From Rhodospirillaceae bacterium (GTDB taxonomy: Bacteria > Pseudomonadota > Alphaproteobacteria > Bin65), in assembly GCA_028819475.1 (NCBI GenBank), contig JAPPLJ010000008.1:62001-126000 (forward strand): a stretch of DNA of 64,000 bases, read 5' to 3'. The translations under genes and the position numbers were made by a program. Positions 1 through 64,000 of the stretch are shown one piece after another. The notes beneath the pieces were generated by a model. That model was not told the origin of the DNA and made no database searches. It saw only the letters and a list, made by a program, of their open reading frames with translations. The stretch's first letter is position 1. Each line of letters starts with the position of its first letter.

Positions 1-324
1 CCGCGCGACCACGCTTTCCATCGTTTGCGGCGTCGCGCCGATCCGGAGCACTCCCCTGGAACCCTTCGCCAGCGCCTTCGCCCGCAGACTCAGAGCATCG
101 ACATCATTGAGGATTGCCTTGCTGCGGTCGAGGAGGTCCCGCCCCGCCGCCGTCAGTTCGATATGCCGCCCGATGCGATCGAACAGGCGCACCCCGAGTT
201 CTTCTTCCATCAGAAGAACCTGCCTCGAGAGGGCGGACTGGCTGATACGCAGCCTATCTCCAGCGCGGGAGAAACTCATCTCCTCCGCGACCGCCGCAAA
301 ATAACGAAAGTGGGTGAGCTTCAT
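1..324 (-). CDS. LysR-family transcriptional regulator (N-terminal part, runs off left edge)
   Basis: The first 108 residues of a LysR-type regulator are visible; the rest lies beyond the left edge. From the ATG at 324 the protein opens MKLTHFRYFAAVAEEMSF and continues through the family's winged helix-turn-helix (about residues 18-37, recognition helix around QSALSRQVLLMEEELG). The linker helix used for dimerisation follows (DALSLRAKALAKG). A GAGG purine run precedes the start. The ligand-binding domain is outside the window, so the inducer cannot be guessed. It diverges from the cysteine hydrolase gene at 451, the usual layout for a LysR protein controlling its neighbour, so it probably regulates the hydrolase/ABC-transporter locus. 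That target is inference. Confidence 0.9.
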   Translation of the reverse strand, partial: MKLTHFRYFAAVAEEMSFSRAGDRLRISQSALSRQVLLMEEELGVRLFDRIGRHIELTAAGRDLLDRSKAILNDVDALSLRAKALAKGSRGVLRIGATPQTMESVVAR

Positions 325-329
325 GCCTC

Positions 330-345
330 AATTTATATCGAAATT
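330..345. promoter_or_regulatory. Possible LysR box in the divergent promoter region
   Basis: An AT-rich imperfect dyad, AATTT-N6-AAATT, lies between the LysR start (324) and the hydrolase start (451). LysR proteins usually bind short AT-rich dyads between divergent genes, so this could be the operator. Short AT dyads also arise by chance, and its position 5 bp from the LysR start codon would imply autorepression. Confidence 0.3.
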
Positions 346-450
346 AGCTAGGTTTTGGAACTAAATTGCATTGGACAAATACATGAGCAGCTTCCCATAA
401 TCGACTGTCTGCCGTTGCGGCATCGATTCAAACAGGTGGGCAGCAGAGAC

Positions 451-1149
451 ATGGTTCCGGAACTTCACGAACAATGGAGGCCACTCGACTTTCCCGGCCT
501 GCTAACCTCCAACGTCGCTTTCCTCAATACCGATTCCCAAAACAGCATATTGAATCCCGAAGGTTGTCTGACCCACGAACGGATCTGGGTTGACGCCAAC
601 GAGCAAGGCGGCCCGCTGTACAACACGCTGCGCCTGGCCGAAGCTGCCCGCAGCGTCGGCATGCCGTTCCTGTGGCTGCGATACGACCGTTTCATCGGCG
701 AAATTGAGCCCGTGAACGAAATGGATCGCGTGCAATACCATTTCTGGAACAAGGATTATGTCGGCGACCGCGAGAAGAAGGACTGGGAAGCCGATCTCGT
801 CCCCGAGGTGAAGGCGATCATGGAGCCTGGCGACATCACCCTGGTCTATCCGGGATGGAGTGTCTTCACGGGGACACCGGTGAACCGGTGGCTCAATCAA
901 TGGCACACGCGGACATTGTTGATCTCCGGCTACCACACCGACTGGTGCATCGAGATGGCCACCCGGCACGCCCGCGAACTGGGCTACATGCCGGTCGTCG
1001 TCGGCGATGCCTGCGGCAGCACCCGGCCGCTGCACGACCAGACCTTGGAGCAGATCAATAACTGTTACGCACCAGTGATGGCGACGGAGGCGGCGGTCGG
1101 TTTCATCGCTGAAGGATTGTCCAGGCGCGACCGCCACGCCGCGGAATAG
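451..1149 (+). CDS. Isochorismatase-fold cysteine hydrolase (paralogue 1)
   Basis: A 232-residue protein of the isochorismatase/nicotinamidase superfamily, whose members cleave amide, carbamoyl or vinyl-ether bonds through an Asp-Lys-Cys triad. The family Asp is visible as D28 (LNTDSQNSIL) and the nucleophile as C166 in GYHTDWCIE, followed by the usual ARELGYMPVVVGDAC segment. At the position of the family Lys (before the S-x-F-x-G-T motif, here SVFTGT) I read VYPGW, with no Lys. The ATG at 451 is preferred because AGGTGGG lies about ten bases upstream; a TTG at 355 would add an unconvincing N-terminus. It is the first plus-strand gene of the transporter locus and is clearly related to the protein at 6435. 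The substrate is unknown. Confidence 0.8.
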   Translation: MVPELHEQWRPLDFPGLLTSNVAFLNTDSQNSILNPEGCLTHERIWVDANEQGGPLYNTLRLAEAARSVGMPFLWLRYDRFIGEIEPVNEMDRVQYHFWNKDYVGDREKKDWEADLVPEVKAIMEPGDITLVYPGWSVFTGTPVNRWLNQWHTRTLLISGYHTDWCIEMATRHARELGYMPVVVGDACGSTRPLHDQTLEQINNCYAPVMATEAAVGFIAEGLSRRDRHAAE

Positions 1150-1335
1150 GATGCGGCCCGGAGCCACCCCCGTAAGCCGTCCGCGGCCGCACGGGTGCCG
1201 GCTCCCCTAGGCGCACGCCGCGCAGTTTTCTCAGGGGGGTACGGCGATTTTCGCAGCAACCGGTAATCAACGCAAACCCTTCGCCTGCGCCGTGGAATTT
1301 GCGAACGAAGCGGTCTCGTTCCAGGCGGCTCGAGC

Positions 1336-2211
1336 GTGAACAGGGAAGCGGACAGCGATGCTGACCGGCGGTTCGACAGCGCACATGCCGAGGATGTCGT
1401 CGCCGACGAAGTCCGGGACACGAACCCTGTTCGCTACCGGTCGGAAGCGCCGATATTGCGGACCGAGTGCATCTCTCTTTCGTTCGGCGGGGTGCGGGCT
1501 CTGATCGATGTGGGATTCGACGTGCTGACAGGGGAGATCCTTTCGATCATCGGTCCCAATGGCGCCGGAAAGACGTCGATGGCCAACGTAATCAGCGGCC
1601 TGTACCGGCCGACATCCGGGCGCATTTTCTTCAAAGGTCAGGACCGAACTGCCTCCTCGCCGCAGGCGGTCGCGGCGTTGGGCATCGCACGTACATTTCA
1701 GAATCTCGCGCTCTTCCGCGGCCTGACGGTGATCGAGAACATCCTCGTCGGTCGCCATCTGCACATGCGCACCGGCCTGTTCGCCGGCGGGATCCACTGG
1801 GGCCCGGCGCGGCGCGAAGAGCTCGAAAATCGCCGCAGGGTCGAAGAGATTGTCGAGTTTCTGAACCTCACGGAATACCGGACTCGGACCGCCGATACGC
1901 TGCCCTACGGCCTTCAGAAGCGGGTCGAACTGGGGCGTTCGCTGGCCGCCGAGCCCGCAATGCTTATCCTGGACGAGCCCATGGCCGGCATGAACCGGCA
2001 GGAGAAGGAGGACATGGTGCGCGTCGTCGTCGACGCCAACGTGGACCTGAAGACGACCATCATCCTGATCGAGCACGACATGAGCGTGGTCATGGACATC
2101 TCCGATCGCGTGGTCGTGCTCGATCACGGCGAAAAGATCGCCGAGGGCGACGCGGAAACGGTCCGACAGGACGAGGCCGTGATCAGGGCGTATCTCGGAC
2201 AGGACGCCTGA
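1336..2211 (+). CDS. ABC transporter ATPase, LivG type
   Basis: Cytoplasmic ATP-binding subunit of a branched-chain amino acid type (HAAT) importer. The Walker A motif GPNGAGKT starts at residue 73 from the GTG at 1336. The signature has the LivG form LPYGLQKRVELGRSLA in place of LSGGQ, followed by Walker B LILDEPMAGM and the switch His in LIEHDMSVV. The first 35 or so residues are a low-complexity extension absent from typical LivG, so translation might begin later (TTG 1456). The stop overlaps the next start by one base (TGATG), implying translational coupling to the LivH permease. The HAAT family also takes up urea, amides and aromatic acids, so the substrate cannot be read from this subunit. 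Confidence 0.9.
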   Translation: MNREADSDADRRFDSAHAEDVVADEVRDTNPVRYRSEAPILRTECISLSFGGVRALIDVGFDVLTGEILSIIGPNGAGKTSMANVISGLYRPTSGRIFFKGQDRTASSPQAVAALGIARTFQNLALFRGLTVIENILVGRHLHMRTGLFAGGIHWGPARREELENRRRVEEIVEFLNLTEYRTRTADTLPYGLQKRVELGRSLAAEPAMLILDEPMAGMNRQEKEDMVRVVVDANVDLKTTIILIEHDMSVVMDISDRVVVLDHGEKIAEGDAETVRQDEAVIRAYLGQDA

Positions 2212-3098
2212 TGAACGACCTTATCTACGGCATCGAACTCACGATCACCGGGCTGCTCATCGGCTCCATGTACTCGATGGTAGCCCTCGGATTCGTCCTC
2301 ATCTTCAAGGCGTCCTCCGTGTTCAACTTTGCGCAGGGCGCGATGACGCTGTTCGCTGCGCTGACCCTTGTCGGCCTCATTCCCCTTTTCGGTTTCTGGA
2401 TCGCCCTGCTGCTCACCGTCGCCGTGATGGGCGGCGTCGCGGTCTTCGCCGAGCGGGCAATTTTCCGCCCACTGGTCGGCGCCGAACCGCTGGTCATTTT
2501 CGTGGCGACGCTGGGGCTCGCCTTCATCCTGGAGGGATCGGCCCAGATATTCTGGGGCACCCAGCCCCATGGACTGAAGCTCGGCCTGCCCGTCGAGCCC
2601 CTGATGATCGGCGGCGTCTTCGTATCGATGCCGGATTTCATTTCCGCGCTGGCCGCCGCCTTCTTCGTGGTGCTGCTGGTCCTGTTCTTCCACAAGACCC
2701 GGATCGGGCTCGGACTGCGGGCGATCGCCGACGATCATGTGGCGGCCCAGTCGATGGGCATCCAGCTGCGCAAGGTCTGGACCATCGTCTGGGTCCTGGC
2801 CGGCATTGTGGCGCTGGCCGCCGGAATGCTCTGGGGCGCGCGGATCGGCGTCCACTTTGCGATGTCGCTGATCGCGCTGAAGGCGCTGCCGGTGCTCATC
2901 ATCGGAGGGATCGAAAGCATTCCCGGCGCCATTGTCGCTGGCCTGATCGTCGGCGTAGCCGAGGCGCTGGGCGAAGGATTCATCGGCCCGCTCGTCGGCG
3001 GCGGCGTTCAGGACATCATGGCCTATCTCGTGGCGCTCTTGTTCCTGATGTTCCGGCCTTACGGCCTGTTCGGCGAAGAGATGATCGAGAGGGTGTGA
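2211..3098 (+). CDS. ABC transporter permease, LivH type
   Basis: A 295-residue polytopic inner-membrane permease of a HAAT-type ABC importer. The first membrane segment carries the characteristic LivH pattern GSMYSMVALGFVLIFKASS followed by FNFAQG. About eight hydrophobic helices follow, with the cytoplasmic coupling segment TRIGLGLRAIADDHVAAQSM near residues 160-180 where LivG/LivF would dock. It overlaps the LivG stop by one base, and its own stop is followed immediately by the LivM start at 3099, so the three are co-translated. Length and topology match the family. Confidence 0.92.
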   Translation: MNDLIYGIELTITGLLIGSMYSMVALGFVLIFKASSVFNFAQGAMTLFAALTLVGLIPLFGFWIALLLTVAVMGGVAVFAERAIFRPLVGAEPLVIFVATLGLAFILEGSAQIFWGTQPHGLKLGLPVEPLMIGGVFVSMPDFISALAAAFFVVLLVLFFHKTRIGLGLRAIADDHVAAQSMGIQLRKVWTIVWVLAGIVALAAGMLWGARIGVHFAMSLIALKALPVLIIGGIESIPGAIVAGLIVGVAEALGEGFIGPLVGGGVQDIMAYLVALLFLMFRPYGLFGEEMIERV

Positions 3099-4181
3099 AT
3101 GGCCCTTTCGGATGCCCGAACGCCGTCGCCGCACGGCCTCGAAAGAGACATGCGCTACCTGCCGCGGTCCGCGGACCGGCTCGCCTTGTTCCTGCTTGTT
3201 GTCCTTTTCCTGTTTGTGCCGCCGTTTCTGGGCGATTACTGGCTCAAGGGAATCCTCGTTCCCATGCTGATTCTCTCGATCTCCGCCCTCGGCCTGAACG
3301 TCCTGACGGGGTATGCCGGGCTCATTTCGCTGGGTCAGGCGGCGTTCATGGCCATCGGCGCCTTCGCCGGCGTCATCGCTTACGGACGATACGGGATTCC
3401 CATCCCCCTCACATTGCTCATCGCCGGATTGACGGCGGCCATCGTCGGCGCCGTCGTCGGGACGCCGTCATTGCGCATCAAGGGCCTGTACCTGCTGGTC
3501 GCCACGCTGGCCGCCCAGTTCATCATCGTCTGGACGATCCAGCGCGTACCCTGGATCGGTGCGGGGTCGATGGTGACCATCGACACGCCGCCGGTCTTCA
3601 TCGGCGCCTGGGAGATCGATACCGCCCTCGAACAATATTACTTCGCGCTCGCGGTCGCCGCGGTGCTGACGATCTTCGCCTGGAATCTGACCCGCAGCCG
3701 GATCGGAAGAGCCTGGATGGCCATCCGGGATCACGACGTGGCGGCGAAGGTGATGGGCATTTCCATGCTTCGCTACAAGCTGCTCGCTTTCATGGTGTCG
3801 GCGTTCTACGGCGGGATTGCGGGCGCCCTTGTCGTTTTTGCCTGGGTCGGAGCGGCAAATGTCCAGGAGTACGAGCTCGAGCTCTCGATCCAGATCCTGG
3901 GAATGATCATCATCGGCGGCCTGGGAAGCATCCTCGGATCCTACCTTGGCGCCGCCTTCATCGCGCTGCTGCCCATCGCGATCAGCATCGGGATGCACAA
4001 CCTGTACGGAATTGTCGGCGGCGAGATCGTATCCGCTGCCGTGCTCGCGAACGCCGAGCATGTCGTATTCGGCGTTCTGATCGTCCTCTTCCTGATCTTC
4101 GAACCGTTGGGGCTGGCCCATATCTGGCGCCGGTTTTCGGCGCGATTCGAGATTCGGCTCGGGCCGGCGGTGCGCACATGA
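3099..4181 (+). CDS. ABC transporter permease, LivM type
   Basis: A 360-residue second permease of the importer. The LivM hallmarks are ALGLNVLTGYAGLISLGQA in an early membrane helix, the coupling loop SRIGRAWMAIRDHDVAAKVM, and GGLGSILGSYLGAAF near the C-terminus. The N-terminus carries about 30 hydrophilic residues before the first membrane helix. The ATG directly abuts the LivH stop. LivH and LivM form the heterodimeric channel, receiving substrate from the binding protein encoded next and powered by the two ATPases at 1336 and 5600. Confidence 0.92.
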   Translation: MALSDARTPSPHGLERDMRYLPRSADRLALFLLVVLFLFVPPFLGDYWLKGILVPMLILSISALGLNVLTGYAGLISLGQAAFMAIGAFAGVIAYGRYGIPIPLTLLIAGLTAAIVGAVVGTPSLRIKGLYLLVATLAAQFIIVWTIQRVPWIGAGSMVTIDTPPVFIGAWEIDTALEQYYFALAVAAVLTIFAWNLTRSRIGRAWMAIRDHDVAAKVMGISMLRYKLLAFMVSAFYGGIAGALVVFAWVGAANVQEYELELSIQILGMIIIGGLGSILGSYLGAAFIALLPIAISIGMHNLYGIVGGEIVSAAVLANAEHVVFGVLIVLFLIFEPLGLAHIWRRFSARFEIRLGPAVRT

Positions 4182-4275
4182 AGCGGCGAGACGTTCGCGA
4201 GCAAACTGAAGGATCGGCCGATCGGGCCGGTTCGACATTGTCCATCGCGCAACGGCATGGAAACAGGAGGTAGAT

Positions 4276-5595
4276 ATGTTTATGAAACGTGCATCCATAC
4301 GCCTTTCCCCGGCACTCGCACCCGGAGTCCTGGCCGCGAGCATGCTGGCGACGGTATCGGCTTTACCGGCGCAGACCAGCATCGCCGCGGAGGGAGAGAT
4401 CTATCATCCGATGCTGGTCACCCGGACCGGACCGTTCGCTTCCGCCGCAAGCGGCGTCAGTTCCGGCCAGCAGGACTATTTCGCCCTGGTCAACGCCAAC
4501 GGCGGCATCGACGGCGTCAAGATCAAGTGGGAGGAGTGTGAGTTCGGCTACAAGACGCCCCGCGCGCTCGAATGCTACGAGCGGTTCCGTGGCAAATGGA
4601 AGATCGTCTACCCGAACAGCACCCCGGTGATATTCGCACTATCCAAGCGGCTCACGGAAGACAAGGTCCTCGGCATCAATCTTGCCGGCGGACGATCGGA
4701 ATCGACGGACGGGAAGACATTTCCCTATCTCTCCCCCGTCATCCTGAACTTCTGGTCCCAGGCCGCATCGACCATCCGCTATATCGCGCAACAGGAGGGC
4801 GGCGAGGCCAAGCTCAAGGGCAAGAAGATTGCCTTCGTGCACTTGGATAACTCGTACGGCCGCCAGCCGTTCCCGATCTTCGACGCGCTCGCCAAGAAGT
4901 ACGGGTTCGAATGGAAGTCGTGGCCACTGGCCTGGCCGGCCCTGGAGCAGAGCGCTGCCTGGGTCGACATCGCGCGCCGGTTCCGGGCCGACTGGGCCAT
5001 TCAATGGAATTACGGCCAGTCCTGCAACGTGCCGATGACCGAGATGAAGAAGGTCGGATTTCCGATCGAAAAATTCGTCGGGACTCTCTGGTGCGGCTCC
5101 GAGGAGGACGTCACGCCCGCGGGCGATCTTGCCAAGGGCTACGTCTCGGCCAACTATCACGGTGTCGGCCTCGATTTCCCGGTGATCCAGGAAATCATCA
5201 AGAAGGTCCACGACAAGGGCAAGGGCAACATCGAACGGAAGCGTGTCGGTACCGTTGCCTATAATCGTGGGGTCCTGACCGGGATCATCATCGTCGAGGC
5301 CTTCCGCAACGCGATCAAGAGCGCCGGCATGCCGCTCGACGGCAAGAAGGTACGCGACGGTTTTCGCATGATCAAACTGGACGGGAAGAGGCTGAAGGAG
5401 CTCGGCGCCGAAGGATTGCTGCCGGAACTGGTGTTCTCCGCGACCTATCACGGCGGAATCGAGCCGCAGCTCTTCCAGCGCTGGGACGGCAAGAAATGGA
5501 CCACGATTTCCGGGTGGGTCCCGCCCTACGAGGACGTGGTCCGGGCCGAAATCAAGCGGGCCGCCACCGAGTACAGGAAACAGACGAAGCAGTGA
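4276..5595 (+). CDS. Periplasmic substrate-binding protein of the HAAT-type ABC importer
   Basis: A 439-residue type I periplasmic binding protein. It begins with a basic, hydrophobic signal peptide (first 38 or so residues, ending near ALPAQTSIAA) and then the mature start GEIYHPMLVTRTGPFASAA, the usual beta-strand and loop contacting the ligand in this family. Residues such as GGIDGVKIKWEECEF and FVHLDNSYGR fit the two-lobed fold. A strong AGGAGG lies seven bases before the ATG at 4276. Because ligand contacts are scattered, the substrate (amide, amino acid, aromatic acid) cannot be named. Placement between LivM and LivF makes it the dedicated receptor of this importer. Confidence 0.9.
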   Translation: MFMKRASIRLSPALAPGVLAASMLATVSALPAQTSIAAEGEIYHPMLVTRTGPFASAASGVSSGQQDYFALVNANGGIDGVKIKWEECEFGYKTPRALECYERFRGKWKIVYPNSTPVIFALSKRLTEDKVLGINLAGGRSESTDGKTFPYLSPVILNFWSQAASTIRYIAQQEGGEAKLKGKKIAFVHLDNSYGRQPFPIFDALAKKYGFEWKSWPLAWPALEQSAAWVDIARRFRADWAIQWNYGQSCNVPMTEMKKVGFPIEKFVGTLWCGSEEDVTPAGDLAKGYVSANYHGVGLDFPVIQEIIKKVHDKGKGNIERKRVGTVAYNRGVLTGIIIVEAFRNAIKSAGMPLDGKKVRDGFRMIKLDGKRLKELGAEGLLPELVFSATYHGGIEPQLFQRWDGKKWTTISGWVPPYEDVVRAEIKRAATEYRKQTKQ

Positions 5596-5599
5596 TACC

Positions 5600-6445
5600 G
5601 TGGCGCCCGTACTGAGGATCGAGGACGTCGAGGTCTACTACGACGGCGTCATCCACGTCCTCAAGGGCGTGTCGCTCGAAATCCCCGAGAAGGGCATCGT
5701 CGCCCTTCTCGGGGCCAACGGCGCCGGCAAATCGACCACGTTGAAGGCGGTGTCGAACCTGTTGCGGGCGGAACGCGGAGAAGTCGCCCGCGGCGCGATC
5801 GAGTTTCTCGGCCGTTCCATCGTGAAGCTCGATCCGGCCGACATCGTGCGGCTCGGCATCGTCCAGGTCCTCGAGGGCCGGCGGCTGTTCGAGCATTTGA
5901 CCGTCGAGGAGAACCTGCGCGCCGGAGCCTATGCGCAGGCCTGGGGCGAGAGCGTCAGGAACGGTCTCGAGCGGGTCTACGAGTATTTCCCGAATCTCGC
6001 GGAACGGCGCGAGCTGAAGGCCGGCTACCTGTCCGGCGGAGAACAGCAGATGACGGCGATCGGCCGGGCCCTGATGGGGCGTCCGAAGCTCATTCTCCTC
6101 GACGAGCCCTCGATGGGCCTGGCGCCGCTGCTGGTGAAGGAGATCTTCCAGATCGTTCATCGCCTCAACCGGGAGGAAGACGTCGCCATCCTCCTGGCCG
6201 AGCAGAATGCCCTCATGGCGCTCTCCATCGTGCAATACGCCTATGTGATGGAGGGCGGCCGGATCGTCTCCCAGGGTCCTGCCGAAGAGCTGGCACGCGA
6301 CGACAGCGTTCGGCGGTTCTATCTCGGGATGGCCGATCACGAGGAATACCAGAGCTATCGAAAAATTCTCGAGGAGAAACGCGCCGCCGCAGGCGTGCGC
6401 AGTCCCCATGAACATCATTCCAGAGGAGGAAGCGATGATTCCTGA
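5600..6445 (+). CDS. ABC transporter ATPase, LivF type
   Basis: A 281-residue second ATPase of the importer. Walker A (GANGAGKST) is at residues 38-46, the signature LSGGE starts at residue 144, and Walker B LILLDEPSMGLAPL with the switch region LLAEQNALMAL is typical of LivF. The start is GTG at 5600, four bases after the binding-protein stop. The C-terminus continues about 35 residues past the usual end with a charged tail (EKRAAAGVRSPHEHHSRGG), and this tail overlaps the next gene's start by 11 bases. Confidence 0.9.
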   Translation: MAPVLRIEDVEVYYDGVIHVLKGVSLEIPEKGIVALLGANGAGKSTTLKAVSNLLRAERGEVARGAIEFLGRSIVKLDPADIVRLGIVQVLEGRRLFEHLTVEENLRAGAYAQAWGESVRNGLERVYEYFPNLAERRELKAGYLSGGEQQMTAIGRALMGRPKLILLDEPSMGLAPLLVKEIFQIVHRLNREEDVAILLAEQNALMALSIVQYAYVMEGGRIVSQGPAEELARDDSVRRFYLGMADHEEYQSYRKILEEKRAAAGVRSPHEHHSRGGSDDS

Positions 6446-7163
6446 ACAGAAGACCGGTTGGCGTTCGAAAATCCCGGAACCGCATCCGCAATGGGCAGAT
6501 GTCGATTTCGCGGAAATCCTGGCCCTGCCGACGGCGTATCTGGCGATCGGATACTCCAACAGCATACTGAGCAGTTTCGGCGCGCAGGCCCACGAGCGGC
6601 TGTGGGAGCGAACCCGCCTGCCTGGCGGCGCGCTCGGCAACACCGTCAAGCTGATTCACGCCTGCCGCGACGCCGGGATGGATCTGTTCTTCACCCGCTA
6701 CGAGATCTTCCGGCAGGGCTTCCCGCAATCGCCGATGGACAGGTCGCAGTACGACTACTGGGCCTCCGGAAAGGAGGACTGGACCGACCAACAGAGGGAA
6801 CGGGACTGCGACGCGGTCGCGGAAATCAAGGAGCTGATGCGGCCGGAAGACGAGATCATCCACTACACGTCGCTCGGCAACGTGTTTCTCGGCACCATGC
6901 TGTCAAGCTACCTGAACATGCGGGGCGTCCGGACCGTCCTGCTGTCCGGCTTCCACCTGGACTGGTGCATCGAGCAGGCGGCCCGCAGCTGCCGCGACAT
7001 GGGCTACATGCCCATCGTCATCGGCGACGCCTGCGGCTGCGGCCGGGAACAGGACGAGGCGCCGACTCTCGAGCGGCTCGACATGTTCTTCGCCCCGGTC
7101 ATTTCGACGGACACGGCGGTCGATCTCATCCGCCAGGCCACTGAGCGGCGGCGAACGGCCTGA
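6435..7163 (+). CDS. Isochorismatase-fold protein lacking the catalytic Asp (paralogue 2)
   Basis: A 242-residue isochorismatase-superfamily protein related along its length to the one at 451: both share N-S-I-L after the first strand, DWCIE at the nucleophile, GYMPIVIGDACG, and a C-terminal aspect of ERLDMFFAPVISTDTAV. The nucleophilic C178 is present, but where the family has the catalytic Asp this copy reads AIGYSNS (Gly at 39). The Lys position reads HYTSLGNVF, with no Lys. It may be a non-hydrolytic partner or have a changed mechanism. The ATG at 6435 follows a near-perfect AGAGGAGGAAG; an upstream ATG at 6408 lacks such a site. It overlaps the end of the LivF gene by 11 bases, so it belongs to the transporter operon. 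Confidence 0.8.
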   Translation: MIPEQKTGWRSKIPEPHPQWADVDFAEILALPTAYLAIGYSNSILSSFGAQAHERLWERTRLPGGALGNTVKLIHACRDAGMDLFFTRYEIFRQGFPQSPMDRSQYDYWASGKEDWTDQQRERDCDAVAEIKELMRPEDEIIHYTSLGNVFLGTMLSSYLNMRGVRTVLLSGFHLDWCIEQAARSCRDMGYMPIVIGDACGCGREQDEAPTLERLDMFFAPVISTDTAVDLIRQATERRRTA

Positions 7164-7278
7164 CTGGAAATTCGGCGGGCTCCCGGATCGGGGAAGGACA
7201 AAGCTTCGGGGCCTGCCTTTCCGGAATGCGCCGGCGATTGCCGACGACTGCAGAACCCGAGATGGCAGCAAACGATCA

Positions 7279-8487
7279 ATGACCAAGCCTCCTCTTTCCG
7301 GTCTCAAAGTTCTCGAACTTGGAGAACTCGTCGCCGGCCCCTTCATCGGCACGCTGCTGGGCGAGTTCGGCGCCGAGGTGATCAAGGTCGAGAGGCCCGG
7401 CCGCGGCGACATTCTCCGCCAGTTCGGGCCGACGGTCGATGGCGAGAGCCTGTATTGGAAGGCCAATGGCCGGAACAAGAAGTCCGTCGTGCTCGACCTC
7501 GAGAAGGCCTCGGCCCGGACCGTGCTCGGAGAGTTGATCGCGCGCTGCGATGTGCTCATCAACAGCCTCCGACCCGGTACCATGGAAAAATGGGGATTCA
7601 CCGAGGAAATACTGAAGGAATCCTTCCCAAGCCTGGTGGTCGTCTACGTCAGCGCGTTCGGTCGTACAGGCCCCAAGGCGTCGGAAGGCGGCTACGATCC
7701 CATTGCTCAGGGATTCAGCGGCCTGAGCGAACTGACCGGCGACGCCGATGGACCGCCCATGCGGGCAGGCGGCTGCATTCCCGTCTGCGATTTCATGACA
7801 GGTGTCGCCGGAGCGCTCGGCGCCATTCTTTCGCTCTACGGCCGGGACAGGGCCCCCGACCGGCGCGGCCAGTCCGTGGATATCGCGCTCTACGACGTCG
7901 CATTCAGAATGACCGCGCCGCTCTTGAGCTACTTCGACCTTTCGCAGGAGGTCTGGAGCCGTAGCGGAAATCACAGTCTGGGCGGCGCGCCGACCGGACA
8001 TTTTCTGACCGGCGACAATCGGTGGGTCTGCGTCTCGGTACAGAATGACGAGCAATTTCGGCGTCTGGCGCGGCTTGTGAATCGTTCCGACTGGCTCACC
8101 GATCTTCGGTACGCCGACAATGCATCGCGAACGAAACACCGGGAACTGATCTGCCGCGAGTTCGCCGACTGGGCCCGGTCGCAGACGCGCCAGGATCTCA
8201 TTCAAGGCTTCGAGAGCCAGGGCCTGGTTGCCGGCCCCATCAATAATGTTGCCGATCTGGCGGCAGACCCCCATCTGGCTGCCCGCGGCTGCAGCTGGGA
8301 GCGGAATGACGAGCTCGGCGAATACAGGACGCCCGATGTCGTGCCGCGTCTTTCAGGTACGCCGGGCATCGTACGACGTCGAGCTCCGGCACTCGGCGCA
8401 GACACACTCGACGTCCTGAAGCAGGAACTTTCTTATTCGGATTCCGCCTGCGCCCGATTGTTGGGCGAAGGGGCGCTCGGAGAATAG
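7279..8487 (+). CDS. Class III CoA-transferase (CaiB/BaiF family)
   Basis: A 402-residue class III CoA-transferase, the family that moves CoA between carboxylic acids through an aspartyl-CoA thioester. The N-terminus shows the family pattern LSGLKVLELGELVAGPFIG and GAEVIKVERPGRGD, with NKKSVVLDLE further on. D171 in the motif CDFMTG is the probable catalytic Asp (Asp169 in formyl-CoA transferase). The C-terminal GLVAGPINNVADLAADPH is also typical. It lies 115 bases after the second isochorismatase-fold gene on the same strand, so it probably activates the acid delivered or produced by that locus. Donor and acceptor are unknown. Confidence 0.9.
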   Translation: MTKPPLSGLKVLELGELVAGPFIGTLLGEFGAEVIKVERPGRGDILRQFGPTVDGESLYWKANGRNKKSVVLDLEKASARTVLGELIARCDVLINSLRPGTMEKWGFTEEILKESFPSLVVVYVSAFGRTGPKASEGGYDPIAQGFSGLSELTGDADGPPMRAGGCIPVCDFMTGVAGALGAILSLYGRDRAPDRRGQSVDIALYDVAFRMTAPLLSYFDLSQEVWSRSGNHSLGGAPTGHFLTGDNRWVCVSVQNDEQFRRLARLVNRSDWLTDLRYADNASRTKHRELICREFADWARSQTRQDLIQGFESQGLVAGPINNVADLAADPHLAARGCSWERNDELGEYRTPDVVPRLSGTPGIVRRRAPALGADTLDVLKQELSYSDSACARLLGEGALGE

Positions 8488-8759
8488 CGCCGTGTCACGC
8501 GATGGAAGGACCTGACACAGGACCGTGGCACCGCTCAAACTGCTTCAAACCAACTGTCCGACTTCAGGGGGCCAATCCCATGGCCTGTAGATAGTGGGGA
8601 GAGGTACTCCGGACCCGACCCGTTATTAGATACGGCGCCGCGAAGCCGGGCGAGCGGCGGATTGCGGCTTGTCCGGCGAGCCGATTTATGTGACAATACA
8701 TCTAAATTTCACATTTTTTCGTCCGGCGCGACGATGAGGGCCGGGCGCCGGAGATGGCG

Positions 8760-9842
8760 ATGAAGTTCAGCTACTTTTCGAACGCCGACAACACCTACAG
8801 AAACAACACCCGGACAGTCGAAGAGCTGCTGCTTCAGATCGTCGACCAGGCGGTCTACGCCGAGGAGTTGGGCATGCATTCCGCCTGGATCGGCGAGCAT
8901 CATTTCAACGAATTCGGCACCAACGCCTCGCCGGAAATCATGCTCGGCGTCGTCGCCGCCCGGACCGAACGGATCCGGCTGATGCCGGCGGTGACCGTGC
9001 TGCCGCTGCATCATCCGCTGCGCGTCGCCGAGAACTGGGCGACCGTGGACGTGATCAGCGGCGGGCGGGTCGATTTTGCCTGCGGCCGCGGCTTCGACAA
9101 GCACGAATACGACCGCTTCGGCATCGAATTCGAGCGCAATGCAGAGTTGCTGGCCGAAGGGCTCGACATCGTCCACCGGGCCTGGACCGAAGAAGGGCGC
9201 TGGTCCCATGACGGCGCGTTCTTCAGCTTCGAGGACGTCGAGATCGTCCCCAAGCCGGTCCAGAATCCGCTGCCGGTTTACGTCGCCTGCTTCTCCCGGC
9301 CGACGGTCGACATGACCTGCCGGCGCGGCTTCAACATGTCGATCGCGCCCTTCGCCGCCGGCATGTCGTTCGGCGGCGTCGACAAGATGATCGACTACTA
9401 CCGGGAGAACTGCGCGGCCAACGGGCACGAACCGGGTGTCGTCAACTCGTCGATCTTCCTGCATTTCGGCGACACGCCGGAGGAGGAACGGGCGGCGCGG
9501 GAACGGCAGATCCGCTTCTTCCTGGAAAACGCCCTGCCGACGATGCGGACGGCCTCCAAGGCCAAGACCAAGTCCTACGATTACTGGCACGACATGGCCG
9601 ACCGGGTCAGCCGGATGAAGCCGGAGGACCTCGTTTCGGGCATGGTCCTGCTCGGCAGCACCCAGGCGATCGCCGACTCGGTTGGCCGCTTCGCCGAGAT
9701 GGGGATCGACGAGCTCGGCCTCTACGTCAACATCGGCCTCAAGGACCCGCAGCAGACCCGGGAGGAGATGCAGCGCTTCATGGAGGAGGTCGCGCCGCTG
9801 TTCCCGGAGGTCGGCGCGGGCGGGCGGATCGCCGCCGAATAG
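8760..9842 (+). CDS. LLM-class flavin-dependent monooxygenase (bacterial luciferase-like)
   Basis: A 360-residue TIM-barrel flavin monooxygenase of the luciferase-like family. Visible hallmarks are MKFSYFS in the first strand, LGMHSAWIGEHHF, AARTERIRLMPAVTVLPLHHPLRVAE, and DVISGGRVDFACGRG. The last is the loop that contacts FMNH2 or F420 in this family. I chose the ATG at 8760 over 8754 because GGAG sits six bases upstream and family members begin with MKF. It forms a likely two-gene operon with the second LLM enzyme 46 bases downstream. A separate flavin reductase is not encoded nearby. The substrate is unknown. Confidence 0.88.
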   Translation: MKFSYFSNADNTYRNNTRTVEELLLQIVDQAVYAEELGMHSAWIGEHHFNEFGTNASPEIMLGVVAARTERIRLMPAVTVLPLHHPLRVAENWATVDVISGGRVDFACGRGFDKHEYDRFGIEFERNAELLAEGLDIVHRAWTEEGRWSHDGAFFSFEDVEIVPKPVQNPLPVYVACFSRPTVDMTCRRGFNMSIAPFAAGMSFGGVDKMIDYYRENCAANGHEPGVVNSSIFLHFGDTPEEERAARERQIRFFLENALPTMRTASKAKTKSYDYWHDMADRVSRMKPEDLVSGMVLLGSTQAIADSVGRFAEMGIDELGLYVNIGLKDPQQTREEMQRFMEEVAPLFPEVGAGGRIAAE

Positions 9843-9888
9843 CCGTAGCGCGGGCGGCCGGAGCGCGACGGGTCCGGGGTCTCTTGCC

Positions 9889-11004
9889 ATGACAACGGCG
9901 CGCCGTGCCAATCCGATGTTCGGGCCCAACGCCTTCAAGCTGGGCGTGTTCCGGATGAATGCCGAAGGCGGGCTGGCGATCACGCGCAAGGAAGGTCGCT
10001 GGCCGGCGGTCTGGGCCGACATCGCCGAGGCGAGCCGAGTGGCCGACGAGGCAGGCCTCGAATTCAACCTGCCGCTGGCGCGCTGGAAGGGTTACGGCGG
10101 GACCCACGACAACGCCGCCCGGTCCTACGAAACGCTAACCCAGGCGGCGGCGCTTGCGGCGATCACCGAACACGCCTGCATCTTTTGCACCGTCCATGTC
10201 GCCCTGGTTCATCCGGTCTTCGCGGCCAAGGCGGTCTCCACCATCGACCATGTCAGCGGCGGCCGCGCCGGTCTCAACATCGTCTGCGGCTGGAACCGGG
10301 ACGAGTTCGACATGTTCGGCGTGCCCCTGCCGGAGCACGGTGCGCGCTACGAGCAGGGGCTGGAATGGTTCGAGGTTTTCGGGCGGCTGGTGCGCGGCGA
10401 CCGCTTCGACCATGCCGGCGCCCACTACCGGTTACAGGACGCCTATTCCGATCCGCCGACCGTGCAGCAGCCGGGCCCTGTCATCATGTCGGCCGGAGGG
10501 TCGCCGGCAGGCCGGGCCTTCGCCGCCCATGCCGCGGATTTCCTGTTCGCGGTCGTGCGCGACGCCGATCACGCAGCCGCGGTCGTGGAAGAAATCGCCG
10601 CCGACGCCACGACCCGCGGCCGGTTCGCGGGCATCTGCGCCATAACCCATGTCGTGTGCCGGGAAACCGAGGCCGAGGCCCGCAATTTCTACGACGACTA
10701 TGCACTCCGCCAGGCTGACGACGAGGCGGTCGACCGCTGGACCGGCGCCAAGGCGGCAACCTCACAGTCCGCCCCGGCGGATGTCATGGCCGCCCGGCAG
10801 CGGGTCGCCGGCGGTCACGGCTCCTTCCCGCTGGTCGGGACGCCGGAGCAGGTTGCCGAGGGGCTGATCGCCCTGCACGGCGCCGGCGTCTCGGGCGCCT
10901 CGCTGAGCTTCTTCGATTTCCGGAAGGAATTGCCGTTCTTTATCGAGCGGGTGCTGCCCCTGCTGGAGCGGGCCGGCCTGCGCGAGCCGTTCCGGCCAGG
11001 CTAG
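9889..11004 (+). CDS. LLM-class flavin-dependent monooxygenase, RutA/SsuD-like
   Basis: A 371-residue LLM-class monooxygenase. Its pattern FKLGVFRMNAEGGLAIT, LPLARWKGYGG, FCTVHVALVHPVFAAK, TIDHVSGGRAGLNIVCGWN and EFDMFG matches the branch with RutA (pyrimidine ring monooxygenase), alkanesulfonate monooxygenase and nitrilotriacetate monooxygenase rather than the luciferase-like branch of its upstream neighbour. The ATG at 9889 is the start consistent with the family N-terminus. Its stop codon overlaps the convergent DUF1330 gene by four bases. No rutB-F genes sit beside it, so a pyrimidine role is only a possibility. Confidence 0.87.
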   Translation: MTTARRANPMFGPNAFKLGVFRMNAEGGLAITRKEGRWPAVWADIAEASRVADEAGLEFNLPLARWKGYGGTHDNAARSYETLTQAAALAAITEHACIFCTVHVALVHPVFAAKAVSTIDHVSGGRAGLNIVCGWNRDEFDMFGVPLPEHGARYEQGLEWFEVFGRLVRGDRFDHAGAHYRLQDAYSDPPTVQQPGPVIMSAGGSPAGRAFAAHAADFLFAVVRDADHAAAVVEEIAADATTRGRFAGICAITHVVCRETEAEARNFYDDYALRQADDEAVDRWTGAKAATSQSAPADVMAARQRVAGGHGSFPLVGTPEQVAEGLIALHGAGVSGASLSFFDFRKELPFFIERVLPLLERAGLREPFRPG

Positions 11005-11297
11005 CCGTTCGGCGGCTCGACCAGGATCATGTTGAAATCGGCGATGTCCCGGCGATGGCGCCGGGCTTCACGGTATTCCGGGGAATCGTAGAAGCGCCGC
11101 GCCGCCTCCGCCGACTCGAATTCGACGATCGCCATGCGTTTGGGCAGCCAGTCGCCCTCGATCGGTTCGGGTTTGCCGCCCTCGACCAGGAACCGGCCGC
11201 CATATTGCGCGACCGCGGCGGCACCGCGCGAACTGTATTCCGCCTTGAAGGTCGGCAGGTCGAAGACTTCGACGCTGGTCACGAGATAGGCCGGCAT
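11001..11297 (-). CDS. DUF1330 family protein
   Basis: A 98-residue small protein of the DUF1330 family, a ferredoxin-like alpha/beta dimeric barrel fold with no firmly established reaction. Family features are MPAYLVTSVEVFDLPTF at the N-terminus, YGGRFLVEGGKPEPIEGDW, and the segment AIVEFESAEAARRFYDSPEY. The ATG at 11297 has GGAGGG seven bases upstream. It is divergent from the dehydrogenase at 11386 and convergent with the LLM enzyme, sharing four bases at the stop. Such proteins often accompany catabolic oxygenases, but its role here is unknown. Confidence 0.88.
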   Translation of the reverse strand: MPAYLVTSVEVFDLPTFKAEYSSRGAAAVAQYGGRFLVEGGKPEPIEGDWLPKRMAIVEFESAEAARRFYDSPEYREARRHRRDIADFNMILVEPPNG

Positions 11298-11385
11298 GCA
11301 ATGTCCCTCCGCTGGCGAGCCGTATCGGAACTTTCTGGCCGAACCGCTGGCCGAAGTCCAGCGGAGCAACGGAAGGGAGAGCGCC

Positions 11386-12243
11386 ATGACGCCGAACCGG
11401 GTTGCCCTCGTCACTGGCGCGGCCGGCGGGCTCGGAACCGCCATTGCGGCCGGGCTGGCAAAGGCCGGGTTCCGGCTGGCCCTGCTCGACCGGGCGGCGC
11501 TCCCGCCGGCGCATCCGGCATTTGACATCCCCGAGAGCGACCGGATGGCGGTGACCGTCGATATCGCGGATTTCCGCGCGGTCGAAGACGCCGTCGGCCG
11601 GCTCGCCGCCGGACTCGGCGAACCGGCCGTCCTGGTCAACGCGGCGGGCCTGGGTCCGCCCTTCGTCGATCCCGGCATCTTCGAACGCCCGGTCGATCTC
11701 ACGACGGTCGAGGCGGACCGATGGCGCCGCCTGTTCGATGTCAACGTCGCCGGTGCCTTCCATGCGGCGCGCGCCGTCGCCGGCCCGATGATCGCACGCG
11801 GCTGGGGCCGGATCGTCAACGTCACGACCAACCTGGATTCGATGCTGCGCCCCGGCGTGGCATCCTACGGCGCATCGAAGGCCGCGCTCGAAGCCCTGTC
11901 CGCCGCCTGGGCTGCCGAGCTGGCCGGCACCGGCGTCACGGTGAACGTCGTCATTCCAGGCGGCCCGGCCGATACGCCGATGGTGCCCGACCTGCCGGGG
12001 CTCGACCGGGCCTCCCTGGTGCCTGCCGCCGCAATGGCGCCGCCGGTCGCCTGGCTTTGCTCAGCCGCGGCGGACGCCGTCACCGGCCGGCGTCTTGTCG
12101 CTTCCGGCTGGGTCGATCCGCCCGCCGGCGCTGTGGCCGAAACCGTCGGCAGCCCAATCGGCTGGCCGCAGCTGGCCGGTACGGACCGCACCGTGCCGAT
12201 GGCGGGCGCCTTCGACCGGCCGGTGCGCGCTTCGGGCTCCTGA
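11386..12243 (+). CDS. Short-chain dehydrogenase/reductase
   Basis: A 285-residue NAD(P)-dependent oxidoreductase of the SDR superfamily. The nucleotide-binding motif TGAAGGLG is at residues 10-17 and the catalytic YGASK has Y161 and K165. The residue thirteen before the Tyr, normally Ser, is Thr (VNVTTNLDS), a conservative change. The C-terminus extends about 25 residues beyond the usual GRRLVASGW end. The start at 11386 follows GGAAGGGAG. It is transcribed away from the DUF1330 gene and ends at a GC-rich palindrome shared with the TRAP binding-protein gene. The substrate alcohol or ketone is unknown. Confidence 0.86.
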   Translation: MTPNRVALVTGAAGGLGTAIAAGLAKAGFRLALLDRAALPPAHPAFDIPESDRMAVTVDIADFRAVEDAVGRLAAGLGEPAVLVNAAGLGPPFVDPGIFERPVDLTTVEADRWRRLFDVNVAGAFHAARAVAGPMIARGWGRIVNVTTNLDSMLRPGVASYGASKAALEALSAAWAAELAGTGVTVNVVIPGGPADTPMVPDLPGLDRASLVPAAAMAPPVAWLCSAAADAVTGRRLVASGWVDPPAGAVAETVGSPIGWPQLAGTDRTVPMAGAFDRPVRASGS

Positions 12244-12247
12244 ATCG

Positions 12248-12275
12248 GAAACGGGCGCCCCGGGGCGCCCGTTTC
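12248..12275. terminator. Bidirectional terminator-like palindrome
   Basis: A perfect 28-base palindrome with 14-base arms (GAAACGGGCGCCCC and its complement) sits in the 54-base gap between two convergent genes, the dehydrogenase and the TRAP binding protein. It would fold on both transcripts. A long U-tract is missing (the arm ends in GTTTC), so intrinsic termination may be only partial. Confidence 0.65.
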
Positions 12276-12297
12276 GATTACGCGTTCGGCCGGCGCC

Positions 12298-13323
12298 CTA
12301 TTCGACCAGCGCCTTCTCCGTCCTCAGCTTGTCGATCAGCGACTTGTAGACGGCTTCCGGGTCGAAGCCGCGCTTGGCGACATCCTTCTTCCAGGCGTCC
12401 AGCGCCGGCGCGGAAAATTTGCGCCAGGCGGCTTTGTCGGCGTCCGAGATCGGCACGAAGGTCTTGCCCATCGCGCGGAGCTTTTTCTCTCCGGCCCAGT
12501 CGGACTGCGCCACCGGATCGGCGATCCGGACCGCCCACTCCGGCGAGCAGTGCGCGTCGACGACCGCCTTCTGCTTCGCGTCCAGCTTGGTGTAGGCCGC
12601 CTTGTTCAGCACGATGTTCCAGACCGCGCCGAACAGCGGCACATCCATGATGTACTTGGTCGCCTTGTGGCCGCCGAACGCGATCAGCGCGCCGTGGACG
12701 CCGGTCGAGGCCGTGGCGATGCCGCGCTCGAAAGTGTCGCGGATCTTCGGGAACGGCGAGAACACGGTCACCGCGCCGGCCTGCTTGAAGATGCGCGCCT
12801 GAGTGGCGTTCGAAGGCCGCATCTTGACGCCCTTCAGGTCCGCCGGCGTCTTGATCGCCTTGCGGGTCGAAAAGATCGTCAGCGGCACCATGGTGTGCAT
12901 CAGGCAGTTCTTGGCGTCGGTCATTTCCCGGTCGGCGAATTCGGCATACCAGGCCGTCAGAGCCCGCGAGGCGCCGAGCGGCTCTTTCAACATCAGCGGC
13001 TGTTCCGGCAGCGACGTGACCGGCCAGCGACCCGGGTTGAAACCGGGATTGATCCAGACCGCATCGGCGATGCCTGTCTTCGCCATGTCGTAATGATCGC
13101 TCGCCTTGCCGAGTTGGCTTGCGGGAAAATACTGGAACTTGATGCTGCCGCCCGATTTTTCGGTAATCGATGTGCCCCAGGCAACGAATGCCTTGTGCAG
13201 TGGATGCACCGGCGGCACCCAGTGGGCGAATTTCAGGGTGACCGTTTTCGACTGGGCCGGTCCGGCCAGCAGGCCCAGGCCCAGTACCGCGGCGGCCGCG
13301 ATGCGGATCGTGCGAATAACCAT
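12298..13323 (-). CDS. TRAP transporter solute-binding protein, DctP type
   Basis: A 341-residue periplasmic receptor of a tripartite ATP-independent transporter. It has a signal peptide (MVIRTIRIAAAAVLGLGLLAG, cleavage after PAQS) and the DctP pattern LKFAHWVPPVHPLHKAF, ITEKSGGSIKFQYFPASQLG and DLKGVKMRPS, the last containing the Arg that binds substrate carboxylates. A strong GAGGGAGGA lies ahead of the ATG. The two membrane subunits are encoded divergently from 13531. TRAP receptors bind carboxylates, sugars acids or aromatic acids; which one is not evident. Confidence 0.92.
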   Translation of the reverse strand: MVIRTIRIAAAAVLGLGLLAGPAQSKTVTLKFAHWVPPVHPLHKAFVAWGTSITEKSGGSIKFQYFPASQLGKASDHYDMAKTGIADAVWINPGFNPGRWPVTSLPEQPLMLKEPLGASRALTAWYAEFADREMTDAKNCLMHTMVPLTIFSTRKAIKTPADLKGVKMRPSNATQARIFKQAGAVTVFSPFPKIRDTFERGIATASTGVHGALIAFGGHKATKYIMDVPLFGAVWNIVLNKAAYTKLDAKQKAVVDAHCSPEWAVRIADPVAQSDWAGEKKLRAMGKTFVPISDADKAAWRKFSAPALDAWKKDVAKRGFDPEAVYKSLIDKLRTEKALVE

Positions 13324-13530
13324 CTGTTTTCCTCCCTCGATACCGGCAAAGGTGCGTCCGCACCCGGCCGGAAACCGGACCGGGGGCCGTCCGTTGCAGG
13401 CGGTTCTCACCATACCCAAAAACATGTAAAATACAATAATATTCTCATATGTCGGGGATGCGCGAACGCGCCCGAAATGCGAAAAAGGGCGAGCGGCGCC
13501 GGCGCCGCGCCGACCGATACCGGGCCAGGA

Positions 13531-14040
13531 ATGGAATCGAAACTTCTCGACAGCGCAATCCGGACCCTGTCCGTCCTTGCCGCCCTGCTCCTGCTCGGCG
13601 TGACCCTGCTGGTCTTCGTCTCGGTGCTGTTGCGCTTTTTCTTCAACGCGCCGATTCCCGACACCAACGATCTTGGCCGGCTCGTCATGGGTATCGCCCT
13701 GATGAACGGCATCGCGCTGGCGTCCTATTACGGCCAGCAGATCACCATGGACACCGTATGGCTTGCCGTCGGCGCGCGCGCGAAGCGAATCATCGACATC
13801 GTCGCATCGGCGGTGACATTCTCGGTCATCCTGGCGATCGCCTGGATAATGTTCGGCCGGGTCGGGTCCGTCATCGCATCGGAGGAGGTGACCTTCGATC
13901 TCGCCCTCCCGCTGTGGATCTTCTACGGGCTTGTGGCGCTCTCGGCCTGCGCCGCGACTTTCCTGAGCGCCGTGCGCCTCTGGGCGGTCCTGCGCGGCAG
14001 AGAGATCGCCGCGCCGACGGCCAGGCCGGCGGTCGACTAG
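13531..14040 (+). CDS. TRAP transporter small membrane subunit, DctQ type
   Basis: A 169-residue inner-membrane protein with four predicted helices, the size and topology of DctQ. The first helix (LAALLLLGVTLLVFVSVLLR) is followed by FFNAPIPDTNDLGRLVMGIA, where the E/D-L-x-R motif of the family is recognisable as NDLGR. The ATG at 13531 has AGGA directly before it; an in-frame ATG at 13477 would add 18 unlikely residues. It is divergent from the DctP gene and 18 bases ahead of the DctM gene. An AT-rich stretch near 13420-13450 probably holds the shared promoter region. Confidence 0.87.
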   Translation: MESKLLDSAIRTLSVLAALLLLGVTLLVFVSVLLRFFFNAPIPDTNDLGRLVMGIALMNGIALASYYGQQITMDTVWLAVGARAKRIIDIVASAVTFSVILAIAWIMFGRVGSVIASEEVTFDLALPLWIFYGLVALSACAATFLSAVRLWAVLRGREIAAPTARPAVD

Positions 14041-14058
14041 CAAGCGGACTGCTGCAAG

Positions 14059-15357
14059 ATGGACGGATTGAGCCTCGCGATCGGCGCTTTCGCCGTCCTG
14101 TTCACGCTCATGCTGCTGCGCGTGCCGGTCGGCATCGCTATGGTGCTGGTCGGCGTCGGCGGCTTCGCCGTTCTGACGGATATCGGCCCGGCCCTGTCGC
14201 TGCTGGAGTTGACGCCGATCCGTACACTGACCGATTTCACCTTCGGGCTGGTCCCCCTGTTCGTCCTCATGGGCGCGCTGGCCAACGCGTCCGGCATGAG
14301 CCGCGACCTGTTCCGCGCCTCCAACGCCTGGCTCGGCCACCGGCGCGGCGGCCTGGCGTTGTCCACCGTCGCGGCGTGCGGCGGATTTGCCGCCATCTGC
14401 GGTTCGTCGGTTGCGACCGCGGCGACCATGTCCAAGGTCGCGCTGCCGGAAATGCGCCGCTACGGCTATGCCGACAGCCTGGCGACCGGCACCATCGCGG
14501 CCGGCGGCACGCTCGGCATCCTGATCCCGCCTTCGATCGTCCTCGCCGTCTACGGCATCATAACGGAAACCGATATCGGCCGGCTCTTCGTCGCCGGCCT
14601 GCTCCCCGGCCTGCTCGCCGTGCTGATGTATATGGCGGCGGTGCAGGGCGTCGCCGTGGTGCGGCCGGAATGGGTGCCTGCGGGCGAACGGTCGGACTGG
14701 CGCACCCGCATCGTTTCGCTGCGCACCGTCTGGCCGATCCTGGCCGTGTTCGCCTTCGTCATCGGCGGCATTTACGGCGGCGTCTTCACCCCGACCGAGG
14801 CCGCCGCTATGGGCGCCGCCGCCGTCGGCATCCTGGCGTTTGCCATCGGCCGCATGTCGCTCGCCCGGCTGCTCGACTGCCTGCGCGAAGCGCTGATCAC
14901 GACAGGTGCGCTGTTCATCGTTCTGATCGGGGCGATCCTGTTCGCCCGATTCCTGACGATCACACAGTTTCCCCAGCAGGTCGCCGAAACGCTGCTCTCC
15001 CTCGATCTCGGGCGCTACGGCACGTTGGCGCTCATCATCCTGTTTTATGTCATCCTCGGCTGTTTCATGGAGGCAATGGCGATTATCCTGCTGACAGTGC
15101 CGGTGTTCTTTCCCAGTATCGTCGGCCTGGGCTTCGATCCGATCTGGTTCGGCGTCATCGTGGTGATGGTGACCGAGCTCGGCCTGATCACGCCACCGTT
15201 CGGCCTCAATGTCTTCGTCATCAAGGGCGAGGCGCCGAACGTGCCGCTCAAGTCGATCTATGCCGGCGTGACACCCTATATTGCCTCGGACCTCGTGCGC
15301 CTGGTCGTGCTGATCGCCTTCCCCATTATCGTGCTTTGGCTGCCGAACCAGATGTAG
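14059..15357 (+). CDS. TRAP transporter large permease, DctM type
   Basis: A 432-residue polytopic permease that drives solute uptake with a sodium or proton gradient. DctM patterns are clear: LVPLFVLMGALANASGMSRDLF, CGGFAAICGSSVATAATMSKVALPEM, LATGTIAAGGTLGILIPPS, and GVIVVMVTELGLITPPFGLNVFVIKG. About a dozen hydrophobic segments are present. It ends 21 bases before the convergent FAD oxidoreductase gene, the gap holding a short stem-loop. Confidence 0.93.
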   Translation: MDGLSLAIGAFAVLFTLMLLRVPVGIAMVLVGVGGFAVLTDIGPALSLLELTPIRTLTDFTFGLVPLFVLMGALANASGMSRDLFRASNAWLGHRRGGLALSTVAACGGFAAICGSSVATAATMSKVALPEMRRYGYADSLATGTIAAGGTLGILIPPSIVLAVYGIITETDIGRLFVAGLLPGLLAVLMYMAAVQGVAVVRPEWVPAGERSDWRTRIVSLRTVWPILAVFAFVIGGIYGGVFTPTEAAAMGAAAVGILAFAIGRMSLARLLDCLREALITTGALFIVLIGAILFARFLTITQFPQQVAETLLSLDLGRYGTLALIILFYVILGCFMEAMAIILLTVPVFFPSIVGLGFDPIWFGVIVVMVTELGLITPPFGLNVFVIKGEAPNVPLKSIYAGVTPYIASDLVRLVVLIAFPIIVLWLPNQM

Positions 15358-15363
15358 CGGTCG

Positions 15364-15378
15364 GGCCGGAGACCGGCC
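15364..15378. terminator. Short stem-loop between convergent genes
   Basis: GGCCGG-AGA-CCGGCC fills the 21-base gap between the DctM gene (plus) and the FAD oxidoreductase gene (minus). It could terminate both transcripts, but the six-pair stem has no T-run, so the call is tentative. Confidence 0.35.
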
Positions 15379-16506
15379 TCATTCCTCCGGGACCGGCTCT
15401 ATTCCCAACTGTTCGAGGACATGGTCGGCGAGCGACAGGGCCGCGGTGATGCCGGGGGTTTCGATGCCCAGCAGGTTGACCAGGCCCGGCACGCCGTGGT
15501 GGGCCGACCCGGAGACCGTCCAGTCGCCGTTGCCGTTGTTCGGCCCCCAGGTGCGCGGCCGGATGCCGGCATAGTCCGGCGACAGGCGGCTCTCGTCGAC
15601 TTCGGGCCAGTAGCCGCGGATTGCGGTTACGAACTTGGCTGCGAGAGCGGCGGGCACGCGGTAGTCGATCTCGTCGACCCAGACCAGGTCGCCGCCAAAC
15701 TTGCCCCGTCCGGCCGCGTCGAGAGTGAACGCGCCGCCGTTGGCGAGTCGGTCGCCCAGCGGCACGACGATGCGCCCGAACGGCGGCCGGCCGCTCCATG
15801 ACAGGAACCGGCCCAGGGCATAATGCACCGTCGGCACGAACTGCGGCGGCAGGCCGGTAAGAGAAAGCGCGATCCGGCGGGCTCCGAGCCCGGCGGCATT
15901 GACGAAGACGCGGCAGCCGACCGCCGTTTCGCAGCCGTCGGCGCCGGCGACGTTGAGCCGGATGCCGTCGCGCACGTCGCCGCCTGTCACTGCGCTCGAA
16001 AGGGCGATCATCACGCCGCAGTCCTCCGCGTCGCCGCGATAGGCAAGCATCAGCGCGTGCGTATCGACCACGCCGGTAAACGGCGAATGGAGCGCGCCCG
16101 CGCAGCGCAGCCCAGGTTCCAGCCGCGCGACCCCGGCGGCGTCCAGCAGTTCCAGTTCGGGAGCACCGACTTTCCGACCGCCCTCGACCAGTCCGGCGAG
16201 GATCCCAAGCTCGGCTTCGTCCGCCGCCGGCATCAGCTTGCCGATGCGCCGACAGGGAATGCCCCGGCTCTCGCAATAGCGCCAGGTGCGCTCGGCGCCC
16301 GGACGGCACAAGCGGGCGCGCAAAGAGTCCGGCGCGTAGAGAAATCCGGCGTGGATCACCTCGTTGTTGCGCGAGCTGGTCTCGTTGCCGATCCAGGCGT
16401 TGCGTTCGACGACGACGACCTCGCGCCCGGCCCGCGCCAGCGCTCTCGCGATCGCAAGACCGACGATGCCGGCGCCGGCAACGATGCACTCGACGGTTTC
16501 GGTCAT
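15379..16506 (-). CDS. FAD-dependent oxidoreductase, L-2-hydroxyglutarate oxidase (LhgO)-like
   Basis: A 375-residue flavoprotein of the DAO superfamily. The FAD-binding GAGIVGLAIARAL is at about residues 11-23, then SSRNNEVIHAGFLYAPDSLRA-type sequence, RIGKLMPA, and LGIETPGITAALSLADHV near the end. This pattern is that of LhgO/L-2-hydroxyglutarate dehydrogenases rather than glycine oxidase. The reaction would be oxidation of a 2-hydroxy acid with electrons passed to the quinone pool or oxygen. It is divergent from the molybdopterin enzyme at 16647 and convergent with the TRAP permease. The exact substrate is unproved. Confidence 0.82.
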   Translation of the reverse strand: MTETVECIVAGAGIVGLAIARALARAGREVVVVERNAWIGNETSSRNNEVIHAGFLYAPDSLRARLCRPGAERTWRYCESRGIPCRRIGKLMPAADEAELGILAGLVEGGRKVGAPELELLDAAGVARLEPGLRCAGALHSPFTGVVDTHALMLAYRGDAEDCGVMIALSSAVTGGDVRDGIRLNVAGADGCETAVGCRVFVNAAGLGARRIALSLTGLPPQFVPTVHYALGRFLSWSGRPPFGRIVVPLGDRLANGGAFTLDAAGRGKFGGDLVWVDEIDYRVPAALAAKFVTAIRGYWPEVDESRLSPDYAGIRPRTWGPNNGNGDWTVSGSAHHGVPGLVNLLGIETPGITAALSLADHVLEQLGIEPVPEE

Positions 16507-16646
16507 GGCGGTTTGCCGGCCCGTTCGGGGAGAATACGGAACATGCCGGGCGTCCGGCCCGCATGCCGCGCCATCATAGGCAAACCGGCGCTAAGTTGAC
16601 ATAATCGCGGCAGGCCGTGCCACCCGATGCGGGGAGGAACCGCGCC

Positions 16647-19403
16647 ATGACCGGCGGCGACACGAGAAAGGTCCCCGTCTACTGCAACCAGTGCGCTGCA
16701 GGCCCGGACCTGATGAAGGTCGAGGTGCGCGACGGCGTGGCGCTGCGGGTCGAGCCGAATTTCGACATTGCCGAGCATCCGGCCGGCGGGCGGGTCTGCG
16801 TCAAGGCCTACGGGCTGATCCAGAAGACCTACAACCCGCACCGCATCGCCCGGCCGATGAAGCGGACCAACCCGCGCAAGGGCCGGAGCGAGGATCCCGG
16901 CTTCGTGCCGATCTCGTGGGATGAGGCGTTCGACATCGTCGCCGAAAAGCTCAACGCCATCCGGGCGGCCGGCCTGCGCGACGAGTCGGGCTATCCGCGC
17001 CTCGCCTTCACCCTCGGCGGCGACGACTCGCCGCCGAAATATATCGGCACGCTGCCCGCCTTCCTGGCCGCCTTGGGCCCGGTCGATATGGGATACGGCG
17101 CGGGCTCCGGTGCCAAATGCTACCATTCGGAACATTTCTACGGCGAACTGTGGCATCGGGCCTTCGTCTGCGCGCCCGACACGCCGCGCTGCGATTACAT
17201 CGTCAACTGCGGCAAGAATATCGAGAATTCGTCCGGCGTGACCGGCGCCTGGCGTCAGGCCGACGCGCGCGCCGCCGGGCTCAAGCGGGTCCAGGTCGAG
17301 CCGCATCTGTCGGTCACGGCGGCCTGTTCGTCGGAATGGCTGCCGGTCAAACCGAAGACCGACGCCGCCTTCCTCTATGCCCTGATTCACCGCATCCTGC
17401 ACGAGCGCGACTGGCGCGCTGTCTGCGACCTGCCGTTCCTGGGCGCGGACACGAGCGCGCCCTACCTGGTCGGGCCGAACGGTTACTATCTGCGCGATCC
17501 GGAAACCGACAAGCCGCTGATTCGCGACCTGGCGGACGGCGCCGACAAGCCGTTCGACGCCGAAATCGGCGAACCGGCGCTCGCCGGCAGCTATCGCGCG
17601 GCGGGCGTCGAGCGCGGCGCGGACGGCGCCCTGTGGCGGCACGAGGACGCCGAGGCGAAGCCTGCGTTCCAGCTCCTCCTCGACCACATGGCGCCCTGTT
17701 CGCCCGACTGGGCGGAAGGCGAATGCGATATCCCGGCCGAGCGCATCCGGCGCGTCGCCGACGAATTCCTCGCCCATGCCCGGGTCGGCGACACGGTCGA
17801 GATCGACGGCGAGACGCTGCCGCTGCGGCCGGTGTCCATCCTGCTGGGCAAAAGCGTCAACAACGGCTGGGGCGGCTATCAGGCCTGCTGGGCGCGCGTC
17901 GTGCTGGCGACGCTGGTCGGGGCGCTGGAGGTGCCGGGCGGCACGGTCGGGCCTGCGGTGCTCAAGCTCAACGAGCCGCCCGACGACCGTTTCGCCAGCA
18001 TTACGCCGACCAACGACGGCTTCATGGATTTCCCGTTCAACGATACGTCGCGCCAGGGCTGGCAGGCGCAGCCGAAGATCCGCAACGCCTACAACACGCT
18101 GGTGCCGCTGGCCGGCGATTCGCCGCGCTCCCAGGCCCTCGGCCCGACGACCCTGCCGTGGATCTTCCACAATGCGAAACCGAAAGGAATGCCGCGCCAG
18201 ACCCTCCCGGACGTCTGGATCACCTTCCGCACCAACCCGGCAATCTCGATGTGGGACGGGCCGCGCGTCGCCGACATGATCGCGGATTTCCCCTATCTCA
18301 TCAGCTTCGCCTACACGCTCGACGAAACCAACTGGATGGCCGACCTGCTGCTGCCCGAGGCGACCGATCTCGAAAGCCTGCAGTTGATCAAGATCGGCGG
18401 CAGCCAGTTCATGGAGCAGTTCTGGCATCACCGCGGCTGGGCGATCCGCCAGCCCGCCGTCGCGCCCGCCGTCGACTGCCGCGACATGACCGACATCGCG
18501 AGCGAGCTGGCGGCGCGGACCGGAATTCTGGACGCCTATCACGGCGTCATCAACGACGGCAGGCTCGGCGTGCCGCTGGCGTCGGGGGCTTACGATTACA
18601 GCCTCGCCCGCGACCGGCGCCATACCGCCGACGAAATCTGGGACCGGGTGGCGCGCGCCGGCAGCCATGCGCTGACCGGCGGCGCGGAGGTCCGCAGCCT
18701 GGACTGGTTCCGGGAGCACGGCTACCTGCTGCGTGAGACGGCTGAGCGCGACTGGTATCTCTATCCGTTCTTTAAGCAGCACGGGCTGCGCTTCGAGATG
18801 CCCTATCAGGAGCGGCTCAAGCGCCACGGCGAACAGCTCGCCAACCGCCTGCGCGAGGCCGGGATTGACTGGTGGGAGAAACAGCTCGAGGAATACGAGC
18901 CGCTGCCGTCCTACCGCAGTTTCCCCGACTACTGGACCGGCCATGTCCGCGAGGTCGGCGCCGATCCGGACGACTATCCGCTGTGGGCGCTGACCGCGCG
19001 CAGTATGCAATATTCCTGGGGCGCCAACGTTACGATCCCGATGATCCGCGAGGTGGCGGACAACGTCGCCGGCCACCGCGGCGTCGTGATGAACCGCACG
19101 GCGGCGCAGGCGCTCGGCATCGGGGACGGCGATCCCGTACGGATCGAGTCGGCGACCGGCGCGACTGCGGGGGTCGCCGAACTGCGCGAAGGCATCCGGC
19201 CGGACACGATCCTGATGATCGGCCAGTTCGACCACTGGGCAACGCCCTACGCGAAGGACATGAACCTGCCCAACCTAAATGCTGTCGCCGCCATGTCGGT
19301 CTCGCTGACCGACAACACCGGCAGCGGCGCCGACCTGGTGCGTGTCCGGGTCGTGCCGGAGCGGGGGCCGGCGAAGGCCAGCGGTGGAAGAACGAATCGC
19401 TAA
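16647..19403 (+). CDS. Molybdopterin-dependent oxidoreductase of the DMSO-reductase family with an incomplete Fe-S motif
   Basis: A 918-residue catalytic subunit of the DMSO-reductase superfamily. The N-terminus (YCNQC, then GGRVCVKAYG, then YNPHRIARPMKR) is the Fe4S4 domain, but where the third Cys of C-x2-C-x3-C is expected there is Pro (AAGPD); only three of four ligands are visible. Further family signs are WDEAFDIVAEKL, the possible molybdenum-region Cys C158 (GAKCYHSEHF), DLLLPEATDLES, and a C-terminal molybdopterin dinucleotide domain (VMNRTAAQALGIGDGDPVRI). No Tat signal is present, so it is probably cytoplasmic. GGGGAGGA precedes the ATG at 16647. No Fe-S or membrane partner subunit is adjacent. 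Its stop overlaps the convergent dioxygenase beta gene by four bases. Confidence 0.85.
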   Translation: MTGGDTRKVPVYCNQCAAGPDLMKVEVRDGVALRVEPNFDIAEHPAGGRVCVKAYGLIQKTYNPHRIARPMKRTNPRKGRSEDPGFVPISWDEAFDIVAEKLNAIRAAGLRDESGYPRLAFTLGGDDSPPKYIGTLPAFLAALGPVDMGYGAGSGAKCYHSEHFYGELWHRAFVCAPDTPRCDYIVNCGKNIENSSGVTGAWRQADARAAGLKRVQVEPHLSVTAACSSEWLPVKPKTDAAFLYALIHRILHERDWRAVCDLPFLGADTSAPYLVGPNGYYLRDPETDKPLIRDLADGADKPFDAEIGEPALAGSYRAAGVERGADGALWRHEDAEAKPAFQLLLDHMAPCSPDWAEGECDIPAERIRRVADEFLAHARVGDTVEIDGETLPLRPVSILLGKSVNNGWGGYQACWARVVLATLVGALEVPGGTVGPAVLKLNEPPDDRFASITPTNDGFMDFPFNDTSRQGWQAQPKIRNAYNTLVPLAGDSPRSQALGPTTLPWIFHNAKPKGMPRQTLPDVWITFRTNPAISMWDGPRVADMIADFPYLISFAYTLDETNWMADLLLPEATDLESLQLIKIGGSQFMEQFWHHRGWAIRQPAVAPAVDCRDMTDIASELAARTGILDAYHGVINDGRLGVPLASGAYDYSLARDRRHTADEIWDRVARAGSHALTGGAEVRSLDWFREHGYLLRETAERDWYLYPFFKQHGLRFEMPYQERLKRHGEQLANRLREAGIDWWEKQLEEYEPLPSYRSFPDYWTGHVREVGADPDDYPLWALTARSMQYSWGANVTIPMIREVADNVAGHRGVVMNRTAAQALGIGDGDPVRIESATGATAGVAELREGIRPDTILMIGQFDHWATPYAKDMNLPNLNAVAAMSVSLTDNTGSGADLVRVRVVPERGPAKASGGRTNR

Positions 19404-19876
19404 AGCGGCACCGCGAGCGGGCGCTCGATGTTGAAGGTGTCGGGCACGACGATCTTCTCCCTGAACCGGGCGTCGTCGTTGTTCAGCACGACCCTGTCGC
19501 GGTATTCGCCGGCGCTGAACACTTCGCTGCGGCCCTCGACATCGGTCTGGATGACGCAATAGCTGGTCCGCACGTCGTAGATGCCGTCCTCGACGCCGAC
19601 GACCTGGCTGCCGCCGACGATGTGCCGGTCGTAGTGGATGTTGTAGATGTTCGCCTTGCGCAACGCGACGATGCGGTCGCGCATCATCGGCTTGTTCCCG
19701 CAATAGATCCAGTAGCCTTCGAGGCCGGCGTCGGCATTCTCGCGCGGGTGGATCATGTAGCGCGCATCCTCGCCGTCGAAGAAGTCGACCCAGCTTTCCA
19801 GCCGGTCCTCGTCGATGCAGCGGGCGTATTCCTGGTTCAGGCGGCCGATGCGCAGTTCGGTTTCCAGAAAGTCCAT
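19400..19876 (-). CDS. Aromatic-ring-hydroxylating dioxygenase beta subunit
   Basis: A 158-residue NTF2/SnoaL-fold protein, the usual size of the structural beta subunit in Rieske non-heme iron dioxygenases. Family features are the N-terminal ELRIGRLNQEYARCIDEDRL, WVDFFDGEDARYMIHPRENAD, and the C-terminal RFREKIVVPDTFNI. It has no metal site and supports an alpha3beta3 assembly. It lies 11 bases downstream of the alpha-subunit gene on the same strand, so the two are co-transcribed. Its stop overlaps that of the molybdopterin enzyme by four bases. Confidence 0.9.
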   Translation of the reverse strand: MDFLETELRIGRLNQEYARCIDEDRLESWVDFFDGEDARYMIHPRENADAGLEGYWIYCGNKPMMRDRIVALRKANIYNIHYDRHIVGGSQVVGVEDGIYDVRTSYCVIQTDVEGRSEVFSAGEYRDRVVLNNDDARFREKIVVPDTFNIERPLAVPL

Positions 19877-19887
19877 TGCCGCGATCC

Positions 19888-21162
19888 TCACGCTGCCGCC
19901 GATTCGTCGGACACGGGGATACCCATGATATCGCAATAGCCCTTCCAGAACGCCCGGATCGCGCCCTCGCTCAGCATGTGGTCGATCCGGTCCTCGGTGC
20001 CGCGCCCTCCGAATTCGAGCACCGAGCAGCCATCCAGCGCCGCATCGGAAATGCGCTGCTGGATCAGCTCCAGCGCTTCGGCGTCTTCCATCGCGACATA
20101 GCCGGCCGGTCCGAACAGGTTGTTCTGCATCCGGCGGCGCTGGAGCATCTCTTGGTCGTCGTCCTCGAACGCGTACCAGGTGTAGAGGGTCTCGACCAGG
20201 TCCGGCTTCTTCGGCCGGATCTGACGCACGCTGAAGGTATTGCCCGGCAGGGTGAACAGGCAGGATGGGAAGATCGAGATGATCGCAAGCGCGAGGCCGT
20301 CCTGGAATTCCGGGACGCCAACAGCGACGCCGGGCTCTTCGAGCACCAGGCCCTTGGTCGGCCGCGGCCGCGCCGGCTCGTCGCCGCCGGGCGGCGGCCT
20401 GTAGCCGGCCAGCACCGAATTCAGCCCGCCGCGCTCGTTCATCTCCATCGTCGCCCGCATGTTCATGTCGGCGATGCCGAACACCGGGAGGAAGGGATGC
20501 AGCATCGGCGCGTGGTACATGTCGCGCGTGTTCTCGACGAACAGCTTCCAGTTCGCGCGCATCGTGTGGCGGTGATAGCCGGTAACCTTGATCGGCCGGC
20601 CGCAGACCAGCTTGAGCCGCGCGCAGATCGCCGGGCCGAGATAATCCTCGAGCGGCGGCGTCTCGTCGCTGAACGTGCCGAAGACGATGCCGGAGAAGGA
20701 TTCGACCCTGAGCTTCTTGAGCCCGTGGCCGTCGACGGAAAAATCGTCCGGATAGCCGCCGACGCCGCGCATGCCCTTCATCATCGGCACGCCGATCAGA
20801 TCGCCGTTCAGCGCGTAGCACCACTGGTGGTAGATGCAGGTGAAGTTGCGGGCATTGCCGCGCAGGTCGCGGACCACCGCGACGCCGCGATGGGCGCAGC
20901 GATTGACGAAGGCGTGGAGCGCGCCGTCCTTGTCCCGAGTCAGGACATAGGGCGTCGTCCCGACATAGCCGGTGATGTAGTCGCCCGGCTCTTTCACCTC
21001 GGTCTCAAAGCCGAGATAGCTCCAGGTCGGCCCCCGGAAAATCCGCTCCTGCTCCAGGTCGAACACCGTCTGGTCGGTGTACAGATGATAGGGGATGCGG
21101 GAAAAATCGCTGCTCGGCCCGGTTATTCGGGCGGCAGCATCAACAGTTTCCATCCCATCCAT
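19888..21162 (-). CDS. Aromatic-ring-hydroxylating dioxygenase alpha subunit (Rieske/non-heme iron)
   Basis: A 424-residue catalytic subunit. The Rieske 2Fe-2S ligands are C89, H91, C109 and H112 in C-x-H-x17-C-x2-H spacing. The mononuclear iron motif ENTRDMYHAPMLH gives the bridging D214 with ligands H217 and H222 in the canonical D-x2-H-x4-H spacing. The enzyme would insert O2 into an aromatic ring (cis-diol or decarboxylating type) using electrons from a reductase that is not encoded nearby. The ATG at 21162 has GGAAGG upstream. It is preceded by an 18-base palindrome that is the likely MarR operator, and by the MarR gene on the same strand. Confidence 0.93.
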   Translation of the reverse strand: MDGMETVDAAARITGPSSDFSRIPYHLYTDQTVFDLEQERIFRGPTWSYLGFETEVKEPGDYITGYVGTTPYVLTRDKDGALHAFVNRCAHRGVAVVRDLRGNARNFTCIYHQWCYALNGDLIGVPMMKGMRGVGGYPDDFSVDGHGLKKLRVESFSGIVFGTFSDETPPLEDYLGPAICARLKLVCGRPIKVTGYHRHTMRANWKLFVENTRDMYHAPMLHPFLPVFGIADMNMRATMEMNERGGLNSVLAGYRPPPGGDEPARPRPTKGLVLEEPGVAVGVPEFQDGLALAIISIFPSCLFTLPGNTFSVRQIRPKKPDLVETLYTWYAFEDDDQEMLQRRRMQNNLFGPAGYVAMEDAEALELIQQRISDAALDGCSVLEFGGRGTEDRIDHMLSEGAIRAFWKGYCDIMGIPVSDESAAA

Positions 21163-21192
21163 CGTCCGTCCTTCCGGGAAAGAGCGTCAAAC

Positions 21193-21210
21193 TATCTGCA
21201 TGTGCAGATA
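21193..21210. promoter_or_regulatory. Palindromic operator upstream of the dioxygenase genes
   Basis: TATCTGCA-TG-TGCAGATA is a perfect dyad with 8-base arms, 31 bases before the dioxygenase alpha start and downstream of the MarR gene. MarR dimers bind dyads of this size, and a half-matching site occurs at 21841 beside the other regulated genes. Identification as the MarR target is inference. Confidence 0.6.
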
Positions 21211-21253
21211 TATATCAGGTCGCCGGATCAGCAAAGATAATTCTCTAACCAAA

Positions 21254-21766
21254 TCAGGCCGTTCGATCGTCTGCGTTTGAGTCAATGCAGCGGCGTTCGA
21301 TTTCGTCAGCGGAATTTGAAATCCGGGCGAGCCAGGCATTCAGGGTCTGCACGTCCTCAGCGCTGAAACCATCGAGCAGCCGGTTGAGTTCGGCGGCGAC
21401 GACGGCCCTGAGTTCCTCCATCCTGAGTCGCCCTTCGGGCGACAGGCTGACCCGCGTGATGCGCCGGTCGTCCCGGTCGCGTTCCCTCCTGACCAGGCCG
21501 TCTCGCTCCATCCGGCCGACTGCCCGGCCGACCGCGGAGCTTTCGACGAAGATGGCTGTTGCAAGGTCGCCGATCGAGAGAGCGCCGTGTTCGGAAAGTG
21601 TGATCAGCACGCGCCACTGGGTCTGGGAGAAGCGGGTTGCGCCGAGCGCGGCGTCTATACCGCGCGTCGCCTTCGAAATGGCCCGCGCCATCAGGTAGAA
21701 CGGGCTGTTCTCCAGCCGGAACGGCAGGCCGCGGATAGTCTCCTCGCCCGGATCGCTTCGGGTCAT
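21254..21766 (-). CDS. MarR-family transcriptional regulator
   Basis: A 170-residue winged-helix regulator. The DNA-binding region has the family flow TQWRVLITLSEHGALSIGDLATAIFVESSAVGRAVGRMERDG, here noted in pieces: recognition helix ESSAVGRAVGRMERDG at about residues 75-90, and the wing with the classic RDRDDRRITRVSLSPEG. The ATG at 21766 fits the family length; a longer reading frame upstream has no convincing start. It is divergent from the dienelactone hydrolase gene and upstream of the dioxygenase genes, so it is placed to sense an aromatic ligand and control both. The ligand is unknown. Confidence 0.9.
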   Translation of the reverse strand: MTRSDPGEETIRGLPFRLENSPFYLMARAISKATRGIDAALGATRFSQTQWRVLITLSEHGALSIGDLATAIFVESSAVGRAVGRMERDGLVRRERDRDDRRITRVSLSPEGRLRMEELRAVVAAELNRLLDGFSAEDVQTLNAWLARISNSADEIERRCIDSNADDRTA

Positions 21767-21840
21767 AGGCCTGCGGCTCCGATGACGGCCCACGGCCTTC
21801 GGCCAGCGACTGCAGGCGGGAGTTTCCTTGCTTGGCGGAT

Positions 21841-21858
21841 TATCTGCATCGGCATATG
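21841..21858. promoter_or_regulatory. Imperfect second copy of the TATCTGCA operator
   Basis: A perfect left arm TATCTGCA is followed after two bases by GGCATATG, which matches the complementary arm at five of eight positions. It lies between the divergent MarR (starts 21766) and dienelactone hydrolase (starts 21895) genes, 36 bases before the latter. The match to the site at 21193 suggests a shared regulator with lower affinity here. Confidence 0.45.
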
Positions 21859-21894
21859 TTCGCTCGGAACCGGCGGAAAATTTGGGGAAGCGGC

Positions 21895-22620
21895 ATGGCA
21901 ACCGTATTGGGAGAAACCGTAGCGATAGACGGGCCGGACGGCAAATTCGAGGCCTACCTCGCCCGTCCGGCGCAGCGTCCGGCGCCTGGCCTGGTGCTGA
22001 TGCAGTATATCTGCGGCGTCAACGCCGTGATGCGGCGCCTGGCCGACGGCTTCGCCGACCGGGGCTATCTCGTCGCCTGCCCGGACTTGTTCTGGCGCCA
22101 GGAACCGGGCGTCCAGCTGATCCAGGATCCGTCGAAGCCGGACCCGGCCGAACAGCAGCGCGCGCTGGAACTCAACGCCGGCTTCGACGATGCGGCGGCT
22201 ACGGCAGACCTGAATGCAACTATCGATTGGCTGCGCGGAAGCCCGGATTGCACCGGACAGGTCGGGGCCTTGGGCTACTGCCTGGGTGGGCGGCTCGCCT
22301 TTCTGACGGCGGCGCGCAGCACCGCCGACTGTTCGGTCGGATATTACGGCGTCAATATCGATCGCTACCTCGGCGAGGCGGGCGCCATCGCCGGCCCGCT
22401 GATGCTCCATATCGCCGGGGCCGACGAACTCTGCTCTCAGGAGGCGCACGACGCGATTGTCGGTACCCTGGACTCGCTTGACGCCGTAACCCTCCACGAA
22501 TACGAGGGCGCAGGCCACGCCTTTGCCCTGGAAGGCGGGCACAATTATCGCGCGAATGCGGCTGCCCTTGCCAACGCCCGTTCGCTCGCCTTCCTGCAGC
22601 AGCATCTGAACGGCGCCTGA
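21895..22620 (+). CDS. Dienelactone hydrolase family protein
   Basis: A 241-residue alpha/beta hydrolase of the dienelactone hydrolase family, which opens lactones formed during catechol or chlorocatechol breakdown. The Cys-Asp-His triad is visible: C129 in GYCLGG, D177 in GADELC, and H208 in GAGHAF. The ATG at 21895 has GGGGAAG upstream; the same frame could start at 21832, but that would put the operator inside the gene. Its stop overlaps the next gene's start by one base. In context it would hydrolyse a product made downstream of the Rieske dioxygenase. Confidence 0.9.
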   Translation: MATVLGETVAIDGPDGKFEAYLARPAQRPAPGLVLMQYICGVNAVMRRLADGFADRGYLVACPDLFWRQEPGVQLIQDPSKPDPAEQQRALELNAGFDDAAATADLNATIDWLRGSPDCTGQVGALGYCLGGRLAFLTAARSTADCSVGYYGVNIDRYLGEAGAIAGPLMLHIAGADELCSQEAHDAIVGTLDSLDAVTLHEYEGAGHAFALEGGHNYRANAAALANARSLAFLQQHLNGA

Positions 22621-23420
22621 TGGTGCAACGCCCGTTCGACGAACTGGTCGGCAACCCGCCGGAAACCGGGATCGCCGGGCGCGTCGTCGCCATTACCGGC
22701 GCCGGCCGGGGGCTGGGCCGCGCCTATGCCCATCTGCTGAGCCGCGGCGGCGCGAAGATCGTCGTCGCGGATGTCGACGGGGAGGCGGGCCGGCGCGTTG
22801 CCGGGGAAATCGCCGAATTCAACGGGCCGCACCTCGCCGTTGCGACCGACGTGACCGATCCGGACGCCACGCAGGCTATGGCCGACCGCACGGAGGAGAC
22901 TTTCGGCCGGATCGACGGCCTGATCGCCAATGCCGGCCTGAACGCGGCGTTGGCCCGCCGGCCGTTCTGGGAGATTCCGGCCGAGGAATGGGACCAGGTG
23001 ATGCGCGTTAATGCCGGTGGCGCCTTCAATGCCGCCAAGGCGGTGCTGCCGACGATGCGCGCAGCCGGCTGGGGCCGCATCGTCAACATCTCTTCGGCCG
23101 CCTGGCATCTCGGCCTGCCGAACTACCTCCACTATGTCGCCTCGAAGGCGGCGCTGGCCGGCATGACCCGCTCGATGGCGCGCGAACTCGGCGGTACAGG
23201 CATTACCGTCAACGCTATCAGCCCGGGGCAGATCCTCACCGAAGTCGAAAATCCCGGCCAGACCGAGGAGAGCATTGCCGCCGTGGTCGCCCGACAGGTC
23301 GTGCCCCGCTCCGGCGTGCCGCGCGATCTCGCCGGGCTGCTGATCTATATGTTGTCGCCGGCCAGCGACTTCGTGACCGGCCAGTCCTTCACGGTCGACG
23401 GCGGTCTCTCCCACCAATAG
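22620..23420 (+). CDS. Short-chain dehydrogenase/reductase (operon partner of the dienelactone hydrolase)
   Basis: A 266-residue SDR enzyme. The nucleotide-binding motif TGAGRGLG is followed by the NAG motif (ANAGLN) and the catalytic Ser-Tyr-Lys set: Ser in NISSAAW thirteen residues before the Tyr of YVASK. The C-terminus FVTGQSFTVDGGLSHQ is typical. The start overlaps the hydrolase stop (TGATG), so the two are translationally coupled. A plausible role is dehydrogenation of the diol made by the dioxygenase, but the classical cis-diol dehydrogenases form only one branch of SDRs and I cannot assign it. Confidence 0.9.
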   Translation: MVQRPFDELVGNPPETGIAGRVVAITGAGRGLGRAYAHLLSRGGAKIVVADVDGEAGRRVAGEIAEFNGPHLAVATDVTDPDATQAMADRTEETFGRIDGLIANAGLNAALARRPFWEIPAEEWDQVMRVNAGGAFNAAKAVLPTMRAAGWGRIVNISSAAWHLGLPNYLHYVASKAALAGMTRSMARELGGTGITVNAISPGQILTEVENPGQTEESIAAVVARQVVPRSGVPRDLAGLLIYMLSPASDFVTGQSFTVDGGLSHQ

Positions 23421-23436
23421 CCCACAAGACCGGGAG

Positions 23437-24192
23437 TCAGGCCGTCAGCGGTCCCGGCATGCGCTGCGAGAGCGCCGGAACGGCAGCGGCGTAGGCCGGG
23501 CGCGCCTGTAGCCGTTCCACCCAGGCTTCGGTACTCGACCGCGCCTCCCACAAGCGGCCGAGGCCGCAATAGTGCAGCCGGTCGATCACACCCGTCATCG
23601 CCACATCGGCGAGCGAGAAGGCGTCGCCGGCGAGCCACGGTCGGCCATCCGCCAGGCCGCTCTCCAGCCGGTCGAGCGCCCGGCCGAGGGCCGCTTCGGC
23701 CCGGTCCAGCACGGCTGGCGGCGCCGGAGTGCGGCCCATCTGCCGGAACATGGCGAGCCGGTTCGGGTCGGGATGCCTCGTCAGCCGGCGTTCCATTTCC
23801 GCGTCGGACAGGCGCGCCATCGGGCTCTGGGGATGGAGCAGGATCAGGCTGAAAGTGTGCGGCCGGGTCGCCGGATGGAGCACATCGTCCTGGAACTTCA
23901 CCCACATGCGCATTGTGGCCCGTTCGCCGGCGTCGGCCGGCTTGAGCGGCGGCCCGGGGCCGATGTCGTCGAGATACTCATTGACCACCGACGATTCGAA
24001 GATGACCGTGTTCCCGTCGACCAACGTCGGCACCGTGCCGTTCGGATTGAGCGCCAGATAGTCCGGCGCGAGATGCTCGAAGGCTGCGATCGAATAGGCG
24101 ACCGATTGCCAGGCCAGCCCCTTCTCTGCCAGGCACATCCGCACCTTGATCGGGCATACCGCATCCCAGGCATGGTGCAGGACCAGGGTCAT
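23437..24192 (-). CDS. Glutathione S-transferase family protein
   Basis: A 251-residue protein with an N-terminal thioredoxin fold and C-terminal helical domain. Visible signs are the possible active-site region HAWDAVCPIKVRMCLAEKG with Cys where many bacterial GSTs have Ser or Cys, NPNGTVPTLVDGN with the cis-Pro, and FESSVVNEYLDD for the gamma-glutamyl contact. The C-terminal domain has the N-capping-like region GDAFSLADVAMTG. GSTs in aromatic-catabolic clusters perform glutathione-dependent ring cleavage, dehalogenation or isomerisation; which applies is unknown. Its ATG at 24192 has AAGGTGA upstream. It is convergent with the dehydrogenase gene. Confidence 0.9.
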   Translation of the reverse strand: MTLVLHHAWDAVCPIKVRMCLAEKGLAWQSVAYSIAAFEHLAPDYLALNPNGTVPTLVDGNTVIFESSVVNEYLDDIGPGPPLKPADAGERATMRMWVKFQDDVLHPATRPHTFSLILLHPQSPMARLSDAEMERRLTRHPDPNRLAMFRQMGRTPAPPAVLDRAEAALGRALDRLESGLADGRPWLAGDAFSLADVAMTGVIDRLHYCGLGRLWEARSSTEAWVERLQARPAYAAAVPALSQRMPGPLTA

Positions 24193-24655
24193 GGTTTCAC
24201 CTTTGTTTCCCCGGTCTGTACGAGGCAATCGGCAGCCCGCACACCGGCGCTACTGATAGTAGACCGGAAGACCGAGCGCTTACAGAGCGCCGGTATTGGC
24301 GGAAATCGGAATCCTGTCCCGTTTGAGGGCCCTGTCGCCACAACGTGTCGCGCCGCGCCCGCAACCAAGCCTTTCCGTAGTCGAAGGATCGATCGGCCGA
24401 CGGTACGCCGCCCCTTATGGCAGCGTTCGAGAGGCCGTCAAGCGCGGGATGCGGCGGGATTGGCGCGGCTCGCGCCGGCGTGAACGGTCGCCCAGAAATC
24501 GCCGGCTCCGGCAGGTCCGGCCGCCCCGATTTCATCCCGCGGTAGCGGGCGCCGAAGCGCACCGGATTTTCGGCGGCATGCCTTGAAATTTCTGTAATAT
24601 TCCCTATTTTCGGTATTCGTCCCCATTTACCCGGCGGCGACACGCCGGCTGCCTG

Positions 24656-24681
24656 CATGACGAATCATGACATTTCATGAC
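24656..24681. repeat. CATGAC repeat, copy 1 (three phased hexamers)
   Basis: CATGAC occurs at 24656, 24666 and 24676, exactly 10 bases apart, so the three face one side of the helix. The last two form the unit shared with the other two copies (ATCATGACATTTCATGAC). Confidence 0.7.
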
Positions 24682-24867
24682 ACGCGCAAAGCCCTCCCTT
24701 CCGTCATTTCGACCGAAGCCCCTGATTCGATCCGGGACGAGGCGAAGAAATTCTTCCCGCTCGGCGATTCGGTCCAGGTTCAGCGCTGGAAAGATATCTC
24801 CGCTCCGAATCCCTGCGGGACACTCCGGTCGATATGACTGGTGAAGGCGGCAGGAGCGCCGCGGCCG

Positions 24868-24885
24868 ATCATGACATTTCCTGAC
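24868..24885. repeat. CATGAC repeat, copy 2 (one base changed)
   Basis: ATCATGACATTTCCTGAC; the second hexamer is CCTGAC. It keeps the 10-base spacing and lies 204 bases after the corresponding hexamer of copy 1. Confidence 0.65.
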
Positions 24886-24964
24886 AAATCTCCGTTTTCT
24901 TCTCGCGCCATCCCGGACGGCGCGCAGCGACGATCCTCAGCCGCAAGGAGACCGGACATACAGG

Positions 24965-24982
24965 ATCATGACATTTCATGAC
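24965..24982. repeat. CATGAC repeat, copy 3
   Basis: ATCATGACATTTCATGAC, identical over 18 bases to the core of copy 1. It sits 78 bases before the ATG of the alpha/beta hydrolase at 25061, a position suited to transcriptional control of that gene. Confidence 0.7.
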
Positions 24983-25060
24983 GCATCCACACCCCACGAA
25001 GCTGCGCCATTCCCGCCGGTGTCCGTTGACCGACCGGCCGGGACGGTCTAGCCGGATGCC

Positions 25061-25993
25061 ATGAATTTCTCGATCCATCCGCCGCCGGCGCTGGTTCCGC
25101 CCGAGCCGCGCGAAATCCATACCCTCGCCCTGACGGACGGCGCCACGATGATCCTGCGGCGCCACGGCAACCCGGACGGACCGCGGGTCGCGCTCAGCCA
25201 CGGCAACGGAATGGCGATCGAGGCCTACTACCCGTTCTGGCGGCTGATGCTGGCCGACTACGACGTCATCCTGTTCGACACCAGAAACCACGGGCACAAT
25301 CCGCCGGACGGTGTGGAGAACCATAACTGGCGCCAGTTCCGCGACGATTTCGAAACCGTGCGATGCGCCATCGACCGGCTGTTCGGCGCCGGGCCGGTCG
25401 CGGCCGTCTTCCATTCCATGTCGGGCATTTCCGCCCTGCTCCAGACCCGGGCATTCGGCGAGCGCTGGTCGCCGCTGATCCTGGTCGACCCACCGATCTT
25501 TCCGCCGCCCGGCCATGCCCTGCAACGAACCCAGACCTTTCACATGGAAGATATGGAGGCAATCGCCCTGCGCCGGCCCGACCGGTTCGGCGACCCCGAA
25601 GAGCTGGCTGCCGTGCTGCGCAAGCGGCCGGCCTTCCGCCGCTGGCTGCCAGGCACGTATGAACTGTTCGCGCTGGCGACAACGCGCAAGACGGACGACG
25701 GCTGGGTGCTGGCCTGCCCGAAGAGGCTCGAGGCGAAAATCTTTGCGGGCAATCTCGACCCGACGATCTGGCCCGAAGTCGGTACGATGCCCGGCGACAT
25801 CGCAGTGGTCGGCGCGGATGTGACGCTGCCGAAGGTTCAGCCTCCCGCCCTCCTCGGCCGGGCCCTCGCGGAAGGACATGGCCTGCCCTACACCATGATT
25901 TCGGATTGCACCCATTTCCTGCAGGTCGAGCGGCCCGAGGCCGTCTGGCAGGCTGTCGAGGCCTTCTTCCGCCGCTTCGGCCATGCGGCCTGA
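25061..25993 (+). CDS. Alpha/beta hydrolase
   Basis: A 310-residue protein of the alpha/beta hydrolase fold. The oxyanion region SHGNGMAIEAYYPFWR and FDTRNHGHN fit the core strands. The nucleophile elbow reads FHSMSG, with Ser preceded by His as usual, but the flanking glycines of GHSMGG are Phe and Ser. The catalytic His is likely in SDCTHFLQVERPEAVW. It is a stand-alone gene preceded by the phased repeats at 24656-24982. Esterase, C-C hydrolase and lactonase activities are all possible. Confidence 0.83.
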   Translation: MNFSIHPPPALVPPEPREIHTLALTDGATMILRRHGNPDGPRVALSHGNGMAIEAYYPFWRLMLADYDVILFDTRNHGHNPPDGVENHNWRQFRDDFETVRCAIDRLFGAGPVAAVFHSMSGISALLQTRAFGERWSPLILVDPPIFPPPGHALQRTQTFHMEDMEAIALRRPDRFGDPEELAAVLRKRPAFRRWLPGTYELFALATTRKTDDGWVLACPKRLEAKIFAGNLDPTIWPEVGTMPGDIAVVGADVTLPKVQPPALLGRALAEGHGLPYTMISDCTHFLQVERPEAVWQAVEAFFRRFGHAA

Positions 25994-26113
25994 GCCGATG
26001 CGGCAACGGCGCGAATTGCCGGCGAGCCGGCGGCCGGCCTATGTGACCTGCAAGCGTTCATCCGGCGCCCCGAAACCTGCCGACGAGGGGCCGCCGCGCG
26101 ATGGCTTTCTCCT

Positions 26114-27256
26114 ATGCCCCTGCTCTCTCCACCCGAACCGAAATCGCTGAACGATCTCGCCGAAACGCTCGGTGCTGACGTCATCGGCGACGGCAGCTTC
26201 ACGGTGACCGCGGTCGCCCATCCGGTCTTCGCCCTGCACCGGGAAACCCTTGCGCTGGCCATGGACGAAGGCGCCCACGCCCTGCTCCAGCGCACCCACG
26301 CCGGCGCGGCGATCGTTGCGCGCGGCATGGAGATCGACACCGAACGGTTCGCCGGCGGCTTGGCAATCGGCGGGCGGCACAAGGTTGCGCTGGCCCGCCT
26401 CACCCGGCTCTTCTCGCCGCCGCTGCACCACGTTCCCGGAATCCATCCCAGCGCAGTCGTCGATCCCGCTGCGAACATCCGCGACGGCGCCTCCGTCGGC
26501 CCGCTCTGCGTTATCGGTCCGGGCGCGCGCATCGGGCCGGGCGCGGTCCTGCTTTCCCAGGTCACGGTCGCGGCTGGCGCGGAGGTCGGCGCCGGCAGCA
26601 TCCTGCATCCGGGTGTGCGGATCGGCGAGAACTGCGTCATCGGCCATGGCTGCATCCTTCAGCCGAATGCCTGCATCGGCGCAGACGGGTTCGGCTTCGT
26701 CACGGCTGAGGAAGGCAGCGTCGAGCGGGCGCAGAAGACCGGCGAGGTAACCGCGTTCAACTTCGATATCCAGCGTATCGATTCGCTGGGCAACGTGATC
26801 GTCGGCGACAATGTCGAGATCGGCGCCGGCACCTGCATCGACCGCGGCACCCTCGGCCCGACCCGGATCGGCGACGGCACGAAAATCGACAACTTGGTCC
26901 AGATCGGCCACAACGTCACGGTCGGCGAGAATGTCATGATCGCCGGAAGCTCCGGAATAGCCGGCAGCGCCACCATCGGCGACCGTGTGGTCATCGGCGG
27001 CATGGTCGGCATCGCGGACCACAAGAAAGTCGGCGACGACGCTATCGTTGCCGGCAAGGCGGGGGTCGGCCGCGACGTTGAGCCTCGGTCGGTCTACACC
27101 GGATATCCCGCCCGGCGGATCAAGGAGCAGCGGTCGCTGGAAATGGACCAGATGCGCGTCGGCCGCGCCCTGCGCAGACTTCGGGCCGTCACCGAGCGTG
27201 TCGACCGGCTGGAAGCGGCGGCCGACGGGAACGAAGAAGCGGAAGGCGGAGAATAG
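26114..27256 (+). CDS. lpxD: UDP-3-O-acylglucosamine N-acyltransferase (LpxD) or LpxD-like
   Basis: A 380-residue left-handed beta-helix acyltransferase. LpxD N-acylates UDP-3-O-acylglucosamine in lipid A synthesis, using acyl-ACP in the cytoplasm. Hexapeptide repeats run from about residue 113 to 330, with [33 protein letters not shown] (the His matches the catalytic His of E. coli LpxD) and GMVGIADH. Between GADGFGF and VGDNVEIGA it has about 17 extra residues compared with E. coli. The C-terminus is a charged helix (about residues 335-380). It is about 40 residues longer than the E. coli enzyme and stands apart from the usual bamA-lpxD-fabZ-lpxA operon. It could be a second copy. Confidence 0.82.
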
Positions 27257-27259
27257 GGC

Positions 27260-27643
27260 TCAGCCGCCGCGGCGCCGGGCCAGTTCCTCGAGCCGCCCCG
27301 CCAGATCGGTGAGCCCTGCCTGCTCGAAAGCCAGATCCCGCCCGGTGGACGGATCGGCGCCTTTCCGCGCCGTTGCCAGCGCGCCGGCGACTTCCCGCGC
27401 CAGCCGGGCGACCGTCCGCGCCGTCGCGGCATCGACCGGATCGAAAGCCACCTCCTCGTCCATCATGGCTTCGGCGAAGCGCCCGAAGTCTGCAGTGCGC
27501 AGGGTTTCCAGTTCTTCGTCCATGCGGCGCCAGTCCGCCGACCAGGCCGCCCACAGGACCCGGCGGGCGGCGTCCCGGTCCCGCGTTTCTTCGAGGCGCA
27601 CCATCACGCGAACGTACTGCCAGGTGTCGAAGACGATCCGCAC
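27260..27643 (-). CDS. Uncharacterised protein, 127 residues
   Basis: I do not recognise a family. The protein is helical and charged, rich in Ala, Arg and Glu (ARRVLWAAWSADWRRMDEEL, EEVAFDPVDAATARTVARLA), without a signal peptide or membrane segment. The start is GTG at 27643, with AGGGG about ten bases upstream and 13 bases after the MgtE stop; an ATG at 27604 is the alternative. It is probably co-transcribed with the MgtE gene, and its stop is four bases from that of the convergent LpxD gene. Confidence 0.6.
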   Translation of the reverse strand: MRIVFDTWQYVRVMVRLEETRDRDAARRVLWAAWSADWRRMDEELETLRTADFGRFAEAMMDEEVAFDPVDAATARTVARLAREVAGALATARKGADPSTGRDLAFEQAGLTDLAGRLEELARRRGG

Positions 27644-27656
27644 AGGCGATCGGCCC

Positions 27657-29057
27657 CTAAAGCAGAAATACGGTCGCCAGACCGAGGAATGTCAGGAAGC
27701 CGATAACGTCGGTGACCGTAGTGAGTATGACGGGCGACGCGATTGCAGGGTCGACGCCCCGGCGGTCGAGCAGGAAGGGCACCATCGCGCCGGACAGGCC
27801 GGCAACCAGCAGGTTCAGCACCATGGCGACCGCGATGACCAGTCCAAGCCCCCGATCGGCGAACCAGAGGCCAGCGATCACGCCCATGATCGCGGCGAAC
27901 AGGATGCCGTTCGCCAGGCCGACCGAGAGCTCCTTGAGGATGAAGCGGGACGCCTTGCCCGGGCCGAAATCGCGCATGGCGATGGCCCGGACCGCCACCG
28001 TCAGGGTCTGGGTGCCGGCGATACCGCCCATCGAGGCGACAATCGGCATGAGCACGGCGAGGGCCACGACCTGTTCGATGGTCCGGGCGAAGATCGCGAT
28101 GACGATCGATGCGGCGATCGCCGTGACCAGGTTGATGCCGAGCCAGCTGAACCGGCGCCGGGTCGTCTGGATCATGTCCTGATAGAAGTCCGTCTCGCTG
28201 ACGCCGGACAGTTTCAGCAGGTCTTCCTCGGCCTCCTCGTCGATCACGTCGACCACGTCGTCGACGGTGATCATGCCGACGAGGCGGTTATCGTCGTCGA
28301 CCACCGGGGCCGATACCAGATCGCGGTCGCGAAACAGGATGGCCACGTCTTCCTGGTCCATCGTCGCCGGAATGATCGTGATGTCCCGGTCCATCATCGC
28401 GGCGATGCGCACGGCCCGGCGGGTGCGCAGCAGCTTGTTGAGCGGCAGGCTCCCGACCAGCGCACGCGACCCGCTGTCGACCACGAATATGTCGTAGAAA
28501 TCGTCCGGCAGATCGGCGCTTTCACGCATATGGTCGATCACTTCGCCGACCGTCCAGCTTTGCGCGACGGCGACCGAATCCCGCTGCATCAGCCGGCCGG
28601 CGCTGTCGTCGGGATAGGACAGGCTGTCCTCGATCAGCAGCCGGTCTTCGGGCTCGACTGCGGTGAGGATTTTCTGCCGGGTCGCGTGGTCCAGGTCTTC
28701 GAGGATTTCGACCGCGTCGTCCGTGCTCAGATCGCTGACGGCTGCCGCGACCTGCCTGGGCTCGAGGATGTCCAGAACCTCGTCGCGCACCGCGTCGTCG
28801 AGCTCGGGCAGGACTTCGGACGGCAACGTGCGGCGCGAAAAGTCGACGACCCGGAACCGGACGTCCGACGGCAGCCGCTCGAGCAGGTCGGCAATGTCGG
28901 AATGATGCAGGGGATGGATCAGGCGGCGCACCCGCTTCGCCTGTCCGGCCCGCGCCGCTTCCACAATGGCATGGACCACCGCCGGCTTCAGGCCATAGAG
29001 CGGCGCCGTGGCGTGTTTCTTCTTTTTCTTTTCCGGCTTGTCGATTGTGTCGGCCAT
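27657..29057 (-). CDS. mgtE: Magnesium transporter MgtE
   Basis: A 466-residue magnesium channel/transporter. The N-terminal helical MgtE domain (IADLLERLPSDVRFRVVDF, LSTDDAVEILEDLD) comes first, then two CBS domains (SLSYPDDSAGRLMQRDSVAV; PVVDDDNRLVGMITVDDVVD), then a C-terminal membrane domain of five helices with PIVASMGGIAGTQTLTV. Acidic residues in the N-domain and CBS pair gate the pore in response to cytosolic Mg2+. The first 20 or so residues are Lys-rich. The ATG at 29057 follows a G-run. A 21-base tandem repeat lies between it and the tRNA gene upstream. Confidence 0.95.
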   Translation of the reverse strand: MADTIDKPEKKKKKHATAPLYGLKPAVVHAIVEAARAGQAKRVRRLIHPLHHSDIADLLERLPSDVRFRVVDFSRRTLPSEVLPELDDAVRDEVLDILEPRQVAAAVSDLSTDDAVEILEDLDHATRQKILTAVEPEDRLLIEDSLSYPDDSAGRLMQRDSVAVAQSWTVGEVIDHMRESADLPDDFYDIFVVDSGSRALVGSLPLNKLLRTRRAVRIAAMMDRDITIIPATMDQEDVAILFRDRDLVSAPVVDDDNRLVGMITVDDVVDVIDEEAEEDLLKLSGVSETDFYQDMIQTTRRRFSWLGINLVTAIAASIVIAIFARTIEQVVALAVLMPIVASMGGIAGTQTLTVAVRAIAMRDFGPGKASRFILKELSVGLANGILFAAIMGVIAGLWFADRGLGLVIAVAMVLNLLVAGLSGAMVPFLLDRRGVDPAIASPVILTTVTDVIGFLTFLGLATVFLL

Positions 29058-29102
29058 GTCCGGAACCCCCCGGCTCGGCGACAAATCAATCGCCGGCCAC
29101 CC

Positions 29103-29144
29103 ATGTCACAAGGGGGCCCGCCAGTGTCTCAAGGGGGCCGGCTT
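29103..29144. repeat. Tandem 21-base repeat upstream of mgtE
   Basis: TGTCACAAGGGGGCCCGC at 29104 recurs as TGTCTCAAGGGGGCCGGC at 29125, an exact 21-base offset (two helical turns). The pair lies between mgtE and the tRNA-Leu gene, both transcribed on the minus strand. Confidence 0.5.
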
Positions 29145-29162
29145 GCCGACCCTCGGATGGTC

Positions 29163-29249
29163 TGGTGCGGTCGAGAAGACTCGAACTTCCACGGGCTTTC
29201 GCCCACAGCGACCTCAACGCTGCGCGTCTACCAATTCCGCCACGACCGC
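29163..29249 (-). tRNA. tRNA-Leu (anticodon GAG)
   Basis: Read on the minus strand, an 87-base type II tRNA begins GCGGTCG and ends CGACCGC-A-CCA, with a seven-pair acceptor stem and encoded CCA. The D region is GTGGCGGAATTGGTAGACGC. The anticodon stem CAGCG/CGCTG encloses TTGAGGT, giving anticodon GAG (reads CUC and CUU). A variable arm GTGGGCGAAAGCCCGT and T arm GTTCGAGTC complete it. The long variable arm is diagnostic of Leu/Ser. Confidence 0.97.
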
Positions 29250-29418
29250 ATGCGACGCCCCGTTCGACCGAAACTGTCTGATCGAAAGGCCGACCGATGT
29301 AAAGCGCCGATATGGAAACCAGGGACCGGCGACCGAAGACAGCTTATATAGGCGGCAGCGCCGGCGGCCAAAGCGGCCAAATCGGCGCAAGACGAGGCGC
29401 GGTGAGGGGAATGCGCAA

Positions 29419-30132
29419 GTGAATTCTCCCGGCGAAAGGACCGGGGCGGAAACGGCAGCTGCCGCGGAACCGGAATGGTCGACGGCGTCGGCGCCGCGCC
29501 CCTACGGACCGGCGCTCCGCGATATGGAGCGTCGGGTCGAGGCCATCCTCGCAGGCCGTACGGGCGAAACAATCTGGCTGCTCGAGCACGAGCCTGTGCT
29601 GACCGCCGGAACCAGCGCCGCGCCATCCGAACTGCGCAATCCCGGCGACTTGCCGGTTTTCAGGGTCGGGCGCGGTGGGCGCTACACCTGGCATGGCCCC
29701 GGCCAGCGTATCGTCTATCCCATGCTGGACCTGAACCGCCGACGCCGGGATGTGCGCCAGCTCGTCTACGCGCTGGAGGCTTGGATCGCAGCGGCGCTCG
29801 GCGAGCTGGGCGTGGACGCCGTTGCCCGGAAAGGCCGGGTCGGCCTGTGGGTCGACCGGTCGGCCGACAAGGGACCCGGCTGCGAGGACAAGATCGCCGC
29901 CCTCGGCATCCGGCTTCGCCGCTGGGTGAGCTATCACGGTATCTCGATCAACGTCGCGCCGGACCTGGCGGAATTCGGGCGTATCCTGCCGTGTGGCATA
30001 GACGATCCGCGCTATGGCGTAACCTCGCTGGCCGACCTCGGGACCGGAGCGTCGATGGCCGATCTAGATGCCGCGCTGACAACGACCTTCAGCCAAACGG
30101 TCGGCCGTCTTCTCCCGCGCGCGCCGCACTGA
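29419..30132 (+). CDS. lipB: Octanoyltransferase LipB
   Basis: A 237-residue lipoyl-synthesis enzyme that transfers octanoate from acyl carrier protein to lipoyl domains of E2 and GcvH. Visible motifs are GRGGRYTWHGPGQ, K158 (CEDKIAALGIR), SYHGISINV, and the nucleophile C192 in LPCGIDDPRYGVTSL, the Cys/Lys dyad being complete. The start is GTG at 29419 with AGGGGAA upstream. The 3' end overlaps the convergent MaoC gene by 44 bases. Confidence 0.94.
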   Translation: MNSPGERTGAETAAAAEPEWSTASAPRPYGPALRDMERRVEAILAGRTGETIWLLEHEPVLTAGTSAAPSELRNPGDLPVFRVGRGGRYTWHGPGQRIVYPMLDLNRRRRDVRQLVYALEAWIAAALGELGVDAVARKGRVGLWVDRSADKGPGCEDKIAALGIRLRRWVSYHGISINVAPDLAEFGRILPCGIDDPRYGVTSLADLGTGASMADLDAALTTTFSQTVGRLLPRAPH

Positions 30133-30604
30133 CGAACAGCACCAGCCAGACCGCGCTCAGCGCTGTCTTTCCGGTTTTTTCCGTGACGATCGAACAGCGC
30201 AGCTTGTACTGCCACTTGCCCTCGCTGCGCGGTTTGATCTCCATCAGGGTCAAACGCAGCTTGATGCGGTCGCCGACGGTCACCGGCGCGAGGAATCTTA
30301 TCCGTTCGAAGCCGAGATTGATGCCGTAGTCGACGCCATCGGGCTGCAGGTCGCCGCTTCTGGAGAGAAAACTCAGCAGGGAAAGGGTGAGAAACCCGTG
30401 GGCGATCGTGCTGCCGAACGGGCCGTTGGCGGCAGCCCACGCCGGATCGACATGCAGCGGGTTTCGGTCTTCCGTCGCCTCGCTGAACAGGTCGATCCGC
30501 GTCTGGTCGATCGACAACCAATCGCTCTCACCGATCGGCTTGCCGACATATCCCCCCATGCTGTCGACATGAAAGGGGATTCCTTCGATCAACAATCGGC
30601 CCAT
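30089..30604 (-). CDS. MaoC-family enoyl-CoA hydratase
   Basis: A 171-residue hot-dog fold protein resembling (R)-specific enoyl-CoA hydratases. The hydratase 2 motif is clear: F-S-E-A-T-E-D-R-N-P-L-H with D46 and H51 in the D-x4-H dyad, and TIAHGFLTLSLL after it. The start at 30604 gives an N-terminus of ordinary length. It is the third gene of the pccA-acylphosphatase-MaoC operon and would hydrate an enoyl-CoA, for instance in propionate or branched-chain degradation. The overlap with lipB is the last 15 codons. Confidence 0.88.
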   Translation of the reverse strand: MGRLLIEGIPFHVDSMGGYVGKPIGESDWLSIDQTRIDLFSEATEDRNPLHVDPAWAAANGPFGSTIAHGFLTLSLLSFLSRSGDLQPDGVDYGINLGFERIRFLAPVTVGDRIKLRLTLMEIKPRSEGKWQYKLRCSIVTEKTGKTALSAVWLVLFVSAARAGEDGRPFG

Positions 30605-30641
30605 GTGCGAACTCGTTTCCCATGCCGGCCACGTCCCCCGG

Positions 30642-30935
30642 TCACAAAGAGGAACGCAGCCGGAAGCCGGGCGATCCGTCATCGCTCGACGGCGTGGCCC
30701 GGACGCTGCCGACAACAGCGGCCGGCGGACCAGACCGGCAATGGCCGGCCACCTCCTGCACGAGGCTATTCGGACCGATCAACAACGCTTCGACAGATCC
30801 GTCCGACCGGTTGCGGACCCAGCCTCTGAGCCCCGCGCCATCCGCCTGCTCAACCAGCCAGCCGCGGAACCAGACATTCTGGACTTTGCCGAAAATGCGC
30901 AGATGCACGGCTGTTTCCGGCATCCCTTTTCCCAT
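30642..30935 (-). CDS. acyP: Acylphosphatase
   Basis: A 97-residue acylphosphatase that hydrolyses carboxyl-phosphate bonds. The motif G-K-V-Q-N-V-W-F-R carries catalytic R24, and N42 in WVRNRSDGSVEA is 18 residues further, the spacing of the known Arg/Asn pair. The usual Gly of VQGV is Asn here. An internal ATG at 30923 is an alternative start. It lies between pccA and the MaoC gene with gaps of 52 and 37 bases, so it is co-transcribed with them. A physiological substrate is not known. Confidence 0.9.
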   Translation of the reverse strand: MGKGMPETAVHLRIFGKVQNVWFRGWLVEQADGAGLRGWVRNRSDGSVEALLIGPNSLVQEVAGHCRSGPPAAVVGSVRATPSSDDGSPGFRLRSSL

Positions 30936-30987
30936 CTGCCGGACCCGGATTGCAAGGGATAGACCAAAGCGGCCGGCCGGCGGCGTT

Positions 30988-32994
30988 TCAGGCGAACTCG
31001 ACGATCTTCTGGTCCACCGTCAGCGAATCTCCTGGGTTGGCATGGATCGCCTTCACTTCGCCATCCTGTTCGGCGCGCAGGACATTTTCCATCTTCATGG
31101 CTTCGACGACCGCCAGTTCTTCGCCGGCCTTCACGCGCTGTCCGCCTGTCACAGCCACTGAAACCAGCAGGCCCGGCATCGGCGAGAGCAGGAATTTCGA
31201 CATATCCGGCGCTTCCTTGACCGGCATCGTGGCTGCCAGCCGCGCAATCCCCGGCCGCAGGACACGCGCCGTCACCACCACACCGCCGTGCCCGATCTGC
31301 CATCCGCTGCCTGAGGAGTCGATCTGCGCGGTCACCTGCGCGCCACCGACCTGCCCCGTGAACAACGGCTCGCCGGGGCGCCACCCGGTCAGCACCGGAA
31401 CGATCATGCGGTCGTCCGCGCCATCGGCCGGCGGATGTCCGATCGTCACTTCGACATCGCCGGGTTCACCCTCGATGAAAGTGTCGACATAGTCCGCACC
31501 GAGCTGGACGACCCAATGGGCCGACGCTGCCGATGCCGGTTCATCGAGACCGATCGACCTTTCGCGTTTGCGCACGATCTGCGCCAATGCAGCGGCGATG
31601 GCGGCGAGAGTTTCGGTTTCCGTCGATCCCGGCGTCACGCCCTTGAACCCGTCGGGAAATTCCTCGTCAATGAAGCCGGTCGTCAGGTTGCCGGCGACGA
31701 AACGCGGATGCTGCATGACGGCCGACAGGAACTGCATGTTGTGGTTCACGCCGCGGACATAGTAGCCGTCGAGCGCCTGGCGCATTTCGGCAATCGCCTC
31801 GTCCCGGGTCGTGCCGTAACTGACCAGCTTGGCGATCATCGGGTCGTAATACATCGAGATTTCAGACCCCTCGCCGACTCCGGTGTCGACGCGGACGGTT
31901 TCGCTTTGTTCGGGCGCGATGTAGCGCACCAGCCGGCCGATTGACGGCAGAAATCCGCGCAGAGGATCTTCGGCGTAGACCCGGCTTTCCATCGCCCATC
32001 CGCTCAGCGTCACCTCGTCCTGACCGAAGGACAGTTTCTCGCCGGCAGCGACACGGATCATCTGCTCCACCAGATCGAGGCCGGTGATGAATTCGGTTAT
32101 CGGATGCTCGACCTGGAGGCGTGTATTCATCTCCAGGAAATAGAAATTTCGCTTCGTGTCGACGATGAACTCGACGGTCCCGGCCGAGCAATAACCGACA
32201 TTCTTCGCCAGGGCGACCGCCTGTTCGCCCATCGCGCGCCGCGTCGCTTCGTCGATGAACGGTGACGGCGCTTCCTCGATCACCTTCTGGTGGCGGCGCT
32301 GGATCGAGCATTCGCGTTCGTTCAGATACACGACGTTGCCGTGGGTATCGGCGAGCACCTGGATTTCGATATGGCGGGGGTCTTCGATAAATTTCTCTAT
32401 GAAGACCCGGTCGTCGGCGAAAGAGCTGCGGGCCTCGCTGGTCGCCAGTCGGAAGCCCTCGGCCAGTTCCGACGCTGCGCGGGCGATGCGCATGCCCTTG
32501 CCGCCACCACCGGCCGACGCCTTGATCATGACGGGAAAGCCGATGTCTTCGGCAATCTTCAGTGCCTCGGCATAGTCCCGGATGACGCCTACATGGCCCG
32601 GAATCGTGTTGACGCCCGCCTTCATCGCAATGCGCTTGGATTCGATCTTGTCGCCCATGGCGGCGATGGCGGCAGGCGGCGGGCCGATGAATGCAATACC
32701 GGCCAAGGCCAACGCTTCGGCAAAGCCGGTGTTCTCCGAAAGAAAGCCGTAGCCGGGATGGACCGCATCCGCCCCGGTTTCCTTGCAGGCGGCAATTATC
32801 CTGTCGGAAACCAGATAGGATTCTGCGGAAGGCGCCGGTCCGATGGCGACCGCCTCGTCGGCCCTGGCAACATGCAGGGCGTCGCGGTCTGCCTCAGAAT
32901 AGACGGCGACGGTGGCGATCCCCAGCCGCTTTGCCGTCTTCATCACCCGGCAGGCGATCTCGCCGCGGTTGGCGACCAGAATTTTCTCGAACAT
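30988..32994 (-). CDS. pccA: Propionyl/acetyl-CoA carboxylase biotin-carboxylase (alpha) subunit
   Basis: A 668-residue biotin-dependent carboxylase alpha subunit: biotin carboxylase domain (FEKILVANRGEIACRV at the start, ATP loop KASAGGGGKGMRIA, FLEMNTRLQVEHP), a BT-like linker, and a C-terminal biotinyl domain with EAMKMEN, biotin on K634. Together with the beta subunit encoded at 35191 it carboxylates propionyl-CoA to methylmalonyl-CoA. The ATG at 32994 is preceded by GGAAG. The subunits lie in separate transcription units with the DOPA-dioxygenase-like, YceI and b561 genes between them. Methylcrotonyl-CoA specificity is possible but the beta partner fits PccB. Confidence 0.93.
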   Translation of the reverse strand: MFEKILVANRGEIACRVMKTAKRLGIATVAVYSEADRDALHVARADEAVAIGPAPSAESYLVSDRIIAACKETGADAVHPGYGFLSENTGFAEALALAGIAFIGPPPAAIAAMGDKIESKRIAMKAGVNTIPGHVGVIRDYAEALKIAEDIGFPVMIKASAGGGGKGMRIARAASELAEGFRLATSEARSSFADDRVFIEKFIEDPRHIEIQVLADTHGNVVYLNERECSIQRRHQKVIEEAPSPFIDEATRRAMGEQAVALAKNVGYCSAGTVEFIVDTKRNFYFLEMNTRLQVEHPITEFITGLDLVEQMIRVAAGEKLSFGQDEVTLSGWAMESRVYAEDPLRGFLPSIGRLVRYIAPEQSETVRVDTGVGEGSEISMYYDPMIAKLVSYGTTRDEAIAEMRQALDGYYVRGVNHNMQFLSAVMQHPRFVAGNLTTGFIDEEFPDGFKGVTPGSTETETLAAIAAALAQIVRKRERSIGLDEPASAASAHWVVQLGADYVDTFIEGEPGDVEVTIGHPPADGADDRMIVPVLTGWRPGEPLFTGQVGGAQVTAQIDSSGSGWQIGHGGVVVTARVLRPGIARLAATMPVKEAPDMSKFLLSPMPGLLVSVAVTGGQRVKAGEELAVVEAMKMENVLRAEQDGEVKAIHANPGDSLTVDQKIVEFA

Positions 32995-33125
32995 GGCGGG
33001 CTTCCGGGAACGAACGCTCTGCAATCTGTTTATCGCGGGGCGCCGATCAGGTACAGACCGAGCGTCGCCACGGCGGTGCAGAAAACCTATATTGGCGGCG
33101 CACGGCCGGTTTAAAGTCAGCAGTC

Positions 33126-33482
33126 ATGTTCATCGATTCAGCCGATCCCGCTTCCATCGAGGGCTACCACGCCCATGTCTACTACACGGCGGAATCGAAG
33201 CCGGCCGCTGCGGTGCTGCGCGAAGCGGTCGAAGCGCGATTCGACATTGTCATGGGGCGATGGCGGGATTTCCCGGTCGGTCCGCATCCGCAGTGGAGCT
33301 ACCAGATCGCTTTCAAGGTCGAACAACTCGGTGAACTCTTGCCTTTTCTGATTCTCAATCGTGGCGAACTCGATGTCTTTCTCCACCCGCTGACCGGCGA
33401 CGACCTGGCCAATCACAGGGACTATGCGGCGTGGCTCGGCAATCAGCACGAACTGAAGCTGTCCGCCCTGAGCAAATCCTGA
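33126..33482 (+). CDS. DOPA 4,5-dioxygenase family protein
   Basis: A 118-residue protein of the PF08883-type DOPA 4,5-dioxygenase family, small extradiol-type ring-cleaving enzymes. Signature elements are GYHAHVYYTAESK, GRWRDFPVGPHPQWSYQIAF, and LNRGELDVFLHPLTGDD followed by NHRDYAAWLG; the three His-containing segments are candidate metal ligands. It is divergent from pccA and stands alone. The true substrate of most bacterial members is unknown. Confidence 0.87.
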   Translation: MFIDSADPASIEGYHAHVYYTAESKPAAAVLREAVEARFDIVMGRWRDFPVGPHPQWSYQIAFKVEQLGELLPFLILNRGELDVFLHPLTGDDLANHRDYAAWLGNQHELKLSALSKS

Positions 33483-33813
33483 ACCGGCGCCTGCCGAACG
33501 ACGGAATCCCGCTGCCGCCTACGACGCGCAGGATACGTTTCGCTCCGGGTCGTTCCGGGCCGTCGGGTGCAGGACGGCTGCGTCGCAGACAAATTTAGCT
33601 GATAATTGTAACGCTGCTTTCGTTATTGGCGGTGGTATTGCAATTACTTGGCGAACTCTTGTTTCGCGCTGGCAGGGACAATTCCGTTTTTTCTTTCAGT
33701 AATTTCCGTTACTGAAGAAAAATTGCTTGATGCCCTGTCCGCCGTATAAATGGAATTGCAACCTGCCTGCCTCTTTCCGGTTGACCGGACTCATCCGAAC
33801 GGAGACTCGAACC
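33483..33813. other. Gene-free region upstream of yceI, with a dyad
   Basis: No gene is seen in these 331 bases. The segment 33590-33770 is markedly more AT-rich than its surroundings, as expected for a promoter region. It contains an inverted repeat annotated separately. No clean -35/-10 pair was assigned. Confidence 0.5.
33694..33715. promoter_or_regulatory. Inverted repeat in the yceI upstream region
   Basis: TTCAGTAA-N6-TTACTGAA is a perfect dyad with 8-base arms, flanked on the left by a T-run and on the right by an A-run. The T-run is on the wrong side for an intrinsic terminator in either direction, so an operator is more likely. It lies about 100 bases before the yceI start. Confidence 0.45.
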
Positions 33814-34386
33814 ATGAAAGCACGCACACTCGCAGCCATCCTTGCCGCCGCCATCGTGTTCTCGGCAACGGCGAGCCGGGCCGCTGAATACCGGATCGAT
33901 CCGGCCCACAGCTTCGTCCAGTTCAGGATCAGCCATCTCGGCTTTTCCTGGATGGTCGGCGTCTTCGACAAGATTTCGGGCAGCTTCGCATTCGATCCAG
34001 CGGCCGGACCGGGCGGCCAGAAGATTTCGGTCGAGATCGACACGGCCAGCATCGATTCGGGCCATGCCGAACGCGACAAGCATCTGCGTTCGCCCGACTT
34101 CCTGAACGTGCGGAAGTTTTCCAGAGCGACCTTCGTCAGCACCGGCTATGAGGGCGATGCCAAAGGCGGCACGATGAAGGGGAACCTGACGCTGATGGGC
34201 GTCACCAAGCCGATCGCCATCGCGGTGAAGAAAACCGGCGAAGGCAACGATCCGTGGGGCGGCTACCGCACCGGATTCGAGGGCTCGGTCACCCTGTCGC
34301 GCAAGGCTTTCGGCGCCGGCAGGAGCCTGGGCCCGGCGTCCGACACGGTGCATTTCTTCCTTTCGATCGAGGGAATTCGCAAGTAG
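33814..34386 (+). CDS. YceI-family periplasmic lipocalin-like protein
   Basis: A 190-residue secreted protein of the YceI family, a beta-barrel that binds polyisoprenoid lipids. A signal peptide (MKARTLAAILAAAIVFSATA, cleavage near SRAAE) precedes YRIDPAHSFVQFRISHLGFSW and KHLRSPDFLNVRKF, GNLTLMGVTKPIAI, EGSVTLSRKAFG, all typical. The ATG at 33814 has GGAG upstream; the frame is open further upstream but without a signal sequence there. It is followed by cytochrome b561, a pairing common in Proteobacteria. Confidence 0.94.
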   Translation: MKARTLAAILAAAIVFSATASRAAEYRIDPAHSFVQFRISHLGFSWMVGVFDKISGSFAFDPAAGPGGQKISVEIDTASIDSGHAERDKHLRSPDFLNVRKFSRATFVSTGYEGDAKGGTMKGNLTLMGVTKPIAIAVKKTGEGNDPWGGYRTGFEGSVTLSRKAFGAGRSLGPASDTVHFFLSIEGIRK

Positions 34387-34430
34387 GGATGGTTGGAATC
34401 CGGCGTTCCGCCACCCTTGGGGAACACGCC

Positions 34431-34997
34431 ATGTGGAAGAACGGCCGGAACCGCTACGGCCTGGTTTCGATTTCCTTTCACTGGGCCCTCGCCCTGACCT
34501 TCGTCGGGCTCGTCGGGCTCGGCGTTTGGATGGTCGGACTGAGTTACTACGATCCTTGGTACAACGATTCCCTCGCCCTTCATAAGGCGATCGGGATCGT
34601 CGCCCTGGCGCTCGCCCTTGCGAAATTCGGCTGGCGTCCGGCCGATCCGAAGCCTGCCCTGGCCGCGGATCTGAAGCGGCACGAGCGCATTGGCGCGACC
34701 GCCATGCACTGGCTCCTGAACGGGCTCATCATCCTTGTGCCGGCGACCGGCTACGTCATCTCGACGTCCGAGGGCGCCGGCATCGACATGTTCGGCCTGT
34801 TTGATGTTCCCGCATTGCTCGGAAAATCCGAGCAGCTGCGGGATCTTGCCATCGAGCTGCACTACTATCTGGCTTATGGCGGCGTCGCTCTGGCCGCCGT
34901 TCACGCCGGCGCGGCGCTCAAGCACCATTTCATCGACCGGGGCTCGACCTTGCGCCGGATGCTCAACCCGCGTGCTCCGTTCGGGCGGGGCAGCTGA
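34431..34997 (+). CDS. Cytochrome b561 (CybB family)
   Basis: A 188-residue inner-membrane di-heme b-type cytochrome with four predicted helices. Candidate heme ligands are in SFHWALALTF, LHKAIGIVALAL, AMHWLLNGLII and ELHYYLAYGG-VHAGAALKHHF. It would carry electrons between ubiquinol and the periplasm. The ATG at 34431 has GGGGA nine bases upstream; an alternative start is at 34389. It follows the YceI gene by 44 bases on the same strand, so the two are likely co-transcribed. Confidence 0.9.
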   Translation: MWKNGRNRYGLVSISFHWALALTFVGLVGLGVWMVGLSYYDPWYNDSLALHKAIGIVALALALAKFGWRPADPKPALAADLKRHERIGATAMHWLLNGLIILVPATGYVISTSEGAGIDMFGLFDVPALLGKSEQLRDLAIELHYYLAYGGVALAAVHAGAALKHHFIDRGSTLRRMLNPRAPFGRGS

Positions 34998-35190
34998 AAC
35001 GGCGAAGCCGATGGCGCGGGACGGCTAATCTCGTTCGGCTCGGTGCATCGGACCGATCGATTCCGCGGCCGAACCCTCTAAATCGGCCACTTTGCATTTG
35101 ATACGGACCCGCGGCGGATCGAATCGATATCGGCCAATCCCGGCATCGACAAAGCGTCCGGCAAGCTGCGGCGCTTCTCTTTCGGCCGCT

Positions 35191-36723
35191 TTACAGCGGG
35201 ATGTTCGCGTGCTTCTTCCACGGGTTCTCCAGCTTCTTGTTGCGCAGCAGGTCGAGGGAACGGCAGATGCGGCGGCGCGTGCTGCGCGGCATGATCACGT
35301 CGTCGATGAAGCCGCGGCGCCCGGCGATGAAGGGGTTGGCGAACTTGCGGCGGTATTCCTCAGTCCGCGCCTCGATCTTGTCCGCGTCGTCCCGGTCTTC
35401 GCGGAAAATGATCTCGACCGCGCCTTTCGGCCCCATCACGGCGATCTCGGCCTGCGGCCAGGCATAGTTGACGTCGCCGCGCAGATGCTTCGAGGCCATG
35501 ACGTCGTAGGCGCCGCCATAGGCCTTGCGGGTGATGACCGTCACTTTCGGCACGGTTGCTTCGGCATAGGCAAACAGCAGCTTCGCGCCGTGTTTGATGA
35601 TGCCGCCATACTCCTGCGCCGTGCCGGGCAGAAAACCGGGCACGTCGACAAAGGTCACAATCGGGATGTTGAAACAGTCGCAGAAGCGCACGAAACGCGC
35701 CGCCTTGCGCGACGAGTTGATATCGAGGCAACCGGCCAGCACCATCGGCTGGTTGGCGACGAAGCCGACCGTGCGCCCCGCCATCCGGCCGAAACCGATG
35801 ACGATATTCGCGGCGTGGTCTGGCTGAAGTTCGAAGAAATCGCCGTCGTCGGCAACCTTCAGGATCAGTTCCTTGATATCGTAGGGCTTGTTCGGATTGT
35901 CCGGGACCAACGAATCCAGCGAAGGCTCCGGCCGGTCGACCGGATCTTCCCAATCGCGCTGTGGCGTCGCCTCCCGGTTCGACGTCGGTAGGAAATCGAC
36001 AAACCGGCGCAGCTGCAGCAGGGCCTCGATATCGTTCTCGAAGGCCATGTCGGAGACGCCGGATTTCGAGGAATGGGTGATCGCGCCGCCCAGTTCCTCG
36101 GCCGTGACCTCCTCGTGGGTGACGGTCTTCACAACCTCCGGCCCGGTCACGAACATGTAGGAACTGTCTTCGACCATGAAGATGAAGTCGGTCATGGCCG
36201 GGGAATAGACCGCGCCGCCCGCGCACGGCCCCATGACGCAGGAAATCTGCGGGATGACGCCCGACGCCATGACGTTGCGCTGGAACACCTCGGCATAGCC
36301 CGCGAGCGAGGCGACGCCTTCCTGGATGCGTGCGCCGCCGGAATCGTTCAGGCCGATGACCGGCGCACCAACCTTCATCGCTTGGTCCATGATCTTGCAG
36401 ATTTTCTCGGCATGGGCTTCGGAGAGCGACCCGCCAAAGACGGTAAAGTCCTGGCTGAACACGAAGACGACCCGGCCGTTGATCCGGCCCCAGCCGGTCA
36501 CCACGCCGTCGCTCGGCACCCGCTGTTCTTCCATGCCGAAATCGGCGCAGCGATGCTCGACGAACATGTCGTATTCTTCGAAACTGTCCAAATCGAGCAG
36601 CACGTCGAGCCGCTCGCGCGCCGTCAATTTGCCCTTGGCGTGCTGGGCGTCGACCCGCCTCTGGCCGCCGCCGAGTCGCGCTGCTTCGCGCCGTTTGCCA
36701 AGTTCTGCAAGAATTTCCTGCAT
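35191..36723 (-). CDS. pccB: Propionyl-CoA carboxylase carboxyltransferase (beta) subunit
   Basis: A 510-residue carboxyltransferase. It shows [20 protein letters not shown], the first oxyanion region [31 protein letters not shown], the second [15 protein letters not shown] region, and the C-terminal [18 protein letters not shown]. Sequence flow is that of PccB rather than AccD. It combines with the biotinylated alpha subunit (30988-32994) to make methylmalonyl-CoA. It is the last gene of the minus-strand run that begins with rarA, 98 bases after the ATP12 gene. Confidence 0.93.
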
Positions 36724-36807
36724 GACTGAATTCCCGCCCCGATCGGTGAGCGCCGGATCGGGATTAGAGCATCCTGCCCGGATCGTGACCAGTCCGTTGC
36801 GGTTTCG

Positions 36808-36821
36808 CCCGGCCGGCCGGG
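36808..36821. terminator. GC palindrome after the ATP12 stop codon
   Basis: CCCGGCCGGCCGGG is a self-complementary 14-mer immediately downstream of the ATP12 stop (minus strand). No T-run follows, so it may act as a pause or partial terminator before pccB. Confidence 0.25.
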
Positions 36822-37517
36822 TCAGACACGAAGCAAATGGCCCAACCGTGATGCCAGGGCGAGATCGGCGCTCGCGTGCGCCAGACGCGCTTCGGCCTCC
36901 TCGTCGGTGCCCCATTGCTCGATTTGGTGCCGCTCGTCCAGAAAGGCCGCCGCGGCGGCCTCATCGGCGGAAATTTCGCCTTCCATGATGGCCAGACCGA
37001 TCACGATGGATCCGGCGCCGGTCGCCCCCATTTGCAGCGCGGTGAGCGCGAAGTTGTCCTGCGCGACGATCACCCGTTCCAACCGTGCAATCGCATGCGG
37101 GTCCTGGGGCTGCGGGAGCATGCCGACGACTGCGCGCAACGCGATTCCGTGACGGCGCTCCAGCCAGTCCAGCAGCGGCTGCCACAGCGCCGCCTGCCGG
37201 GCAACCAGGGCTTCGGGCCGCTCGGCGCGGTAGCACAGGAGATCGGTTTCACCGTATCGCATCAACTCGGCGACCGTTTCCCGCCGTGCGTCCGGCATCC
37301 GGTCGACCGCCGTGTTCGCAAGCTGCGAGAGCGGCATGGACAAAGGATCGACCCGATCTCCTTGCGCGGCCCACTCTTCGCACAAAGCCCTGGCGAGCGC
37401 CTTAGTCGGGACGCGCAGCGCCGCGCGGGCCGGCGTCCGAACCGGCCGGCCATCGAGCGAAATTCCGCAGCCGCCGTCAAACTCCTCGACGGCTGCCTCC
37501 CTGTAAAATCGTTTCAT
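36822..37517 (-). CDS. ATP12-family F1F0 ATP synthase assembly chaperone
   Basis: A 231-residue ATP12-family protein, the chaperone that keeps the F1 alpha subunit competent for assembly; the family is characteristic of alphaproteobacteria and mitochondria. Recognisable parts are [60 protein letters not shown] (given in pieces), [15 protein letters not shown], and [11 protein letters not shown]. The start ATG shares four bases (ATGA) with the AsmA-like gene's stop, implying translational coupling. F1F0 genes are not in this window. Confidence 0.92.
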
Positions 37518-39367
37518 TCCCGAAACGGGTTGAGCTTCTTGAGGTCGTCCAGCAAACGCCCGGCTCCCGATTTGCTTTTCTTGGCGCGGGGTTTCTCCGC
37601 CCGGCCGGATGTTTCGGCCGCCTCCCGTGCCCCGCATCTCCGGCGGGCATCGTTCTTGCCCTTCGTTGCCCTGAATGGTCGCGTGACAAAGCCGAGCAAT
37701 TCGGTTGCCGCGCGTTTCGGGATAGCCGTCGCTTCGACCGATATGTCCGGATCGGTGAGGGAACCGGTGACCGAAATCGGAAGAATGCTTGCCAGCCGGG
37801 TCAGGCTAACCCCCTTGCCGGCCGGAACGAAGCGGAAATCCAGCGATTCGCGCCCTAGGTTCACGGCGCCCTGCCCGTAAAAGGTCACCCTGTTCGTATC
37901 GAGCACGAGCTGTCTGCCCCGCCCGACGCCGCGGCCATCGAACTGCAATGCGAATTCGCCGCAAACGACCCGGAGCCCGCCGGGCTTCCGGGCCAGAAAT
38001 TTCAGCAAATCGGTCGTTGCGACGTCGAACAGGCGGTTGGCGACGGGCCCCCGTCCGATCGTCACCGTGACCGGCCCCTTGAGCGTCGAGGCAATGGCGT
38101 GTGCCGAACGTCCGGCGCCGGTGACCCGGGCGCGCGCAGCGACCGGAGCGTCGATCAGAGGTTCACCAAGCGCCTGCCGGAGCACCGCACCGGAGGAAAT
38201 CCGCGACGCCCACAAATCCGCGGAAAATTTCGGCGTCCGACTGCCGATGTCAAGCCGCAGAGTGCCGGCAATCCGGCCCTTGGCCAGCCGGCTGCTGAAT
38301 TTGCGCACGGCCACCCGGCCGTCCCGGAGCGCAACTTCAGCCCGCACCTTGTCGAATGCGTTGCGCGCCACGACCAGCCGTTTCATTCCGATCGTGATTT
38401 TCCCGTTGACCAAGCCGAGAATGCCGAGCAGCAGTTCGTCTTCCGGGAACAGGACAGGCGCTCCGCCCGGGTTCCGCGTTGCGGTCCCGCCCGACGCCCC
38501 GCTCTTCGCTGGCTCAGGCTTGCCATCGCCCCGGCCGGTTGCAGCCGCGATCTGGTCGAGGTCCAGCAACTCGGCATCGACGCTGCCTGAAATTTCCGGC
38601 AGGGGGCCGGAGAGATCGGCAGCGCCTGAAGCCCGCAACCGGCTCCGCCCGACAGTCAGCGCTACTGCCACCGGGTAATTCCGGACCCGCCCGAACAGGG
38701 CGTCGAGCTGACCGAGGGTCCCTTCCGCGGCAACAGCGAGGCCATTGTAGGCGCCGCGGGCGTTGAAGGCGATGGCGCTCTCGAAGGTCGGCGCCCGCGC
38801 AGCGACCTTGTCGATCCGCAGCCTGCTGATCAGCCCGCTGCGGCCGTCGCGGAAGGTGACGACGGACTCCTCGATCCGGACATGCTTCAACAACGGTACG
38901 ACGGGCACCGCGGAAGACACGGTATTGTCGGGCGCCTCGGACGGTGTTCCGGTATCTTCGCCGACCCTTTCGGCAAACAGCCAGTTCGCTGCGCCTTCGG
39001 CATTCGTCTCAAGCAGCAGGTCTGCGCCGATCAATCGGAAGCGCGTCACCTTGATTACGCCGCCAATCAGCGGCAGCAGGGCGATTTCGATTTCGGCGCG
39101 TTTTGCCGTCAACATCTGCGGCCGCGAACCCCAATCCGCGTTGGCGACGGCCAGGTCGGTCAACCCAATCGAAGGCGATGAGGCCAGAATAATCTGCTCG
39201 ATCCGGCCGCCGATCGTGACCGTCCGACCGGTGGCGTCCTCCACAGCGGCGGCGATGTCGTCGCGGTAGGCCGTGAAATCGGTTGTACCGACAGTAATGA
39301 CCGCGACCACGACGACGAGGATCGCGACAACCGCCAAACCGATTGCACCGCGCAGAAACCAGCGCAT
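37514..39367 (-). CDS. AsmA-family protein
   Basis: A 617-residue protein of the AsmA/TamB-like group, thought to bridge the inner and outer membranes for phospholipid transport or to act in outer membrane assembly. It has one N-terminal membrane helix (GAIGLAVVAILVVVVAVITV), the AsmA N-terminal pattern DIAAAVEDATGRTVTIGG, then long beta-rich repeats, a Gly/Pro linker near residues 280-300, and the AsmA C-terminal core around TVTIGRGPVANRLFDVATTD. The last 45 residues are Lys/Arg-rich. GGAGGG precedes the ATG. It is 14 bases downstream of the RluA-family gene and overlaps the ATP12 start. Confidence 0.87.
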   Translation of the reverse strand: MRWFLRGAIGLAVVAILVVVVAVITVGTTDFTAYRDDIAAAVEDATGRTVTIGGRIEQIILASSPSIGLTDLAVANADWGSRPQMLTAKRAEIEIALLPLIGGVIKVTRFRLIGADLLLETNAEGAANWLFAERVGEDTGTPSEAPDNTVSSAVPVVPLLKHVRIEESVVTFRDGRSGLISRLRIDKVAARAPTFESAIAFNARGAYNGLAVAAEGTLGQLDALFGRVRNYPVAVALTVGRSRLRASGAADLSGPLPEISGSVDAELLDLDQIAAATGRGDGKPEPAKSGASGGTATRNPGGAPVLFPEDELLLGILGLVNGKITIGMKRLVVARNAFDKVRAEVALRDGRVAVRKFSSRLAKGRIAGTLRLDIGSRTPKFSADLWASRISSGAVLRQALGEPLIDAPVAARARVTGAGRSAHAIASTLKGPVTVTIGRGPVANRLFDVATTDLLKFLARKPGGLRVVCGEFALQFDGRGVGRGRQLVLDTNRVTFYGQGAVNLGRESLDFRFVPAGKGVSLTRLASILPISVTGSLTDPDISVEATAIPKRAATELLGFVTRPFRATKGKNDARRRCGAREAAETSGRAEKPRAKKSKSGAGRLLDDLKKLNPFRE

Positions 39368-39381
39368 CGTGTCCCTCCGCC

Positions 39382-40401
39382 CTACTCTCCGACCGCGCCG
39401 AGGCCGAAAGGATCGGTGTCTGCGCGTGCGTCGAAGCCCATCGTATCGAACGTCTCTGACATATGGGGCGGCAACGCGGCTTCTACATCGATCCATCCGC
39501 CTGCCGGATGCGGCGCGACCAGTCGCTGCGCATGCAGATGGACCTGGCGCGACAGGCCGGCGACGAACGCGGCGCTACCGCCATACTTGCCATCTCCGAG
39601 GATGGGTGTCCCGATCGCCGAGCAATGCGCACGCAACTGGTGGGTCCGGCCGGTCAGCGGCATGAGGGCGAGCCAGGTCAACTGGTTTGCCGCGTGGTCG
39701 ATGACCGCATAACGGGTTCGTGCGGAGCGGGTGTCATCGGCTTTCCTGCCGGTTCCGGTGTCTTCCCCGACGACTGTCCGCTCGCCGGCCGGGCCCGCGC
39801 GCTTGGCAAGCGCGAGGTCGATGAATCCGCGCCGCCGCTCCGGCGTCCCGACCACGACCGCCCAATACAGCTTGTGCACCGCCCGGCCGCGAAATGCCGC
39901 GGCCAGCGCCGAGGTCGCCTGCCGCGTCAGGCCGACGACGATGACGCCGCTGGTATCCTTGTCGAGCCGATGCACCAAGCGCGGCGGTTCGGCGGAGCGT
40001 CTCAGGCTTTGCAGCATGCCATCGAGGTGTCGAATCTGTCCGGAGCCGCCCTGGACCGGCAGCCCCGCCGGCTTGTTCAGGACGAGAATGGCGTCATCCC
40101 GATACAGTGCGATCGACTCGAGGAATTTCCGGTCTTCCCGCGTCGATCCGGCCGGCCGTTCTGTCTGGCGTCTCGCCGGGACCGCGTCCTGCAACCCAAG
40201 CTCCAGTGGCGGGATACGGATCACCTGGCCGGGAGAGAGTCTGTGCCCGGCCTTCACCCGTTTGCCGTCGACCCGTACCTGGCCGGTGCGCAGAAGTTTC
40301 TCCAGCCGGCCGTGACCCAACTCCGGGAATTTCTGCCTGAACCAGCGGTCGAGCCGCTGGTCGGCGTCGGTTTCCGCAACGGTGTGCCGGGTTACAGGCA
40401 T
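39382..40401 (-). CDS. RluA-family 23S rRNA pseudouridine synthase
   Basis: A 339-residue pseudouridine synthase. An N-terminal S4 RNA-binding domain (RLDRWFRQKFPELGHGRLEK, given in part, then VRVDGKRVKAGHRLSPGQ) precedes the catalytic domain, with D147 in HRLDKDTSG the invariant nucleophile. PLTGRTHQLRAHCSAIGTPILGD is another family motif, with Arg and His for RNA contact. This layout fits RluC/RluD. It begins six bases after the stop of a 28-codon ORF that itself starts at the rarA stop. Which rRNA uridine is modified cannot be said. Confidence 0.93.
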   Translation of the reverse strand: MPVTRHTVAETDADQRLDRWFRQKFPELGHGRLEKLLRTGQVRVDGKRVKAGHRLSPGQVIRIPPLELGLQDAVPARRQTERPAGSTREDRKFLESIALYRDDAILVLNKPAGLPVQGGSGQIRHLDGMLQSLRRSAEPPRLVHRLDKDTSGVIVVGLTRQATSALAAAFRGRAVHKLYWAVVVGTPERRRGFIDLALAKRAGPAGERTVVGEDTGTGRKADDTRSARTRYAVIDHAANQLTWLALMPLTGRTHQLRAHCSAIGTPILGDGKYGGSAAFVAGLSRQVHLHAQRLVAPHPAGGWIDVEAALPPHMSETFDTMGFDARADTDPFGLGAVGE

Positions 40402-40407
40402 CGTTAC

Positions 40408-40494
40408 TCAGCGTGACGCGGCACGATCCGCCAGCCGCCCGGCCCAACGATCCAGCGCCGATTCGGCGGCTGAGGCTGCAAGCAGGACCTTCAT
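40408..40494 (-). CDS. Candidate 28-residue small ORF between rarA and the RluA-family gene
   Basis: ATG at 40494 shares four bases (ATGA) with the rarA stop and the reading frame closes at 40408, six bases before the RluA-family start. The peptide begins MKVLLAASAAESALDRW and is rich in Ala and Arg with no recognised motif. GGAAGA is close before the ATG. The tight joints at both ends suggest translation, but length and composition could be chance. CrcB genes sometimes occupy this slot in relatives; I see no convincing CrcB similarity beyond MK-LL. Confidence 0.25.
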   Translation of the reverse strand: MKVLLAASAAESALDRWAGRLADRAASR

Positions 40495-41846
40495 TCTTCC
40501 GTGTCGTCGGGCGCCGGGTTGCCGGCTTGTGCCCGGCGCGCACGCAGGCGCGACCAATAGTCGAGCCGCTTGCGGATATCGCGCTCGAAGCCGCGCTCGA
40601 CCGGGCGGTAATAGGCCTCCCGCGGCATACCGTCCGGAAAATAGTTCTGTCCCGAAAAGCTGTCTTCCTCGTCGTGGTCGTAGGCATAGCCGGCGCCGTA
40701 GCCCAGATCCTTCATCAGCCTGGTCGGCGCGTTTAGAATATGCTTCGGCGGGGCGAGCGATCCGGTCTTGCGGGCTCTCTGCGTGGCTGCGCCGAGAGCC
40801 TTGTAGGCCGCGTTCGACTTCGGCGCCGACGCGAGATAGATGACGAGCTGGGCGAGAACCAGTTCGCCCTCGGGCGAACCGATTCGCTCGAAGGCCTGCC
40901 AGGCCGCAATCGCCTGCGTAAGCGCGTTCGGGTCGGCAAGGCCGACATCCTCCACGGCAAACCGGGTCAGCCGCCGGGCGATATAGTGCGGGTCTTCACC
41001 GCCGCTGAGCATCCGGGCCAGCCAGTACAGACCGGCGTCGCAGTCCGAGCCGCGCAGACTCTTGTGCAGAGCGCTGATCAGATTGTAGTGGCTTTCCTGC
41101 CCCTTGTCGTAGAGCGGCGCCCGGCGCTGGACCAGCGACGCCAAGGCCGCAGTATCGACATCGCCCGCGGTATCCGCAGCCCAGACGGTTTCCGCCAAAT
41201 TCAGAAGATAGCGCCCGTCGCCGTCAGCCATCGCCTTGAGAGCACTGCGGGCCTCGGCGGTGAGGTTCAGCGGCTTCCGTTCCACGGATTCGGCGTGCAC
41301 CAACAATGATTCGAGGGCTGCGTCGTCAAGCCGGTTCAGCACCAGCACCCGGCAGCGGGAAAGCAGCGCGGGATTGAGCTCGAAAGACGGATTTTCAGTC
41401 GTCGCGCCGACCAGGATGACCGTGCCGTCCTCGACAACCGGCAGGAAGGCATCCTGCTGGGCCCGGTTGAAGCGGTGGATTTCGTCGACGAACAGGAGCG
41501 TGCCCTGCCCGCCGGTCCGCCGCTGTCGAGCCGCCTCGAATATCTTGCGCAGTTCGGCGACGCCGGAGAATACGGCAGAAACCGGCTCGAAATGAAGCGC
41601 CGTCCGATCGGCCGCCAGGCGCGCGATGGTCGTCTTTCCGGTGCCTGGCGGACCCCACAGGATGTGCGATACGAGGGAATCGGCCGCCAGCATCCGGCCG
41701 ATCGGCGCTTCGGGGCCGATCAGGTGGTCCTGTCCGACGATACCTTCCAGGGTTTCCGGCCGCAGCCGGTCGGCCAGTGGCCGGGGCGCATGACCTTCGA
41801 ACAAACCAGGGGGATTCTGCGGCGTCGCGCTAAGCGCCATCGGCAT
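40491..41846 (-). CDS. rarA: Replication-associated recombination protein RarA (MgsA)
   Basis: A 451-residue AAA+ ATPase acting at stalled replication forks, homologous to eukaryotic WRNIP1. It shows the N-terminal PLADRLRPETLEGIVGQDHL, Walker A WGPPGTGKTTIARL, Walker B LLFVDEIHRFNRAQQD, sensor 1 ATTENPSFELNPALLSRC, and the C-terminal tetramerisation region QESHYNLISALHKSLRGSD and FPDGMPREAYYRP. Length matches the family. It starts 77 bases after rplQ; M3 at 41840 is an alternative start. It heads a compact run of minus-strand genes ending in pccB. Confidence 0.96.
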   Translation of the reverse strand: MPMALSATPQNPPGLFEGHAPRPLADRLRPETLEGIVGQDHLIGPEAPIGRMLAADSLVSHILWGPPGTGKTTIARLAADRTALHFEPVSAVFSGVAELRKIFEAARQRRTGGQGTLLFVDEIHRFNRAQQDAFLPVVEDGTVILVGATTENPSFELNPALLSRCRVLVLNRLDDAALESLLVHAESVERKPLNLTAEARSALKAMADGDGRYLLNLAETVWAADTAGDVDTAALASLVQRRAPLYDKGQESHYNLISALHKSLRGSDCDAGLYWLARMLSGGEDPHYIARRLTRFAVEDVGLADPNALTQAIAAWQAFERIGSPEGELVLAQLVIYLASAPKSNAAYKALGAATQRARKTGSLAPPKHILNAPTRLMKDLGYGAGYAYDHDEEDSFSGQNYFPDGMPREAYYRPVERGFERDIRKRLDYWSRLRARRAQAGNPAPDDTEE

Positions 41847-41923
41847 TCACCCGGTCAAGGCGCCGACCCGAGCGTCACGCAGCGGCGGAACGGACATTCC
41901 GGAGCGGTTCCGCGCCGTGGCGC

Positions 41924-42349
41924 CTAGCTCTCTTCCGCCTCGGCCACCTCGGCGTCCTGGGTCGGCCCACTGTCCTGCCCCCTCGCATCGGGGTCGCGGT
42001 CGACCAGTTCGATAACCGCCATTGGCGCCGAATCGCCATAGCGGAAGCCGGCGCGCAGCACCCTAGTATATCCGCCCCGGCGCAAGGCGTAGCGCTCGGC
42101 CAGCGTACCGAACAGCTTTTCGGTGAGCGCCCGGTCCTTCAACACCGCCAGAGCCTGCCGGCGCGCATGCAGGTCGCCGCGCTTGCCCAGCGTGATAAGG
42201 CGGTCGGTAACGCCGCGCAGATCCTTCGCCTTGGGCAGGGTCGTCCTGATCTGCTCGTGCTTGATAAGCGCCGCCGCCATATTGGCGAACATGGCCTTGC
42301 GGTGGCTGCTCGTCCGGTTCAGCTTCCGGCCGCTTAGTCTGTGGCGCAT
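41924..42349 (-). CDS. rplQ: 50S ribosomal protein L17
   Basis: 141-residue L17, which lines the exit side of the large subunit. The canonical N-terminus [17 protein letters not shown] and [20 protein letters not shown] are present. The last 25 residues ([20 protein letters not shown]) form an acidic extension of the kind common in alphaproteobacteria. It ends the alpha operon (rpsM-rpsK-rpoA-rplQ); no clear T-run terminator is visible in the 77 bases before rarA, so read-through is likely. Confidence 0.97.
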
Positions 42350-42446
42350 GGCTCCAACTCCCCGGCGGCCTCGGTCGGCCGATCTGTTCCTGCTGCCCCA
42401 GCCGGAAAACCGAAGGCAAGCGCGACGTGTTCTGGCGCGACCCGCT

Positions 42447-43469
42447 CTAGTACGGTTCTTCCAGCTTGCGGGCGAGGTCTTCGATATTCTCCGGCGGCCA
42501 GTCCAGTATTTCCATTCCCAGAGCCAGCCCCATCTGCGACAGCACTTCCTTGATTTCGTTCAAGGACTTGCGGCCGAAGTTCGGCGTGCGCAGCATTTCC
42601 GTTTCCGTCTTCTGCACAAGGTCGCCGATATAGATGATGTTATCGTTCTTCAGGCAGTTTGCCGACCGGACCGACAGTTCCAGTTCGTCCACCTTGCGCA
42701 GCAGGTTCCGGTTGAACGGCAGGTCGCCTTCCTGTTCCTCCCTGACGATCTGCTTCGGCTCTTCGAAATTGATAAAGAGCTGCAGCTGATCCTGCAGGAT
42801 GCGCGCTGCCAGGGCGACGGAATCTTCCGGCGAAACCGCGCCGTTCGTCTCGACGGTAAGGGACAGCTTGTCGAGGTCGGTCACCTGTCCGACTCGCGCA
42901 TTTTCGACCTTGTAGGACACTTTCTTGACAGGGCTGAAAATGGCATCCACCGGAATGAGGCCGATCGGAGAGTCTTCGGCGCGGTTCTGGACCGCGGGTA
43001 CATAGCCCTTGCCGCTCTCCACGGTCATTTCCATGACGACCTCGATATCCTCGTCGAGATGCATCAGCACATGATCGGGGTTGAGAATTTCGACGTCGTG
43101 GACCCCCTCGATCTGGCTTGCGGTCACTGCGCCGGGCCCTTGCGCGCGCAGCGAGAGGCGGCGTGCCGACACGCCATGCATGCGCAGTGCCAGCGCCTTT
43201 ACGTTGAGCACAATGTCAGTGACATCCTCGAGCACGCCGGAAATTGAGGAAAATTCGTGGAGCACACCCTCGATCTGGATCGACGTCACCGCCGCGCCTT
43301 GCAGGGAGGACAGCAACACCCGGCGCAGCGCGTTACCGAGGGTCAGGCCGAACCCGCGCTCCAGCGGTTGAACGATGATGGTCGCTCGCCGGTCGGGATC
43401 GCTGCCGAATTCGGTCGCCAAACCGTTCGGCTTGATAATATCGGTCCAGTTCTTCTGTTGTACGTTCAT
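42447..43469 (-). CDS. rpoA: DNA-directed RNA polymerase alpha subunit
   Basis: 340-residue alpha subunit. The N-terminal dimerisation/assembly domain contains [19 protein letters not shown]. The C-terminal domain, which binds UP elements and activators, has [18 protein letters not shown] with the Arg equivalent to E. coli R265, and ends with [20 protein letters not shown]. Length fits alphaproteobacterial RpoA. It lies 79 bases after rpsK and 97 before rplQ. Confidence 0.98.
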
Positions 43470-43548
43470 ACCAAGAGCCCATAGCTGCCGGTCGCCCGGC
43501 GCGTCATTCGTTCAGATCTGCGGCGGCACTTCCCTTCGGCGGGAGATG

Positions 43549-43941
43549 CTAGACCCGGCGGCGCTTGCGCGGCCGGCAGCCGTTGTGTGGTATCGGCGTC
43601 ACATCGCGAATCGCGGTAATGTTGAACCCGATCGACTGCAGGGCGCGCAGCGCGGATTCGCGGCCGCCGCCCGGCCCCTTGACCTCGACTTCCAAGGTCT
43701 TCATGCCGTGTTCCTGCGCCTTGCGGCCGGCGTCCTCGGCGGCGATCTGCGCGGCGTAGGGCGTCGACTTCCGCGATCCCTTGAAACCTTGGGAGCCAGC
43801 CGACGACCAGGAAATTGCGTTACCCTGGGCATCGGTGATCGTGATCATCGTGTTGTTGAACGATGCGTTCACATGGGCGACGCCGGACGTGATGTTCTTC
43901 CGTTCGCGGCGACGAACCCGCCCTGTCGTTGGACTTGCCAT
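43549..43941 (-). CDS. rpsK: 30S ribosomal protein S11
   Basis: 130-residue S11, a platform protein near the mRNA exit. The RNA-binding pattern [21 protein letters not shown] and the C-terminus [18 protein letters not shown] are canonical. An N-terminal [19 protein letters not shown] carries the basic tail. It sits between rpsM (gap 103) and rpoA (gap 79). Confidence 0.98.
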
Positions 43942-44044
43942 CCACTGCTCCTGCGTGCGGTTTCCGGTATGCCCCGGCCTTTCGCATCGGTCGGGGCTGA
44001 GCCGGATCGGGCAAACGCGCCATTGCCGGCGCGTTTGACGGTCG

Positions 44045-44413
44045 TTACTTTTTCTTACCGGCGATCGGCCGCGCCTTGCCCTTGCGGGTGCGCGCGTTGG
44101 TATGTGTGCGCTGGCCCCTGACCGGCAAACCCTTGCGGTGCCGCAGGCCGCGATAGCAGCCGAGGTCCATCAACCGCTTGATGTTCATCGCCGTCTCGCG
44201 GCGCAGGTCGCCCTCGACCTGGAAGGTCCGGTCGATGGTCTCGCGGATCCGCACCACCTCATCGTCGGAAAGCTGATTCACGCGCTTTTCCATCGGTACG
44301 CCCACGGTCTCGACGATGCGCCGGGCATGGGCCGGGCCGATGCCATGGATATAGGTCAAGGCGATGACGACCCGTTTACCGGTCGGGATATTGACACCAG
44401 CAATTCGCGCCAA
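44045..44413 (-). CDS. rpsM: 30S ribosomal protein S13
   Basis: 122-residue S13 in the small-subunit head, contacting P-site tRNA and 50S bridge B1. The opening [15 protein letters not shown] and [20 protein letters not shown] are canonical, and the C-terminus [11 protein letters not shown] is the tRNA-contacting tail. The first gene of the alpha operon here, it has its own promoter at 44546-44573 and a leader of roughly 125 bases. Confidence 0.98.
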
Positions 44414-44545
44414 AGTGCGCTCTCCTTCTCCTACCAGGCCGCAGCCGCTTCAAGGCCGTACCGGCTTCGATTCGGAGTTGAAAAGAATCCGGTGTGCGCA
44501 AGCACAAATGGGCCCCGAAAGGGCAAATTCCCCGGAGCCATGGCG

Positions 44546-44573
44546 AATATAGGCTACTGCCTTCGCCTGTCAA
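44546..44573 (-). promoter_or_regulatory. Sigma70-type promoter for rpsM-rpsK-rpoA-rplQ
   Basis: On the minus strand TTGACA (44573-44568), a 16-base spacer and TATATT (44551-44546) make a near-consensus promoter. The adk stop codon TGA lies inside the -35 box. It points at rpsM, 130 bases away. Confidence 0.65.
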
Positions 44574-45169
44574 TCAGCAGGCCTTTGCGTTCGGGTGCTG
44601 TTTTCCACTATCGCCGCCAGTTGCGTCGTTACGTCATCGATCGCAGCCATACCGTCGACCGTCTCCAGACGGCCGGATTTCGCGTAATATGGCAGAATCG
44701 GTGCGGTCTGCTGCCGATAGACGACGATCCTCTTTTTCAGGGTTTCGGCGTTGTCGTCCGCCCGGGCTCCGGCGCTTTCCTGCGCCCGCCTCTCGATTCG
44801 GGCGAACAGGGCGGCCTCGTCCACGCGCATCTCGATAATGTGATGGATATCGATCCGCTTGTCGGCAAGGACATCGTCCAGTTTCTCGGCCTGGGCGACG
44901 GTGCGCGGAAACCCGTCCAGAATGAAGCCCTTATCACGGATTTCGGTATCTTCGATACGCTCGACGATGATGCCGACGACCATGTCGTCGGGCACAAGGT
45001 CGCCGCGGTCGAGAATCGCCTTGGCCCTGAGACCCGCTTCGGTGCCCGCTGCCGCCGCCGCGCGCAGCATGTCGCCGGTCGACAGGTGAACCATCCCGAA
45101 TCTTTCCTGGAGGCGCTGGGCCTGGGTGCCCTTTCCGCACCCGGGCGGGCCCATCAGAACGATATTCAA
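44570..45169 (-). CDS. adk: Adenylate kinase (short form)
   Basis: 199-residue adenylate kinase (ATP + AMP to 2 ADP). The P-loop GPPGCGKGTQ is at residues 7-16, then MVHLSTGDMLRAA, the AMP-site DGFPRTVAQAEKLD, and a short LID segment (RIERRAQESAG) instead of the long LID domain. The start is TTG at 45169, sharing TTGA with the secY stop; no ATG fits. The secY-adk pairing in the spc operon is ordinary. Confidence 0.96.
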   Translation of the reverse strand: MNIVLMGPPGCGKGTQAQRLQERFGMVHLSTGDMLRAAAAAGTEAGLRAKAILDRGDLVPDDMVVGIIVERIEDTEIRDKGFILDGFPRTVAQAEKLDDVLADKRIDIHHIIEMRVDEAALFARIERRAQESAGARADDNAETLKKRIVVYRQQTAPILPYYAKSGRLETVDGMAAIDDVTTQLAAIVENSTRTQRPAD

Positions 45170-46512
45170 GATTTTCTGCCTCGCAGACGGGATTTTCGGA
45201 TCAGCCCTTCATACTGATGCGCCAGCATATGGCCCTGGATTTGCGCCACCGTATCCATGGTCACCGAGACCACGATCAGCAGCGAGGTGCCGCCGAAATA
45301 GAACGGGATCGCATATTGCGTGATCAGCACTTCGGGAAGTGCGCAAACTGCACACAGATAAAGCGCGCCGACGACGGTAATTCGCGTAAGCACATGGTCG
45401 AGATAGTCGGCTGTCGGCTTACCCGGGCGGATTCCGGGTATGAAGCCGCCATATTTGCGCAGATTGTCCGCGGTGTCCTGCGGATTGAAGACGATCGCCG
45501 TGTAGAAGAATGTGAAGAAGGCAATCATGCCGATATAGATCAGCAGGAACAACGGCTGGCCGCGTCCCATCAGTGCATTCACCACGTTCAGCCATTCCGG
45601 CCCGCCCTGCCCGGAAAAGCCGGTGATCGTTGCCGGGAGAAGCAACAGAGAACTCGCAAAGATCGGCGGAATCACACCGGCGGTGTTGAGCTTGAGCGGG
45701 ATGTGCGATTGCTCGCCGCCGATCTGCCGGTTGCCCTGCTGCCGTTTGGGATACTGGACGACAATTCTTCGTTGCGCCCGCTCCATAAACACCACAAAGG
45801 CGACAACCAGGACCGCCATGGCGACGAAAGCGATGATCGCGAAAGCGGACAGCGAGCCCCGGCGGCCCATCTCAAACAATTGCGCCATGGCGGCAGGACC
45901 GCTGGCGACGATGCCGGCGAAGATGATAAGCGAAATTCCGTTGCCGACACCGCGCGCCGTGATCTGCTCGCCCAGCCACATCAGGAAAATCGTGCCGCCG
46001 ACCAGCGTGATAACGACGGTCGCACGGAAGAACATGCCGGGGTTGGCGACCGCGTTGCCGGCGCTCGAACTGGCGCCTTCGAGGCTGACGGCAACGCCGT
46101 AGGCCTGGACAGCCGCCAGGAGCACTGTGAGATAGCGGGTATACTGGTTGATTTTTTTCCGGCCGGATTCGCCTTCTTTCTTGAGTTGATCCAGCTTCGG
46201 CGACACGGCGGTCAGGAGCTGGATGATAATCGCCGCGGAGATATAGGGCATGATGTTGAGCGCAAAGATGGTCATGCGCTCCAGCGCCCCGCCGGAAAAG
46301 GTGCTGAGCACCGTCAGCAGGCCGCCGCCCTGATTGATCTGGGCGAAAATGTCGGCAAAAATCTGTTGATCGATGCCGGGGATCGGGATGTAGGTCCCCA
46401 ATCGGTAAACGATCAGTGCGCCCAGCGTGAACCACAGGCGCTTTTTCAGGTCGGTCGCCTTCGAAAACGCGCTCCAGCCCATGCTCGGCGCAATTCTGTC
46501 GGTCACTGCCAT
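45166..46512 (-). CDS. secY: Preprotein translocase subunit SecY
   Basis: 448-residue channel of the Sec translocon with ten membrane helices. The N-terminal region KATDLKKRLWFTLGALIVYRL, the YIPIPGID loop, FALNIMPYISAAIIIQL, and C-terminal cytosolic loops (RGVGNGISLIIFAGIVA; LRKYGGFIPGIRPGKPTADY) are all diagnostic. The ATG at 46512 is followed by AVTDRIAPSM. It is 37 bases after rplO and overlaps adk by four. Confidence 0.98.
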   Translation of the reverse strand: MAVTDRIAPSMGWSAFSKATDLKKRLWFTLGALIVYRLGTYIPIPGIDQQIFADIFAQINQGGGLLTVLSTFSGGALERMTIFALNIMPYISAAIIIQLLTAVSPKLDQLKKEGESGRKKINQYTRYLTVLLAAVQAYGVAVSLEGASSSAGNAVANPGMFFRATVVITLVGGTIFLMWLGEQITARGVGNGISLIIFAGIVASGPAAMAQLFEMGRRGSLSAFAIIAFVAMAVLVVAFVVFMERAQRRIVVQYPKRQQGNRQIGGEQSHIPLKLNTAGVIPPIFASSLLLLPATITGFSGQGGPEWLNVVNALMGRGQPLFLLIYIGMIAFFTFFYTAIVFNPQDTADNLRKYGGFIPGIRPGKPTADYLDHVLTRITVVGALYLCAVCALPEVLITQYAIPFYFGGTSLLIVVSVTMDTVAQIQGHMLAHQYEGLIRKSRLRGRKS

Positions 46513-46549
46513 CCGGTTGCCTGTCGCGTCTGCGTGACGAGCTTCGGGC

Positions 46550-47110
46550 TCACGACTCCGCCGGTGCGGCGGCCTTGCCGCCTCTGGCGCGCTCTGCCCG
46601 CTTCGCTGCCTTCTTCTCGTTCTTCGGCAACTTGCCTTCCGGCTTCGGCGCCGCAGCTTCGATATTGACCTTGCCGCCAGCCCTTTCAACCGCCGCGACC
46701 GCCGCACCCGTTGCACCCGAGATCGATATCTCGATGGCAGCGGAAATTTCGCCATGGCCGAGCAGGCGCACGCCGTCGAGCGGCCGTCGGATCACACCGG
46801 CTTTCAGGAGTGCGCCGGCATCGATAGGCGCGCCGGCGTCCAGTTTTCCGGCGTCGATCGCCTGCTGCAAGCGGCCGACATTCACCGCCGCATAGGACTT
46901 CCGGAATATGTTGTTGAAGCCGCGCTTGGGCAGGCGCATGTACAGCGGCATCTGCCCGCCTTCAAAGCCACTGATCGAGACGCCGGAGCGGGAGTTCTGG
47001 CCCTTGTGGCCGCGGCCGGCCGTCTTGCCCTTGCCGGAGCCGATGCCCCGCCCGATCCGCGTCCGCGTCTTTCGCGCGCCCTTGTTGTCGGCCAGTTCGT
47101 TGAGTTTCAT
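46550..47110 (-). CDS. rplO: 50S ribosomal protein L15
   Basis: 186-residue L15. The N-terminus [20 protein letters not shown] and [21 protein letters not shown] are canonical. The C-terminal 40 residues ([20 protein letters not shown] and beyond) are a Lys/Ala-rich extension longer than in E. coli (144 residues). It follows rpmD by 58 bases. Confidence 0.97.
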
Positions 47111-47168
47111 CGTTCCAAACCCGCTGTTGCCGGCCGGGCCAACTGCCCTGCCGGTCGCCGCTCGCGCT

Positions 47169-47357
47169 TCAGTCCTCGACGCGCACCAGATGGTGCACCT
47201 TGCGGATCATGCCGCGCACAGCCGGCGTGTCTTCCAGCTCGCGCGTCCGGTGCATCTTGTTGAGACCCAGGCCGACCAGCGTCGCGCGCTGATCCTTCGG
47301 GCGGCCGATCGGGCTGCCGGTCTGGGTTACTCGCAAAGTCTTCTTCTTCTCTGCCAT
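47169..47357 (-). CDS. rpmD: 50S ribosomal protein L30
   Basis: 62-residue L30. The core [20 protein letters not shown] and [20 protein letters not shown] identify it. Size matches the family. It lies in the standard rpsE-rpmD-rplO order. Confidence 0.97.
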
Positions 47358-47404
47358 CGCGCCTGCTCCGGCGCCCCGAACTTCGGCTCCGGGGCGTTGT
47401 TGTT

Positions 47405-47974
47405 CTATTCGCGGGCTTCGCCGCCGTCCTGGCGGCGCCCGACGATATCGCCGACCTTCTTGCTCCGGCGCGACGCGACATCGCGCGGAGACTGGATCTG
47501 CGTCAGCGCATCGAAGGTCGCTTTGACCATATTGTGCGGGTTCGAGGTGCCGACCGACTTGGCGACGATATCGTGGATTCCGATGCTCTCGAAAATCGCC
47601 CGCATCGGGCCGCCCGCAATAATACCCGTTCCCGCCGGCGCCGCCCGGAGCACGACCTTGCCGGCGCCGTAACGGCCCTTGACGTCGTGATGCAACGTGC
47701 GCGCCTCGCGCAGCGGCACCCGGATCATCTGGCGCTTGGCCTGCTCCGTCGCCTTGCGGATCGCTTCCGGCACCTCGCGCGCCTTGCCGGCGCCGTGCCC
47801 GACCCGGCCCTTGCCGTCGCCGACCACAACGAGTGCGGCGAAGCCGAACCGCCGGCCGCCCTTCACAACCTTGGCGACCCGGTTGATGCTGACGAGTTTC
47901 TCGACAAACTCGTTCTCTTCCCGGTCGTCCCCGCCGCCACGGCGGCGGTCATCCCGCCTGTTCTCTCGAGCCAT
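47405..47974 (-). CDS. rpsE: 30S ribosomal protein S5
   Basis: 189-residue S5, at the mRNA entry and in decoding fidelity. It begins [20 protein letters not shown], a Gly/Arg/Asp-rich tail, then [19 protein letters not shown], the dsRNA-binding region, and the C-terminal domain [20 protein letters not shown]. Standard neighbours rplR (gap 14) and rpmD. Confidence 0.97.
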
Positions 47975-47988
47975 TCGACTACCGTCCC

Positions 47989-48354
47989 CTAGAATCTGAG
48001 ACCGGCCTCGCGCGCGGCTTCCGCCAGCGCCTTGACCCGGCCGTGATAGATGTAGCCGCCGCGATCGAAGACCACGGAGTCGACTTTGGCCTTCAATGCG
48101 CGCTCCGCCACCAGCCGACCGATGGCTTCGGCCGCCGCTATGTTGGCGCCGTTCCCGATCGTGCTCCTGACATCCTTCTCGACGGTCGAGGCCGAGGCCC
48201 TGGTCTCTCCCGTCAGATCGTCGATGACTTGGGCATAGATGTGCTTGCCGGAGCGGAAGACTGACAGGCGCGGACGTCCATTCGCCTTCTTCCGGATTGC
48301 ATGCCGGTTGCGGCGCCTGCGGCGCGCAAACAGTTTTTTCTCTCTGCTTGCCAT
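47989..48354 (-). CDS. rplR: 50S ribosomal protein L18
   Basis: 121-residue L18, the 5S rRNA-binding protein. The basic N-terminus [20 protein letters not shown] and [18 protein letters not shown] are diagnostic, and it ends [19 protein letters not shown]. The ATG at 48354 fits; the open frame upstream is the tail of rplF read out of frame. Confidence 0.97.
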
Positions 48355-48421
48355 CGTGTGTCGCTTCTCGCCAAAAATCGGGAAACAGACGGCCCGGAAT
48401 CCGCCGACCGGAAACCGGCGC

Positions 48422-48955
48422 CTATTTCTTTTTGCCTTCCTTGCGCATGACATATTCGCCGCGGTAGCGCACGCCCTTGCCCTTGTAAGGTTCGGGCGGC
48501 CGGAACGCGCGCACTTCGCTGCAGAACTGCCCGATCACGGCCTTGTTCGTACCCTTGGCCTCGATCGCCACATTGCGCTCGACCGAAACACTGACGCCGT
48601 CCGGGATCGGATAGTCGATATCGTGGCTGTAGCCGAGTTGCAGATTGAGGGTCCTGCCCTGTACGGCGGCGCGATAGCCGACGCCCTGGATGTCCAGATT
48701 GTAGGTAAAACCTTCCGACACGCCGGTGACGATGTTCTGCAGCTGGCTGCGCGTCGTGCCCCACATGGTGCGCGCCCGTTTGCCGTCGTTGGCCGGCGAC
48801 ACGGACAGCGCGCCGTCCTGCTGGCTGACGATCACGTCGTCGGTCAGCCGGAAGCTCTCTTCACCCAGCTTGCCCCTGGCGGTCACCAGCAGGCCGTCGA
48901 TCTTGACGTCGACGCCGCTCGGAATCTTCACCGGTTCCTTGCCGATCCGCGACAT
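48422..48955 (-). CDS. rplF: 50S ribosomal protein L6
   Basis: 177-residue L6, near the factor-binding site. [20 protein letters not shown] at the start and the C-terminal [20 protein letters not shown] with KEGKKK are canonical. Gap to rpsH is 42 bases and to rplR 67. Confidence 0.98.
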
Positions 48956-48997
48956 GGCTTGTTCCGTTCCGTCCTTCTCGTTCCGCTCCTGCCGCGA

Positions 48998-49396
48998 TCA
49001 GAAGACCCGGCAGAGCACCTCTCCGCCCACATTGGCCTCGCGGGCGGCATTGTCCGACAAGACGCCCCGTCCGGTGGACAGGATCTTTGTGCCCAATCCG
49101 CCGCGATCCCGGTTCAAATCCTTGATTGCCGAGTAGACCCGCCGGCCGGGCGTGGAGATCCGTGCGATCTCGCGGATCACCGGAGTTCCCTCGTGATACT
49201 TCAACTCAATGACGATTTCCCTGATGCCCTTGCGGACCTCGCGTTCGCTGTAGCCGCGGATATAGCCTTCGTCCTTCAGCACGCGCAGGACATTCATCTT
49301 CAGCGTCGAGTGGGGACACACGACGCTGGCTTTGGAGGCGCGCTGACCGTTGCGGATACGGGTCAGCAGATCGCCGAGAGGATCGCTCATCGCCAT
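48998..49396 (-). CDS. rpsH: 30S ribosomal protein S8
   Basis: 132-residue S8, a primary 16S rRNA binder and in E. coli the repressor of the spc operon. MAMSDPLGDLLTRIRNGQRA begins it and the RNA-contacting STGRGVLSDNAAREANVGGE is near the end. M3 at 49390 is an alternative start, but MAMSDPL aligns with the family. Confidence 0.98.
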   Translation of the reverse strand: MAMSDPLGDLLTRIRNGQRASKASVVCPHSTLKMNVLRVLKDEGYIRGYSEREVRKGIREIVIELKYHEGTPVIREIARISTPGRRVYSAIKDLNRDRGGLGTKILSTGRGVLSDNAAREANVGGEVLCRVF

Positions 49397-49406
49397 GGTC
49401 CGGCCC

Positions 49407-49712
49407 CTACCAGCTCGATTTGACGACGCCCGGAAGCTGGCCCTTCGAGCCGAGCTCCCTGAGCGCGATGCGCGAGATGCCGAACTTGCGGTAGTAGCCG
49501 CGCGGACGGCCGCTTACGGCGCAACGATTGCGCACGCGGGTCGCCGCGCCGTTCTTCGGCAATTCGTTCAGCTTCAGCCGCGCCTTGAAGCGTTCTTCCG
49601 GGGGCAGCGAGGCATCCTTGGCCATCGCCCTGAGCGCGGCGCGTTTGCCCGCGAACTTCGCCACCAGCCGGCGCCGTTTGTCGTTTTTTTCGATTGCGCT
49701 TTTTTTCGCCAT
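49407..49712 (-). CDS. rpsN: 30S ribosomal protein S14 (zinc-free long form)
   Basis: 101-residue S14 of the long type without the CXXC zinc ribbon. [20 protein letters not shown] and [20 protein letters not shown] with the C-terminal [11 protein letters not shown] are canonical. The zinc-free form fits proteobacteria. Gap to rplE is 24 bases. Confidence 0.98.
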
Positions 49713-49736
49713 CGTCGGATCTCGTTCCTGCGTTGC

Positions 49737-50285
49737 CTAGCTGGCGCGGAAGGGCAGGTTGAAGCCCTTTAGCAGTACCAGCGCCTCTTCGTCGGTCTGC
49801 GCCGTCGTGACCAGCACAATGTCCATGCCGCGGATCGTGTCGGTCTTGTCGTAGTCGATTTCCGGAAACACAAGCTGTTCGCGGATGCCCATCGCGAAAT
49901 TGCCCCGGCCGTCGAAACTTCTCGGGCTGAGACCGCGGAAGTCGCGCACCCGCGGCAGGGCGATGGTCACAAGCCGGTCAAGGAATTCGTACATCCGTAT
50001 CCGGCGCAGCGTCACTTTCGCGCCGATCGTCATGCCCTCGCGCAACTTGAAGCCAGCCTCGGATCGCGTTGCGCGGGTCACCAGCGGCTTCTGGCCGGAG
50101 ATCCGGGTCATGTCGTCCACGGCGCCGTCGATCTTTTTCCGGTCCTGGGTCGCCTCGCCGACGCCCATATTCAGAACGATCTTCTCCAGACGCGGAATCT
50201 GGTTCGGGTTGGTGTAGTTGAAGGCTTGCTTCAACTGGTCCCGCACCGAGCTCTTGTAGTGCTCGTACAGTCTTGGCGAAGACAT
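49737..50285 (-). CDS. rplE: 50S ribosomal protein L5
   Basis: 182-residue L5, which binds 5S rRNA and contacts P-site t[22 protein letters not shown] and GVGEA, plus [20 protein letters not shown] and [20 protein letters not shown], are canonical. It starts at the ATG at 50285 after [10 protein letters not shown]. Confidence 0.98.
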
Positions 50286-50311
50286 GATCCGGTCGCTCCT
50301 TCCGCTCGCCG

Positions 50312-50647
50312 CTACCGGTCGATGATCTCGCCGGATCGCTTGGCAAAGCGCACTTTCCGGCCGCCTTCCAGGAAGGTGTAGCCGACCCGCGTCGCCGTGG
50401 AATCCTTCGGATCGACCATCGCCACATTCGAAATGTGAATCGGCGCTTCGCGCTCGACGATGCCGCCGGGATTCATCTGGGTCGGCTTGGTGTGCCGCTT
50501 GACCATGTTTGCGCCGCCTACGACGACGCGGTGATCCCCCGGCTTGCTCCCCTTGATGACCCTGGTGATGTCGCCGGTCTTGCCCTTGTCCTTGCCGGCG
50601 GTGATGACCACCCGGTCTCCCTTCTTCAGCCTGATCTTGACAGCCAT
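50312..50647 (-). CDS. rplX: 50S ribosomal protein L24
   Basis: 111-residue L24, an assembly initiator. The KOW motif [21 protein letters not shown] is seen (here cited in part: [13 protein letters not shown]), followed by [20 protein letters not shown]. The ATG at 50647 matches the family start [11 protein letters not shown]. Confidence 0.97.
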
Positions 50648-50691
50648 GGTCTCGACCGTTCCTTCCGACCGTTCGTTCTTCCGCCGGTGCC

Positions 50692-51060
50692 CTAAAGCAC
50701 TTCCGGGGCAAGCGAGATGATTTTCATATAGCCCTTGCCGCGCAGTTCGCGCGTTACCGGACCGAAGATACGGGTGCCGACCGGCTCGCCAGTCTTGCTG
50801 ATGAGCACGGCGGCGTTGCGATCGAACCGGATCGCCGTGCCGTCGTCCCGGCGTACTTCCTTCGCGGTTCGTACGATCACGGCACGATGCAGGTCGCCCT
50901 TCTTCACACGGCCTCGCGGAATCGCTTCCTTGACCGACACGACGATGACGTCGCCAACGCCAGCCGACCTGCGCTTCGAGCCGCCGAGCACCTTGATGCA
51001 CTGCACCTTGCGCGCGCCGCTGTTGTCCGCGACTTCCAGCCTGGATTGCATCTGGATCAT
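50692..51060 (-). CDS. rplN: 50S ribosomal protein L14
   Basis: 122-residue L14, at the subunit interface. [20 protein letters not shown] and the C-terminal [20 protein letters not shown] are canonical, with perfect family length. Confidence 0.98.
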
Positions 51061-51096
51061 GGTTTCGGTCTCCCGAATTCAAGCCGTGCTCCGCCG

Positions 51097-51333
51097 TCAG
51101 GCGTCGCCGGCCAGAACCTGCCAGGTTTTGCGTTTCGAATAAGGCCTGCATTCCTGGATCGACACGCGATCGCCCGTCTTGCAGGCATTGCTTTCGTCAT
51201 GCGCCATGAATTTCTTCGAGCGGCGGATGAACTTCTTGTAGAGCGGATGCATGATCCGGCGCTCGACCCGCACGATCACGGTCTTGTCCGCAGCGTCGCT
51301 TACTACGACGCCCTGGAGTATGCGTTTCGGCAT
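51097..51333 (-). CDS. rpsQ: 30S ribosomal protein S17
   Basis: 78-residue S17. [20 protein letters not shown] and the basic segment [20 protein letters not shown] identify it. The ATG at 51333 lies 5 bases after the rpmC stop. Confidence 0.98.
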
Positions 51334-51338
51334 CTGCC

Positions 51339-51551
51339 TCAACTCCCTGCGGCGGCGCCCGCCGCGCGCCGCTTTTCGTTCATGATCGTCTTGACCCGCG
51401 CGATGTCTCGCCGGACTTCGCGTGCCCGCACGGTGTTTTCGAGCTGGCCGCTGGCCGCCTGAAAGCGCAGGTTGAACTGCTCCTTTTTCAGGTCCTCCAG
51501 CTGCTCGTTCAGCTGATCCATGGACTTGGGGCGGAGATCGCCGGCGTGCAT
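51339..51551 (-). CDS. rpmC: 50S ribosomal protein L29
   Basis: 70-residue L29, at the tunnel exit near SRP and trigger factor. The coiled-coil core [20 protein letters not shown] and [15 protein letters not shown] are canonical. The ATG at 51551 lies 5 bases after rplP. Confidence 0.97.
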
Positions 51552-51556
51552 GGCCC

Positions 51557-51973
51557 CTACTCCTCTTCCAGCCGCTTGACGAACCGGGTGCTGACCGGAA
51601 GCTTGGCCGAAGCCAGTTCGAAGGCCCGGCGCGCGACATCTTCCGGCACGCCATCGAGCTCGAACATGATGCGGCCCGGATGGACGCGCACCGCCCAGTA
51701 TTCGGGCGATCCCTTGCCCTTTCCCTGGCGGACTTCCGCCGGCTTCTGACTGACCGGCAGATCCGGGAAAATGCGGATCCACAGTTTGCCGACACGCTTC
51801 ATATGGCGGGTGATTGTCCTGCGTGCCGCCTCGATCTGGCGCGACGTGACGCGCTCCGGAGACGTCGCCTTCAGGCCGTAGGCGCCAAAATTCAGCTGCG
51901 TGCCGCCTTTGGCAAAGCCGTGAATGCGGCCCTTGTGCTGCTTGCGGAACCTAGTCCGTTTGGGGCTGAGCAT
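51557..51973 (-). CDS. rplP: 50S ribosomal protein L16
   Basis: 138-residue L16, near the peptidyl-transferase centre. [20 protein letters not shown] at the start and [20 protein letters not shown] with the C-terminal [18 protein letters not shown] are canonical. Confidence 0.98.
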
Positions 51974-51991
51974 CCTTCCCGCTCCCGTCGG

Positions 51992-52675
51992 CTAGTTTCG
52001 GCCCGCGGTCTGCAGGTCCAGGGCGCGGCGTTCCTGGGCCTGCGGATCGTGTTCCATGATATCGCCCTTGTAGACCCACACCTTGACGCCGCAGGTGCCG
52101 TAGGTCGTCTGGGCCGTGGCTTCGCCATAGTCGATGTCCGCACGCAGCGTGTGCAGGGGCACCCGGCCCTCGTGGTAGCGCTCGGCGCGGGCGATTTCCG
52201 CGCCGCCCAGCCGGCCGCCGCAGATGATGCGGATACCGGCGGCGCCGAAGCGCATCGCCGATTGCACCGAACGCTTCATCGCCCGGCGAAATGCGACCCG
52301 CCGCTCAAGCTGCTGCGCCACATTCTCGGCGACGAGTTGCGCTTCGATTTCCGGTTTGCGGATTTCGACGATGTTCAGGCTGACATCGTCGCCCGTCATC
52401 CGGGAGACTTCCCGGCGCAGATTCTCGATGTCGGCGCCTTTCTTGCCGATCACGACGCCGGGACGCGCCGTATGGATCGTCACACGCGGCTTGCGCGCCG
52501 GGCGCTCAATCACGATCTTCGAGACAGCCGCACTCGACAGCCGGCGCTTGAGATGATCTCTGAGCGCCAGGTCCTGCTCCAGCAGTTCGGCATAGTCGCC
52601 GTCGGCATACCAGCGCGATTCCCACGTCCGGTTTATGCCCAGGCGCATGCCGATCGGGCTTACTTTCTGACCCAT
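51992..52675 (-). CDS. rpsC: 30S ribosomal protein S3
   Basis: 227-residue S3, part of the mRNA entry helicase. [20 protein letters not shown] and the KH motif [14 protein letters not shown] are canonical, as is [20 protein letters not shown]. Gap to rplV is 4 bases. Confidence 0.98.
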
Positions 52676-52679
52676 TCGA

Positions 52680-53057
52680 TCAGGCCTCCTCGCGCTCTTC
52701 GACGATCACGGTCAACTTCGAAAACGGCTTCTTCACCCGTCCGACGCGGCCGCGCGCCCGCGCCTTCCAGCGCTTCATGACCAGGCCCTTGCCGACAAAG
52801 GCCTCCTTGACCCACAGCTGGTCGACATCGAGGCCGTGGTTGTTCTCGGCATTGGCAATTGCCGATTCCAGCACCTTCTTGACGTCGCCTGCGATCCGCC
52901 GGCGCGAGAAGGCAAGATCGGTGACCGCCTTCTCGGCTTTCTTGCCCCGGATCAGGGCGGCGACCAGGTTCAGCTTCTGCGGGCTGACGCGCAACCGCGT
53001 CGCCACAGCCTTGGCCTGGTTGTCTTCGAGCCGCCGTTCGGCCTTGGCTTTACCCAT
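52680..53057 (-). CDS. rplV: 50S ribosomal protein L22
   Basis: 125-residue L22, with a loop lining the exit tunnel. [20 protein letters not shown] and the tip region [20 protein letters not shown] are canonical. It starts [14 protein letters not shown] at 53057. Confidence 0.98.
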
Positions 53058-53063
53058 CGTCCG

Positions 53064-53342
53064 CTACCCCCTGCGCGCCTTCTTGTCGGCAGCGTGTCCG
53101 TAATAGGTCCGGGTCGGCGCAAACTCGCCGAACTTGTGGCCGATCATGTTTTCGGTGACGAGCACCGGAATGAACTTGTGGCCGTTGTGCACGCCGAAGG
53201 TCAGGCCAACGAACTGCGGCAGGATCGTCGACCGGCGCGACCAGGTCCGGATGACCTCGTTGCGACCGGATTCGCGCGATTTCTCCGCCTTCTTCAGCAG
53301 GTAGCCGTCGACGAACGGCCCTTTCCAGACTGAACGCGTCAC
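53064..53342 (-). CDS. rpsS: 30S ribosomal protein S19
   Basis: 92-residue S19, in the head. [20 protein letters not shown] and the middle [20 protein letters not shown] with [20 protein letters not shown] are canonical. Gap of nine bases to rplB. Confidence 0.98.
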
Positions 53343-53351
53343 TGTCCTCTC

Positions 53352-54185
53352 CTACCGCTTCTTCCGCGCGTGACGGCTGCGGATGATGTATTTGTCTGTC
53401 GCCTTGTTGCTGCGGGTGCGCCGGCCCTTGGTCGGCTTGCCCCACGGCGTGACGGGATGGCGTCCGCCGGACGAGCGGCCCTCGCCGCCGCCGTGCGGAT
53501 GATCGACCGGGTTCATGGCAACGCCACGCACCGACGGGCGCTTGCCCTTCCAGCGGTTGCGGCCGGCCTTGCCGAGGTTGGTGTTCTGATTGTTCGGATT
53601 GGAGACGGCGCCGACCGTCGCCATGCATTCCTGGCGCACCATGCGCATTTCGCCCGACGCCAGACGCAACTGGGCATAGCCGCTGTCCCGGCCGACCAGC
53701 TGGACATAAGCACCGGCGGCGCGTGCAATCTGCCCGCCCTTGCCGACCTTCATCTCAACATTGTGGACGATAGTGCCGACGGGAATATTGCGCAGCGGCA
53801 GCGCATTGCCCGGCTTGATGTCAGCGCCTAGGCCGGATTCCACCGAATCGCCAACTCCCAGGCGTTGCGGCGCCAGGATGTAGGAAAGCTCGCCGTCCGC
53901 GTAACGGATGAGCGCAATGAAGGCGGTGCGGTTCGGATCGTATTCCAGCCGCTCGACCGTCGCCCGGCCTTCCCTCGTGCGCTTGAAATCGACGACGCGA
54001 TAGCGCTGCTTGTGGCCGCCGCCGCGCCGGCGCGCCGTAATCCGCCCGGCATTGTTGCGGCCGCCCTTCTGGCTCTTTCCTTCGGTCAGGTGCTTGACCG
54101 GTTTGCCCTTGTACAGGCCGGACCGGTCGACAAGCACCAGGCCGCGCTGGCCCGGCGTCATGGCCTTGTAGTGTTTCAGCGACAT
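53352..54185 (-). CDS. rplB: 50S ribosomal protein L2
   Basis: 277-residue L2, required for peptidyl transfer. Key parts are [20 protein letters not shown] and the conserved [20 protein letters not shown] that carries the His at the peptidyl-transferase approach. The start [20 protein letters not shown] fits. Confidence 0.98.
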
Positions 54186-54219
54186 CGTTCCGTCCCGTTC
54201 CGTCAGTTCCCGATGCCGG

Positions 54220-54543
54220 TCAGACGCCGGTCGTGATGTCGATAGCCTGATCGCCCAACAGGGTAACCACGGCTATCTTCACGTCGTTGCGCCGGCCTTT
54301 GCGGCCCCGGAACATCTTTTCCTTGCCCTTGCGGACATGGGTGTTGACGCGCTTTACCTTGGCGCCGAAAAGCCCTTCGACCGCGGCCTTGATTTCCGGC
54401 TTGGTCGCATCCATGGCCACGCGGAAGGTGACCTGGGCGTTCTCCGAACCGGAGGAAGATTTCTCCGTCACCACCGGCGCCCGGATGATGTCGTACATCC
54501 GCTCCTTGGGCGGCTTCGCCTTATTAAGATACTTCCAGCTCAT
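54220..54543 (-). CDS. rplW: 50S ribosomal protein L23
   Basis: 107-residue L23, docking site for trigger factor and SRP at the tunnel exit. [20 protein letters not shown] and [20 protein letters not shown] identify it. The start is placed at the ATG at 54543 ([20 protein letters not shown]), which shares ATGA with the rplD stop; M16 is the start in shorter relatives. Confidence 0.95.
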
Positions 54544-55166
54544 TTCAGGCGCGCCTCCAGCGCTTCCACCGCATCCGCCGTCAGGACCAGCGTGTCGTGA
54601 CGCAGGATGTCGTAGACATTGGCGCCCTGCTGGGGCAGCAGATCGACGCTCCGCAGATTGCGTGCGGCGCGCACAAAGCCGTCGTCGGCCTCCGCTCCGG
54701 TAATCACCAGCGGTCGCGACCAGCCGAGTTTTTCGAGTCTGGTCGCCAGATCCCGGGTCTTGCCGGATTTCAATGACGCCGCCTTCAGCACCACGAGCCG
54801 GCCTTCCGCCTGTTTGGCCGAAAGCGCCATCTTGAGGCCGAGTTTTCGGACCTTCTTGGGCAGGGCTTGGGCGTGGCTCCGCGGTTTCGGCCCGAAAGCC
54901 ACGCCGCCGCCGCGCATCTGTGGCGCCTTCAGATTGCCGGCGCGGGCGCGGCCTGTGCCTTTCTGTTTCCAAGGCTTGCGGCTGGTTCCCTTGATCTCGG
55001 CCATACCCCGCGTGTTGTGCGTCCCGGCTCGGCGCTTGGCGAGCTGCCAGCGCACCACCCGGTGCAGAATATCCGCGCGCACCGGCAGACCGAAGACGCT
55101 TTCGTCCAGCGTAACCTTTCCCGCAGCCTTGGCCGCCATGTCGACAGACTTGATCTCGATGGCCAT
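54540..55166 (-). CDS. rplD: 50S ribosomal protein L4
   Basis: 208-residue L4, with a tunnel loop and, in E. coli, the autoregulator of the S10 operon. [20 protein letters not shown] and [20 protein letters not shown] are the loop region. It starts at the ATG at 55166, overlapping the rplC stop by one base, and ends overlapping rplW by four. Confidence 0.98.
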
Positions 55167-55903
55167 CAGTCTGCGCCCCCTTCGGCGGGGTCGGCGCCTT
55201 CGCCGTCCGAAGCATCGGCCGGCGCGGCGGCATCCAGGATCGCGGCGGGTACCGGCAGATTGTCCGGCGCGGCCTTCTTCCGGGCATCGCGTATTTCGAC
55301 CAGGCTGCCCTTGGCGCCGGGCACCGCACCCTTGACCATGATCAGGCCACGGGCGGCATCGGTCGCGACGATCTCCAGACTGACGGCCGAGCGGCGTTGC
55401 GTGCCCATATGGCCGGCCATTTTCTTGCCCTTGAACACTTTGCCGGGGTCCTGGCACTGACCGGTCGAGCCGTGCGCCCGGTGCGAAACTGAAACGCCGT
55501 GGGACGCCCGCAGACCGCTGAAATTATGCCGCTTCATCGCACCGGCAAATCCCTTGCCGATGGTTACGCCGGCGACATCGACAAACTGGCCCGGCACGAA
55601 ATGCTCGGCCGAGAGTTCTGCGCCGACCTCGACCAGATTCTCTTCACTGACCCGGAATTCGACGAGCCGGCGCTTCGGCTCTACCTTCGCCTTCGCGAAA
55701 TGGCCGCGCATGGCGCGGGTGACATTCTTCGCCTTCGCCGTGCCGTGGCCGAGCTGGACCGCGGTGTAGCCGTCGCGTTCGGTCGTCCGGTTGTCGACAA
55801 CCTGGCAGGCATCGAGCTGCAAGACGGTCACAGGCAGATGCCGGCCGTCTTCCGCGAAGATGCGGCTCATGCCTTTTTTCTCGGCGATGAGACCGGTGCG
55901 CAT
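55166..55903 (-). CDS. rplC: 50S ribosomal protein L3
   Basis: 245-residue L3. [20 protein letters not shown] begins it and the methylatable-Gln region [20 protein letters not shown] is conserved. The last 40 residues ([19 protein letters not shown]) form an acidic Ala/Asp tail absent from E. coli L3 (209 residues). It overlaps rpsJ by one base (TGATG). Confidence 0.97.
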
Positions 55904-56223
55904 CACGCTTCTTCCTTCAGCTTGATATCGACGTGCACGCCGGCCGCGAGGTCGAGCTTGCCCAGCGCATCGACCGTCTGCGGAGTCGGATCGACGATAT
56001 CGATCAACCGCTTGTGCGTCCTGGTCTCGAACTGCTCGCGCGATTTCTTGTCGATGTGCGGCGAACGGTTCACCGTATATTTGCGGATCCGTGTGGGCAG
56101 CGGGATCGGTCCGCGTACTTGCGCGCCCGTCCGCCTGGCCGTGTTGACGATCTCGCCGGTCGATTGATCGAGCAGACGGTGATCGAAGGCCTTGAGCCGG
56201 ATCCGTATCGTTTGGCTTTCCAT
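55903..56223 (-). CDS. rpsJ: 30S ribosomal protein S10
   Basis: 106-residue S10 (NusE), ribosomal and antitermination roles. [20 protein letters not shown] and the loop [20 protein letters not shown] are canonical. The ATG at 56223 ([11 protein letters not shown]) is preferred; a TTG at 56235 would add four residues. The upstream gap to tuf is 62 bases and contains a terminator-like hairpin. Confidence 0.97.
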
Positions 56224-56233
56224 CGTCAATCCC

Positions 56234-56271
56234 AATCAAAATGCCGCCGGTTTCGAAAAGTCCGGCGGCAT
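56234..56271 (-). terminator. Terminator-like hairpin between tuf and rpsJ
   Basis: On the minus strand ATGCCGCCGG-N11-CCGGCGGCAT is a perfect ten-pair stem followed by TTTTGATT. It lies just after the tuf stop and 17 bases before the rpsJ start. The U-run is short, so partial termination or attenuation is likely. Confidence 0.6.
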
Positions 56272-56285
56272 CCCGCTATTGCCCG

Positions 56286-57479
<1,194 letters not shown>

Positions 57480-57555
57480 GGTCCTGCCTCTGCCTGCCCC
57501 TGCCGGGGTCCTTTTCTTTCCTGCTGGTTTTTTCCTGCTGGGTTGAGCCTCGCCG

Positions 57556-59631
57556 TCAGGCCATCTTGGCGCGGACTTCCTCCGCGACCGCCTGGGGCAC
57601 CTCTTCATAGTGGTCGAACTGCATGGTGTAGGTCGCCCGGCCTTGGCTCATCGAGCGTAGCGTGTTGACATAGCCGAACATGTTGGCGAGCGGCACCATG
57701 GCGTCGATGACCTGGGCGTTGCCGCGGGCGTCCATGCCCTGGACCTGGCCGCGCCGGCTGTTCAGGTCGCCAATGATATCGCCCATATAGTCCTCCGGCG
57801 TCACCACCTCGACCTTCATCATCGGTTCGAGCAGCTTCGGCTTGCCCTTCTGCATCGCTTCGCGGAAGGCGGCACGGGCGGCGATCTCGAACGCCATGAC
57901 GCTTGAATCGACATCGTGATGAGCGCCGTCATAGAGCTCAGCCTTGAAATCGATCACCGGGAAACCGGCCAGCACGCCGGATTCCTTGGCGCCAAGGATG
58001 CCTTTCTCGACGCCCGGCGCATATTCCCTCGGCACGTTGCCGCCCACGACCGTGTTCTCGAAAACGAACGGCTCGCCCCGCTCGCCCGGCGAAAAGCGGA
58101 TTTTGACCCGGGCAAACTGACCCGAGCCGCCGGTCTGTTTCTTGTGGGTGTAGTCGATATCGGCGACCTGCGAGATCGTCTCCCGGTAGGCGACCTGGGG
58201 CGCGCCGATATTGGCGTCGACCCGGAATTCGCGTTTCAGCCGGTCGACCAGAATTTCGAGATGCAGCTCGCCCATTCCGGCGATGATCGTCTGCCCGCTT
58301 TCCTCGTCCGAACTGACCCGGAATGACGGATCCTCGGCCGCCAGCCGGCCCAGCGCCAGCCCCATCTTGTCGTGGTCGGCCTTGGTCTTGGGCTCGATAG
58401 CGATCTCGATGACCGGCTCCGGAAACTCCATGCGCTCCAAGACAATCGGCTTGCCGGCGTTACACAGGGTATCGCCGGTGGCAACTTCCTTCAGCCCGGC
58501 AAATGCGACGATATCACCGGCGCGCGCTTCCTTGATGTCCTCCCGGCTGTTGGCGTGCATCAACAGCATGCGGCCGGCACGTTCCTTCTTGCCCTTGACC
58601 GTGTTGAGCAGCGAATCGCCGGTGTTGACAATGCCGGAATAAATACGGGCGAAGGCCAGCGATCCGACATAGGGATCGTTCATGATCTTGAAGGCGAGCG
58701 CCGAGAACGGCTCCTCGTCTTCGCTTCGGCGTTCCGACGGCTCTTCGCTGCCGGGCAGGATACCGGCAATAGCCGGTACGTCGACCGGCGACGGCATGTA
58801 ATCGACCACGGCATCGAGCAGCGGCTGGACGCCCTTGTTCTTGAAGGCCGAACCGCACATGACCGGGATGAAAGCGCCGTTGATCGTGCCCTTGCGGATA
58901 CAGGCCTTCAGTGTCGCTTCGTCGGGCTCAGTCCCGTCGAGAAATGCCTCCAGCGCCGCATCGTCCTGTTCGACTGCCGCTTCCAGCAGCCTGTCGCGAT
59001 ATTCCCCGGCCTTGTCCTGCAAATCGGCCGGAATTTCCTCATCGCGGAATTCGGCGCCCAACTGCTCGCCGGACCAGACGACCGCCTTCATGCGCACCAG
59101 GTCGATGACGCCGGCGAACTTCGCCTCGGCGCCGATCGGAAGCTGGATGGCCAGCGGTGTCGCGCCCAGCCGGTCCTCGATCATGGCGATTGTGCGATGG
59201 AAGTCTGCCCCGACCCGGTCCATCTTGTTGACGAAACACATGCGCGGCACGCCGTATTTGTCGGCCTGTCGCCAGACGGTTTCGGACTGCGGTTCGACAC
59301 CCGCCACCGAATCGAACACCGCCACCGCGCCGTCCAGGACACGCAGCGACCGCTCAACCTCGATGGTAAAGTCGACATGGCCCGGCGTGTCGATGATGTT
59401 GATCCGGTGATTGCGCCAGAAACAGGTGGTCGCCGCGGACGTGATCGTGATGCCACGCTCCTGCTCCTGCTCCATCCAGTCCATGGTAGCCGCGCCGTCA
59501 TGCACCTCGCCGATCTTATGGGACCGGCCGGTGTAATAGAGGATGCGCTCTGTGCACGTCGTCTTGCCGGCATCGATGTGGGCCATGATGCCGATGTTGC
59601 GATAGCGCTCCAGGGGTGTCTTGCGTGCCAT
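57556..59631 (-). CDS. fusA: Elongation factor G
   Basis: 691-residue EF-G, the translocation GTPase. G1 [19 protein letters not shown], switch region [13 protein letters not shown]3 DTPGHVDF, G4 [10 protein letters not shown] and the domain IV motif are present, with the C-terminal [20 protein letters not shown]. Length is normal. It lies 60 bases after rpsG. Confidence 0.98.
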
Positions 59632-59691
59632 TCTTGCGGGCCTCTGCGGGCGATTCCCGAAACCGGAAACCGCAATTCCTCTATCTTCTCG

Positions 59692-60162
59692 TTACCAGCG
59701 ATAATGCGAGAACGCGCGGTTGGCCTCGGCCATCCGATGCGTATCCTCGCGCTTCTTGACGGCGGCGCCGCGATTTTCCGCCGCCTCCATGAGTTCGGCC
59801 GACAGCCGCTCGGCCATCGTGCGTTCGGCCCGGGCCCGGGCCGCTGCGATCAGCCAGCGGATCGCCAACGCCTGGGCGCGGTCCTGGCGGACTTCCACCG
59901 GCACCTGGTAGGTCGCTCCGCCGACGCGACGCGAACGCACCTCGATGGCCGGGCGGACATTGTCAAGCGCATCGTGGAACACGCGCAGCGGCTCGGTACG
60001 CATCCGGCTCTCCACGCGGTCGAGCGCACCATAGACGATATTCTCGGCGACCGACTTCTTGCCGTCCTTCATGATGCTGTTCATGAATTTGGTCAGCACC
60101 ACGTCGTGATACTTGGCGTCCGGCAAAATCTCGCGTTTTTCTGCGCGGTGGCGACGGGACAT
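59692..60162 (-). CDS. rpsG: 30S ribosomal protein S7
   Basis: 156-residue S7, which organises the head and in E. coli represses the str operon. The start [20 protein letters not shown] and the C-terminal [20 protein letters not shown] are canonical. Gap to rpsL is 81 bases. Confidence 0.98.
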
Positions 60163-60243
60163 GGGTCGGTCTTTCCTCTGGGACCGGCCTGCCGCTCCGC
60201 GGTAAGCCGGCGCTACTCGAATTCTTTCGCTGCGGCTTCCGGG

Positions 60244-60615
60244 TTACTTCGGCCGTTTGGCGCCGTATTTCGAACGGCGCTGGCGGCGGTCGGCGACGCC
60301 GTGGGTATCCAGCGTGCCGCGGATGATGTGATAGCGGACGCCCGGCAGGTCCTTTACGCGGCCGCCGCGGATCATCACAACCGAATGCTCCTGCAGGTTG
60401 TGGCCCTCTCCCGGGATGTAGCAGGTCACCTCGAAACCGTTGGTGAGGCGGACGCGCGCGACCTTGCGCAGCGCGGAGTTCGGTTTCTTCGGCGTCGTCG
60501 TGTAGACGCGGGTGCACACCCCCCGCTTCTGCGGGCAGGATTCCATGGCCGGCACCTTGTTCCGCTTGACCGGCGCCTTGCGCGGCTTGCGGATCAGCTG
60601 ATTGATCGTCGGCAT
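60244..60615 (-). CDS. rpsL: 30S ribosomal protein S12
   Basis: 123-residue S12, in the decoding centre. It opens [15 protein letters not shown] and has the wild-type K43 ([12 protein letters not shown]) and K88 ([13 protein letters not shown]), the positions changed in streptomycin-resistant mutants. The ATG at 60615 fits the family. It heads the str operon, with the promoter at 60911-60939. Confidence 0.98.
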
Positions 60616-60869
60616 GACTGCCCTGCCTTTTCGCACCGGACGCGCAGCTCCGAGACGGCGGGCGCAGGCTTCCGGCATTCCTTGTTCTCGTTGGCCGATC
60701 CGCTTCGCAGGCCGCCTGACAATCGACGCAGCGACCGGTCGATACAAAACACCGACCCGAAAGCGCTTCATCGGCTTCAGGCCGGTGCAAAGCCGACCCG
60801 GCGGCAGTACCGGACGCTGCGTCTGACGCCCGAACCGGCCGGATCGTGTGGATGGCTCTACAAATAGCT

Positions 60870-60896
60870 GCGGGAGCGGCATTCATCCGCTCCCGC
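60870..60896 (-). promoter_or_regulatory. GC-rich hairpin in the rpsL leader
   Basis: GCGGGAGCGG-N7-CCGCTCCCGC, a perfect ten-pair stem. On the minus strand it lies from about 8 bases after the expected transcription start of the rpsL promoter. It lacks a T-run, so either it terminates read-through from rpoC weakly or it is a leader structure. Confidence 0.5.
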
Positions 60897-60910
60897 CTGA
60901 ACGCGAGCGG

Positions 60911-60939
60911 AAAATATTGCCGACCCGGCGGTCCGTCAA
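60911..60939 (-). promoter_or_regulatory. Sigma70-type promoter for the rpsL operon
   Basis: On the minus strand TTGACG (60939-60934), a 17-base spacer, and TATTTT (60916-60911). Spacing and -35 are near consensus. It points at rpsL about 300 bases away and would drive rpsL-rpsG-fusA-tuf and possibly the genes beyond. Confidence 0.65.
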
Positions 60940-61079
60940 GCGGCAAGCTGCGGGAAAACCCCTATAAACCGCTGCGATGCGACAGTTTTGATACGTTTGT
61001 CGGGATTCGAAATGGCATCCCGCCGCCAGGCGCCCGGCGATTCGGAAATCGCCGGGCCGGCCAGTTGCAATGCCCGAGG

Positions 61080-64000
61080 TCAGGCGGCGTCGAAGCCCGC
61101 TTCCTCGCGCGGACCTTCGAGGGCCTCGGCAACTTCGGCCTCTGCCCAGGCGGCGCGTTCCGCAATGATCTGCTGATCGCGTTCCGAAGCCTCGTGGCGC
61201 AGACGCTTCATCACGCTGCCCGTCCCTGCCGGGATCAGCCGTCCGACAATGACGTTCTCCTTGAGGCCGGTCAGCCGGTCGACCTTGCCGTTAACTGCCG
61301 CCTCGGTCAGCACGCGGGTAGTTTCCTGAAATGATGCCGCCGAGATGAAGCTCTTGGTCTGGAGGCTCGCTTTGGTGATGCCCTGAAGAACCGGGACGCC
61401 CGTGGCAGGGTCGCCACCGTCCCCGCGCACCCGGTCGTTCTCTTCTTCGAACTCGTAGCGGTCGATCTGCTCGCCAACCAGAAAAGTGGTGTCGCCGGGC
61501 TCCGTTACCTCGGTCTTCTGCATCATCTGGCGCACGATCACTTCGATATGCTTGTCGTTGATCGGCACGCCCTGCAGCCGGTACACCTCCTGGATCTCGT
61601 TGATCAGATAGTCCGCCAGCGCCTCGATCCCGAGCACGGCCAGAATATCGTGGGGCACGGCATTGCCGTCCATCAGCAGGTCGCCCGGCTCCACCCAGTC
61701 GCCTTCCTGGACCGTGATATGGCGATCCTTGGGTATCAGATATTCGCGGGGTTCCGCCCCCTCGGCCTCGGGCCGTACGACAATGCGCCGTTTGGCCTTG
61801 TAATCCTTGCCGAATTCGACGCGGCCGGCGATCTCCGAAATAATCGCGAAATCCTTGGGCTTGCGCGCCTCGAACAATTCCGCCACCCGCGGCAGGCCGC
61901 CGGTGATGTCGCGGGTCTTGCCGGTTTCCCGCGGAATGCGGGCCAGTACGTCGCCGGCCTGGATATTCTGGCCGTGCTCGACCGAAAGCACCGCGCCGAC
62001 CGACATGAAATAGCGGGCCTCCTGCCCGTTCGGCAGAACGACCACCTCTCCGCTGTCGTCACGCAGCGTAATCCGCGGACGGAATTCGGCGCCCTTCGGC
62101 TGCTGTCGCCAATCGACCACGACCTTGCTCGCGATGCCGGTCGCCTCGTCGACATCCTCGCGCATGGAGACTCCCTCTGCGAGGTCCATGTAGTTGGCCG
62201 TTCCGGCTTTCTCCGTGATGATCGGCATCGTATACGGATCCCACTCGGCCAGCGTATCGCCCCGCGCCACTTTGGCGTCGCTATCGGCGTGCAGCCGGGC
62301 ACCGTAGGGAATGCGGAAACGCGCGCGCTCGCGGCCGGTTTCGTCTTTCAGGACGATCTCCGAGTTGCGGGCCATCACGACCAGCCGCCCGTCGGCGGCC
62401 TCCACGACATTCCGGTTCGTGATCGAGACGACCGAATCGATACTCGCTTCCACGCTGGACTGTTCCGCGCCGCGCTGCGCCGCGCCGCCGATATGGAATG
62501 TCCGCATCGTCAACTGGGTGCCCGGTTCGCCGATCGACTGGGCAGCGATAACGCCGACCGCCTCGCCGACATTGACCGGCGTGCCGCGGGCGAGATCGCG
62601 GCCGTAGCAACTGGCGCAGATGCCGTTGCGCGCCTCGCAGGTCAGTGCCGAGCGCACCTTCACCACGTCGACGCCGGCATCCTGGATCGCGTCGGCCTCC
62701 TCTTCGCCGATAAGCTCCCCGTCCGCGACCAGAACGGTCTCGTCGGCAGGATGGAGGACATCGCCCTGCGCTGTCCTGCCGAGCAGGCGTTCCGCCAGAG
62801 AGACGACGATATCTCCGCCTTCGACGACCGCGCGGAGATTGATGCCCCGGTCGGTGCCGCAATCCTGTTCGTAGACGATGCAGTCCTGAGCCACGTCGAC
62901 CAGACGCCGGGTCAGATAACCGGAATTTGCCGTCTTCAGTGCCGTATCCGCCAGGCCCTTGCGAGCACCGTGTGTCGAGTTGAAATATTCGAGGACCGAA
63001 AGCCCTTCCTTGAAGTTGGAAATGATCGGCGTCTCGATGATCTCGCCCGACGGCTTGGCCATCAGGCCGCGCATTCCGGCAAGCTGCTTGATCTGCGCCG
63101 CCGAGCCTCGGGCGCCCGAATGGGCCATGACGAAGACCGAGTTGGTCGGCTTGTCCTTTTCGACCGCCTGCATCGAGCGCATCATTTCCTCGGCTACTAG
63201 ATCGGTGCAGCGCGACCAGGCGTCGACCACCTTGTTGTATTTCTCGCGCTGGGTGATCAGACCGTCCTGATACTGCTTCTCGTACTCCTTGACCCGCTCC
63301 TGGGCCTGGACGATCAGCGTGTCCTTGGATACCGGGATCTTGAGGTCGTCTTTGCCGAACGAAATTCCGGCCCGGCAGGCATAGGAGAAACCCAGTCCCA
63401 TGATCTGGTCGGCGAAGATCACCGTCTCCTTTTGACCGCAATGCCGGTAGACGGTATCGATGACCGTGCCGACCTCTTTCTTGGTCAGCACCCGGTTGAC
63501 CAAGTCGAACGGCACGTTGGGATGCCGGGGCAGCACATCGCCGATGATCATGCGGCCCGGCGTTGTAATCACCTGTTCCACGGTCTCGTCGCCGGCGTCG
63601 TCCTTCGAGCGCCACAGCGCCTTGATCCGCGTGTGCAGATCGACCACGCCGTTGTCCAACGCCAACTGGATCTCGCCGAAATTGGCAAAGCGCGGGACGC
63701 GGTAGGCGGCAAGCGCGCCGGCCTTGAGCGCCTTCAACGACGCCTTGAAGTCGGTAACCTCGACCTCGTCAAGCGGCTTCTTCGGGTCCTTGACCAGAAT
63801 GTCATGATGGTCGACCGCCGCGCGCAATGCATCTTCCGACGGGATATCGACCCGCGGTCCGGTGACGTCAGGTCGCTCGTCCGACAGATAGTAGATGCCC
63901 AGGACGATATCCTGGGACGGCACGATGATCGGTTTGCCGTTGGCCGGGCTGAGGATATTGTTGGTCGACATCATCAGCACCCGAGCCTCGAGCTGGGCTT
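61080..64000 (-). CDS. rpoC: DNA-directed RNA polymerase beta' subunit (C-terminal part, runs off right edge)
   Basis: About 973 residues from the C-terminal part of RpoC; the gene continues past the right edge with its N-terminal zinc and catalytic NADFDGD regions missing. Visible parts are [20 protein letters not shown] at the truncated side, the bridge-helix and trigger-loop zone ([16 protein letters not shown]), the C-terminal zinc-like Cys region [13 protein letters not shown], and [20 protein letters not shown] near the end. It lies directly before the rpsL operon, the usual rpoBC-str order. Confidence 0.98.

Follow-up and report, generated by a model that had tools for sequence, protein, structure and literature searches.

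Dispersed CATGAC arrays in 10-base phase as candidate pac-like sites of a multi-copy TerS-like protein family in an alphaproteobacterial genus

We describe a family of intergenic DNA arrays in which CATGAC hexamers recur on one strand at an exact 10-base period. The arrays are dispersed through the genomes of an alphaproteobacterial genus of sponge symbionts, conserved in their hexamers, associated with standalone genes for TerS-like (Terminase_2) proteins, and matched in two other genera by arrays of different motifs beside relatives of these genes. The reading we favour, with somewhat better than even confidence, is that the arrays are pac-like binding sites of this multi-copy family, and the sequence evidence indicates that the TerS-like protein is probably their binder. 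Small terminases and pac sites have so far been known from phages; the family described here is seemingly chromosomal, with many standalone genes and many scattered conserved sites, and its motif appears to have changed between genera with the 10-base phase kept. A literature search, conducted partly on titles and the beginnings of abstracts, found no such system of TerS-like genes and scattered arrays.

The window analyzed here is a stretch of 64,000 bases, positions 62001-126000 of contig C8 in a genome of 4.48 Mb and 72 contigs (G000). Its cluster comprises three forward-strand arrays. The first (CATGACgaatCATGACatttCATGAC, 24656..24681) has CATGAC at 24656, 24666 and 24676, exactly 10 bases apart; the second (CATGACatttCCTGAC, 24870..24885) pairs CATGAC at 24870 with CCTGAC at 24880, with a degenerate hexamer preceding them at 24860; the third (CATGACatttCATGAC, 24967..24982), with CATGAC at 24967 and 24977, is conserved in the congeneric genome G001. 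These coordinates bear out the first-pass annotation of this DNA, which had described three clusters between 24656 and 24982, the first with three CATGAC hexamers in exact 10-base phase, and its placement of them was also correct: independent ORF calling leaves 24193-25060 gene-free, and 78 bases separate the end of the third array from the ATG of an alpha/beta hydrolase gene at 25061. A REP-like palindromic spacer of type B (24703..24839; arms GTCATTTCGACCGA at 24703-24716 and CCGGTCGATATGAC at 24826-24839), with relatives at other clusters, and a partial spacer, a type A half (24907..24937), lie between the arrays. The half spacer belongs to the part shared with G001, where the alignment, of 98.1% identity over 213 bases, starts within it. 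A promoter-like site, TTGAAA-16-TATTTT (24583..24610, forward strand), reads into the cluster (one found against 0.3 expected from shuffles) and looks, on visual inspection, like the CTTGNAAT..CCTATAT promoters found at TerS-like genes. Rfam gives a single match, isrG, which scores 12 bits where the cut-off is 100 and is due to chance. All six window matches of a two-hexamer pattern with up to two mismatches are located in the 24656-24982 stretch, and the other 63,120 bases hold no hexamer pair with up to one mismatch on either strand; the count of six is by itself not unusual, being compatible with a shuffled window (mean 4.4, with 28 of 100 shuffles reaching 6).

Counting the motif genome-wide, as the first-pass annotation had proposed, yields 61 matches of the three-hexamer pattern TCATGACATTTCATGAC with up to two mismatches in G000 and none of the reversed control. 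Array anatomy was analyzed in 28 stretches fetched around these matches, plus the window. Same-strand CATGAC pairs in the fetched loci number 82 at 10 bases, 32 at 20 and 6 at 30, with 0 to 3 at any other distance between 6 and 60. Pho boxes are direct repeats with 11-base spacing, and the arrays share with them GTCAT-like half-sites in direct repeat but differ in their 10-base spacing; exact pairs at 11 bases are absent, in agreement with the earlier judgment that the site is a different one from the Pho box or a variant. Together, the fetched loci and the window hold 60 arrays of two to five hexamers in 32 intergenic stretches, 30 of which contain no opposite-facing arrays; in the remaining two (L046 and L056) the opposite-facing one is the same near-palindromic site read in mirror image, with overlap. 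Pairs with one mismatch occur inside called genes at three loci (L045, within a TerS-like gene, L047 and L049), one array overlaps a called gene start (L040), and at one fetched locus (L039) the later criteria recognize no array.

The linkers between hexamers are A/T-rich (73.5% and 92.4% A+T over 86 arrays, against 34-37% beside the arrays), and the spacers between arrays are palindromic REP-like modules common to different clusters. Similar palindromes without arrays occur in 24 further intergenic pieces of the fetched loci, and the window's 36 other intergenic pieces have none. REP/BIME sequences and rhizobial intergenic mosaic elements are likewise intergenic mosaics with palindromic modules, but the arrays are unidirectional phased direct repeats for which palindromes serve only as spacers. 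One recurring spacer module (L058, L041, L055, L106 and L120) contains the palindrome AGACCGGTCT, which we take to be TetR-operator-like, and a Shine-Dalgarno-like GGAGGATACCGCC before an array. Of 46 clusters from G000 and G001, a set in which some loci recur, 17 have a LexA-type box no more than 250 bases upstream of their first array and none has one downstream, so that many clusters sit just after a promoter.

Across the 143 genomes searched, the three-hexamer pattern is confined to one genus at high copy, with 66, 69, 95, 70 and 51 matches in G001 to G005 at the same tolerance, none in a further congener (G006), and 0 or 1 in four other family members and in each other genome of the class. 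None of the genomes studied is closed. Among named public genomes, the exact 26-base array occurs only in metagenome-assembled genomes titled Rhodospirillaceae or Alphaproteobacteria bacterium (CO36386bin_9, SB0661_bin_7, Spongia_Bin9, bin65 and p16x44bins.53), of which bin65 is a bin from the sponge Aplysina aerophoba (PMC5649159). A loosened pattern, CNTGAC.., matched at least 120 stretches of IMG/VR, once each, and is therefore not specific.

Twenty G001 cluster loci, picked from places matching the pattern plus the hydrolase locus, were compared with G000. In ten, both flanks match a single G000 cluster locus; three match two G000 contig ends and two match on one side only; the G001 hydrolase locus (L121) is joined to the flank of a different G000 cluster, and four loci have no syntenic match among the fetched G000 loci. 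Array number differs at six of the ten loci matched on both flanks, and the units that were gained or lost start and stop at arrays. A check for insertion sequences and MITEs placed the junctions of these differences at arrays and revealed no inverted ends in the alignments. Among the four loci with no syntenic match, L107 is a synteny break relative to G000, and at L120 an island of about 5.7 kb in G001 corresponds to a 24-base convergent gap in G000; this variable island (L120:2466-8146, G001 C61) encodes an IetA-like AAA protein and a WYL regulator and ends at an array cluster. Mobile elements were also seen at two G000 clusters: an IS1595-type element lies within an array at L046:3337-4985 (C36), flanked on both sides by TCATGACA (an 8-base duplication), the G001 array being uninterrupted, and at L056:5819-6832 (C67) a transposase gene of the IS110 family separates two array stretches.

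Sequence divergence separates the two components of the arrays. In syntenic alignments of exact G000 arrays with G001, hexamers differ at 6 of 421 positions and linkers at 20 of 169 (a further 17 positions in hexamers and 11 in linkers were aligned to gaps), compared with 221 of 2464 positions in flanks within 60 bases and 6356 of 131,944 in all else. Defining the arrays from G001 instead gives 4 of 408 for hexamers and 23 of 168 for linkers, with no gaps in either. Divergence is hence 8 to 14 times lower in hexamers than in the intervening linkers, a contrast that points to selection on the DNA.

Two genes beside G000 arrays encode Terminase_2 proteins (E values of 6e-11 and 4e-10, over the curated cut-off) that also match PHROG_51, 'terminase small subunit' (7e-12 and 1e-12), and whose nearest PDB match is the SF6 TerS DNA-binding domain 2cmp (E 0.002). 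Standalone Terminase_2 matches number 4, 5, 3, 4, 5 and 2 in G000 to G005, with 22 of the 23 passing the cut-off, and the profile finds none in the arrayless G006. Each of the six array-bearing species thus has two to five matches and the arrayless one has none, a co-distribution in which the arrayless side is a single genome. G006, in addition to having no arrays and no TerS-like genes, has no LexA_DNA_bind match. Examination of 22 of the 23 copies (G004:C79 was left out) revealed arrays on the gene's strand at 20 of 22 loci and on the reverse strand at none, with 0 of 17 background loci positive. The TerS-like stop codon falls inside the array at eight loci, and at eight others the array follows or overlaps the end region of the gene; four loci have only an internal degenerate array and two have no array. 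At L144, a truncated TerS-like ORF of 97 aa ends in an array. The helix-turn-helix residues S62, A63, R64, Q65 and G67 do not vary among 16 copies whose identity otherwise falls as low as 39%. An exact LexA-type box, GAACN7GAAC, precedes 11 of 20 TerS-like genes (two copies are cut off) and also lexA in six of six genomes. In five species (L143, L146, L144, L142 and L134) a TerS-like copy with its array is followed by CATGACATTTTCGATGG or a close form of it, and in G000 the next gene after this copy is, by eye, mnmG-like.

A profile built from 16 TerS-like copies extended the search to other genera of the family, retrieving 1, 3, 6 and 3 genes in G007, G008, G009 and G010, respectively, and again none in G006. 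Wider loci were fetched for 12 of these 13 genes, from two other genera, and ten of the 12 contain a 10-base triple with up to one mismatch on the gene strand, built on motifs other than CATGAC: AAAGCC in G008 and G010, AAAGTAGG in G010, GTTGAC in G008, and CCCCAACA, CCCCACA, GCCACA and GCAACA in G009. The triple occupies the last codons of the ORF in two cases, lies 36-74 bases past the stop in three and in another three falls inside the ORF, in its final 89-265 bases; in the two others, both G009 copies, it is inside the part encoding the helix-turn-helix. The thirteenth, a TerS-like fragment at a contig edge in G007 (L299), has no such triple. In a first set of eight loci, exact triples appear at period 10 in three loci and at period 12 in one, with none at the other periods from 7 to 20; allowing one mismatch, period 10 is found in five loci and other periods in 0-3, and 17 background loci yield no period-10 triples.

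Arrays also surface in these genera when sampling is blind to the genes. In 345,781 bases of G009, TGTTGC arrays occur at three places and CCCCACA or ATGTGG arrays at three (L307, L309 and L368), while 253,856 bases of G008 contain one AAAGCC array and 49,174 bases of G010 none. In the first G009 sample, triples with up to one mismatch number nine at period 10 against 0-3 at other periods; the G008 sample has three at period 10 against 0-3 at others, which is not commoner than period 17, also with three. An exact LexA-type box precedes only one of the 12 TerS-like genes outside the genus, and SOS control is therefore not general. In other families, TerS-like loci L156-L158 have no 10-base triple. 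A further alphaproteobacterial family (G104) has six TerS-like genes at dispersed places, preceded by a palindromic promoter, TTCCTAGGACTATA (L155, L159, L160 and L161); its TerS-like loci have no exact array. Four near-identical copies share an AGGGAA-like 10-base triple with one mismatch, which the low-complexity filter removed and which is treated as weak.

The first-pass annotation had regarded the phased direct repeats as a candidate site for cooperative protein binding, a suggestion in keeping with the exact phase and with hexamers being kept while linkers drift. Were the arrays pac-like sites, each hexamer would be engaged by one helix-turn-helix of a TerS oligomer, the exact one-turn spacing setting two to five hexamers along one face of the DNA and the A/T-rich linkers perhaps aiding its bending round the protein. 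TerS-like genes bear an array in or just past their 3' end, as phages bear pac in or beside terS, and dozens of free arrays, the window cluster among these, are distributed between palindromic spacers across intergenic space. Binding might then mark DNA for packaging by a helper phage, serve an SOS-linked chromosomal role or accompany selfish spread.

Several known systems share parts of this arrangement. Phage satellites (PICIs) carry their own terS, and like them the present system has terS apart from a complete phage and a link to SOS; unlike PICIs, the TerS-like loci examined have no island gene set and the arrays are scattered. Phage P22 reportedly has pseudo-pac sites in the Salmonella chromosome, which are likewise pac-like sequences in a host chromosome, but the sites described here consist of several units, are conserved by selection and occur together with TerS-like genes borne by the host. 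According to PMC4737164, TerS displays its helix-turn-helix domains in a ring, single DNA-binding domains of SF6 TerS show little sequence specificity in binding, and the direct repeats of SPP1 pac span promoters and the start of terS. The phage TerS/pac system (Terminase_2, PF03592; SPP1/SF6) has in common with ours a TerS-type helix-turn-helix, direct repeats in or beside terS and motifs that differ among relatives, whereas here the genes are standalone and multi-copy, dozens of arrays are free in the chromosome, the PF03237 search pointed to no large-terminase partner, and the array is mainly at the 3' end of the TerS-like gene and not at its start as in SPP1. Repeats in or beside terS are present at 20 of 22 loci in the genus and 10 of 12 elsewhere, the window cluster itself not being among them. 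Phased hexamers facing a ring of helix-turn-helix domains would offer natural material for the study of how TerS reads DNA.

Other explanations deserve weighing against the pac-like one. The arrays could be operators of a transcription factor with a large regulon, TerS-like genes being just some of its targets; the conserved phased hexamers and the upstream position of LexA-type boxes speak for this, but arrays keep no fixed direction relative to flanking genes, five of the 32 stretches have convergent neighbors, TerS-like stop codons fall inside arrays and the TerS-like link recurs in other genera with different motifs, and we consider it unlikely, though not negligible. Dispersal and the lack of fixed orientation likewise leave unsupported the first-pass proposal of a response-regulator site serving the hydrolase: among genes to the right of the 32 stretches, 18 run with the arrays, 11 against and 3 are unknown. 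The hydrolase gene (25061..25993, forward strand; Abhydrolase_6, E 2.3e-13) appears to be a neighbor outside the array system. Its orthologs have upstream arrays in four of six species (G000, G001, G003 and G005) and none in G002 and G004, and a promoter-like element read from the sequences, TTGACC..TCTAG, stands right before the ATG in all six, with or without arrays (GTTGACC..TCTAGCC at 25025..25053, forward strand, in the window). The annotation had named a dispersed element devoid of positional preference as what would undo its proposal; dispersal is what we find, together with a preference for intergenic space and TerS-like 3' ends. A chromosome-organizing system, in which a nucleoid-associated or partition-like protein recognizes dispersed intergenic sites, would agree with arrays that are dispersed, intergenic and selected and with the array-bearing TerS-like copy that adjoins mnmG in several species; with some clusters missing at the orthologous place between G000 and G001 and array numbers changing, we hold it to be very unlikely.

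Two further explanations dispense with a binding protein. The arrays could be functionless relics of a spreading TerS-like 3' end, or of a MITE-like derivative, kept by copying or recombination, as the mosaics of common modules, the variable array numbers and the truncated ORF ending in an array would lead one to expect; copying or gene conversion would however shield linkers too, and the hexamer-linker contrast weakens this account to the point where we think it improbable. Alternatively, the arrays could be short ORFs (ATG ACG AAT CAT GAC ATT TCA TGA, or MTNHDIS-stop), conserved as peptides and some with Shine-Dalgarno-like leads, in which successive hexamers supply the start codon, His-Asp and the stop codon. 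In this frame, which is also the one in which TerS-like ORFs end, the most frequent substitution, of CATGAC by CCTGAC at hexamer 3 (31%), is silent. Against this, the His and Asp wobble bases are near-invariant (100% and 97% of 108 arrays, values biased by arrays having been found through CATGAC similarity), the codon-bearing linkers drift freely, and the tails HDES, HDIS, HDNS and HDKS vary with the linker; on this substitution pattern we rejected the MTNHDIS peptide, leaving the explanation with hardly any probability.

Returning to the pac-like reading, a more speculative extension is that SOS-induced, host-borne TerS-like proteins mark dozens of chromosomal pac-like sites from which the motor of a helper phage packages and spreads host DNA, the whole forming a scattered gene-transfer system in which protein and site co-evolve genus by genus. 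We regard this combined proposal as doubtful; if packaging were involved, it would give sponge symbionts a gene-transfer route not described before. The one large-terminase family searched, PF03237, has no match in G000, G001, G002, G005 and G006, one over the cut-off in G004 and one below it in G003, and the GTA_TIM tail gene is missing from all seven genomes, with a positive control in Caulobacter; with PF03237 nearly absent and no GTA_TIM, these searches point to no packaging partner. The GTA_TIM result also leaves a gene transfer agent of the RcGTA type unsupported. No relative of the TerS-like protein was found in 50,697 phage records, and IMG/VR contributed one relative at 31%, beside a TerL-like ORF (L288). 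At its end, a single IMG/VR contig (L122; 4538 bases, 41% G+C) has an exact array, CATGACagaaCATGACatttCATGAC; a second 10-base triple (TAATGG, 146-171) lies about 120 bases from this CATGAC array, and a portal-like ORF and a large terminase (PHROG_2, 9e-45) come further along.
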